Assembly: GCA_023382675.1 (NCBI GenBank)
Contig: JAHDWN010000051.1
Span: forward strand, 1 to 40,903
Reading direction: 5' to 3'
DNA: 40,903 nucleotides
DNA from: Anaerolineae bacterium
Lineage (GTDB): Bacteria > Chloroflexota > Anaerolineae > Aggregatilineales > Phototrophicaceae
A model generated the notes under the pieces. It ran no database searches and was not told where the DNA came from. It was given only the letters and a program-made list of their open reading frames with translations. Below, piece after piece: positions 1 to 40,903 of the stretch (positions are counted from its first letter, which is position 1; the number at the start of each line of letters is the position of its first letter). Both the position numbers and the translations under genes were made by a program.

Positions 1-498
1 CTGTATGACCAGTTGTTTTGCGGCAATCTGCCCGCGCGCCGCCTGCTGCTGTGGAATGCTCCGTCGGATCGGCAGGTGGCGACCATCTACAAGGTGGAGA
101 ATGCATCTGGCGTGCCGCTGACAGAGGGCATCGTCCGTTCCTATCAGGCTGATCTATTCGTCGGCAGCGATTTCATCGAGTTCACGCCGGTCGGCAGCGA
201 GGGCAGCGTGACCGTGGGCGGCTTGCAGGACGTGCGCGTCGACCGCGTCGAGACGGTCACGTATCACGACGAGTGGCCGAGCGATCAGGACACGCTGCAC
301 GAGATCACGCTGACAATGAGCAGCTTCAGCACGGACGCCATCGCTCTCGAAGTCGTTGACTTCTACCCGCCAGGGGCGAGCAAATTCGAGTTTTCGGCAG
401 TGCCGGAGTTCGAGCCGGGCAACTTGCTGCGCTGGCAGGTGAATGTACCGGCGGGCGAGACGGTCGAGATCGTATATTCATTCCGCGCTCCGTCGTAA
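1..498 (+). CDS. C-terminal part of a DUF4139-like protein (5' truncated by window edge)
   Basis: The frame is open from base 1 (ctg tat gac cag) to the TAA at 496-498, so only the last 165 codons are visible and the real start lies outside the window. The visible part is beta-rich with no membrane segment. Its last ~80 residues (VTVGGLQDVRVDRVETVTY..., then FEPGNLLRWQVNVPAGETV and a short end) have the rhythm of the C-terminal beta-sandwich of DUF4139 proteins, which commonly end in a RWxVxVPAGE-type strand. Function is unknown for that group. An internal TTG at position 13 could be called as a start but has no ribosome binding site and is not needed. The family call is recognition by eye only. 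Confidence 0.55.
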   Translation: MYDQLFCGNLPARRLLLWNAPSDRQVATIYKVENASGVPLTEGIVRSYQADLFVGSDFIEFTPVGSEGSVTVGGLQDVRVDRVETVTYHDEWPSDQDTLHEITLTMSSFSTDAIALEVVDFYPPGASKFEFSAVPEFEPGNLLRWQVNVPAGETVEIVYSFRAPS

Positions 499-523
499 GC
501 CGTCGTTTGCCAGAGCGTCGACC

Positions 524-546
524 GCCAGTGGCTCGAAGCCACTGGC
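524..546 (+). terminator. perfect stem-loop after the first gene
   Basis: GCCAGTGGCT and AGCCACTGGC form a perfect 10-bp stem with a 3-nt loop, 25 bases downstream of the TAA at 498. There is no U-tract on either strand, so it is a weak candidate for an intrinsic terminator; it may act with Rho or protect the 3' end of the mRNA. The rest of 547-763 shows no convincing gene. Confidence 0.35.
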
Positions 547-763
547 TGACTATGCAAAGCCCGCTGGAAGCAGGCTGCCAGAATGCACGCATCGCCGACC
601 GGCACCTCCAGGGGGCGTCCTGCGGGCCCAGCCCGACCGTAACGCTTCGCGTGCGTTCCTACGGCGGTGGGTTGGCGCTATCGTCTGCTTGTGATCCGCG
701 CGTGACCGACATATCATTGCTGGCAGCACTTACCGGCATCGATCAACACGCGATTGTTTCCAC

Positions 764-3166
764 ATGCGTCTCACCGTTCTCAATCATCTCCAGCCGGTCG
801 AAGCGGCAACCGGCGATCCCGCGCTCTGCTTTCGCGGCGCGCGCGGCGAAGACTTTCGCCTGGCCGTGCTCGATCACGATCTGATCCGCGTGCAGCATCA
901 CCCGGAGGGTAGGCTGCGGCTGGATCGCACCTGGCTGGTGGCGGGCAAAGACGGCGCGTTCCCGCTGGAGGGCAGAGCACGCGATGACGTGTCCTGCTTC
1001 GCCTGCCCGCCGTACACGTTGCTGCGCGATGCGCACGTCTGGCAGATCGAGACGGACGCCCTGCGCATCGACCTGCATCTACAGGATGGGCAGATCGAAT
1101 GGTATGGCCGCGATGGGGTGCGCTTCGCCGGCGATCTGCGCCAGCGCGCCTACGCCTACGACCGGGGCGGGCGCGCGATCTTCCACTATCAGGAGCGGCT
1201 GGCGGACGAGCATTACTTCGGCTTCGGTGAACGGGCGGGGGTGCTCGATAAGCGCGGGATGCGCCTGGAGATGCGCAACCTGGATGCGCTCGGCTACAAC
1301 GCCGAAACGAGCGATCCTCTGTATAAACACGTACCGTTCTACATCACCTACATCCCCGATCTTCAGCTTGCCTACGGCCTGTTTTACGACAATCTGGCGA
1401 CGACCGTCTTCGATCTCGGCAAGGAGATCGATGCGTTCTGGGGCTTCTACCGGTCGATGATGGCGCACGATGGCGACCTGGATTACTACATGATCTACGG
1501 CCCCAGCATCGAAGCGGTGATCGAGAAATACACCTGGCTCACGGGCAGACCGGCGCTGCTGCCGCGCTGGGCCTTCGGCTACCTGGGATCGACGATGAAG
1601 TACACCGAGGCTGCCGACGCGCAGGCACAGCTCAAACGTTTCGTCGAACTGTGCGACGAACACGACATACCGTGCGATCTGTTCCATCTGTCGTCCGGCT
1701 ACACGACCGACAGCCAAGGGCGGCGCAACGTCTTCACCTGGAATCGTGAGCGTGTGCCCGATCCACAGGCGATGGCGCAGACCTTCCGCGACGCGGGCAT
1801 CCGCCTGGCCGCCAACATCAAGCCGTATCTGCTGACGACGCATCCGCAGTATGACCAGGTGCGCACTGCGGGTGGTTTCATTCGTGACGCAGACAGCGAC
1901 GCGCCCGCGCTCAGCCGCTTCTGGGCGGGTGGCCCGTTCGAAAGCGGCGAAGGTTCATACATCGATTTCACCAGCGCGGCGGGCTTCAACTGGTGGAAGC
2001 AGCAGGTCAAAATGGCGCTGTTCGACTATGGCATCAGCGCCGCCTGGAACGATAACAACGAGTTCGAAGTCTGGGATGACGAGGCCATCTGCGCAGGGCA
2101 CGGCGATCCACTGCGGATCGGGCTGGCGCGCCCGCTGCAAACGCTGCTGATGGCGCGTGCATCCTACGAAGCCACGCAGGAACACGCGCCGAACCTGCGC
2201 CCGTTCGTCCTGTCGCGCTCCGGTTGTTCGGGCATTCAGCGCTATGTGCAAACGTGGTCGGGCGATAACGAAACCTCGTGGCACACCCTGCGCTACAATC
2301 TGCCGATGGGGCTGGGTATGTCGCTGTCGGGCATTCCGAACACAGGCCATGACGTGGGCGGCTTCTTCGGCCCCGCGCCCGATCCTGAGCTGTTCGTGCG
2401 CTGGGTGCAGTGCGGCATCTTTCACCCGCGCTTCACGATTCACTCGTGGAACACCGACGGCACGGTCAACGAGCCATGGATGTATCCCGACGTGCTGCCG
2501 CTCATCCGCGATTTGTTCCGCTTCCGCTACCGGCTGCTGCCGTATCTGTACACGCTCATGTTCGAGGCGCACCAGACCGGCCACCCGATCATCCGCCCGC
2601 TCGTCTATCACTTCCCGGATGATCCGCGCTGCCGGACAGAGTCGTTCACATTCCTGCTCGGTTCGCATCTGCTGGTCGCGCCGGTGCTTGAGCCAGGGGC
2701 GACCACGCGCCGGGTCTATCTGCCTGCGGGGACGTGGTGGTGCGATTTCTACAGCGGCGAATGGCACGAAGGCGGGCGCGAGATCGAGGCTGCCGCGCCG
2801 CTCGACCGGATACCGCTGTTCGTGGCCGATGGCGGCATGATTCCGATGGGCGGGCTGATGCGCTACGTCGGCGAGCAGCCGGACGATCAGCGTGATATCT
2901 ACGCCTTCGTGCGCAACGGCGCGGCCTTTACGCTGATCGAAGACGACGGCGTCAGCCTCGATTATCAGCGCGGCGGCTACACGGAAGTCCGCCTGACTGT
3001 GCAGCTCGAAGATGGGCAGTGGACGGCGCGCGCCGAACGCGCTCATTCCGGCTACGACCTGCCGTATACAGACGTGACGTTCGTCATCGCGGCGGGGGAG
3101 TCGGCGGCTGTCACAGGCGGTACTGAGCGCGATGGGCGCTGGCACGTGCGGGTGCGGGTGACATGA
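764..3166 (+). CDS. glycoside hydrolase family 31 (alpha-glucosidase-like)
   Basis: This is an 800-residue cytoplasmic enzyme with no signal peptide. The usual GH31 order is visible: an N-terminal beta-sandwich (to ~residue 250, with FGFGERAG), a (beta/alpha)8 catalytic barrel from ~residue 260, and C-terminal beta domains. The nucleophile is Asp430 in WNDNNE, and the acid/base is Asp501 in WSGDNETSW. GH31 enzymes hydrolyse alpha-glycosides with retention. The motifs GHDVGGFFGPAP and FHPRFTIHSWN place it in the alpha-glucosidase/xylosidase-like part of the family. The exact substrate cannot be read: NDNNE differs from the common DMNE, and the Arg/Trp pair that marks YihQ-type sulfoquinovosidases is absent from the GRRNVFTWN segment. 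The ATG at 764 has no clear Shine-Dalgarno. Its last four bases overlap the next gene. Confidence 0.9.
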   Translation: MRLTVLNHLQPVEAATGDPALCFRGARGEDFRLAVLDHDLIRVQHHPEGRLRLDRTWLVAGKDGAFPLEGRARDDVSCFACPPYTLLRDAHVWQIETDALRIDLHLQDGQIEWYGRDGVRFAGDLRQRAYAYDRGGRAIFHYQERLADEHYFGFGERAGVLDKRGMRLEMRNLDALGYNAETSDPLYKHVPFYITYIPDLQLAYGLFYDNLATTVFDLGKEIDAFWGFYRSMMAHDGDLDYYMIYGPSIEAVIEKYTWLTGRPALLPRWAFGYLGSTMKYTEAADAQAQLKRFVELCDEHDIPCDLFHLSSGYTTDSQGRRNVFTWNRERVPDPQAMAQTFRDAGIRLAANIKPYLLTTHPQYDQVRTAGGFIRDADSDAPALSRFWAGGPFESGEGSYIDFTSAAGFNWWKQQVKMALFDYGISAAWNDNNEFEVWDDEAICAGHGDPLRIGLARPLQTLLMARASYEATQEHAPNLRPFVLSRSGCSGIQRYVQTWSGDNETSWHTLRYNLPMGLGMSLSGIPNTGHDVGGFFGPAPDPELFVRWVQCGIFHPRFTIHSWNTDGTVNEPWMYPDVLPLIRDLFRFRYRLLPYLYTLMFEAHQTGHPIIRPLVYHFPDDPRCRTESFTFLLGSHLLVAPVLEPGATTRRVYLPAGTWWCDFYSGEWHEGGREIEAAAPLDRIPLFVADGGMIPMGGLMRYVGEQPDDQRDIYAFVRNGAAFTLIEDDGVSLDYQRGGYTEVRLTVQLEDGQWTARAERAHSGYDLPYTDVTFVIAAGESAAVTGGTERDGRWHVRVRVT

Positions 3167-3882
3167 GCACGGAATTGATCCTGGTAGGGGTGGTCGTCTT
3201 CTTCGCCATCCTGACGCAGGCGATCTCCGGTTCCGGGCTGGCGCTGATCGCCATGCCTCTGCTCGTGCCCGTGCTGGGGCCGCTGAATGCTGCCGCGCTG
3301 GTATCGCTGATCGCGGTGACAACGCAGCTCGTCATGCTGGCGCGTTACCATCGGGCGCTGCGCGTGGGTGGGCTGTGGCGGCTGATGCTCGGCTCGCTGG
3401 CTGGCATCCCCATCGGCGTTATCGCGCTGGCGCAGCTTGACAGCCGGGTGATCCTGACCGTCCTTGGCGTCCTGCTGGTGGGCTATGCGCTCTACAGCCT
3501 ATTCGCGCCGCCGCTGCCGCAGATTCATAATCGCAACTGGGGCTTCGGCTTCGGTTTTGTGTCCGGGCTGCTCGGCGGGGCGTACAACACCGGGGGCCCG
3601 CCGTATGTCATCTATGGCGTGACGCAGCGCTGGGAAGCGCCGGCCTTCAAAGCCAACCTGCAAGTGCTACTGATGGTCAACAGCGTCACCGTTGTCATCG
3701 CGCACCTCGTCGCCGGGCATTTCACCACGCCCGTCCTGGAAAACTACGCGATTGCTTTCCCGATGATCCTGGCCGGGGCATTCACCGGCTTCTGGCTGGA
3801 TCGCTATATCGACGAGGCGCGCTTCCGCAAGATCGTGCTCGTGCTGCTGCTGATCATCGGCGCGAAGATGCTGCTGTCATGA
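3163..3882 (+). CDS. TauE/SafE family anion exporter
   Basis: This is a 239-residue integral membrane protein with 7-8 predicted hydrophobic segments in two related halves, typical of TauE/SafE. The duplicated signature is seen as GSGLALIAMPLLVP near residue 23 and GLLGGAYNTGGPP near residue 125. Family members export sulfite, sulfoacetate or other small organic anions; several have unknown substrates. The start ATG overlaps the stop of the GH31 gene by 4 bases (ATGA), so the two are probably translationally coupled. This suggests, but does not prove, that the exporter handles a by-product of the glycoside degraded by its partner. It converges on the minus-strand gene ending at 3913. Confidence 0.88.
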   Translation: MSTELILVGVVVFFAILTQAISGSGLALIAMPLLVPVLGPLNAAALVSLIAVTTQLVMLARYHRALRVGGLWRLMLGSLAGIPIGVIALAQLDSRVILTVLGVLLVGYALYSLFAPPLPQIHNRNWGFGFGFVSGLLGGAYNTGGPPYVIYGVTQRWEAPAFKANLQVLLMVNSVTVVIAHLVAGHFTTPVLENYAIAFPMILAGAFTGFWLDRYIDEARFRKIVLVLLLIIGAKMLLS

Positions 3883-3912
3883 GGGTATCAACGCACTGAC
3901 CCGCCTATGCCT

Positions 3913-5472
3913 TCAGTTGTACACCCAACGAATGCTGCTCAGCGGGCATGGCAAGAAGCTTTTCAGAACCGACTTGCAGGCGCACACAGCGACATCCGTG
4001 AAATCACCGGCTTCGACGCCGCCTTGACACGACGGAGCGCTTTCGCCATCCAATCGAAGACATGCGTTACGCCTCTTCCCTGCTGACCCATGCCAGATGA
4101 GATTGACGAGCCGCTGCCCGATATAGTACTCCTCGAACGAGGTTTTCAGCAGCCGGACGTATTCGGCCTCACTAAACTTTCGCCCTCTAAGCTGGTTCGC
4201 GAGCTTGATGGCTTTGAACTTCCAATCCTTCTTGATAAATGCTTCCGGGCTTCGTTCCGCCAGTTCGCTGAACATGAATGATCTCTGCCCGCTCGTGTTG
4301 ACGAACGGGAATGGATGGACAGCCTGCATCATATTCAGATAGAGGATGCCCGCCGGTCCCTGCCCAGACGTGTCTTTGGGCGTGAGGGGTGGGAAATCTT
4401 GAAACGGATAAGCACAGTACGACGGCGAGCTTTGCCTGATGGATAATCCGCGCAGCATCACCGCCCCCAACCCCAAAAGCTGGAGCGGCTTCTGCGGAGT
4501 TTCATCTGTCACGAAGTCCAGCACGCGATTGGTTACCATCTGCCACGGCGTTTTCCACCCCAGTTTTCTACAGAGGCTTTCTACATACTCGCGATACCAG
4601 GAGTGGAAGCGCAGGAAATCTTTTGGAAACGCCATGCTCTTTGCTGCCTCCAGGCATTGGAGGTATCGAAAACCCGGCGAGCGCTCAAGCGGTGGCGCGA
4701 TGGCTTCCGTCTCAACCGGCGTGAAGAGCGCCAGATCACACAGGATCAGGTTGATGTGTGACGGAATACCCGCTTTTGCACCCAGATCGATGACGCTGTA
4801 GTAGCGCGGATCGGCCTCGCGCAGGTTCTCCCATGCCGCCAACGCGTCATCCACGTGCTGGCTGCTGCTCCCCGAGAGATGATCAAAGAGCTTTCTTCTG
4901 CCCAGGTACTCCAGTTCGATCAAAGAGGCAGCACCCTCCATGATCGCCCGCGCGCCCAGGCCGATTGCTGTCGTGGATGTGACATCAGGTTTAATGAAGG
5001 GACAGATCTTGTTGGGCGATGCGACTCGCTGACCGCGATAGATGATCGCGTTCGCAGCCAGGTCCGGTTCGCAATCGCCCATCAACACACCGATAGTTTC
5101 TTCTCGTTTGAAGAGCGCCTCATAGCCTTCATCGATCAAGGCTTTGACTTGCCTGTTGGAAGTACGATTACGCCATGCCAGCAGGGGAAACTCAAGAGTC
5201 GGCACCACGTCTAGCAGCTTGGTGAGGTATTCCCAGGTGAACAATGCCCGGTCAAATTCCCACAAGAACAAGTTCAGGCCGAACGTCGTGCTGGTGAACT
5301 GTAAAAAGTGTTGGTATTCGTGCCACAGCGTTCGGTTGACCCGAATCCCTTCTACGGAGCGCGTTTCTAAAAGGGCATCTTCGGGAAAAGCGAAATAGGT
5401 CAGAAAAGTAATGGGTGTGAATTGACCACTTCCCTGAGCATCGCCCAGCGAAGAGAAATCAAGATTCTCCAC
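3913..5472 (-). CDS. uncharacterised HEXXH-motif protein, putative gluzincin-type metallopeptidase
   Basis: This 519-residue protein matches no family I recognise. It starts at a GTG with a strong AGGAGG site 6 bases upstream, so the gene is real. Residues 50-60 read WHEYQHFLQFT, a zinc-peptidase HEXXH motif (His51, Glu52, His55) in a helix. At 179-188 the sequence EGAASLIELE resembles the EGxA helix that gives the third zinc ligand (Glu179) in gluzincins. There is no signal peptide or clear membrane segment, so action in the cytoplasm is likely. The last ~55 residues are Cys-rich (CLRLDG, SCQGG, VCACK) and unlike the rest; a frameshift near 4080 or a metal-binding tail are both possible. The gene is visibly less GC-rich than its neighbours. 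Peptidase activity is inferred only from the motifs. Confidence 0.75.
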   Translation of the reverse strand: MENLDFSSLGDAQGSGQFTPITFLTYFAFPEDALLETRSVEGIRVNRTLWHEYQHFLQFTSTTFGLNLFLWEFDRALFTWEYLTKLLDVVPTLEFPLLAWRNRTSNRQVKALIDEGYEALFKREETIGVLMGDCEPDLAANAIIYRGQRVASPNKICPFIKPDVTSTTAIGLGARAIMEGAASLIELEYLGRRKLFDHLSGSSSQHVDDALAAWENLREADPRYYSVIDLGAKAGIPSHINLILCDLALFTPVETEAIAPPLERSPGFRYLQCLEAAKSMAFPKDFLRFHSWYREYVESLCRKLGWKTPWQMVTNRVLDFVTDETPQKPLQLLGLGAVMLRGLSIRQSSPSYCAYPFQDFPPLTPKDTSGQGPAGILYLNMMQAVHPFPFVNTSGQRSFMFSELAERSPEAFIKKDWKFKAIKLANQLRGRKFSEAEYVRLLKTSFEEYYIGQRLVNLIWHGSAGKRRNACLRLDGESAPSCQGGVEAGDFTDVAVCACKSVLKSFLPCPLSSIRWVYN

Positions 5473-5567
5473 AAGAATCCTCCTGATGCAGGGACTTGTC
5501 GCGCGGGCACTCTTGAGTTATCAGAGTCCGTGACCTGATCAAGCGTGTCTGCTAAAGATGATCAGAA

Positions 5568-5936
5568 TCAATCAGAACAATGGCAAAACGCGCGAACCCC
5601 GATCTTGACCACTAGCACCGCGATCACAAACGCAGGAATGCCGCCAAGCGATTGCGCGGTCAGGGCGTCAACAATGGCAGCAACCAGTGTTACGGGGTCT
5701 TCCAAGCCGGGGTCGTCGATCTTTTCGCAGAGATGCCAGCGCTGGCACAGCAGCGCCCGCAGTTCATCCTGAATGCCGTGAAATTCCTCCTTGCCCGTGT
5801 CCACTTGACCCTCGGGCGAAAAAAGGGTTCCCCGGTATTCGGGCAAATAGGCGGGGATCGCCGCGTAAAGCTCGTCCTCTCGCATTGCGAGCAGATGTTC
5901 GATCTGCTCGCGGTCACTTTTTGTAAGGTCGGTCAC
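5568..5936 (-). CDS. small unknown protein with hydrophobic C-terminus
   Basis: This protein of about 122 residues was not recognised. I chose the GTG at 5936 because GAAAGG lies 8 bases upstream; an in-frame ATG at 5966 gives 10 more residues but has no ribosome binding site. The N-terminal ~75 residues are charged and probably helical (KSDREQIEHLLAMREDELYAA). After DDPGLEDP comes a hydrophobic stretch, LVAAIVDALTAQSLGGIPAFVIAVLVVKIGVRAFC, written here in two parts: LVAAIVDALTAQSLGG and IPAFVIAVLVVKIGVRAFC. It could be one or two membrane or helix-hairpin segments ending near a CxC. It lies 95 bases upstream of the HEXXH gene on the same strand, so the two may form a functional pair. No function is assigned. 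Confidence 0.6.
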   Translation of the reverse strand: MTDLTKSDREQIEHLLAMREDELYAAIPAYLPEYRGTLFSPEGQVDTGKEEFHGIQDELRALLCQRWHLCEKIDDPGLEDPVTLVAAIVDALTAQSLGGIPAFVIAVLVVKIGVRAFCHCSD

Positions 5937-5985
5937 ATTGACAGCCTTTCTGGGCGAAAGACCCATTACATGCGAACACGACAGC

Positions 5986-7416
5986 CTACGCTGAGAACTC
6001 CTTGTCGCGCGCGAACTGCGGCAGGTATTCGGCGAAGTCGCGCAGCAGGTCGTTCAGGATGGCGCGGGCGGTGTCGATGTCGGTGATCATCGGGTCGAGC
6101 AGCAGCGCTTGCAGCGCCAGGTCGCGGTCGCCCGTCGCTGCCGCTTCAACCACCAACTGGCTGCGTGCCAGTTCGCGGCGGCAGAGTTCGGCGATGCCCT
6201 CCGGCAGGGGCGGGAAGCCCAGCCCCTGGATGCCCGCGCCGGAGATGATGCCCGGCACCTCGACAATCGCGTCTGCGGGCAGGTTCGGGATCAGGCCGCC
6301 GTTGTTGGGGATGTTCAATTGGTGGCTGTAGTAGTTGTCGTTGTAGATCATCGCTGCCATGATCTCTGGCACCGGCTCTTCCAGGATCGAGAAGCGGCGC
6401 AGGTTCTTGAGTTCATCGACTGACATGTCGCCATCGACAATCGCGTGGGCGATGCGCCAGCGCTCGGCGCGGCGGCGGCGGTTGCCTTCCCAGCTTTGCA
6501 GCCGCAGTTCGTATTTCTCCCACGGCCTGGTAATGGGGTCGCTGACGTAGGAAAGATACTCGCACATGTGGCTGTCGCCCGCCGTCGGCATCAGGCCGAA
6601 GATCTGGAACATCTCGCGCGAGAGTGGCTCGAAGTCCTTGCGATAGTGGTGGAGCCAGCGGTCGCGCAGCAGGGGATAGAGGTCTTCGCCGGTCTGCTTG
6701 TCACGGATGTCGTAGACCCACGAGAAATGGTTGATGCCCGCTGCTTTGATGTCCAGATGCTCCAGCGCCGCCATCGCCACCGGGAGAAAATTCGGCATGT
6801 TGTCCGCATCGGTGTGGACGTGGAAATGCTCCGGCACAGGAATGTCCCAGCGGTCGGCCAGGACCGCGCCGGCCATGGCGTAGCCCCACAGGAGTTGGTG
6901 GCACAGGCCGAGCACCTTGATCTTGGTGTAGCGGTGGATGGCATCCGACAGGCGGATGAGCGGGTTGGTCAGGTTGAAATACCAGGCATCCGGGCACAGC
7001 CGTTCCATGTCGCGCGCGATGTCGACGATCACGGGCAGATTGCGCGCGGTGTGCGAGAACGCGCCGGGGCCGCCGTTCTCAGCGTAGGGCTGGCGTACGC
7101 CATGGCGCAGCGGGATCTGCCAATCCATCTCCCAGACGGTTTCGCGCGGCCCAACCTGGATCGACACGATGACGAAATCCGCGCCCGGCAGCAGTTCCGT
7201 GCGCTCGGTCGAGCTGGTGATCGTCATCTCGGCGTCCCAGGCCTGATTCATTTTGTCCGCCAGCCGGTGCATGGTGCGCAGCCCATCGGCGTCGACATCG
7301 ACCAGCGCCAGCTCGGAACCGTGCAGGCGGGGCGACTGCATGATCCGCGCCAGAGCGCCCAACCCAAAGATCGCGCTGCCCGCACCGATCATGACGATTT
7401 TCGGTTTTTTGCCCAC
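5986..7416 (-). CDS. glycoside hydrolase family 4 (NAD+- and metal-dependent glycosidase)
   Basis: This is a 476-residue cytoplasmic protein of normal GH4 length. GH4 enzymes cleave alpha- or beta-glycosides, often phosphorylated or uronic, by NAD+-mediated oxidation at C3 followed by elimination. Visible motifs are the Rossmann GAGSAIFG (11-18), LTNPLIR (Asn151) for substrate binding, GLCHQ with the metal ligand Cys172, and GINHFSW with His230 as the second ligand. The start is a GTG with GAGG 5 bases upstream, 9 bases after the stop of the alpha/beta hydrolase gene, so they are co-transcribed. Substrates cannot be told apart by eye: alpha-galactosidase (MelA-like), alpha-glucuronidase and alpha-galacturonidase all fit. 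No PTS gene is nearby and the importer is ABC-type, so an unphosphorylated substrate is more likely. Confidence 0.9.
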   Translation of the reverse strand: MGKKPKIVMIGAGSAIFGLGALARIMQSPRLHGSELALVDVDADGLRTMHRLADKMNQAWDAEMTITSSTERTELLPGADFVIVSIQVGPRETVWEMDWQIPLRHGVRQPYAENGGPGAFSHTARNLPVIVDIARDMERLCPDAWYFNLTNPLIRLSDAIHRYTKIKVLGLCHQLLWGYAMAGAVLADRWDIPVPEHFHVHTDADNMPNFLPVAMAALEHLDIKAAGINHFSWVYDIRDKQTGEDLYPLLRDRWLHHYRKDFEPLSREMFQIFGLMPTAGDSHMCEYLSYVSDPITRPWEKYELRLQSWEGNRRRRAERWRIAHAIVDGDMSVDELKNLRRFSILEEPVPEIMAAMIYNDNYYSHQLNIPNNGGLIPNLPADAIVEVPGIISGAGIQGLGFPPLPEGIAELCRRELARSQLVVEAAATGDRDLALQALLLDPMITDIDTARAILNDLLRDFAEYLPQFARDKEFSA

Positions 7417-7425
7417 GATGGCCTC

Positions 7426-8409
7426 TTAGTCTTTCAGATGGTGGTTGAAGAATTCCAGCATACTCGCGAACATTGATGGTGTGTACTTGTGATCCAGTCC
7501 GGGCTGAATGGCGACCTCGAAACGGCTCTCCTGCCCATAGAGCGCGTAGATCGAGCGCGCAAAGGCTTCGATCTTGACGATGCCCGCCAGCGGCGACAGC
7601 GGATCAGCGCCACCGACCAGGATCGCCTGGGCGCGCGGGGCAGTCAGGGCGACGAGATGTTCCATGTCGATGCCGCTCTTGAGTGCTCCTGGCAGATAGT
7701 AGTAGATGCTGTGCAGATTATAGCGCCCGGTGGCCGCGAAATCGCGGTAACGGTTCATCTGCGCGACCGGGACGATGGCTCTTGGGCGGCCGTCGAGCGC
7801 GGCCAACCAGGTCGTGCGCGAGCCGCCGAGGCTCATGCCTGTCACGCCAACGCGCTCCGGATCGATTTCCGGTCGGGTCAGCAGATAATTGAGCGCCAGC
7901 AGATCGTCACGCACGATCCGGCCCCAGAGCGTCGATCCCTGCCACAGGAAGTGCTTGAACAGTGCCTGTTCGGTAGCCGCGCCCGTCTCCGCATCTCCGG
8001 CGGGGCCTTGGGTCTGCCGCTCGGCAAAGCAGTAAGCGTCAATCGCCAGCACGCCGTAGCCCGCCTTGACCAGCGCTGGGCCGGGCATGATGCCTTCGAT
8101 CAGCCAGTCCTGGAACAACTCGTTCTTGCCGAGTTCGTATTTGTGGCCGTGCTGATGATTGTAGAGGATGGCCGGGGCGGGCGATTTCAAATCTGGCGGC
8201 AGCAGCAGAAAGCCGTAGACGGTCGCACCTGCGCCGTTGTCGAAGGCGATGTGCTCGACGATACAGCCGTCACGCTCTCCTCGGTCGAGGATCTTCACCT
8301 GCGGGGTGATTATCGGCGGTAAGTCGCCGAGAAGCTGCCACAGCCGCGCACGCAGGTCGGCCCGGCCGGCTTCCCATTCCGCGCTTGTTGATGTCGTTAT
8401 GGTATCCAT
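7426..8409 (-). CDS. alpha/beta hydrolase (dienelactone hydrolase/acetyl esterase-like)
   Basis: This is a 327-residue protein. I set the start at the ATG at 8409 because AGAAGGAG lies just upstream; the open frame runs to 8577, but that extension encodes a low-complexity repeat. The alpha/beta hydrolase triad is visible: Ser193 in GMSLGG, Asp269 in GGADPL and His307 in GLDHKY. NHQHGH (85-90) is probably the oxyanion-hole loop. Such proteins include acetyl-xylan esterases and dienelactone hydrolases. In this cluster, next to GH4 and sugar transport genes, a sugar-ester deacylase is a reasonable inference. No signal peptide is seen, so it acts on an imported substrate. It ends 9 bases before the GH4 gene. 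Confidence 0.85.
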   Translation of the reverse strand: MDTITTSTSAEWEAGRADLRARLWQLLGDLPPIITPQVKILDRGERDGCIVEHIAFDNGAGATVYGFLLLPPDLKSPAPAILYNHQHGHKYELGKNELFQDWLIEGIMPGPALVKAGYGVLAIDAYCFAERQTQGPAGDAETGAATEQALFKHFLWQGSTLWGRIVRDDLLALNYLLTRPEIDPERVGVTGMSLGGSRTTWLAALDGRPRAIVPVAQMNRYRDFAATGRYNLHSIYYYLPGALKSGIDMEHLVALTAPRAQAILVGGADPLSPLAGIVKIEAFARSIYALYGQESRFEVAIQPGLDHKYTPSMFASMLEFFNHHLKD

Positions 8410-8423
8410 ATCTGCTCCTTCTG

Positions 8424-8512
8424 AAGATGATGAGGGGGAGTGATAAGGTGAGGTGACGAGGAATGAGGCGATGAGGCGGAAAGTGATGAGTGATGGGTAA
8501 TGAGTGATGAGG
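8424..8512. repeat. low-complexity GATGAG/GTGATG intergenic repeat, arm 1
   Basis: An imperfect array of short units such as tgatgag, gtgatg and taatgag fills the leader of the alpha/beta hydrolase gene. Its reverse complement appears at 8640-8708 (catcact, cattact, ctcatc), so the two arms flank about 130 bases of unique DNA and could fold into a long hairpin. Related tracts are at 17291-17370 and 29394-29419. Confidence 0.6.
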
Positions 8513-8639
8513 AAATCGCGCACATAGGAGATTGATCCATCGTCGGGCGAACACAGCAACCGTTGCAAGAATATCACTCACGATCTGGCAACGATGCCCT
8601 TCTGCGTATTTCGTCACTCGGACGCCATTCTTGGCGTCC

Positions 8640-8708
8640 TCCTCATCACCTCATTACCTTGCCCCTCATTACCTGAACTCATCACTCATTACTCATCTCT
8701 CATCACTA
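8640..8708. repeat. low-complexity TCATCAC/TCATTAC intergenic repeat, arm 2
   Basis: This is the inverted partner of the tract at 8424-8512, just 3' of the aldolase gene (which ends at 8714 on the minus strand). Units are catcac, cattac and ctcatc. The remaining unique part, 8513-8639, shows no gene. Confidence 0.6.
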
Positions 8709-8713
8709 CTCCG

Positions 8714-9379
8714 TTATTCATACGGCGTCTTGTCCCAGAATTCCTGGAACTTCGCTAATCCCATGTCCGTGTATGGATGCGCGAATGCGTCCTGATAGAC
8801 GGCGAAGCTGGCCGTCACGATGTCGGCACCGCTGGCCGCCGCGTGGGTGATCTGGCGGCCATTGCGCACCGCCGCGACCAACACTTCGGTGTCGAAGTCG
8901 TAGTTGTCGCGAATGGCGATCAGGTCTTCGATGAAGCCGTCGGTGTCTTCGGCATTGCTCTCTTTCCAGCCGATGAAGGGCGAAAGATAAAACGCGCCCA
9001 TGCGCATCGCCTGCAAACCCTGGACGGCGGAGAAGCACAGTGTCAAATTGGCACGGATGCCGTCCTGCTTGAGGATGCTACAGGCTTTGAAGCCGTGCTC
9101 GGTCGAGGGCATTTTGACGACGAAGTTGGGGGAGAGCGCCGCCAGCTTGCGCGCCTCGGTCACGATGGCCTGATAATCGTTGTAGCTGGCGGGGTTGGTC
9201 TGCACTGAGACGGTCTTATTTGTCCCGGCGACCAGCGCGCCGATTTCCTGGATCACGCGCAGGAACGGCTTGCCCGACACCTGCACATGGCGCGGATTGG
9301 TCGTGATGCCGTCAATGTCCCACATTTCGAGCGCGTAGCGGATTTCGTCCACCAGCGCGCTGTCGAGGAAGAATTTCAC
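8714..9379 (-). CDS. transaldolase/fructose-6-phosphate aldolase family protein
   Basis: This 221-residue protein has the length of the small FSA/TalC-type transaldolases. The start is a GTG with GGAGG 7 bases upstream. Family features are MKFFLDSA at the N-terminus, DGITTNP (23-29), and the Schiff-base lysine Lys89 in VVKMPST. ANLTLCFSAVQ and the C-terminal GADIVTAS phosphate-site strand also fit. These enzymes split or transfer dihydroxyacetone units between ketose phosphates and aldehydes. Sulfofructose transaldolases belong to the same superfamily, so the substrate should not be assumed to be fructose 6-phosphate. Placed 16 bases downstream of the permease gene, it probably acts late in the sugar pathway encoded here. 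Confidence 0.88.
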   Translation of the reverse strand: MKFFLDSALVDEIRYALEMWDIDGITTNPRHVQVSGKPFLRVIQEIGALVAGTNKTVSVQTNPASYNDYQAIVTEARKLAALSPNFVVKMPSTEHGFKACSILKQDGIRANLTLCFSAVQGLQAMRMGAFYLSPFIGWKESNAEDTDGFIEDLIAIRDNYDFDTEVLVAAVRNGRQITHAAASGADIVTASFAVYQDAFAHPYTDMGLAKFQEFWDKTPYE

Positions 9380-9395
9380 GTTGTGGCCTCCATGA

Positions 9396-10448
9396 TTATT
9401 TCATGCCTGTGGTTGCAATACCTGTCGTGATGTAGCGCTGTAAGAAAGCGAAGACAAACGTGATCGGCAGCAGGGTCAGCACCGTCATCGCCAGAATCAA
9501 ATTCCATTGGACTTGCAGCTCGCCCTGGAACGAGTTGAGGCCGACTTGCAGCGTGAACAACTCGCTCCGGCTCAAGACGATCAGCGGCCACAGGAAGTCA
9601 TTCCAGCGCCACATGACCGAGAAGATCGCCAGCACCGCCAGCGCCGGGCGCGCCAGCGGCAGGATGATCTGCAAATAGATACGCCATTCGCTCGCGCCGT
9701 CGATGCGCGCCGAGTCGAGCAGCTCATCCGGGATCGTCAGCATGTACTGCCGGAGCAGGAAGACGCCGGTTGGCGTGGCTGCCGCCGGGACGATGATGCC
9801 GAGCAGATTGTTGTTCCAGCCGACTTCGGTGATGACGAGGAAGACCGGGATGAGGATGACCGACACCGGCACCATGAGCGTACTGATTGTGATCATCAGC
9901 ACCGCATCGCGGCCACGGAATTTGTATTTGCTCAAGGCGAAGGCCGCCATACTGTTGATCAGCAGCGTCAGCAGCGTCGAGGCGATGGTCACAACCAGGC
10001 TGTTGCGGAAGTACTGCCAGAAATTGAAGCGGTTGATGCCCTCGGTATAGTTTTCCAGCCCGAAATAGACCTCCTCGACCGGCGTACGCTGGTTGATATT
10101 CACGCGGATGATTTCGTCCGGGCTGGCCGGGTCGATCATCTGCGCTTCGATACCGACACGGCGCACCTGTGCCAGTGTGCGCGTCGTGCCGTCCTCCATC
10201 GTGACGGTGAACAACTGGAGCGGCTCATCGTAACCCACGACCGTCGCCGTTTCCTGGCGATAGGGCAGAAAACGCGGCGGGAAACGCACAAGTTCCGCCT
10301 GCGGCTTGAACGACGACATCACCAGCCAGATGACCGGGCCGAACATGATCACTGTGCCGAGGAGCAGATAGGCATACGTCAGCAAATCGGTGATGTGCAG
10401 CCGTTTGCTGCCACGGGTTCGAGTCAGGAATGAGAGTACGGTACGCAT
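9396..10448 (-). CDS. ABC sugar transporter permease (MalG-like)
   Basis: This is a 350-residue inner-membrane protein with six predicted segments: one N-terminal at ~22-45 and five after residue ~145. The EAA loop that docks the ATPase is DSARIDGASEWRIYLQIILP. Carbohydrate-family MalG proteins are usually 270-300 residues long. The extra length is an extracytoplasmic loop at about 50-135 (TATVVGYDEPLQLFTVTMED and beyond) between the first two segments, rich in beta strands. It is the second permease of the pair, 12 bases after the first. No ATPase gene lies nearby. Confidence 0.92.
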   Translation of the reverse strand: MRTVLSFLTRTRGSKRLHITDLLTYAYLLLGTVIMFGPVIWLVMSSFKPQAELVRFPPRFLPYRQETATVVGYDEPLQLFTVTMEDGTTRTLAQVRRVGIEAQMIDPASPDEIIRVNINQRTPVEEVYFGLENYTEGINRFNFWQYFRNSLVVTIASTLLTLLINSMAAFALSKYKFRGRDAVLMITISTLMVPVSVILIPVFLVITEVGWNNNLLGIIVPAAATPTGVFLLRQYMLTIPDELLDSARIDGASEWRIYLQIILPLARPALAVLAIFSVMWRWNDFLWPLIVLSRSELFTLQVGLNSFQGELQVQWNLILAMTVLTLLPITFVFAFLQRYITTGIATTGMK

Positions 10449-10460
10449 AGGCTCGTCTCG

Positions 10461-11513
10461 TCAGGCTGCGTCGCTGCTCCGTCCGAGACGGAGCTGCAAG
10501 GTCGTCAGGATGAGCAGGAACATGGCCATGACCAGCGATGCCGCTGCGGCCAGGCCGTATTCTTTGGTCTGGTTGGCAAAGCCGGTCTGGTAGATGTATT
10601 GCACCATGTATTGTGTCGCGGTGCCCGGCCCGCCGCCGGTGAAGGGGAAGACCTGATCGAACACCTGCACCGCGCGGATCAGCGCCAGCACCAGCACGAC
10701 CAGCATCGTCGGCATGAGCAGGGGCAGCGTTACGGACCGGAACGACTGCCAGCGGCTCGCGCCGTCAATCGCGGCGGCCTCGTAGTACTCGCCCGGGATC
10801 GATTGCAGACCGGCGAGCAGGATCAGCGTGAAGAAACCCATCTGCGCCCAGACGCTGATGACGATCACCCACGTCTGCGCCCAGGCGGCATTGGTCAGGA
10901 ACGAAACGCTCTCTCCGCCCAGGCTCACGAGCAAGCCGTTCAGGAGACCGTTCTGCTGCAAAATCCACTTCCAGATCAGGGCGACGACCACCGGCGACAG
11001 CAGCACCGGGTAGAAGAAGACGCTGCGGAAGAAACCGCGCGCGACGATCTTTGCATTCAGCACCATCGCTGTGATTAGCGATAGCACGACCATCGTCCCG
11101 ACCTGGAGCGTCACATAACCGAGGGTGTTGAAGACCGCGCGCCAGAATAAATCGTCGCGGCAGGAATTCGGGTCGAGAAAATTATCGCAGGTGAACAGGG
11201 TAGTCAGGTTATCCAGGCCGACGAAGGGCCGGTTTTGTGGGAAGAGTTGGGTGCCGCCGGTGAAGGCGTAATAAAAGTTGAGCAACATCGGCAGCAAAAT
11301 GAAGATGCCAAAAATCAACAGGTTGGGCAGCACGAACACATAGGCCATGCCGCGCACGCCAAGCCGATCCTGCAGCGGCTTCATGACGAAATCGATGATA
11401 TAGATCACGCCCTGAAACAGTGCAGACAACAGGCTGACGACGGGACTCAGCACCATCTGGAGAATTCCGGGAGCGCGCTTATTACGGCGCTGTAGGGCAC
11501 TGTTAGTAGCCAT
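10461..11513 (-). CDS. ABC sugar transporter permease (MalF-like)
   Basis: This is a 350-residue inner-membrane protein. Seven or so hydrophobic segments are visible: an extra N-terminal one (LLSALFQGVIYIIDFVM), then the core six. The EAA loop is EAAAIDGASRWQSFRSVTLP. Between segments, residues ~90-120 (PQNRPFVGLDNLTTLFTCDN) form the typical periplasmic region. The start ATG has AGGA 9 bases upstream. It would form a heterodimer with the MalG-like protein and receive substrate from the solute-binding protein encoded upstream. The specific sugar is unknown. Confidence 0.92.
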   Translation of the reverse strand: MATNSALQRRNKRAPGILQMVLSPVVSLLSALFQGVIYIIDFVMKPLQDRLGVRGMAYVFVLPNLLIFGIFILLPMLLNFYYAFTGGTQLFPQNRPFVGLDNLTTLFTCDNFLDPNSCRDDLFWRAVFNTLGYVTLQVGTMVVLSLITAMVLNAKIVARGFFRSVFFYPVLLSPVVVALIWKWILQQNGLLNGLLVSLGGESVSFLTNAAWAQTWVIVISVWAQMGFFTLILLAGLQSIPGEYYEAAAIDGASRWQSFRSVTLPLLMPTMLVVLVLALIRAVQVFDQVFPFTGGGPGTATQYMVQYIYQTGFANQTKEYGLAAAASLVMAMFLLILTTLQLRLGRSSDAA

Positions 11514-11552
11514 AGGCGTGTCCTAGTCATGAACGGCAAGCTGAATTGCGCC

Positions 11553-11575
11553 AGGGGTGTGAAAACCACACCCCT
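11553..11575 (-). repeat. intercistronic stem-loop after the solute-binding protein gene
   Basis: AGGGGTGTG and CACACCCCT form a perfect 9-bp stem with a 5-nt loop, in the 99-base gap between the binding-protein gene and the first permease gene. Hairpins here are well known to stabilise the upstream mRNA or stop part of transcription, so that binding protein exceeds permease. There is no U-tract, so it is not a clear terminator. Confidence 0.6.
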
Positions 11576-11612
11576 ATCACAAGCATAATGCGGAAAAATG
11601 CTGGCAGAACGC

Positions 11613-12896
11613 CTATTGGGAGGCGGCAGCCAGTGCGTCGTCAACGTCCTGCTGGGCGCGAGCGAGCGCATCTTCGAGCGACAGTTCGCCCGTAAGCACC
11701 TGGGTCAGCCGGTCGCGGATCGGGTTGTTGATGGCGAAGGCTTTGCCACCGAACTGAAGTTCATAGGCCTGATCGCTGAGCTTCGGCACTTCGGCTGCGA
11801 AGACGTTGAGGGCGTTCTGTGCCGCAACGACATCCGTCTGGAAGTTGAGTTCACCCAGGCCGAGATGGGCGGGGATGAACAGTGTGCGCTCGGTGAATTC
11901 CTTGAGGTTATCGACCTGAACCAGATAATCCATCACGCGTGCGACCTCGGCAGGATGCTCGGTTTCGGCGAAGGCGACCATCATCGTGCCGCCGGGCATA
12001 CCGGTGCTGCCGCCAGGGCCGGAGGGATTCGGCACGGCTTCCCAGTCGAAGGCGTCGCCGATGTCATTGGCGAAACGGCCAATCTGCCAGCTACCTGCCA
12101 TGTACATGACCAGCTGCCCGTTGATGAAGTAGTCCGCCGCCGCCGCATAGCTGCCGCCTGAGCCGATCCACACCTCAGCCGGGGTAATACCTTCGGTGTG
12201 CCACTGGACGAACAATTCCGCCATTGTACGGAAACCGGGAGTGTCAATCGTCACACTGCCATCGTCCGCGAACAGGATGGCGCCTTCGCTGAAGGCAGGC
12301 CCGGCGAAGCGGTGGCCGCTGCGATCCATAGCAATCGCGTACTGCGTGCCGGTGGCTTCAGCGACCTGCTTAGCTGCGTCTGTCCACTCTTCCCAGGTCA
12401 CCGCGTCCATGCTGTCGCTCGGCACGTCGATGCCAGCCTGCTCGAACAGGGTGCGATTAATGTAGGGGCCGGTGACGGTGAACTGGTTCGGGAAGCCGTA
12501 GAGGGCATCCGCGTCGTCCTCACCGGAACGGAGCGCCGCGAGCACGGCGGGCGCAAAGCTGGCTTCCCAGTAGTCCGTATCTTCGAGGTATGAGCGCAGG
12601 TCGAGATAGAAGCCCTTGAAGGCGTCGAAGTTGGTCACGCGCGCCATATCCGGGCCTTCACCGGCCTCGACCTGGAGCGGCAATTGTTCCAGGATGGTGT
12701 TGTAGGCTACTGTGTCAACCACGACACGGATGTCGGGATTTTCGGCCTCGAACCGATCCAGAATGTCGCGCAGTACAGTCCCCTCGTTGCCGTCGTCGTA
12801 CCACGTGATGCGCAGTTCAACCGGGTCTTGCGCATGGACGGCCAGCACGCCCACGAGCATCAGGGCGAGTGCAAAAAAGACTACGAAACGTTTCAT
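11613..12896 (-). CDS. extracellular solute-binding protein, family 1 (sugar ABC transporter)
   Basis: This is a 427-residue protein. The ATG at 12896 was chosen because GAGGAG lies 8 bases upstream and the protein then begins with a classic signal peptide: MKR, a hydrophobic core (FVVFFALALMLVGVLAV) and a cleavage site at HAQ-DP. The open frame continues to 12974 but would put 26 charged residues ahead of the signal. There is no lipobox Cys, so it is soluble or otherwise held. The mature part has MalE-like features: LRITWYDDGNEGTVLRDILDRFE at the start, VTNFDAFKGFYLDL, and a late AFAETEHPAEVARVMDYL segment. It captures the sugar for the permease pair downstream. Confidence 0.93.
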   Translation of the reverse strand: MKRFVVFFALALMLVGVLAVHAQDPVELRITWYDDGNEGTVLRDILDRFEAENPDIRVVVDTVAYNTILEQLPLQVEAGEGPDMARVTNFDAFKGFYLDLRSYLEDTDYWEASFAPAVLAALRSGEDDADALYGFPNQFTVTGPYINRTLFEQAGIDVPSDSMDAVTWEEWTDAAKQVAEATGTQYAIAMDRSGHRFAGPAFSEGAILFADDGSVTIDTPGFRTMAELFVQWHTEGITPAEVWIGSGGSYAAAADYFINGQLVMYMAGSWQIGRFANDIGDAFDWEAVPNPSGPGGSTGMPGGTMMVAFAETEHPAEVARVMDYLVQVDNLKEFTERTLFIPAHLGLGELNFQTDVVAAQNALNVFAAEVPKLSDQAYELQFGGKAFAINNPIRDRLTQVLTGELSLEDALARAQQDVDDALAAASQ

Positions 12897-12970
12897 CGTC
12901 ATTCTCCTCAAAATCATGTTTCGATGATAGCCAGTCCGCGAACGATCGCTCTGAGAATTGCCTTTCCTCC

Positions 12971-14311
12971 TCACAACTCGTATACCGGTAGGTTGAGCAT
13001 GTGCGCCAGCGCCCGCAGTGCCGGGCCATGGTCGCCATACGTGAGGGAAATGTGATGTTCCAATCCCTCGGCAAGAATGCGAGCCAGAATCTGGTCAGCG
13101 GGGCGGTCGAAGCGCAGCAGTCCGGTCGTGCCGGAGAACGGCTTGCGCCCGCGGACAATTTCGCCCATGCCGATGACCAGCCGGAAGTCGCCGGTGGCTT
13201 CGCTCAGGCGCGCAACCGTCACGCGCCCTGGTTTGAGCGAAAAGTCCATCAGCAGCGGCAGCTTGCGGTTGGAATGAATCGTGACGCCCGGTGTTGTCTC
13301 CGGGTCGGCCATCGCCAGCGGCGCGAGGCCGCAGTGCCAGAGCACGAGCGCATCCGCCTCAGGATCGACCGAGACCAGGTCGCTGCCGAAGGCGGGTTCG
13401 CCGCTCAGGGTTTGCAGGATGAACTGGGTGATCGTGCCGTTGACATCGACCTCGCAGCTTGACGGCGTCATGCCATCACTCAGCATCGACATCGCGCCGC
13501 AGGCCGCACAGCCTAACTCGGTGAAGAATTCCGGCCAGCAGCGCACGGCGAAACCCTGGAGGCGCTCTGCTTCGGCAATCTGCTTGAGCGCGACGTAGGT
13601 TTTCATCGTTCCTTGCGTCGCGTTAGCATCTAGTTCATCAAGGCCGCTGACGCGTGTGGCGAGTTCATCGGCGACGGCCTGCGCCTCTGCCTGCGGTACG
13701 GCCTGTGCGGCGGCGAAGACCTGCTCGCGCAGGTCAAGATCGACCACGTCCAGGCCAAAGCGCTCGGCCAGCCCGGCGCGATTCACCAGACACGTCTCAA
13801 AACCGGCTGGGTTGTCGCCGACGCGGCCAATACGTGTACCGCGCAGCCGGCGGCGGACGCGCCCGGCCTGTGCCCGAACGTGAACGGTGTCGAGCGCTAA
13901 CGCAGCGGAGGGGTCGGCATAGACGTAAGCGTAACGGTAGCCGGCGCGGGTCAGCGCGTGGCCGGCCAGGTTGATGCCGCAGAGCGAATTCAGGCGCAGA
14001 CGTCCGCCGGTGTGCGGCTCCGGCACAGCCCAGAGCAGCAGCGGCGCATCGACCTGCCGGGCGAAGGCCAGAGCCATCGTGCTGTCGGCGAAGGTGGCTT
14101 GAAAAAGGACAAGCAAATCAATATCCGCGTCGGCAAGCACTTCGGCGCGGGCGTTAGCCTCATCCAACGTCGTGACGGATGCTGATGGCCCCACCAGCGT
14201 GACGCCGGAGGCCGCGAGTTGTGTACGCGCGCTTTCAGCGACCCGCTGTGCCAGTTCCACGTCGAACGTTGTACGGATGATCGAAATAAACGCAATTTTG
14301 ATTTCGGGCAT
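12971..14311 (-). CDS. L-fucose/L-arabinose isomerase-like protein
   Basis: This 446-residue protein starts at the ATG at 14311; the open frame reaches 14371, but the extra residues are not domain-like. The N-terminal half has the Rossmann-like pattern of fucose isomerases (MPEIKIAFISIIR, DIDLLVLFQATF). The C-terminal half carries the metal-site region, with CWPEFF (Glu261) and SCEVDVNG (Glu287, Asp289), as in the FucI fold. Such proteins isomerise aldoses and ketoses with Mn2+; many cluster members have unproven substrates. It lies 74 bases upstream of the solute-binding protein gene and 83 bases downstream of the 896-residue gene, so it belongs to the same transcription unit. Confidence 0.8.
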   Translation of the reverse strand: MPEIKIAFISIIRTTFDVELAQRVAESARTQLAASGVTLVGPSASVTTLDEANARAEVLADADIDLLVLFQATFADSTMALAFARQVDAPLLLWAVPEPHTGGRLRLNSLCGINLAGHALTRAGYRYAYVYADPSAALALDTVHVRAQAGRVRRRLRGTRIGRVGDNPAGFETCLVNRAGLAERFGLDVVDLDLREQVFAAAQAVPQAEAQAVADELATRVSGLDELDANATQGTMKTYVALKQIAEAERLQGFAVRCWPEFFTELGCAACGAMSMLSDGMTPSSCEVDVNGTITQFILQTLSGEPAFGSDLVSVDPEADALVLWHCGLAPLAMADPETTPGVTIHSNRKLPLLMDFSLKPGRVTVARLSEATGDFRLVIGMGEIVRGRKPFSGTTGLLRFDRPADQILARILAEGLEHHISLTYGDHGPALRALAHMLNLPVYEL

Positions 14312-14376
14312 AGAGTTTTCTGCAAAATCATTCACAGGGTTGATTATTGCCCACATCCCAGGGGGGTGCAAGCAGA

Positions 14377-14391
14377 TTAACGATCTTTAAC
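14377..14391 (-). promoter_or_regulatory. short direct repeat in the isomerase leader
   Basis: GTTAA-AGATC-GTTAA (read on the minus strand) is a direct repeat with a 10-base period, in the 83-base gap before the isomerase gene. It could be a regulator site; I see no clear promoter boxes beside it. Confidence 0.2.
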
Positions 14392-14394
14392 ATT

Positions 14395-17085
14395 TTAGGT
14401 ATCCAGGCGTTCGATTCGTTTGCCGTGCTTGAGATCGAGATGGAGCGTCTGGCCGTCGTGGGCGATGATCATCGTCTCGGTGTCCAGCGGCGTATCGGTG
14501 TAGGCATTGGCGTAATGCGGATACGCGTCCCAGGCTTCACGTTGGCCGTTCACGAGCAGCGCGCCTGCCCAGCCGAACGCCAGTGCGTCGCCGTCCGGCG
14601 TCGTCCATGCCAGCCGCCCGCTGTCGATCTGCGGTGGATGCGCGGACACACGCCGCTGGAACGCGTCAAAGTCGCCGTCCTGGGCAGCGCGCCCGACGTG
14701 GCAGATCCAGGCTGTGCCCGCGCCCTGGCTGCGCAGTTCCTGTTCGACGTGCCGCCCGCTGTCGGTCAGCACCAGATCGCCGTCGCCCCAGAGTGCGATG
14801 TAGCCAGCGCCGACGCGCGCGAACGCCCACGGCCCATCAATGCGCCAGGCATTGAACATGGCCGTCGGGAAGTAGGCATGGCTAATGCCGAGACCAACGT
14901 TCGGATCGAGCCGGTAGAGACACATGACCGTCCGCCCGTGCATCGCCACACGCGGCAGGTGCGCGGAACCCGCCCAGAAGTTCGGACGGGCGTTGCCGTG
15001 CTCCTGGCTGTTGCCGGGGTTGGTGGTGAAGACACAGGCTTCCGGCCCCAGCGTCGCCTGCCAGAGATGCTCCTGGATACCCATCTCACCTGGGCGGTAG
15101 TCGAGCGCAGCGGAGAGCATGACATCGGCATTCCGGTAGGTGAGCGTGCGCACGTCCCAGGCGTCGCCGCGCATATCAAACTGCGGGCGGAATGACGCAC
15201 AGGATCGCGCGCGCGTCACCAGGGTGGCATCCACGTCCGCGCCGATGCGCTGGATCACGTCCGGCACGCGGTAGCGTCGGGCCAAGGCCAGCAGGCCGGT
15301 CGCGCGGGTTTCGCCGTTGAAGATGCCCATGCCCCAGGCGATGCGCTGCACGCTCGACGTGTTTTCGACGCGCGCCGACTTCAGCGCAGTGACGTAGCAG
15401 CGGCCATGGGTGCTGGCGTGCGCCCCGCGAAACGATTGGCAGGCGAGCAGGAAGAACAGCTTGTCGAGCAGGGCGGTCGCCATCTGGCGCAGGCGATCAC
15501 TGGTGGCGAACTCGACCAGGGCGAGCATGGCGAAGACATCCAGCGCCATGTAGGCATTCGAGTCCCATTCGGAGAAGCTGCCACGCAGACGGCGCAGAAT
15601 CCAGTTGGTGATGCGCGGCTGGTTGCGCCGCATCTGCTCGCGGCCCGTCCAGCCGCTGTTGGCGAAAACACGATCTGGCCACAATTGCCCGGCGAGGTAG
15701 GCTGTCACGTGGAACAGGATCTGGTGGTTCTCGGTGAAGTAGCACATCGCGTCCAGGCCCGGCTCGTCGAGCCAGAACTTGAAGCCGGTGAAGACCGCCT
15801 CGATTTTGGCGCGATCCGCCTCGGTGAGCGCCGGCGATTGTCCGTGGCGATACAGCAGCGCCAGCAGGCCGATGGCATAGAAATCGGCGCAGTCATAACG
15901 GTTCTGCATGAAGTGACAGGCCAGGGCGACCGCCTCGGAACTGAGTCGATCCGCCGCACCGATTTCGAGCGCCGCCATGGCCGCGGGCACGTCGAACGGC
16001 ATCTGCGCCAGATGGTGGAGCGCCTCGGCGCGCCGCGATTCGTAATCGCCGTAGGGCGCGCGGCTGAACGCGTTGTGCCCGGCCCAGATCTCGCGCCGCA
16101 GTTCGAGCGGCGTGCCCTCGGCGGGGCGCACCTTGAGCAGCAGGCTGTTCTCGCCCGGCATCCCGGACATGCCCGCTGTCACCGCTGGCGGAATGGGCAG
16201 GACGCCGCTCGCGCCCGGCTGGAGCGTCAGCCGCCCCTGACCCCTGGGGCGTTGGAGCGAGTCGAGCTGCGCGAAGACGTTCTCCGGGATTGGCAGTTCG
16301 ATCTCGACCTCGACATCCGCCGGGACTGGCGCGCGCGCATCCAGCCACAGCCTGCCGGGTAGATCAGTGAAGGCGAACTGCTTGATCTGGATCGCCTCGA
16401 GCGCTGCTTCCGCGCGCGTCCAGCTCGCTGCATCGACCTCGCCCAGCGGAATCTGGACGCTGACTGGCGGCGCATCGACGAAGCGCAGCCCGAGTGCCAG
16501 CCGGGCCTCGCGCCAGCCAAGCATCTCTCCGTGCAGGTAGAGGGCGTTCAACCCGGCCTGGAGCGTGAGCGTCACCGGGACGCGCTGGATCGCCACATAG
16601 CTGAACGAGTCGGCGAAGTGCGTGTGCAGGCTGCCATTCAGGAAGATGCGCGCCGGGCCGATGGTCAGCAGCTCAGCGCGGGCGGTCAGCGGCGTGTCCA
16701 CATGCAGATAGGCGAACAGCCAGCCCTGCATCAGGCTCGGTGTGAAGTTGAAGTGGCTGAAATCGATCACCTGGTCTTCTTCGGTGGTGGCATATTCCCA
16801 GCGTTTGCCGTCGATGCCGGGGCCGTGCAGATGAGGCGGTGCGCCGGGCGTCCAGGTGAAGGGCGGCAGTTGGTCATAGACGCGCTTCTTGATTCGCTGC
16901 GAGCGCTGATCCCAGGCCCAGTAGTTCAACACCCAGCGTCCATCCTTGCCGAACGGTGAACCGTGCGCATCGATGACCTTATCGAGCACGGTCAGCGGCG
17001 AGGCGATAACGCCGCAGGCGAGCCAGCGGGTGACGCCGCCGCGCGCATCGAGCGGGTAAACAGGCATGTGGGGTGACGAACTCAT
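14395..17085 (-). CDS. large unclassified protein with predicted carbohydrate-active toroid domain
   Basis: This is an 896-residue protein with no signal peptide. An N-terminal beta-sandwich (about 60-230) includes GPARIFLNGSLHTHFADS and LQAGLNALYLHGEMLGW, typical of a galactose-binding-like carbohydrate module. A helical region at about 350-640 has repeated alternating helices. It contains FTENHQILFH (Glu452-Gln455), NSGWTGREQ, GSFSEWDSNAYMALD and STHGRCY, which look like conserved active-site loops of an (alpha/alpha)-barrel. A C-terminal beta domain ends the chain. I cannot place it in a numbered glycosidase or lyase family. As the first gene of the sugar cluster it may attack the imported glycan. 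The start ATG at 17085 has only a weak AGGT upstream. Confidence 0.8.
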   Translation of the reverse strand: MSSSPHMPVYPLDARGGVTRWLACGVIASPLTVLDKVIDAHGSPFGKDGRWVLNYWAWDQRSQRIKKRVYDQLPPFTWTPGAPPHLHGPGIDGKRWEYATTEEDQVIDFSHFNFTPSLMQGWLFAYLHVDTPLTARAELLTIGPARIFLNGSLHTHFADSFSYVAIQRVPVTLTLQAGLNALYLHGEMLGWREARLALGLRFVDAPPVSVQIPLGEVDAASWTRAEAALEAIQIKQFAFTDLPGRLWLDARAPVPADVEVEIELPIPENVFAQLDSLQRPRGQGRLTLQPGASGVLPIPPAVTAGMSGMPGENSLLLKVRPAEGTPLELRREIWAGHNAFSRAPYGDYESRRAEALHHLAQMPFDVPAAMAALEIGAADRLSSEAVALACHFMQNRYDCADFYAIGLLALLYRHGQSPALTEADRAKIEAVFTGFKFWLDEPGLDAMCYFTENHQILFHVTAYLAGQLWPDRVFANSGWTGREQMRRNQPRITNWILRRLRGSFSEWDSNAYMALDVFAMLALVEFATSDRLRQMATALLDKLFFLLACQSFRGAHASTHGRCYVTALKSARVENTSSVQRIAWGMGIFNGETRATGLLALARRYRVPDVIQRIGADVDATLVTRARSCASFRPQFDMRGDAWDVRTLTYRNADVMLSAALDYRPGEMGIQEHLWQATLGPEACVFTTNPGNSQEHGNARPNFWAGSAHLPRVAMHGRTVMCLYRLDPNVGLGISHAYFPTAMFNAWRIDGPWAFARVGAGYIALWGDGDLVLTDSGRHVEQELRSQGAGTAWICHVGRAAQDGDFDAFQRRVSAHPPQIDSGRLAWTTPDGDALAFGWAGALLVNGQREAWDAYPHYANAYTDTPLDTETMIIAHDGQTLHLDLKHGKRIERLDT

Positions 17086-17169
17086 GATCGGTGATTACCT
17101 GGCGTAAATACGGACGCTGCCGACGATTATGGCAAGGGCGCATCCGCCGCGCCATGGGTTGCTTCTGAC

Positions 17170-17258
17170 TGTACAGGGGCGGGATATATCTCGCCGTACA
17201 CATGATCGCTGTAATTCGCAAGGCACACCATGCATATACCCGCCGGATTGCCCCTACA
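17170..17258. repeat. palindromic intergenic repeat (GTAC-GGGGCG type)
   Basis: 17170-17200 is a near-palindrome built on TGTAC...GGCGgGATATATCtCGCC...TACA. At 17237-17258, tacccgccggattgcccctaca repeats the GC arms in inverted order, so the whole 89 bases looks like a MITE- or REP-like unit with CTGTA-type ends. A sister hairpin is at 23274-23301. It lies upstream of the 896-residue gene and downstream of hutH. Confidence 0.6.
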
Positions 17259-17290
17259 GAATTCCCTCAATCTGCTCGATGTATGCCAAT

Positions 17291-17370
17291 CCTCACTCAC
17301 CCTTCCTCATCACCTTCCCCACGTTTCACTCATCACCCATTACACATCACTCATTTCTGCCCTCATCCCC
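17291..17370. repeat. low-complexity TCATCAC/TCACTCAT tract
   Basis: The tract consists of units such as cactcac, ctcatcac, cattacac and cactcat. It is the same kind of sequence as 8640-8708 and ends just inside the 3' end of hutH. Together with 17170-17258 it fills the 277-base gap between hutH and the sugar cluster; no gene is seen there. Confidence 0.5.
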
Positions 17371-18910
17371 CCTCAGACGCCTGCATAATCTGCGCCGATT
17401 GCACCAATTCGAGCACGCGCTGCATGTACTTGTAGAGCACGCGATCCTGCTCGATGAAGGGCACGTGCTGGCGGATCAAATCGTAGACCGGCTGCGTGCC
17501 GCGCCCCAGCGCCGACTCCCCCATCCGCTTGCGCCGGAAGTCGATCCCCTGCGCGGCGGCCATCAATTCAATCGCCAGGATGCGCTCGACGTTGGTGTGG
17601 ATGCGCCGCGCCTTGAGCGCCGCCGTCACGCCCATGCTGACGTGATCCTCGACATTGGCCGACGTCGGAATCGTATCGACGCTGGCCGGGTGCGAGAGCA
17701 CCTTGCTCTCGGTGGCGAGGGCCGCCGCCGTGTACTGCATGATCATGAAGCCGCTGTTCAAACCGCCCTGCTCGGTCAGGAAGGCGGGCAGCGTGTACGT
17801 GTTGCTCGACTCGTCGATCAGGCGCATGATGCGACGCTCGCTGATGTTGCCGAGTTCGCTCATCGCCAGCCCCAGGTAATCCATTGCAATCGCCAGCGGC
17901 TCGCCGTGGAAATTGCCGCCGGAGACGACATCAATCGCGTCGTCATCGCCGATGAAGATTAGCGGGTTATCGGTCACGGCGTTGAGTTCGATGGCGAACA
18001 TCCAGCGCGCGTAGGCGATGGCATCACGCACCGCCCCGTGTACCTGCGGGATGCAGCGCAGCGTGTAGGCGTCCTGCACGTTGGACGGATCGTAGCCGCG
18101 TGTGAACTGGCTGCCATCGAGCAGGCGGCGCAGATGCGCGGCACACTCAATCTGGCGCGGGAATGGGCGCAGGTTGTGAATGCGTTCGTCAAACGCGAGC
18201 GTCGTGCCGTGCAGCGCCTCCAGGCTCATGCAGCCGGCGATGTCCGCCACGGCGTTGATGTTCTCGGCGCGGTGTGTCTCTAATACGCCGACGGCGCACA
18301 TAACCGCCGTGCCGTTGGTCAGCGCCAGCCCTTCTTTCGCCGCCAGCGTGATCGGCTCCAGCCCGGCGCGGCGCATCGCTTCCGCCCCGCCCAGCAGTTC
18401 ACCGCCGTAGTAGGCCTCACCCTCGCCGATCAGCGGCAGCGCCATGTGCGCCAGCGGCGCGAGATCGCCACTCGCCCCCAACGAGCCTTTCTCTGGGATC
18501 ATCGGGTGGACGCCCTTATTGAGCATGTCAAGCACAAGTTGAAGCGTGCCCAGGCGGATGCCCGAATAGCCGCGTGCCAGTGTGTTGGCGCGGATGAGCA
18601 TGATCGCGCGCGTCGTCGGCACGTCGAAGGGATCACCCACGCCGACCGCGTGGCTGACGAGGATATTGTACTGAAGCTGTTCGACCTGATCCGGCGGGAT
18701 GATCTTGTTCTTGAACGCGCCGAAGCCGGTCGTGATGCCGTAGACGATCTGCCCCTCGGCCAGAAGCCGCCGCACAGCATCGGCGGCACGGATGACGTTG
18801 GCCTGCGCCCACTCGCTGAGGACAACTTCCGGCGCGCCCGGCTGGCCGTAAGCCACGGCGATCACCTGCTCGATGGTCAGGCTTTCGCCATCTAGAACGA
18901 CGCGTTCCAC
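17363..18910 (-). CDS. hutH: histidine ammonia-lyase
   Basis: This 515-residue enzyme deaminates L-histidine to urocanate in the cytoplasm, the first step of histidine utilisation. The self-forming MIO cofactor triad Ala146-Ser147-Gly148 is in GSLGASGDLAPL. YGITTGFGAFKN (57-68) carries the catalytic Tyr loop, and NFHGEPLAI is conserved. The length is normal. The start is a GTG with GGGAGAG 5 bases upstream, overlapping the 3' end of hutI by 19 bases. It is the last gene of the hut run, an unusual order because the first enzyme is encoded last. Confidence 0.97.
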   Translation of the reverse strand: MERVVLDGESLTIEQVIAVAYGQPGAPEVVLSEWAQANVIRAADAVRRLLAEGQIVYGITTGFGAFKNKIIPPDQVEQLQYNILVSHAVGVGDPFDVPTTRAIMLIRANTLARGYSGIRLGTLQLVLDMLNKGVHPMIPEKGSLGASGDLAPLAHMALPLIGEGEAYYGGELLGGAEAMRRAGLEPITLAAKEGLALTNGTAVMCAVGVLETHRAENINAVADIAGCMSLEALHGTTLAFDERIHNLRPFPRQIECAAHLRRLLDGSQFTRGYDPSNVQDAYTLRCIPQVHGAVRDAIAYARWMFAIELNAVTDNPLIFIGDDDAIDVVSGGNFHGEPLAIAMDYLGLAMSELGNISERRIMRLIDESSNTYTLPAFLTEQGGLNSGFMIMQYTAAALATESKVLSHPASVDTIPTSANVEDHVSMGVTAALKARRIHTNVERILAIELMAAAQGIDFRRKRMGESALGRGTQPVYDLIRQHVPFIEQDRVLYKYMQRVLELVQSAQIMQASEGG

Positions 18911-20171
18911 TGCATCTCTCCCTTGATGATGACCTTCTCGACCAGCAGCGCGCCGAACTCATAGGCCAGCGCGCGGTAATCGTCGGTCGCCAGGATTGTG
19001 AAATCGGCCTGTTTGCCCGGCTCAATCGAGCCGACCACCCCTTCGAGCTGCAACGCCGCCGCCGCATTGATGGTGATCGCATTCAGCGCCTCGGCAGGCA
19101 GCAGCTTCTGATAGCGGCAGGCAATCGCCATAACCAGCGGCAGGCTCGGCGTCGGCGCGGAGCCGGGATTGAGATCGGTCGCCAGCGCCAGGACACCACC
19201 TGCGTCGATCAGCTTGCGTGCGTGGCCGTAGTGCGTGCTGCCCAGGTTGAAATTGACCGCGGGCAGAAAGACGCCAACCGTTTCCGACTGCGCCAGCAGT
19301 TCAAGCTCGGCGTCGGGCGTCACGTCGAGATGATCGACGGATAGCGCGCCGAGTTCGAGCGCGACGCGCACGCCGCCGAGGTTGACGAACTCATCGACGT
19401 GCGCCTTGACCGGCTGTCTCCAGCGCTCCTTGGCGGCAGACAGGATTTGGCCCGTGAGCACCGTATCGAACACGCCATCCTCGCAGAAGACATCGACCGC
19501 CAGCGGCACGCCCTCAGCCGCGAAATTCGACTGCTCATAGGCCGCGAAAATGGCGGGCATCATTTCGTGGATGACGTGATCGGCGTAGGCGTTGGCGGAT
19601 GCGAACTCCGGCGGTACGGCGTGCGCGCCGAGGAACGTCGGCCTGATCGTCATTGCGTGCTCACGATCCAGCCGTGCGATCACGTCGAACAGCTTGCGCT
19701 CGGTGGCGATGTCCAGCCCGTAGCCGGTCTTGATCTCGGCGGTCGTCGTGCCGTTGTGCAGCATCACGTCGAGCCTGCCCGCGGCCAGCGCGTAGAGTTC
19801 GTCGGCAGACGCCGCCCGCGTGGCGCGCGCCGTGCTCATAATGCCGCCGCCCGCCGCCAAAATCTCCATGTAGGTCTTGCCCAGGATACGGCTCTCGAAA
19901 TCGTCCAGCCGATCCCCGGCGTAGACCACGTGCGTATGGCAGTCGACGAAACCGGGGCAGACGACGCGCCCGCCCGCGTCAATCACCTGCGCGCTCTCGT
20001 AGCGCGCGCGGATGTCCGCCGTCGCGCCCACGTCGAGGATCAGCCCATCTTTGACCGCGACCGCGCCACCGGCGATGATGCCGAGGTCGCGCATCTGTGC
20101 ACCGCGCTTGGGGCGGCCACCACTGGCGCAGGTCACGAGCTGCGCCGCGTTCAGGATCAGCAGGTCAACGT

Positions 20172-20175
<4 letters not shown>
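18892..20175 (-). CDS. hutI: imidazolonepropionase
   Basis: This 427-residue amidohydrolase-family enzyme opens the imidazolone ring to give N-formimino-L-glutamate, the third step of the pathway. Metal-site features are [13 protein letters not shown] (His80, His82), KAHVDEF and [11 protein letters not shown] with the catalytic Asp. The length is close to the usual ~410. Its ATG overlaps the hutU stop by 4 bases (ATGA), and its end overlaps hutH, so hutU-hutI-hutH are tightly coupled. Confidence 0.97.
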
Positions 20176-21842
<1,667 letters not shown>

Positions 21843-22024
21843 GCGTAAGGCTCCTATTTTTGGTGCTCCGTAAAGCGTTCTGAGTTCTTTGTAGATGGTG
21901 CTCAGTGCTCGGTCAAGATGGGTTCACGGTTCATGGTTCACGTTCACAGCATTTTCGCAGAGCAACTCAAACGAACAAGACATCGCTCCTCGTCCAGCAC
22001 CTTGAGTGTGCTTGATTTCCTTTA

Positions 22025-22046
22025 GCCGACCAGTTGACTGGTCGGC
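22025..22046. promoter_or_regulatory. perfect palindrome upstream of hutU, candidate operator
   Basis: GCCGACCAGT-TG-ACTGGTCGGC is a perfect 10-bp inverted repeat with a 2-base spacer, 183 bases before the hutU start. It has no U-tract on either side, so it is a poor terminator. The TGGTC/GACCA core is the sort of dyad bound by GntR-like regulators (the HutC family belongs to GntR), but no regulator gene is in the window. Confidence 0.4.
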
Positions 22047-22133
22047 GACGCAAGCAGTCCTCCCGCCACTACATGTTCCTAAAATCCTGTTTGATACTGT
22101 ACGATCCCATCGGCCCTAAGGGCTGTATTGACC

Positions 22134-22204
22134 TCCCCTTTGCGTCCTTTGCGCCATTGCGGTTCAAATCTTCCTCTGTGATCTCCGTGCCTCTGTGGTT
22201 CAAG
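22134..22204. repeat. TTTGCG/CTCTGTG intergenic repeat
   Basis: A stretch of tttgcgtcctttgcg-type units ending in ggttcaa is followed by ctctgtg-type units ending in ggttcaa again. I recognise this style of sequence as a recurring intergenic element in many environmental bacteria. It lies just after the hutG stop. With the palindrome at 22025 it is the main content of the 376-base gap 21843-22218; no gene is seen there. Confidence 0.5.
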
Positions 22205-22218
22205 GTGAATTCTCATCT

Positions 22219-23154
22219 TCACCCTCGCGCTTCATACGCCGACAGGAATGCCCACAGCGCCACCGCCGCCAGGCGGCAGGTGCGCCCGTCGATGTCGAAC
22301 GTCGGGTTGACCTCGCTGATCTCGAACAGGCGCGTGCGCGGTTCGCTCCCGGCGATCTGCGCGACGCGGCAGAAGTCGCGTCCGCTCAGCCCGGTCGCGT
22401 TGATGGCGCTGACCCCGGGCGCATCGGCAGCGCAGACGACATCCATGTCCAGCCCCCAGAAGATTGCCTCCGCACGCTGTTGTTCGAGGATGTCACCAAG
22501 GACCGCTTCGATACCCCGCTCGCCCACCTCGTCGCGGCTCATCGCTGTCACGCCCTTGTCGGCCAGATAGCGGACGTAGGTCGCCGAATTGGCGAACTGT
22601 TGGTAGCCGATCTCGAAGAAACTCCCCGGCGTGACGAAGCCGTCTTCCAGCAGTTGGCGATACGGCGTGCCGCTGTTGCGGATCGCATCCGCGCGCACGT
22701 CGAAATGCGCGTCGATATTGAAGGCCAACACCTGACGCTCCGTTTCGAGCGACAGCGCCGAGCAGTCTGGATAGCTGGTGTCATTGCCGCCGCCGAGCAC
22801 GAGCAGCACTTTGCCATCGCGGAGCATCTGGCGGGCGATGCTCTGCTGCAAAGTGTGCGTGTCTTCCAGCGACGCCTGAATGATCGTGTTGCCGAGGTCG
22901 AAGAAGCGGACGCGTTCCAGAGCGACCAGCTTGTACAGGCTCGCCCGGATCGCATCCGGCGCTGCACCTGCGCCGAGCCGCCCCTGGTTGCGGCGGACGC
23001 CTTCGTCCTGCGGCAGACCGAGCAGCACGACCTCGGCAGCCTCGTAATCCGCCGGATCGACGCGCACGGTTTCGCCCAGGCGCACGTCGTTCACATCGCC
23101 GCGGCGATAGAGCAGGGCGGGGTCAGGCCGTCGGGTGTTCGCAAAGATGTCCAT
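22219..23154 (-). CDS. hutG: arginase-family formimidoylglutamase-like protein
   Basis: This is a 311-residue ureohydrolase-fold protein. Most binuclear Mn ligands are present: Asp148, His150 and Asp152 in NIDAHFD, and Asp236 and Asp238 in GLDMDVV. The motif that normally reads GG(D/G)H is GGGND here, so the first His ligand is replaced by Asn124. Next to hutU, hutI and hutH, the expected role is hydrolysis of formiminoglutamate to glutamate plus formamide. The start ATG has AGGGAT just upstream. It is separated from cooC (198 bases) and hutU (376 bases) by repeats, so it may be transcribed separately. Confidence 0.85.
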   Translation of the reverse strand: MDIFANTRRPDPALLYRRGDVNDVRLGETVRVDPADYEAAEVVLLGLPQDEGVRRNQGRLGAGAAPDAIRASLYKLVALERVRFFDLGNTIIQASLEDTHTLQQSIARQMLRDGKVLLVLGGGNDTSYPDCSALSLETERQVLAFNIDAHFDVRADAIRNSGTPYRQLLEDGFVTPGSFFEIGYQQFANSATYVRYLADKGVTAMSRDEVGERGIEAVLGDILEQQRAEAIFWGLDMDVVCAADAPGVSAINATGLSGRDFCRVAQIAGSEPRTRLFEISEVNPTFDIDGRTCRLAAVALWAFLSAYEARG

Positions 23155-23273
23155 GGTATCCCTGATACTGGCAGCGCATCATCTGCCTGAGATCGTACCG
23201 CTCATGCGCCACGCGGGGCAAGTTCACCATCGGCCATCCGGCAACTGGGCTATGGGGGAAATCCAGCGCATGG

Positions 23274-23301
23274 GTACGGGCGAGATATTTCTCGCCCGTA
23301 C
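23274..23301. repeat. palindromic REP-like hairpin between cooC and hutG
   Basis: GTACGGGCGAGA and TCTCGCCCGTAC form a perfect 12-bp stem with a TATT loop. It shares the GTAC...GGCGaGATAT core with the element at 17170-17200, so the two belong to one repeat family. It lies between the end of the CODH/ACS operon and hutG and may limit read-through, but the minus strand has no U-tract. Confidence 0.65.
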
Positions 23302-23352
23302 AGCGCATTTTTGGTGGTTTGGCGATTCGGTTGCTAGTGCCGCGCCGATTCG

Positions 23353-24141
23353 TTAGAGAATCTTCTTCAGCATGGCAGCGACGGCCTGGTAGACTGGCGA
23401 GTCATCGCCAAGCTGCACCAGCGGACGCCCGGCGAATTCGAACGACGACAGCTCATCGTCGGCGGGGACGACGCCCAGCAGCGGGATGTCCAGCGCGTCG
23501 ATGCGTGCCTTGAGCGGCGCGGGGATCTCCGGTTCGCGCAGCCCGTTCAGGATCAAATAGGCGTGCTCGATGTGGATGTCCAGTTCGTGGCGGAACGAGG
23601 CCACGCGCTCGGCGGCGACCAGCCCACGCTGCGTCGGATCGCTGACGACGAGCAGAAAATCGACATCGCGCGTCGTGCGGCGGCTGAGATGTTCCAGCCC
23701 GGCCTCGTTGTCGATGACGATGTAGCGATAATTCTTGCTGATGCCGTCGATGACGTCGCGCAGGTTGTGATTGACAGCGCAGTAACAGCCGGGGCCCTCC
23801 GAGCGGCCCATCGCGATCAGGTCGAACTGCGGCCCTTCGGCGAGTGACGAGCGAATGTGATACTCCAGGTAATCGCGCTTGTTCATACCGCCCGGCAGCG
23901 TCCCCATGGCTGCGCCGCCCGCGCCGAGCGACTGCTTGACCTGCTCCAGAATGTCCTCGCGGATGTCGCCAACCGTCCATTCGAGATCCAACCCCAGCAC
24001 CATGTTCAGATTGCTGCTGGGATCGGCATCTATCGCCAGGATCGAGCCGGATTGCACCTGCATCAGATACTTGACAATCATGGCAGAGATGGAAGTCTTG
24101 CCGACGCCGCCTTTGCCTGCAAGTGCAATCGTCGTCGTCAT
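23353..24141 (-). CDS. cooC: CooC-type nickel-insertion ATPase (second copy)
   Basis: This 262-residue MinD/SIMIBI ATPase matches the proteins that help insert nickel into CODH or ACS. It has the deviant Walker A GKGGVGKTS (9-17), switch residues in AIDADPSSNL (36-45) and a CxC metal motif, GPGCYCAVN with Cys119 and Cys121. VIDNEAGLEHLSRR is the typical CooC switch II. It overlaps the upstream CooC-like gene by 4 bases and is the last gene of the operon. Whether it serves CooS or AcsB (an AcsF role) cannot be decided from sequence. Confidence 0.88.
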   Translation of the reverse strand: MTTTIALAGKGGVGKTSISAMIVKYLMQVQSGSILAIDADPSSNLNMVLGLDLEWTVGDIREDILEQVKQSLGAGGAAMGTLPGGMNKRDYLEYHIRSSLAEGPQFDLIAMGRSEGPGCYCAVNHNLRDVIDGISKNYRYIVIDNEAGLEHLSRRTTRDVDFLLVVSDPTQRGLVAAERVASFRHELDIHIEHAYLILNGLREPEIPAPLKARIDALDIPLLGVVPADDELSSFEFAGRPLVQLGDDSPVYQAVAAMLKKIL

Positions 24142-24941
24142 AATGGTTGTTCCCCCGTCTTGGCGAGTTTTAGCTCGCGCTTGAGATCGTTAGCGATTTG
24201 CTCCGCAGCCTTGCGCAGCGGCGGGGCATAGTCATAGACTGCCGCACCGAGGCGGTCGGCCTCATGAACCGCGTTGCTGGCGGGCAGGTAGCCCAGTAAC
24301 GGGATGCCGGGCGATTCCTTTTGCAGGAACAGCCCTTCGGCTTCCGTGCGCACCTTGTTGCCAACCAGCCAGAGGCGGTTCAGGCCGATATCCTGCGCCA
24401 GCTTCTTGATCAACGCCGCCGTGCCCAGGCTGCGATGGGTCGGCTCGGCGACGACCAGCAGCGCATCGACGAAATCGACCGTCGCGCGCCCCAGGTGCTC
24501 GACACCGGCATACATATCCAGGATCAGCACGTCGTCTTCGCGCAGCAGCAGATGCGTAAACAGCGTCTTGAGCAGGGCGCTTTCCGGGCAGATGCAGCCG
24601 GAACCGCCGACCTCGACGCGTCCCATCTCCAGCAGGCGCACGCCGCGATGCTGAACACTGAACTTCTCAGGGATGTCATCGACGCGCGGGTTGATGGTGA
24701 AGAAACCGCCCATCGTGCCCGCCTTTGCGCCGGTGCGTTCCTCAATCAGTTCGCCCATCTCCGCAATCGGATGCAGCTGCCGGCGCAGCTCGATGGGGAA
24801 GCCTAACGCTTCGGCCAGGCATGGCGCGGGATCGGCGTCGACCGCCAGCACATCCCGCCCGGCATCGGCGCAGACCTGAGCCAGCAGCGCCGATAATGTC
24901 GTCTTTCCCACTCCACCTTTGCCGGTGATTGCGAGTTTCAT
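24138..24941 (-). CDS. cooC: CooC-type nickel-insertion ATPase (first copy)
   Basis: This 267-residue SIMIBI ATPase starts MKLAITGKGGVGKTT, with Walker A at 7-15 and AVDADPAPCLAEALG after it. The CxC motif is SGCICPE (Cys116, Cys118). ILDMYAGVEHLGRATVD is the switch II region, typical of CooC/AcsF. It differs clearly from the neighbouring copy (IALAGK versus LAITGK; CIC versus CYC), so this is not a recent duplication; the two may serve the nickel sites of CooS and AcsB separately. The start has GAGGA 8 bases upstream, 46 bases after the MetVF fusion gene. Confidence 0.88.
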   Translation of the reverse strand: MKLAITGKGGVGKTTLSALLAQVCADAGRDVLAVDADPAPCLAEALGFPIELRRQLHPIAEMGELIEERTGAKAGTMGGFFTINPRVDDIPEKFSVQHRGVRLLEMGRVEVGGSGCICPESALLKTLFTHLLLREDDVLILDMYAGVEHLGRATVDFVDALLVVAEPTHRSLGTAALIKKLAQDIGLNRLWLVGNKVRTEAEGLFLQKESPGIPLLGYLPASNAVHEADRLGAAVYDYAPPLRKAAEQIANDLKRELKLAKTGEQPL

Positions 24942-24987
24942 CGTTGCAGTCCTCTCAGGCTGTAGAGTTCAGCCTCCTCACGGATAT

Positions 24988-26469
24988 TTAATGGACCTGA
25001 AGCGATTCGACTTCCTGCTTGGATGCGAAATCTGGCGGCAGCAATCCGGCCTCGGTCACGATGCGCGGCACAATCTCTTCCCAGCCAACAGCCATGAGAT
25101 GGATGCCATGCACCCCCTGCATATGCTTGATCTTCTCGATAATCTCCAGCGCAATCGCGATGCCTTCTTCCGCTGCGCCGTCACCTGCGGCTTCCATCCG
25201 GTCGAGCAGCGGCTGCGGAATGAAGACGCCCGGTACTTCGTTGTGCATGTACTGCGCCATCTTCAGCGTTTTCAGCGGCGTGACGCCGACCAGGATGTAG
25301 ACTTTGTCCAATATATCACGTTTAGCCAGTAGATTCAGCCAGGTTTCCAGCCCATCCGGATCGTAGACGAGGTTCGTCTGGAAGAACTGCGCGCCTGCGT
25401 TGACCTTCTTGTGCTCGCGGATCGCCTGGAACTTCGGTTCGGAGGCGAAGGGCGAGGCTGCCGCGCCCAGGAACATCATCGGCGGATCTTTGAGCTTGCG
25501 TCCGTCCAAGTAGTGGCCTTCGTCGCGCATCCGGCGCAAAATCCACAGCATCTGGATCGAATCGATGTCGATGATGTCGGAGCGGCTGAGCGGCGCTGGC
25601 CCCATACGGCTGTGATCGCCGGAGAGGCAGAGCACGTTGCGGATGCCGAGCGCGCTCGCGCCGATGACCTCGGATTGCAGGCCGACACGAGTCCGGTCGC
25701 GGGCCGCGATTTGCAGCACCGGTTCAGCGCCGTGCTGCATCGCCAGCGTGCTGCACGCGAGGCTGGACATGCGCGGCGTCGCCGACGGGTTATCGGTGAA
25801 GTTGATCGCCGCCACGTAGGGCTTGACCATCTCGACGTTGCTGCACAGTTTACCGGTCGCGGTGCTCAACGGCGGCGCGACCTCGGCTGTCACCACGAAT
25901 TCCCCGGCGCGCAGACGGCGTTCGAGTTCGGAGGCGGGTTCGGTATAGGCGGGCGGATGATACTCGGAGTCGCCCTGCCACCAATCGGGCTGGCGCACGG
26001 GAGAGAAGACCGAGTCCCACGTCAGGGCGCGCTCCTTGACGTCGCGCGAGAGCATCCCACGGGTGAATTTGCCGACGCCAACTTTGCGCATCTGGACGAC
26101 GACATCGCCCCACGTCTCCGTGCCGATCTTGTCCCAGTCGATGGGCGGCAGCACTTCGAGCAGCTTCTCTTCGCGGCCCATCGCAAACGAACGTTCGTAG
26201 ATCTTGTACCAGATGCAGGGGCGGGTTTCGTCGACGTAGCAGTGCTCCTCGGTCGATCCGCCGCAGGGGCCATTGCGCGCCCCCTTTGGGCACTCCATCG
26301 GGCAGATGAAGGCCGTCTCCTGCAGCAAACAGTTACCACACATGCGGCAGCCGAACATTGGCCCTTTTACCCAGCGCTCGACAGTCGCCAGCAAGCGACG
26401 ACCAAACGGTTCGTGCTTAAAAGGGTAGTAGGGTGGCTGCCAGCGGCGTCCGGGCGTAAAACCAGGCAT
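24988..26469 (-). CDS. metF: MetV-MetF fusion: methylenetetrahydrofolate reductase with N-terminal Cys-rich domain
   Basis: This is a 493-residue protein. Residues 1-~110 form a Cys-rich module with GCRMCGNCLLQ, CPMECPKGARNGPCGG and a later CYVD...CIWY: eight cysteines (41, 44, 47, 56, 60, 69, 77, 85). This is the MetV/DUF5981-type domain that is a separate subunit in many acetogens. From ~190 (ASELERRLRAGEFVVTAEVAPP) to the end is a TIM-barrel MTHFR with NFTDNPSATPRMSS, VLCLSGDHSRMGP and AQFFQTNLVYD. It makes 5-methyl-THF for AcsE (or runs in reverse). The start has GGGAG 9 bases upstream, 18 bases after acsE. Confidence 0.9.
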   Translation of the reverse strand: MPGFTPGRRWQPPYYPFKHEPFGRRLLATVERWVKGPMFGCRMCGNCLLQETAFICPMECPKGARNGPCGGSTEEHCYVDETRPCIWYKIYERSFAMGREEKLLEVLPPIDWDKIGTETWGDVVVQMRKVGVGKFTRGMLSRDVKERALTWDSVFSPVRQPDWWQGDSEYHPPAYTEPASELERRLRAGEFVVTAEVAPPLSTATGKLCSNVEMVKPYVAAINFTDNPSATPRMSSLACSTLAMQHGAEPVLQIAARDRTRVGLQSEVIGASALGIRNVLCLSGDHSRMGPAPLSRSDIIDIDSIQMLWILRRMRDEGHYLDGRKLKDPPMMFLGAAASPFASEPKFQAIREHKKVNAGAQFFQTNLVYDPDGLETWLNLLAKRDILDKVYILVGVTPLKTLKMAQYMHNEVPGVFIPQPLLDRMEAAGDGAAEEGIAIALEIIEKIKHMQGVHGIHLMAVGWEEIVPRIVTEAGLLPPDFASKQEVESLQVH

Positions 26470-26487
26470 AATGAACGGCTCCCTTCC

Positions 26488-27426
26488 TTACAGCGCCGAA
26501 GTCTCCTGTTGGAGGTAGGCATCGGCATAAATGACTTTGTTCAGCAATACTTGTACCGTCTTCCAAATAGCGAGCTGTTCAGGATCGCTCATGTCTACGT
26601 CTTCGATGCTCGGTGCTTCCGACGCCGCAATGCGATCATGCAGCTTCAGATACAACCGACCGACCGGCGTGCTTTCGTCGCGCTCTTCGATGATGCGGAC
26701 GGTCTCTTTGAGCGGCTCGTCGAGCGGGTTGGCGATCATCATCTTCAAGCCCACGCCCATGAGCATGGCGCAGTAGGTGCGGTTGATGAGCGGGCGGTTC
26801 TCGTTCGGTACGGCGTTGGAAACGTTCGAGAGGCCGACCGAGATCGCCGGCGGCGGGTCCCAGGCGAACTGAAGTGTGCGGATGGTTTCGATCAACTGTG
26901 GGCAGTATTCCTGGCAGCCGGAGACCGTCAGCACCAGCGGGTCGATGATCAGGTCTTCCATCGGGTAGTCGATCTCCATCATGCGCGGGATCAACTTCTC
27001 GAGGGCGATGTTGACGCGCTCGTCGGCGCTGACCGGGATACCACTCGCGCCCATCGTCAGCGCGATCAGGCGGGCGTTGTACTGCTTGGCGATCAGCGGC
27101 ACTTTTTCCAGCCGCTCCGGCTCGGCGGAGGTCGAGTTGATGATCGGCTTGGCCTTGCTGACCTTCTTGAGACCGGCCTCGATGCCGAGGATATTCGTGC
27201 TGTCGAAGCTGAGCGGCACATCGACCACCGCCTCGACCGTTTCGACCATCCACGGGAAGACTTCTGCCCAGTCGTTCTTGCGCGGGCCGAGGTTCAGGTC
27301 AAGCGCCTCTGCGCCAGCCTCCACCTGTTTTACGGCCAGTTCCTGGAAGAACTTCGCGTCGCGCGCTTTGAGCGCTTCTTTGACCTTCTCAGAAATGATG
27401 TGGATATTCTCACCAATAATATACAT
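26488..27426 (-). CDS. acsE: methyltetrahydrofolate:corrinoid/iron-sulfur protein methyltransferase
   Basis: This 312-residue pterin-binding-fold protein, a little longer than the usual ~262, moves the methyl group of 5-methyl-THF to Co(I) of AcsCD. Visible features are MYIIGENIHI, AGAEALDLNLGPRKND (Asp and Asn for pterin binding), PLSFDSTNILGIEAGL, PIINSTSAEPERL and ISVGLSNVSNAVPNENRP. The extra C-terminal ~45 residues (IEDVDMSDPEQLAIWKTVQV) are helical. The start has GAGGAG just upstream, 11 bases after acsV. Confidence 0.94.
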   Translation of the reverse strand: MYIIGENIHIISEKVKEALKARDAKFFQELAVKQVEAGAEALDLNLGPRKNDWAEVFPWMVETVEAVVDVPLSFDSTNILGIEAGLKKVSKAKPIINSTSAEPERLEKVPLIAKQYNARLIALTMGASGIPVSADERVNIALEKLIPRMMEIDYPMEDLIIDPLVLTVSGCQEYCPQLIETIRTLQFAWDPPPAISVGLSNVSNAVPNENRPLINRTYCAMLMGVGLKMMIANPLDEPLKETVRIIEERDESTPVGRLYLKLHDRIAASEAPSIEDVDMSDPEQLAIWKTVQVLLNKVIYADAYLQQETSAL

Positions 27427-27437
27427 CTACTTGCTCC

Positions 27438-29357
27438 TCATGTGGTGACTGCTGGCTGCACACTGGGAAAACGCGAGAGATCCGTGTGCGGCAAGAACAG
27501 CGCGGACGTGAACGCCTCATAAAACGTGTTATCTGCTGAAAGCTCGATGTAGGTCATGCGCGAGGCAATCGCCCGGATCTGCGCCCGCGCCTGTTTATCC
27601 AGCAGCCCAAGATACGCCCCGCGCACGGACGTGTTGCCCAGGAAGTGGAAATGTTCCCAGGGCATATCCGGCAGCAGGCCGATTTCAACCGCTTTTTCGA
27701 CGTTGATATATTTGCCGAACGAGCCGCCGACCAGCACCTGTTCCGCCGTCTCCAGCGGGATGCCCATGCGCTCTGCCAGGACGGTGAACCCGGCGTAGAT
27801 GGCTGCTTTGGCGCGGATCAGGTTGTCGATGTCCACGCGCGTGATGGCGATGTCGCGGCCATGCGCGGTTTCGCTGCCCCAGGCGACGACGTATTCCGGG
27901 CCATGTTCGCCTGTGCGGACGCGCGGCGTCGGCAGCGTGAGATTGATGTTACCGCCTTTGTCGATGACTCCGGTCAGCAGCATTTCTGCCATCAGCGCGA
28001 TCAGACCGCTGCCGCAGATGCCAACCGGTTTGTCACTAAAGATGACGCGATAGGTGGGTTCGTAGGTGTCGCTGTTGATCCACACCTCCTCGATAGCGCC
28101 GCTGGTCGCGCGCATCCCGTTGATGACGCCGCTGCCCTCGAACGCCGGGCCTGCCGAGCAAGCGCAGGTGATGAGCCACTCGTTGTTACCGAGCACCGTT
28201 TCGCCGTTCGTGCCGATGTCGATGAACAGCGTGACGGCTTCGACGTCTTCCAGACCGGACGAGAGCACCCCGGCAGTGATGTCCGCGCCGACGTAGCTGG
28301 CGACACCGGGCAGACAGTCCACGGTCGCATCCGGGTGGATGTTCAGCCCGACTTCACGCCCGGTCAGCGTGGGCACGTCGTTGACGGCGGTCACAAACGG
28401 CGACAGGCGGATGCTTTCTGCCGGGATGTCCAGCAGCAGGTGCATCATCGTGCTGTTACCAGAGATCGTCGCTTTCATCACGTCCGTCGGCTGGGCGAGC
28501 ACGCGCTTGCAGGCGGTTTCGAGCAAGCCGTTGATCGTCTCCAGCACGAGGTCGCGCAGTTGGCCGTGGTCGCCATTCCTGCTGTTCTTGGTCGCGTAGA
28601 TGATGCGCGAGATCACATCTTCGCCGCGCTCGATCTGGCGGTTGTATTCGGCGACCTGCGCACGCACCTCGCCGGTCAACAGATTGACCAGCCAGAGCGT
28701 GACGGTCGTCGTGCCGATGTCAACCGCGACACCCCAGAGCGGAGCATCGGCGGCGACGTGGTCGGGTTTGAGATCGATCAGGCGCGCGGGGCAGTCAGGG
28801 CAGTCCCAGGCTTCGGTGTCGAGCACTGCCGTCACCTGCCAGTCGCCCTCACGCAGCGTGCGCCCAAGCTGGCGCAGCTGTGCCAGTGACGCCCGCGCCG
28901 CTTCGATGCCTTCTGCGCGCAGCGCGGTCAACAGGCGGCTCCAATCGTCGCGCTGGTCGTCCATGTTCGGCGGCGCAAGTGTCAGCGCCACGCGCCGGAC
29001 GGTCTGGACAGCCTGCGGATCGTAACCCGCCGGGACTTTGACTTCGGCGGCGGTGAGATCGGTTTTCAGGCGGCGTTCGATTTTCTCCTGCGGCAGCACG
29101 GTGATCGAAACGTCGCCCTCAACCACGGATTGGCAGGCCAGGGCATAACCGGCGGCAATATCGTCTGCGGAGAGGCGCAGGGTGCTGCGGCGGCGCACAG
29201 TACCTTCGGTGACGAGGACGGCGCAGCGTCCACAGCGGCCTTGACCGCCGCAGGGCTGTTGGATGTCCACACCCGCCCGGTGAGCGGCTTCAACGAGGAG
29301 TGAACCGGTCGGAACCTGTACAGGCTGCGTGCCAACGGTGACAGTGTGATCGGCCAT
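27438..29357 (-). CDS. acsV: corrinoid protein reductive activator (RACo/AcsV, ASKHA domain)
   Basis: This 639-residue protein restores inactive Co(II) corrinoid protein to Co(I) with ATP. Residues 1-~85 are a plant-type [2Fe-2S] ferredoxin domain with Cys36, Cys42, Cys45 and Cys75 (CGGQGRCGRC...C). A linker follows to ~200. Residues 200-~610 form the ASKHA actin-like ATPase fold with GVAVDIGTTTVTLWLV, TISGNSTMMHLLL, LFIDIGTNGETVLG and ACSAGPAFEGSGVI. The start lies 11 bases after a GGTAGGG site. A 173-base gap with a strong hairpin separates it from acsC. Confidence 0.95.
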   Translation of the reverse strand: MADHTVTVGTQPVQVPTGSLLVEAAHRAGVDIQQPCGGQGRCGRCAVLVTEGTVRRRSTLRLSADDIAAGYALACQSVVEGDVSITVLPQEKIERRLKTDLTAAEVKVPAGYDPQAVQTVRRVALTLAPPNMDDQRDDWSRLLTALRAEGIEAARASLAQLRQLGRTLREGDWQVTAVLDTEAWDCPDCPARLIDLKPDHVAADAPLWGVAVDIGTTTVTLWLVNLLTGEVRAQVAEYNRQIERGEDVISRIIYATKNSRNGDHGQLRDLVLETINGLLETACKRVLAQPTDVMKATISGNSTMMHLLLDIPAESIRLSPFVTAVNDVPTLTGREVGLNIHPDATVDCLPGVASYVGADITAGVLSSGLEDVEAVTLFIDIGTNGETVLGNNEWLITCACSAGPAFEGSGVINGMRATSGAIEEVWINSDTYEPTYRVIFSDKPVGICGSGLIALMAEMLLTGVIDKGGNINLTLPTPRVRTGEHGPEYVVAWGSETAHGRDIAITRVDIDNLIRAKAAIYAGFTVLAERMGIPLETAEQVLVGGSFGKYINVEKAVEIGLLPDMPWEHFHFLGNTSVRGAYLGLLDKQARAQIRAIASRMTYIELSADNTFYEAFTSALFLPHTDLSRFPSVQPAVTT

Positions 29358-29393
29358 GCCCTACCTTCAATCAGAACTCGATATAGTCCAAGA

Positions 29394-29419
29394 AGTGATG
29401 CGTAATGCGTGATGAGTAG
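29394..29419. repeat. short GTGATG/GATGAG low-complexity tract
   Basis: gtgatgcgtaatgcgtgatg followed by agtagt is a short relative of the tracts at 8424-8512 and 17291-17370, in the acsC-acsV gap. Confidence 0.4.
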
Positions 29420-29490
29420 TTACGCCTGACTTCTTGTTTAACATCGACCGAATACTCCGATCCTCTTCTTTCCCCCATCTCGCTTCAACT

Positions 29491-29527
29491 CCCCCTCTCC
29501 GATTTCGGAGAGGGGGTTGGGGGGTGA
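29491..29527. repeat. perfect CCCCCTCTCCGA hairpin repeat between acsC and acsV
   Basis: CCCCCTCTCCGA and TCGGAGAGGGGG pair perfectly over 12 bp with a 2-base loop, followed by ttggggggtgag. This CCCCTCTCC/GGAGAGGGG element is a pattern I know as a recurring intergenic repeat in many bacteria. It ends four bases before the acsC stop and may set the ratio or processing of the acsC and acsV messages. Confidence 0.65.
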
Positions 29528-29530
29528 GGT

Positions 29531-30871
29531 CTACAACGACTGCTTCATGAACGCGGGCAAGTCCACGGCTTCGCGCGGGCCGACCCGAATCTCCCAGTCG
29601 GGCAGTTCCTCTTCCATTTCGCCGGAGAGCACGGCGACGTGCCCCGGGATGACGATGCGCTTCTTATTGACCTTGTCGGCCACGTTGAATGCCTTGACCG
29701 ACTTGGCGATCCGCTCGGCGTCGAATTTGCCCGCCGCCCAGGCGGTGAGCACGCTCATGCCTTCCGCATCCGCAACCAGCAGCCAGGCCGGCAGGCCAGA
29801 GCTTTCGACCTCGTTGGCGACGCTGAAGTAGGTGATGCTGAAGTTGGTCGTGACCAACACGGGCGAATCTGGTGTCGGATTGTTGATCTCGTAGATGCCG
29901 GGCTGCACCTGAATCGGTTTCTGCGGATCGGTGTAGATGTTTTCGCGCAGCACCAACAGCGGGTAGGCTGTTTCCGGTGCGAAGCGATCCAGGACGACGA
30001 AGCCTGCATACTTGGCGATGGCGTGCGCCGCCAGCATCGATTCCTCGTAGGCTTCCTCGGCATCGCACGGGAAGGCGATGACCGGGTAGCCGAGCGGGCG
30101 GAAGTTCTTGCGCAGCGCCAGGCGGCGAATCTGCGTGTTCAGCGCCAGCGACGTGCCGAGTTTGCGCGCCGCCGGGTCGAGTACCAGGTCAGGCACGCCG
30201 TATTCTTTCAGTTTGGTCGCCAGGTCGGCCAGGCCGTCGAGCGACTCGGCAATGACCGTGAGCGCCGCGCCGTGCTGCTTGGCGAGATCGCCCATCGCCT
30301 GCCAGTTGCTCGCGTCCGCGCCGTACATCAACGGATGTTCGCCGTCGACGTTACGCAGACCGGCAGCCATGACATTCGGGTCGCGGCTGATGAGAATCAG
30401 CGGGCGATGGCTGACCTGGCGCACCGCTTCAATCGCAGCGGAAAACGCCGCCGGGTCGCCTTTGACCGCCTCGACCGCGAAGCCGTCGATCATGAGTTCG
30501 CGGCCAACGTAATTGACCATGTAGCTGTCGGCAGCCGATACAGCGGCCTTGATGTCGTCGGCTGTCTGGTCGTCACGCACGCGCAGGAAGAAGCCGGGCT
30601 TGTTGTAAAACGTCTTTTCGTGGCGGAAAAGCACGACTTCGTTGCCAGCCTTGACCTCGTGGCCGTTGGCCGTCAGTGTGATCAGCCGCACCGGCGGCTC
30701 GGAGGCTTCAGCCAACTGCGCCTTAGCTTCATCTTTCACGTGCGGACAGGCCGATAGTTCCACCTGCTTGGCTGCCAGTTTCATGGCGAAGGCCAGGCAG
30801 GTTGGGAAACCACAATCCTTGCAGTTCGTCTGCGGCAGCAGTTTGTAGATTTGAATGCCGGAGAGTGCCAT
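29531..30871 (-). CDS. acsC: corrinoid/iron-sulfur protein large subunit
   Basis: This 446-residue protein is the large (gamma) subunit of the CoFeSP that carries the methyl group from AcsE to the A-cluster of AcsB. The N-terminal [4Fe-4S] domain has Cys17, Cys20, Cys25 and Cys42 (NCKDCGFPTC...ACP). A TIM-barrel domain follows (DGFAVEAVKGDPAAFSAA, PLILISRDPNVM), and the C-terminal corrinoid-binding part includes TTNFSITYFSVANEVESSGLP. It lies 15 bases downstream of acsD, its partner. Confidence 0.96.
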   Translation of the reverse strand: MALSGIQIYKLLPQTNCKDCGFPTCLAFAMKLAAKQVELSACPHVKDEAKAQLAEASEPPVRLITLTANGHEVKAGNEVVLFRHEKTFYNKPGFFLRVRDDQTADDIKAAVSAADSYMVNYVGRELMIDGFAVEAVKGDPAAFSAAIEAVRQVSHRPLILISRDPNVMAAGLRNVDGEHPLMYGADASNWQAMGDLAKQHGAALTVIAESLDGLADLATKLKEYGVPDLVLDPAARKLGTSLALNTQIRRLALRKNFRPLGYPVIAFPCDAEEAYEESMLAAHAIAKYAGFVVLDRFAPETAYPLLVLRENIYTDPQKPIQVQPGIYEINNPTPDSPVLVTTNFSITYFSVANEVESSGLPAWLLVADAEGMSVLTAWAAGKFDAERIAKSVKAFNVADKVNKKRIVIPGHVAVLSGEMEEELPDWEIRVGPREAVDLPAFMKQSL

Positions 30872-30886
30872 ACCTATATCCTTGCC

Positions 30887-31861
30887 TCATGCCATTTCAG
30901 GCGAAATTGTCAGTTCGTCGATTGCTTTGTGGATGCGCCGGACGCTTTCCGGGTGGCGCAGGACGACGATGTCCGCGCCGGACTCGACCAGCGCGACGGC
31001 CGTCAGCGTCTCCCAGTTGATCGCCCGCTCGGCCCAGTCGCCCCAGGCTTCCGGGACATCCTGGCCGACCTTCGATTCTTTGGTCTTCCAGGCCTCGAAG
31101 CCGGGCGTGACGAGCATCGGCAGTTGCGTCATCGCGTCGCCTTGCAGCGCCGCCAGCCGCAGCCGCTCCATGACCGAGTAGCCGTACTCGATGCCATAAC
31201 CGAGCGCGCCGGTCGTCGGGTCCATCAGGATGCGATCCAGCGGCAGGCCCATGTCGTGAATGAGGATGTTGAGCTGCTTGGCGAGGTTCACGTCCATCGG
31301 CGTGCGCGCCGTCACGCAGTGATCATTGGCCAGGGCCGCGGCCACAATCGTGCGGTAGTTCTTGTCTTCGCAGATGCCCAGGGCGAGTCGTTCGCCCTTG
31401 GTGGCCTCGGCGACCGCGAGCAGCAGCTCGTTGTCAGCCTCGGCCTGGCCGGGGCCGAAGACGATCAGCGGCAGGGCGCTGGCGCCGAGAACAGCCTTGG
31501 TCGCGGCGACGGCAGCCTGTGGGGTGGTCGGCGCACCGTCGGCATCGGTCAGCGTGAGCGCGAGCACCAACAGATCCGCGCCGACTGCTTCGGCCTGTTT
31601 GGCCCAGGCGGCGGGATCATTGGCCGCGTCGCCCCAGACATCCAGCAGCAGCGGCGACCAATCGGTTGGACGGCGTTCTTTAATTTCGACCGCGACGACC
31701 GGGCGGTTCGGAGCAGTCTGTTCGAAGTTCATGAAGGGCAGGGTCTTCTGGCCGCCGACGGTGATTGTCCGCGACCGTGTCCCGCCTTCGGCTGAGGTTG
31801 CGCCCAGAGTGACTGTGCGAACTGTCCCTTCCCAGGAGTCCTTTGGAATCTCGACCGGCAT
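30887..31861 (-). CDS. acsD: corrinoid/iron-sulfur protein small subunit
   Basis: This 324-residue TIM-barrel protein is the small (delta) subunit of CoFeSP. It has VTLGATSAEGGTRSRTITVG near the N-terminus, LPFMNFEQTAPNRPVVAVEI, HCVTARTPMDVNLAKQLNIL, and ILMDPTTGALGYGIEYGYSV near residue 215, all typical of AcsD/CdhD. The start has GGGAG 9 bases upstream and lies 6 bases after the CBS gene. Confidence 0.96.
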   Translation of the reverse strand: MPVEIPKDSWEGTVRTVTLGATSAEGGTRSRTITVGGQKTLPFMNFEQTAPNRPVVAVEIKERRPTDWSPLLLDVWGDAANDPAAWAKQAEAVGADLLVLALTLTDADGAPTTPQAAVAATKAVLGASALPLIVFGPGQAEADNELLLAVAEATKGERLALGICEDKNYRTIVAAALANDHCVTARTPMDVNLAKQLNILIHDMGLPLDRILMDPTTGALGYGIEYGYSVMERLRLAALQGDAMTQLPMLVTPGFEAWKTKESKVGQDVPEAWGDWAERAINWETLTAVALVESGADIVVLRHPESVRRIHKAIDELTISPEMA

Positions 31862-31867
31862 AAAACT

Positions 31868-32377
31868 TTACTCCCAATCAGATGACGGGGCATTGCGGCG
31901 TGCCGCGTCCCGTTTTTCGATAAATGTTTGCAATGGCGCTTGCCGCGCTGCCTTAATACCCAGATCGGTTAACTCACTGTCATCCTGCGCGGCCAGATGG
32001 CGCAGAAAATGCCGATACGTGAGCACGCCCGCCGGATAGGTCAAGCCTTCGGCATGGTGCGTCAGGAAGACTACCCGGACACGCTGATCGCGCATGATTT
32101 GCGCCGCAGCCGCCAGGGGAATGTCTGGCGGGAGCTGCGGCACGTCATCGCGCATTACCTTTTCGGCGGTCAGTTCGCGGCAGTCATCGCGCGAATAAGC
32201 CTTGATCAGTTCGTCCTGGCTGATCATGCCAACGCCATGGCCCTCCGGATTGAGGACGACGACCGCTTCCAGATCCTTTTCCAGCAGCAGCCTTGCGATT
32301 TCGGGGACGGGCGCATCCAGGGCGCACGTCGCCACACCAACGGTCATCAAGTCGCGGACGAGCCTGCGTTCAGCCAT
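31868..32377 (-). CDS. two-CBS-domain protein inside the CODH/ACS operon
   Basis: This is a 169-residue protein with two CBS domains, about 8-63 (VRDLMTVGVATCALDAPVPE, VVLNPEGHGVGMISQDEL) and 73-130 (EKVMRDDVPQLPPDIPLAAA, VVFLTHHAEGLTYPAGVL), and a ~35-residue basic C-terminal tail. CBS pairs bind AMP, ATP, SAM or other nucleotides and usually regulate a partner. It is fused to nothing and sits between acsB (11 bases) and acsD (6 bases), so a role sensing energy or SAM state for the CODH/ACS complex is plausible but inferred. The start has AGGGG upstream. Confidence 0.9.
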   Translation of the reverse strand: MAERRLVRDLMTVGVATCALDAPVPEIARLLLEKDLEAVVVLNPEGHGVGMISQDELIKAYSRDDCRELTAEKVMRDDVPQLPPDIPLAAAAQIMRDQRVRVVFLTHHAEGLTYPAGVLTYRHFLRHLAAQDDSELTDLGIKAARQAPLQTFIEKRDAARRNAPSSDWE

Positions 32378-32388
32378 CGGTCATCCCC

Positions 32389-34686
32389 TTAGAATATCGG
32401 GTCCATCACCAGGGCCGGATGGTTGTGTTCTTCCAGCCAGGCCAGCAGTTCTTCGACCGTCGTCACCGACCGTTCATCGGCGATGCGGTCAAGCAAATCC
32501 GGGTCGCCTTCGCGTTCGGCGACGAGCTTGAACTCGTCGGCCATCGTCTCTTTCAAGACGCTGCTCATCCAGACGACGCGCTTGAAGCCGCCGTCCGCCG
32601 AGATGAACTTGGGGCTGACGAGGTAGAACTTACCGACGCCCATGACGCCAGGGGTCTGCATACCGCCACCGGCCATGCCTGCCAGCGTACTGAAGGTCAT
32701 GCCCGCCGGAGTCATGCTGGTGTCTTCACGGTTGACGACCATGACGCCGTTGGTCTCCGGGATGAGCATGACGATGCACTCGAAGCAGCCGCAGGCAGTC
32801 ATTGGGTTCTCCATGATCGAATACATGGAGACTTCGCCGACCTTGCCATGCGACGCGCGCTCGGCGTAGTCGTTGATGCCCGTCCAGTAGCCCTTGGTGC
32901 CGTCCAACTGCGAGCCGAGCTTGATCGGCTGGTTCGGGCCAGTCGGGTTGATGCTGAAGGAGGCCTTGCAATCGAGCCAGTTGTACGCGCCGCACAGACC
33001 CAGACGCTCGGGGCTGACGATGCAGACGTGATCCGGCGCGAACGACTGGCAGAGCGTGCAGCTATAGAACTCATTGACGGCGTCGTCGGTCAGGTCGGCC
33101 AGGCGCTTGTTGCGATAGTCATACGCCTCGCGCGCCTTCGCCAGCCAATCCTGCACCTTGTCCGGCTCGGTGTAGATCGTGACCTGCACTTTGTCCACAA
33201 TCGCGCCGAAATCGGCGTGCAGACGGGCATGGAGGATCTTGCCGAAGTGCTCCAGGTTGAAGCCCTTGTCCGCCGCTGCCGTGGAGATGCGGATCCAGGC
33301 GATGTCGCGCTGCCCGATGTGCTGGATGCCGGACGCGCCGTTGACGAAGTAGTGGATCTGGCGCTCCAACACCGGCTCGAAGTCCTTCTGCATGCCGCGT
33401 CCGGCGACCTCGACGACGATGCCCATGTCCATGTGCCCCTGCGCCTCGATGTCATCGAAGTTGGGGCCGACCACCTCGATCTTGCCGTCGGTGAGGGCGT
33501 CCAGATCGACCATGTGCAGATATTCGAAGCAGCGCGAGTACTTGCCGCCGAATTCGACGCGCATGTCGGACTTGCGCACGACCTCGCCTTCGAAGGCCGA
33601 GCCGTAGGGCACGGGCACCGGCACGTTGGCGACCTTGACCTTGACGCCGCGCACTTCGATGCACTTCTGCACCAGCAGTTCGGCGCGCTCCAGGTCGTCC
33701 GCGCCGGCGATCTCGTTGAAGGGCATACTGACGACGTGTTCGTAAGTGGTGACGCCGGTCGGCAGAATTTCGGGGATGACCGTATCGGCAATGACCGGGA
33801 AGCCGAAGTTGATCGCCCCGGCAGCCGCCGCATACTTCAGGTCATCGACTTCGCCGAGGGCGAGGACGAAGGCGAAGACGCGCTCCTTGTTGTACATCAG
33901 GATTTCGCGCGACATACCGCCCTTCATGCCGCCGAACGTCAGCGCCGAGCGGACGGCGAAACCGAGCGCATAAATGGCGCTCAGGGTGTCTGTCCCGAAG
34001 GGTACGGTGTAGGTGTCGTAACCGAGTTCGACGCCTTCTTCGTGCAGTTGGTGGATGATGCTCCGCCCGTTGACGTTGCCGGAAAGGAAGGTCAGGATGT
34101 TGCGCCGCTGAAGCTCGCGCACGATCTTGACGGCGACCTCGTTCGACTTGGCCGCGCCCACAATCGCCGCGAAGCCGGGCATACGCCCGTCTACGAGCTG
34201 GATGCCCCAGGTGCGGAGCTGGATGTCGTCGATGGGGCCATTGAGATGGCCGTCGTGGCCGTTGCCTGTGCTATCACCATTGCCGAGATCCGGGCTGGTG
34301 AACGACGTGCCGCCCGCCAGGTGGAAGCCCGCCATCGGCTCCGGTTGCAAGTCATAGACGAAGCGCAGGGCTTCGATGACTTCGGCGGCGAGCAGCGTTG
34401 CCATGCCGCTGTCGAGCGTTTCACCCAGGTAGGGCGTCCAGTGGTTCGGCGCGGGGATCGGGTGCAGCAGCGCGCGTGCCTGCTGCAGTACCGGCCCCAA
34501 CTGACCGACGGTTTCGATCTGCTGGCCGGTCATGCCGAAGATCAAAGGCAGATAATACGCGGTGTTGGGAAACGCGACGGGTGTCTCCGGCCCCTTGTCG
34601 GCCATGGCCTTGCCGAACATGCGCTCGGCTTCTGTCACCAGCGCGTTGGCCCCACGAATGGCACGGGTTGCAATATAACGTGACAT
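32389..34686 (-). CDS. acsB: acetyl-CoA synthase (CODH/ACS complex, bacterial alpha subunit)
   Basis: This 765-residue enzyme joins a methyl group from AcsCD, CO and CoA into acetyl-CoA. All six A-cluster cysteines are seen: Cys543, Cys546, Cys555 and Cys565 (CTLCQSFAPDHVC...LCG) for the cubane, and Cys632 and Cys634 in ACGCFEC for the dinickel site, with the same spacing as the Moorella enzyme (506, 509, 518, 528, 595, 597). The N-terminal domain that docks CODH is present. It is longer than the usual ~730, partly through a Gly/Asn/His-rich insert at ~131-153 (GNGDSTGNGHDGHLNG). The start has AGGAG 10 bases upstream, 13 bases after cooS. Confidence 0.97.
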   Translation of the reverse strand: MSRYIATRAIRGANALVTEAERMFGKAMADKGPETPVAFPNTAYYLPLIFGMTGQQIETVGQLGPVLQQARALLHPIPAPNHWTPYLGETLDSGMATLLAAEVIEALRFVYDLQPEPMAGFHLAGGTSFTSPDLGNGDSTGNGHDGHLNGPIDDIQLRTWGIQLVDGRMPGFAAIVGAAKSNEVAVKIVRELQRRNILTFLSGNVNGRSIIHQLHEEGVELGYDTYTVPFGTDTLSAIYALGFAVRSALTFGGMKGGMSREILMYNKERVFAFVLALGEVDDLKYAAAAGAINFGFPVIADTVIPEILPTGVTTYEHVVSMPFNEIAGADDLERAELLVQKCIEVRGVKVKVANVPVPVPYGSAFEGEVVRKSDMRVEFGGKYSRCFEYLHMVDLDALTDGKIEVVGPNFDDIEAQGHMDMGIVVEVAGRGMQKDFEPVLERQIHYFVNGASGIQHIGQRDIAWIRISTAAADKGFNLEHFGKILHARLHADFGAIVDKVQVTIYTEPDKVQDWLAKAREAYDYRNKRLADLTDDAVNEFYSCTLCQSFAPDHVCIVSPERLGLCGAYNWLDCKASFSINPTGPNQPIKLGSQLDGTKGYWTGINDYAERASHGKVGEVSMYSIMENPMTACGCFECIVMLIPETNGVMVVNREDTSMTPAGMTFSTLAGMAGGGMQTPGVMGVGKFYLVSPKFISADGGFKRVVWMSSVLKETMADEFKLVAEREGDPDLLDRIADERSVTTVEELLAWLEEHNHPALVMDPIF

Positions 34687-34699
34687 ATAACACTATCTC

Positions 34700-36718
34700 C
34701 TATTTGCCCGGCGTTCCATAGAGTGCCGCCTGGCGCTCGGCCAGAGGCAGAGCTTCGAGTTCGCGCATCCGCGCGTCACCGCTGCGGCCAAAACGCTGCG
34801 GGTCATATTCCGGCAGCCCAAGTTCGGCGCGTTTCTTGTCGATGTGCGCCAGCGTGCGGGCGATCATCTCGTCCGGGTCATCGATGAATTCCAGCTTGCC
34901 GCCGTAGAGTTCTTCCCAGCCTTCACTGATGTAGCGCAGGACGATGTCGCTGTCTTCGACTTTGTCCGGCATACCGCTGATGGGCGACGAGCCGCCGAAC
35001 ATGACGTAAGCGCCGGAAGCAACGCAGTAGGTGCCGATGGCGAGCGCTTTCTCGCTCATCCATTCAGGGGCCAGGCCGACAGCGGGGACTTGATCGATGT
35101 CGTCACCGAGGCCGCCTTCTTCGACCATCTGCGTGAGCACGGTCAGGATGCGGGTGTTATCCACGCACGACCCCATGTGCAGGACGGGCGGGATGCCGAC
35201 GGTCTCGCAGATTTCGCGCAGACCCGGCCCGACCTTGTCCAGCCCCGCCTCGCCGAGCAGCAAGCCCAGCTTGGCGCTGGCAATCGCGCCGCAGCCCGTC
35301 TGCACGACCAGCACGTCCTGCTTGAGCAGTTCGCTGGTGACGTGGGTGTGGAGATAATCGTGCTGGCTGCGCGGGTTGTTGCAGCCGACGATGGCCGCCA
35401 CGCCGCGAATGCGACCAGAGATGATCGCGTCGTTGAGCGGGCGGAAGGACGCGCGGTAGCTGCCGCCGAGCATGTAGTTGATGTACTCGTGCGAGAAGCC
35501 GGGGACGAGATCCTCGCGCACGTCCGGGATCTGGATGTCGCCGCGATTCTTGTAGTTGTCAATCGCCTCGCGCAGGATCTGCTTGGCAATCGTGAGCGCC
35601 TTGTGCTCATCGAATTCGATGTGCGTCGCGCCCTTGATCTTGACCTTGGGCGAAGTCGTGATGATCTTGGTGTGGAAGTTCGTCGCCAGCCCGACCAGCG
35701 CCTGCATGATGCACTGGACATCGACGACCATGGCTTCGACCGCGCCGGTCAGGATCGCCAGTTCTTGCTGGAGGAAGTTGCCCGCCGCCGGGACGCCCTG
35801 GCGCATCAGGATTTCGTTGGCGGTGCAGCAGATACCGGCGAGGTTGACGCCCTTCGCGCCCGCCGCCTTGGCATACTCGATGATTTCCGGTGTCTGGGAG
35901 GCAGCGACAATCATCTCACTCAGGGTCGGCTCGTGGCCATGGACGATTACGTTGACCATGTCTTGCTTGAGCACACCCAGGTTGGCCTGCCCCAGGAGCG
36001 GCGCGGGCGTGCCGAACAGGATGTCAGCCACGTCGGTGGCGATCATGCTGCCGCCCCAGCCATCCGCCAGCGCCGTGCGGACGGCGTGCTGCAGAATGTG
36101 TTCCGGGTCTTGATCGTCGCCGATGTGCGTTCGGTGCAGCGCCTCGACGACCTCGCGGTCGATGCCGCGCGGCACAACTTTCGTGTCGCGCCAGAGTTTC
36201 TGACGCTTGGCCGGGGCACGCTTCAGGGGGGCAACCTCGCCGCGCTGCTGGCCGAACTGCGCCAGATACAGATCAGCGAGATCGTTGGCGATCTCTTCCG
36301 GCGCGCGGCCTTCGATGGGGATGTCATAATGGGCGGCGACGGTGCGCAGCTTGGCAACGTCGCGGATGTAATAGCCTTCGGCCTCGCCATTGGCGACCGC
36401 CTTGAGCGTGAAGGCCATATCGCGCCCGTGATCCGAATGTGCCGCTGAACCGGCAGCGATGGCGCGGATGAAGTTGCGCGCCTGGATCGTGTCGATAGTC
36501 GCGCCGCAAACGCCGGTCTGGCCTTCCTTGGTCAGGCGGCACGGCCCCATGCCGCAGAGCTTGCAGCACATCCCCGCGCCACCGATGTTGCACGGCGCCA
36601 TGTTTTCGGCGCGGGTGAACGCTGTGCCGACGCCGATCTGCTCGGCGCGGATCAGCATTTCCTGTGCCGCAGGGTCGATGCTGAGCTGTTCAGGAGTTTT
36701 CTTTTCCTTAGCCATCAT
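34700..36718 (-). CDS. cooS: anaerobic Ni-Fe carbon monoxide dehydrogenase, catalytic subunit
   Basis: This 672-residue CODH (also called AcsA) interconverts CO2 and CO for AcsB. Cluster ligands: Cys43 and Cys51 for the D-cluster; Cys52, Cys55, Cys60 and Cys71 for the B-cluster (CCKLCGMGPC...VCG). C-cluster segments are VHGHEP (His), GICCTAN, VDVQCIM, VGCNNPR, QTGCGAIAS and MGSCVDNTR. The ATG at 36718 shares a base with the stop of the HMA-like gene; the next codon, ATG at 36715, is better spaced from GGGAG (7 bases) and may be the true start. It works as a dimer and lies second in the operon. Confidence 0.97.
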   Translation of the reverse strand: MMAKEKKTPEQLSIDPAAQEMLIRAEQIGVGTAFTRAENMAPCNIGGAGMCCKLCGMGPCRLTKEGQTGVCGATIDTIQARNFIRAIAAGSAAHSDHGRDMAFTLKAVANGEAEGYYIRDVAKLRTVAAHYDIPIEGRAPEEIANDLADLYLAQFGQQRGEVAPLKRAPAKRQKLWRDTKVVPRGIDREVVEALHRTHIGDDQDPEHILQHAVRTALADGWGGSMIATDVADILFGTPAPLLGQANLGVLKQDMVNVIVHGHEPTLSEMIVAASQTPEIIEYAKAAGAKGVNLAGICCTANEILMRQGVPAAGNFLQQELAILTGAVEAMVVDVQCIMQALVGLATNFHTKIITTSPKVKIKGATHIEFDEHKALTIAKQILREAIDNYKNRGDIQIPDVREDLVPGFSHEYINYMLGGSYRASFRPLNDAIISGRIRGVAAIVGCNNPRSQHDYLHTHVTSELLKQDVLVVQTGCGAIASAKLGLLLGEAGLDKVGPGLREICETVGIPPVLHMGSCVDNTRILTVLTQMVEEGGLGDDIDQVPAVGLAPEWMSEKALAIGTYCVASGAYVMFGGSSPISGMPDKVEDSDIVLRYISEGWEELYGGKLEFIDDPDEMIARTLAHIDKKRAELGLPEYDPQRFGRSGDARMRELEALPLAERQAALYGTPGK

Positions 36719-37113
36719 TAATCTCCCTCATCCATAGATTTGACGACCCCAACACCGGGGCACGGCCACAGCGGACGCCCGGCATTGGCGACCTCCTGAG
36801 CAAAGCTGACGCTTTTTCTGGCCGGTTCGAACGCGCTCGTATGACGGAAATACGTAACCGGCTGGTCGCCTCCATAAGTGGCCGCGCTGCTCTCTGTCGG
36901 GAGCGCCAATTCCTGGAGGTAGCCGGCGTCGGCGAGACTGGCTTCGATGGCCTCTGCACTGATCTGCGCTGGGTCGAAGCTGATCTCCGCAGTGTGGAAA
37001 CAACTGCTTGCGTAGACATCAGCCACGCCGGCGAGCGACTGCAGAATGCGCCGCACTTCGGTAACGTGATGGTCTGCGTACATGAGAGGAAGGGTCAAGG
37101 TCAGTGTTTGCAT
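36718..37113 (-). CDS. HMA-like (ferredoxin-fold) protein at the head of the CODH/ACS operon
   Basis: This is a 131-residue protein. Residues 1-66 read as the beta-alpha-beta-beta-alpha-beta fold of heavy-metal-associated domains (MQTLTLTLPL, then HVTEVRRILQSLAGVADVYA, AEISFDPAQISAEAIEASLADAGY). The metal loop that is normally MxCxxC is MYADHH here. The second half is less ordered and ends with RPLWPCPGVGVVKS, holding a Cys in a Pro/Gly loop. The ATG at 37113 has no ribosome binding site; a GTG at 37161 would add 16 unlikely residues. Its TAA overlaps the cooS start, so the two are coupled. A role in metal delivery or docking for CODH is inferred from position only. Confidence 0.7.
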   Translation of the reverse strand: MQTLTLTLPLMYADHHVTEVRRILQSLAGVADVYASSCFHTAEISFDPAQISAEAIEASLADAGYLQELALPTESSAATYGGDQPVTYFRHTSAFEPARKSVSFAQEVANAGRPLWPCPGVGVVKSMDEGD

Positions 37114-37178
37114 AAATAATCCAATCCAATGGCTACAATTTCGTGACCGAAACTGAGGCACCCGTGATGCCTGTGAAC

Positions 37179-37226
37179 AAAAACCGCCGAAAGATCCTCC
37201 ATGATTTCAGGGAGACTTTCAGCGGC
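37179..37226 (-). terminator. U-tailed hairpin between the MesB-like gene and the CODH/ACS operon
   Basis: On the minus strand, CCGC-t-GAAAG-t-CTCCC pairs with GGAGG-at-CTTTC-g-GCGG around a 10-base loop and is followed directly by TTTTTG. This is a convincing intrinsic terminator shape. It may end the MesB-like transcript (stop at 37442). If the operon promoter lies upstream, it acts as an attenuator in the leader of the HMA-like gene, 65 bases before its start. Confidence 0.65.
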
Positions 37227-37326
37227 TAGAGCGATAAGTACGGCGTATTCCGCGATTCCATGACTGCTACCGTGCCGTGTGCAATTGATCTGTTTTGATA
37301 GTGAAATACGCGGGTAGTGTTCAGCA

Positions 37327-37411
37327 AGTGAGAATAATCACAATTCTCCCTCTCATATGTCACTTACGACACGTTGGGTTGTGACTTTTATGCACATATG
37401 TGAATATGTGA
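37327..37411. promoter_or_regulatory. Crp/Fnr-like site and TGTGA half-site cluster ahead of the CODH/ACS operon
   Basis: AGTGA-GAATAA-TCACA at 37327-37342 fits the Crp consensus TGTGA-N6-TCACA with one mismatch. Further half-sites follow: TTGTGAC (37379-37385) and the dyad CACATATGTG with a direct repeat ATATGTGA-ATATGTGA (37393-37411). This is an AT-rich island in GC-rich DNA and the natural place for operon control. I see no convincing -10/-35 pair and no cobalamin riboswitch. Confidence 0.45.
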
Positions 37412-37441
37412 CCGGGATCGGGCCTGAAACGGGTGTTGAGC

Positions 37442-38488
37442 TTACCCGGCCCGTAGAAGTTCGCCGGTGCGCACCAGCGTTTCCAGGACGCGCTCGGCGA
37501 TCTCGACCGAGGCCGACCCCAGTCCGCAGCTGGGCGTGATCAGGCTGCGCGCTGCAAAATCGTCCGGCGAGATGTGAATGTCACGCAGCGCGGCTTTCTG
37601 GCTGATTTGTTCGATGCCTGCACGCAGGCGCTCCGCCAGTTGGTCAGCCGTGACCGACGTAATCTGATCGTTGTTGGGGACAATGCCCCATGACACCACG
37701 CCACCGCGATCCAGGTAGGCACGCAGCTCAGCCGGATAGAGCGCCAGATTCTCCACGTAGCCGTAAGCATCGAGATTGAGAATATCGACCGAGGTTGCCA
37801 GCAAGACCGACCAATCGGTGTTGGCGCAGCAATGGACGCCCGCGAGTGCGCCCTCGCCGTGAATGGCGGCGAAGACTTCGTCGAGCATGGCGATCACCTG
37901 CTCGCGACTCAGGCTGATGAAAGCCGAACCGAACGAGGCCATGTATGGCTCGTCGACCACGATCATGACGTTGGGGCGGGCGGCGCGGAGTTGGCGCACC
38001 TGCCAGCGCGCGTTCATCGCCGCGTTCTTGACGATGGCATCGGCCAGATTGTCGTTGTAGAGCGCGGCGCGCAACGCCTGATCGGTGACGGTCAGCCCGA
38101 AGCTGATCGGGCCTGTGATTTGGCCTTTGGCCCAGCCGCCGGGGGCAGCCCGCAGCGCCTCCAGCATCGCGGGGAACTCGGCGGCATACGGGGGAGTCAG
38201 CGCGAACCAATCGACATCGTCCGCCAGGTAATGCTCGTAGAAGACTTCCAGCCCTGGGGTCAGATCGCCGGTCGTGTCGAACTGGATCTTCTCGTTGGCC
38301 TCGTCGAGCACGACGCCGGGCAGCGGCTGGCTGTACTGGACGTACATATTCTCGCGGAACGTCCGGCGGGGGAGCTGCGGCCAGGCGGGCACGTCCAACA
38401 TCCCGGCCAACCGCGCGCAGAGACCTGCGCCGTCTTTATGCGGCAGGCTGCCGACGTGGGTTGTCAGAAAGCGGAATTCGTGGGGCAT
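37442..38488 (-). CDS. mesB: core (folate-independent) methionine synthase, MesB-like
   Basis: This 348-residue protein is the size of the catalytic half of MetE, with no N-terminal folate domain. MetE-type features are THVGSLPHK (10-18), KGQITGPISFG (121-131), VVDEPYM (178-183), and the zinc ligands His219 and Cys221 (GVHCC) and Cys321 (ITPSCGLGS); the usual Glu ligand aligns with Asp240. Core MetE proteins take methyl groups from corrinoid proteins, and the MesB family occurs in anaerobes with the Wood-Ljungdahl pathway and is predicted to use CoFeSP. Location beside acsC and acsD fits this well. A different corrinoid methyltransferase role is possible. The start has GGGAG 8 bases upstream. 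Confidence 0.78.
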   Translation of the reverse strand: MPHEFRFLTTHVGSLPHKDGAGLCARLAGMLDVPAWPQLPRRTFRENMYVQYSQPLPGVVLDEANEKIQFDTTGDLTPGLEVFYEHYLADDVDWFALTPPYAAEFPAMLEALRAAPGGWAKGQITGPISFGLTVTDQALRAALYNDNLADAIVKNAAMNARWQVRQLRAARPNVMIVVDEPYMASFGSAFISLSREQVIAMLDEVFAAIHGEGALAGVHCCANTDWSVLLATSVDILNLDAYGYVENLALYPAELRAYLDRGGVVSWGIVPNNDQITSVTADQLAERLRAGIEQISQKAALRDIHISPDDFAARSLITPSCGLGSASVEIAERVLETLVRTGELLRAG

Positions 38489-38700
38489 GGCGTCACTCCC
38501 GGCAGAATAGTTCGCTGTCGGCGGCGATGTTCAATCTATACCATGGTTGCGCGCGGCGCGTCCGTGACGTTATCCCTGAATAGCCCATGACACTTGACAC
38601 CGATAGCGACGGCTCATTCGACCTGGCGGGATGGCTGCCGCGCCGAAAGACCCGGTATCAAGATCGTATCAAGAAACCTGTACGCCGCGCGCGGGCGATG

Positions 38701-38706
38701 TAGAAT
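38701..38706 (+). promoter_or_regulatory. possible -10 box of the sensor kinase gene
   Basis: TAGAAT stands 33 bases before the ATG at 38740, with CTGTAC as a poor -35 at 17-base spacing. This is weak support for a promoter in the divergent gap 38489-38739, which otherwise shows no gene. Confidence 0.25.
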
Positions 38707-38739
38707 CAAGCTGACGTTCGGCGCGAAAGGTGCAGCGGT

Positions 38740-40134
38740 ATGGTATTGACGCGACGCCTGCTGGATTACCTGTTCATTTTGTTGGGCGTGGTCGTGTTGA
38801 CGCTGCTGCTGCTGCCGTTTCGCTCGGCATTCACCATCGCCAACGTCACCATGATCTTCCTGCTGATGGCGATTGTCGTGGCGGTGACACGCGGCACGCT
38901 CCCCGGCCTGTGGACGGCGTTCATCAGCTTCATGGCGATCAACTTCTTCTTCGTCCAACCGGAATATACGCTCTGGGTGGCTGACCCACGCGAAGTCTTC
39001 GATCTGATCGTGTTCCTGGCAGCCGGGGCGGTTGCCGTGCGCCTGGGCGCGCACGCTCGCCAGCAGACGGAGACCGCACGGCTGCGTGTACACGAACAGG
39101 CGGTGCTCTACCGTCTGACGCGCACCTTCAACCAGCTGGCGACCCGCGAGGACGTGCTGAACGCGCTGATGGAGATCGTGCGTGAGGAGTTCGCCGCGCG
39201 CCAGGTAGATGTGCTGCCCGACGCCGCCGAGGCCGCGCCATCCGATCTGGCTGTGCATTATCTGCTGCTGCAAGCGGGCGAAACTGTCTACGCCACCATG
39301 CGCGCCGCCTTCGATAAGCCGCTGCCGCAGCCCCGGATCGACTTGCTGAATACGGGGGTGGCGCAGGCGGCCATGGCGCTCCAGCGTATCGACCTGAGCG
39401 AACGCGCACGCAAGAGCCGCCAGTATGAGGAGGCCGATAATCTGAAGACGGCGCTGCTGCACGCTGTCTCGCACGACTTGCGCACGCCGATCACGATCAT
39501 CAAGACCTCGGCCAGCAATTTGCGGCGTTTGGGCGATGCGCTGCCCCAGACGGAACGGCAGGAGATCGCCGAGACAATCGAGACGGAGGCTGACCAACTG
39601 GATCGCCTGGTGGGTAACTTACTCGATATGTCGCGCTTGCGGGCGGGCGTGCTGCGCTTAAGTTCGAGTCTGAACTCGCTGGAAGAAGTGGCGGGGGATG
39701 TAGCTGCGCGCATCTGGCAGGTGACGAAGCAGGAGCGGATCAAGATCGCGTTTCCCGACGACATGCCGCTGGTCGAATTCGACTACGGGCTGCTGATGCA
39801 AGCGCTGACCAACCTGGTTGATAATTCACTGCGCTACGAACCGCCTGCCTCGCTGGTCGAAATTCGGGGCGATTGGCACGCCGGGGAAGCCCTGCTCAAA
39901 GTCGTCAATCACGGCGAAACGATCCCGGACGACGTAAAGGCGCACATGATGGAGCCGTTTTATCACGGGCGCGATGGTCACATCGGATTGGGGCTGCCGA
40001 TTGCGCGCGGCATCATCGAAGCGCATCACGGTGCGCTGCGCGTCGAAGATACGCCCGGCGGCGGCGCGACCTTCGTCATTATGCTGCCCTATAAAGAGGA
40101 GGCGCCCGTTGAAGCTGAAGATCCTGGTGGTTGA
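38740..40134 (+). CDS. KdpD-like membrane sensor histidine kinase without the KdpD N-terminal domain
   Basis: This is a 464-residue protein. Residues ~8-100 hold the four-helix DUF4118 membrane domain of KdpD (with NFFFVQPEYTLWVADP, the conserved loop). A GAF-like region lies at ~115-220. The HisKA helix has the phosphoacceptor His245 in AVSHDLRTPIT, and the ATPase domain has NLVDNSLRYEP and GLGLPIARGIIEAHHG. Full KdpD has ~900 residues with an N-terminal KdpD/universal-stress module that is missing here, and no kdpFABC genes are visible, so the signal need not be potassium. The 3' end overlaps the regulator gene by 26 bases. Confidence 0.9.
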   Translation: MVLTRRLLDYLFILLGVVVLTLLLLPFRSAFTIANVTMIFLLMAIVVAVTRGTLPGLWTAFISFMAINFFFVQPEYTLWVADPREVFDLIVFLAAGAVAVRLGAHARQQTETARLRVHEQAVLYRLTRTFNQLATREDVLNALMEIVREEFAARQVDVLPDAAEAAPSDLAVHYLLLQAGETVYATMRAAFDKPLPQPRIDLLNTGVAQAAMALQRIDLSERARKSRQYEEADNLKTALLHAVSHDLRTPITIIKTSASNLRRLGDALPQTERQEIAETIETEADQLDRLVGNLLDMSRLRAGVLRLSSSLNSLEEVAGDVAARIWQVTKQERIKIAFPDDMPLVEFDYGLLMQALTNLVDNSLRYEPPASLVEIRGDWHAGEALLKVVNHGETIPDDVKAHMMEPFYHGRDGHIGLGLPIARGIIEAHHGALRVEDTPGGGATFVIMLPYKEEAPVEAEDPGG

Positions 40135-40807
40135 TGACGAGCCGCAGATTCGCAAGCAGCTCAAGATCGGCTTGAATGGGCATGGCTACGAGGTGATCAC
40201 CGCGGCGAACGGCCAGGATGCCCTGACGCTCGCCGCGCAGCAGTCACCCGGCATCATCATCCTCGACGTGTCACTCGGCGCGCCGCCGGATGGCATCGAG
40301 GTCTGCCGCCACATTCGCGAATGGTCGAAGACGCCGATCATTATGCTGTCTGTCCACGACGAGGAACGCACGAAGGTCATGGCGCTCTCGGCGGGCGCGG
40401 ACGACTACCTGACCAAGCCGTTCGGCATGGAGGAACTGAACGCGCGCATTCTGGCGATCTTACGGCGGGTTGGCGAAGGCGCATCCAGTGATGAAAAGAC
40501 CGACGTGCGCGCAGGTGCGCTCCACATCGATCTCGTCAATCGCCGCGTCTACGTCGAAGATGAGGAAATCCACCTGACGCCGACAGAATATGACCTGCTG
40601 CGCCTGCTGGCGACCCATCCGGGCAAGGTCATGACCCACCGCGCAATTCTGAGCGCCGTCTGGGGGCCGGAATATGGTGACATGGATCATTATGTCCGTG
40701 TGTTTGTCAATCAACTGCGCAAGAAGCTGCGTGAAAACCCGGCGCGCAACGTGCGCTATATCCTGAACGAGCCGGGCGTCGGCTACCGGTTCGTGAATAT
40801 GGATTAG
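40109..40807 (+). CDS. OmpR/KdpE-family response regulator
   Basis: This 232-residue DNA-binding regulator is the partner of the kinase encoded just upstream. I chose the TTG at 40109 because AGAGGAGG lies 6 bases before it and the protein then starts with MKLKILVVDDE, the normal receiver start. Asp9/Asp10 and the phosphoacceptor Asp53 (IILDVSL), plus Lys103 in DDYLTKPFG, complete the receiver. The C-terminal winged helix (LTPTEYDLLRLLATHPGKVM, YVRVFVNQLRKKLRENP) is typical of OmpR/KdpE. An inserted APP after Asp53 slightly lengthens the loop. Translation is probably coupled to the kinase. Confidence 0.93.
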   Translation: MKLKILVVDDEPQIRKQLKIGLNGHGYEVITAANGQDALTLAAQQSPGIIILDVSLGAPPDGIEVCRHIREWSKTPIIMLSVHDEERTKVMALSAGADDYLTKPFGMEELNARILAILRRVGEGASSDEKTDVRAGALHIDLVNRRVYVEDEEIHLTPTEYDLLRLLATHPGKVMTHRAILSAVWGPEYGDMDHYVRVFVNQLRKKLRENPARNVRYILNEPGVGYRFVNMD

Positions 40808-40832
40808 TGCAAGACTGAAGCACTTTGAATGT

Positions 40833-40875
40833 GTCCTCTCCCCTCATTCCCCTCCCCATCGCGATTTTAGAGGAC
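40833..40875 (+). terminator. possible weak terminator after the two-component pair
   Basis: GTCCTCT and AGAGGAC pair over 7 bp around a 29-base loop, followed by gacagtttt. It lies 26 bases after the regulator stop. The long loop and short T-run make it weak. Confidence 0.25.
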
Positions 40876-40903
40876 GACAGTTTTAAGGGAGGATTGAGCG
40901 CTT

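Follow-up and report, generated by a model that had tools for sequence, protein, structure and literature searches.

The window, by which we mean the whole analysed stretch of 40,903 nucleotides from an Anaerolineae bacterium, carries a row of minus-strand genes at whose upstream end stands a small gene for an HMA-like protein. The genes, and the features recognized within the small one, are as follows:

36718..37113, minus strand: HMA-like protein without the cysteine loop, 131 aa (stop codon within the coordinates)
36913..37113, minus strand: HMA-type ferredoxin-like domain, residues 1-67 (AlphaFold pLDDT and VIA-align)
37066..37083, minus strand: altered metal loop M11-Y-A-D-H-H16, which replaces MxCxxC (sequence and class survey)
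36748..36768, minus strand: WPCPGVG motif, residues 116-122, in the low-confidence C-terminal tail (sequence)
34700..36718, minus strand: cooS/acsA, Ni-CODH of the CODH/ACS operon (Pfam Prismane, 534 bits; TIGR01702, 609.6 bits, above cut-off)
32389..34686, minus strand: acsB, acetyl-CoA synthase (Pfam ACS_CODH_B_C, CdhC, CODH_A_N)
31868..32377, minus strand: CBS-domain protein between acsB and acsD (family scan)
30887..31861, minus strand: acsD-like gene, corrinoid protein subunit (Pfam CdhD)
29531..30871, minus strand: acsC-like gene, corrinoid Fe-S protein subunit (Pfam CdhD and FeS)
27438..29357, minus strand: RACo-type reductive activator, acsV-like (Pfam RACo domains)
26488..27426, minus strand: acsE-like methyltransferase (Pfam Pterin_bind)
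24988..26469, minus strand: MTHFR plus MTHFR C-terminal domain protein (family scan)
24138..24941, minus strand: CooC-type ATPase 1 (Pfam CbiA/ArsA_ATPase)
23353..24141, minus strand: CooC-type ATPase 2 (P-loop, and the same places matched as for CooC1 in other loci)

Judged by these family matches, the genes after the HMA-like gene match a CODH/ACS operon. The HMA-like gene itself is a minus-strand ORF of 131 codons, with its ATG at 37113 and the stop codon TAA at 36720-36718. As the ATG of cooS begins at 36718, stop and start codons overlap by a single base. An earlier note, made from the letters of the sequence, had described this overlap and the C-terminal WPCPGVG, both of which are present; it had also placed the gene at the head of the operon, a placement that fits since the next same-strand gene upstream ends at 37442, 328 bases off. 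A scan of the upstream region for promoters and terminators gave one promoter-like site, no more than in shuffled sequences, and no terminator; no Rfam RNA was found in the window at the gathering score.

The ORF is not a chance one, because its orthologues share 40-57% identity with the window protein and in seven of eight close pairs dN/dS was between 0.04 and 0.22, in domain and tail alike. The eighth pair gave values of 0.58 and 0.74, but at a dS of merely 0.02-0.05. The gene is thus under purifying selection. We characterize it as real and conserved: an accessory gene that belongs to the CODH/ACS operons of Anaerolineae, apparently has no description so far and codes for a variant of the HMA fold.

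At the sequence level the homology to HMA domains appears weak but real. The Pfam HMA model (PF00403) matched the window protein with E 3.4e-4 and 21.4 bits; its curated cut-off is higher, at 24.8, and was passed by two of seven other family members scanned (28.5 and 27.7 bits). In NCBIfam the six top models, among them CopZ and MerP, had E-values from 2.9e-5 to 6e-4, all far below their cut-offs; among PDB chain sequences the window protein matched ATP7B (4.8e-6) and MerP (0.002). In the Pfam scan with E up to 10, HMA alone was reported, with no match to CooT (PF10133).

The AlphaFold model, built with 78 orthologous rows, has a beta-alpha-beta-beta-alpha domain with block-mean pLDDT of 93-98 over residues 1-70, followed by a tail with block means of 39-66. 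Foldseek against the PDB ranked MerP (1osd, E 3.0e-5) at the top and CopZ (2qif) second; VIA-align superposed the model on 2qif with Z 12.9 and rmsd 1.6 over 68 residues. Since the AlphaFold model, Foldseek and VIA-align agree, the HMA assignment proposed earlier, with MYADHH in place of MxCxxC, is correct for residues 1-67 as far as a predicted structure can tell. The tail, which the VIA-align comparison barely probed, was given no fold. Well-conserved positions of the domain beyond the loop include S36, G64 and Y65; by ferredoxin topology these should lie at the edge of the metal loop.

Metallochaperones of the CxxC kind (CopZ, MerP, Atx1) are recognized by an MxCxxC loop; at its place the window protein reads MYADHH. 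For the class survey, a profile made from DHH-type sequences was run against 396 Anaerolineae genomes, with loops read by coordinates and no motif filter. Among the 149 matches, 148 had a readable loop, the remaining one being a fragment without it. The motif [YFW][AG]DHH was present in 146 of the 148 loops; the other two were CxxC loops (a CopA ATPase and a CopZ), both in genomes without CODH. It is on this survey that the conservation of DHH rests, as the pattern of a separate global scan contained DHH, and zero entropy at D14, H15 and H16 in the conservation rows for the domain is there by construction, the rows having been pre-filtered on DHH.

A sample of the phylum added 12 matches outside the class, of which eight read C[DEGQ]HC and four [AG]DHH. 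No CODH or AcsB was seen near the eight CxxC relatives within the 0.9-3.4 kb fetched; one of their genomes (G493) has AcsB on a different contig. The first His of the loop was already present in all eight, with an acidic residue ahead of it in five, so the change from CxxC relatives consists mainly of the replacement of two Cys by Ala/Gly and His. The genome of the window has five other HMA matches, every one with CxxC.

In the global scan, a pattern of the loop region was run against a collection of species genomes and 80 of 113 relatives were kept. In all 80 loci the gene preceded a cooS of the same strand, whose start was up to about 200 bases off; acsB came next in 73, while the other seven loci ended less than 2 kb past the gene. 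We take 79 of these loci to belong to Chloroflexota or its lineages; one (L060) is labelled Actinomycetota. Among the loci read, none had the HMA-like domain joined to CooS.

Within the 396 Anaerolineae genomes, 148 had a match, 158 had CODH and 145 had both. The DHH-type gene was found in 146, and CODH was also present in 145 of these. AcsB was present in 151 genomes; 137 of the 144 genomes with both CODH and AcsB had the HMA-like gene, and six further genomes had AcsB with neither CODH nor the HMA-like gene. CODH and AcsB occurred with no match in seven genomes (G052, G088, G115, G185, G198, G258 and G316). In G052 and G088 the CODH genes read sit on contigs other than that of acsB; in G198 the CODH adjoining acsB lies near the contig start, behind NuoF/NuoG-like genes. 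CODH likewise lies behind NuoF/NuoG-like genes in G163 and G093, with the HMA-like gene 4 kb upstream.

Gene pairs were counted among the 150 CODH places listed and the AcsB places listed; as the genomes are related, the linkage counts are not independent. Among these matches, 98 CODH genes had acsB no more than 6 kb downstream; the HMA-like gene stood less than 700 bases upstream in 95 of the 98. The exceptions were two cases with the gene 4 kb upstream, behind ferredoxin-like and Nuo-like genes, and one near a contig start. Another 52 listed CODH genes had no listed acsB within 6 kb: 35 of them lacked the HMA-like gene and 17 had it. For 14 of the 17, acsB would not be visible because the contig ends less than 2.5 kb downstream; one more (in G079) has 3.4 kb left downstream and belongs to a family whose acsB sits further off, and the last two genomes, G054 and G212, have split acsB matches outside the listing, that of G054 on the same contig. 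The 28 best-scoring CODH genes among the matches listed had neither a listed acsB nearby nor the HMA-like gene. Thus, the conserved linkage to cooS that had been expected holds across Anaerolineae, but the partner is CODH linked to acsB, that is CODH/ACS, and not CODH in general, since the gene is missing at those 35 of 52. Within the class, the gene is dedicated to CODH/ACS operons.

The phylum sample held 34 AcsB-bearing genomes of other classes; at the threshold of E 1e-8, a DHH-type match was found in four and none in 30. In two of the four (G438 and G431) the DHH-type gene adjoins cooS and acsB. In the other two (G435 and G423, family f64) the sequence read onwards, 0.6 and 1.4 kb, shows no cooS, and the next ORF is an unrelated one; in G423 the DHH-type frame has shrunk to 55 residues. 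CODH/ACS as such does not need the HMA-like gene, since 30 of the 34 genomes do without a match, and the gene can come apart from CODH/ACS.

The tail behind the domain comes in two main types. In a census of 149 places it was of the CPG type in 58, ended in [SA]G[ED][FHY]R in 74 and was of another kind in 17, which include fragments and the two CxxC matches. In the global scan, PCPG was present in 73 of 80 loci and a Cys stood within the last 30 residues in all 80; across 78 sequences of clade 1, R90, F104, C118, P119 and G120 were invariant. The Cys of WPCPG is out as a ligand for the whole family: the tails of the [SA]G[ED][FHY]R type, at 74 of 149 census places, lack this Cys. A CooS tree of 153 rows was made with FastTree, and support was under 80% at 52 of its 150 inner branches; when rows with tails of another kind are left out, two changes on it account for the tail type.

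Some members are longer at the N-terminus. A BldC/MerR-like HTH is fused in frame in 19 of the 146 members, and a Cys-rich stretch with CDFC precedes the domain in seven. In the three fusions scanned, the HTH scored above the HTH_17 and MerR cut-offs; against the BldC model two scanned gave 66.5 and 72.7 bits, the cut-off being 77. The HTH is found with both tail types. On the CooS tree its label takes seven changes to explain; the labelling rule used there caught 18 HTH rows and may miss some. As the HTHs of different branches are alike, an old fusion with repeated loss is suggested by the sequences, with repeated gain as the alternative that the tree also allows. A model of one fusion has both the HTH helices and the HMA domain folded. 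Only two of the 80 global loci have this HTH, in both cases fused; a separate HTH gene beside the unfused forms is not supported, with no match in 78 of 80 loci (flanks up to 6 kb). The window protein and its in-frame upstream extension have no N-terminal HTH.

With a probability of roughly 45%, we propose that the HMA-like protein is a dedicated accessory of the Anaerolineae-type CODH/ACS that handles a metal, probably Ni(II), and uses its tail to dock. CODH and ACS both contain nickel. This tentative proposal is favoured because the best conservation falls at the site where relatives bind metal, the operon makes both of these nickel enzymes, and the gene follows ACS; that the protein binds metal, which metal this is, that the tail docks and which way any transfer runs are inferred from here. 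In an HMA domain of the CopZ/MerP type, a conserved (Ala/Gly)-Asp-His-His loop would have taken over from the thiol site. Such a loop would be suited to borderline ions, Ni(II) being the most likely one. The conserved and probably disordered tail could dock the protein on CODH/ACS proteins of the same operon; as the tails of the two branches differ, this docking is a guess. The protein would then hold or pass on nickel for CODH/ACS, most plausibly on the acetyl-CoA synthase side, because the gene follows acsB and not CODH in general. ATPases of the AcsF/CooC type are thought to insert nickel into ACS, so the HMA-like protein would act beside them.

The genome of the window gave no match to CooT at E 0.01. 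In 40 chosen genomes with the HMA-like gene (40 of the 146), CooT was present in 17 and missing in 23, and its absence from the genome of the window and from those 23 leaves room for another nickel helper. A replacement of CooT is unsupported as a rule, given the 17 genomes with both. Nor is a replacement of CooC supported: a CooC-type ATPase stands in the same region of the window, and CooC-like matches were found in the flanks of 14 of the 80 global loci.

Several observations speak against a carrier. Of the former Cys positions, one alone holds a possible ligand (His16), position 13 being Ala or Gly; DHH need not be a metal site. The region already has CooC-type ATPases. Extra N-terminal parts occur in 26 of 146 members, 19 of them DNA-binding, and a plain carrier would not need them. 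Finally, the DHH-type match is absent from 30 of 34 AcsB-bearing genomes of other classes and is unlinked in G435 and G423.

Because fusions with a DNA-binding part exist, the main rival is a sensor or regulator: the HMA-like domain would respond to nickel, to a different metal or to the enzyme's state and thereby control how the CODH/ACS operon is expressed, by itself where a BldC-like HTH is fused to it and via a separate partner in other species. The 19 in-frame fusions, of which the three scanned passed the HTH_17 and MerR cut-offs, occur with both tail types and across seven changes on the tree; the one modelled keeps both parts folded, and the HMA-like gene is the first of its operon, all of which would suit such a role. 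BldC itself has no effector domain, as stated in the excerpt of PMC5859096 at hand. However, 127 of 146 members have no in-frame HTH, 78 of 80 loci show no HTH match in their flanks up to 6 kb, and members without HTH retain both domain and tail, so the domain has a function independent of the HTH. We regard such regulation, direct or via a partner, as a serious rival, though less probable than the accessory role proposed above. The suggestion of the earlier note, a His-based nickel carrier or docking factor, fits as a candidate; it is not the only reading, given that the HTH (19 of 146) and Cys-rich (7 of 146) N-termini point to sensing or regulation in some lineages.

One could combine the two roles: an HMA fold re-tooled from a thiol copper site to an Asp-His-His one, which handles nickel or another borderline metal for acetyl-CoA synthase/CODH, would be a carrier in most Anaerolineae, while in others it would provide a BldC-type transcription factor with its sensing part. 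We think this rather improbable.

A subunit for docking or assembly that binds no metal is slightly more doubtful still. Here the HMA fold would be a scaffold, DHH would be structural or a contact, and the tail would bind AcsA/AcsB and stabilize or regulate the complex. The conserved tails (R90, F104, C118, P119 and G120 in clade 1, and the [SA]G[ED][FHY]R ending found at 74 of the 149 census places) are consistent with it, and the low pLDDT of the tail when modelled alone fits folding on a partner; however, the strictest conservation falls exactly where relatives bind metal.

Last, the gene might code for a plain copper chaperone like CopZ, or be what is left of such a gene, and stand beside cooS by chance. 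This is out on motif, linkage and selection and extremely improbable: the closest relatives in fold and sequence are indeed CopZ, MerP and CopA domains, and the gene is shortened in G423, a genome of another class, but CxxC is missing from 146 of 148 readable loops, dN/dS is 0.04-0.22 in seven of eight pairs, the linkage holds in 80 of 80 global loci and at 95 of 98 listed CODH genes linked to acsB, and the genome of the window has its five other HMA matches, all CxxC.

CODH/ACS is the key enzyme of the Wood-Ljungdahl pathway, and the route by which it obtains its nickel is understood only in part. The HMA-like gene marks CODH operons with acsB throughout most of a class and has a new motif where its relatives bind metal. 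It thereby offers a definite candidate for a factor of maturation or sensing, as well as a genetic marker telling CODH/ACS from other CODH genes in the class. If the DHH metal site is real, it would be a new way of handling metal for a very common fold; if DHH binds no metal, CODH/ACS operons still have in this protein a conserved component that is apparently undescribed. Should the roles of carrier and sensor prove to be combined, the family would unite nickel chaperones and operon sensors in a manner not described so far.

Judged by titles and abstract openings, the open-access literature searched has no description of the gene. The main text of PMC13056359, in the portion available, does not mention 'heavy metal', 'HMA', 'Chloroflexota', 'hypothetical' or 'chaperone', and the available portions of the main texts of PMC6344411 and PMC7325909 do not mention 'heavy metal' or 'HMA'. 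Absence from this open-access literature is weak evidence of novelty; we call the gene apparently undescribed.

The nickel helpers of CODH described in the excerpts of PMC6006190 and PMC13056359 are CooC, CooT and CooJ. Like the HMA-like protein, CooT and CooJ are small proteins of CODH operons and possible nickel helpers beside CooC (PMC6006190, in part); the same excerpt of this review leaves their roles open. CooT is all-beta, its dimer binding nickel via Cys2, and the C-terminus of CooJ is rich in His, with 16 of them (PMC6006190, same part). In contrast, the window protein gives Pfam HMA only, and it has four His in 131 aa (15, 16, 40 and 91) with no His-rich C-terminus. The CooC/AcsF ATPases presumably share with it the task of nickel maturation of CODH/ACS; they are P-loop ATPases, not homologous to it, and present in the same region of the window. 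MerR-like regulators of the BldC type have an HTH similar to that of 19 of the 146 members and lacking in the window protein; the fusions add an HMA-like domain, whereas BldC has no effector domain (PMC5859096, in the excerpt at hand).

The closest likeness is to CopZ, MerP and the N-terminal HMA domains of CopA, with which the window protein has in common the fold (Z up to 12.9), the length of the domain, the place of the loop, sequence similarity and a Gly-Tyr after helix 2. The Gly-Tyr at this place is typical of bacterial CopZ. The family differs from them in having [YFW][AG]DHH instead of CxxC, an extra tail of ∼60 residues and a tie to the CODH/ACS operon.

Insertions of 185-539 aa interrupt acsB, the acetyl-CoA synthase gene, in 7 of the 80 loci of relatives carrying the DHH loop pattern, as seen by tblastn; examples, among others, are listed here by fetched locus.

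L019:4594-6279, acsB insertion
L021:7970-9706, acsB insertion
L033:10248-10922, acsB insertion

The insertions fall at MTAC/CGCFEC and SCTLC/CQSFAP, sites which we take to be the A-cluster cysteine motifs of AcsB. Pfam reported Intein_splicing for all three insertions scanned (above the cut-off in one; 33.0 and 33.5 versus 35.8 bits in the other two) and LAGLIDADG for two of them. Judged from sequence, the acsB insertions are predicted inteins. In the AcsB survey of class genomes, split AcsB matches lying in long frames suggest further acsB inteins.

Two genes of the window near the HMA-like gene had homologues at some of the same loci.

31868-32377, minus strand: CBS-domain protein (Pfam), between acsB and acsD; homologue in 39 of 80 relatives
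37442-38488, minus strand: ORF upstream of the HMA-like gene, presumably UROD/MetE-like (named from sequence); homologue in the flanks at 13 of 80 loci

For the latter protein, no Pfam match was found at 0.001.

The HMA-like gene itself varied in form. In seven of 146 members from the Anaerolineae survey (L198-L204, family f38), its domain is preceded in frame by a Cys-rich N-terminal stretch reading CWQIR..CWEQ..PCCCAP..CDFC..HRRE, partly degraded in L198; scans of two members found no Pfam or NCBIfam match to this stretch. In genome G423 (locus L212), from another Chloroflexota class, the DHH-type gene lacks its middle part; the 55 residues remaining keep the start and end of the version in G435, and the gene is located apart from cooS.

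Other loci differed in the surroundings of CODH genes. L224 and L225 have additional CODH genes, with a short conserved ORF and an ORF we assume from motifs to be hemerythrin-like upstream; no acsB match was found within the stretch fetched. In L148 and L167 (family f49), ∼4 kb with ferredoxin- and NuoE/F/G-like genes, named by sequence motifs, separate the HMA-like gene from cooS; this layout resembles an operon into which an NAD-linked electron-transfer module was inserted.
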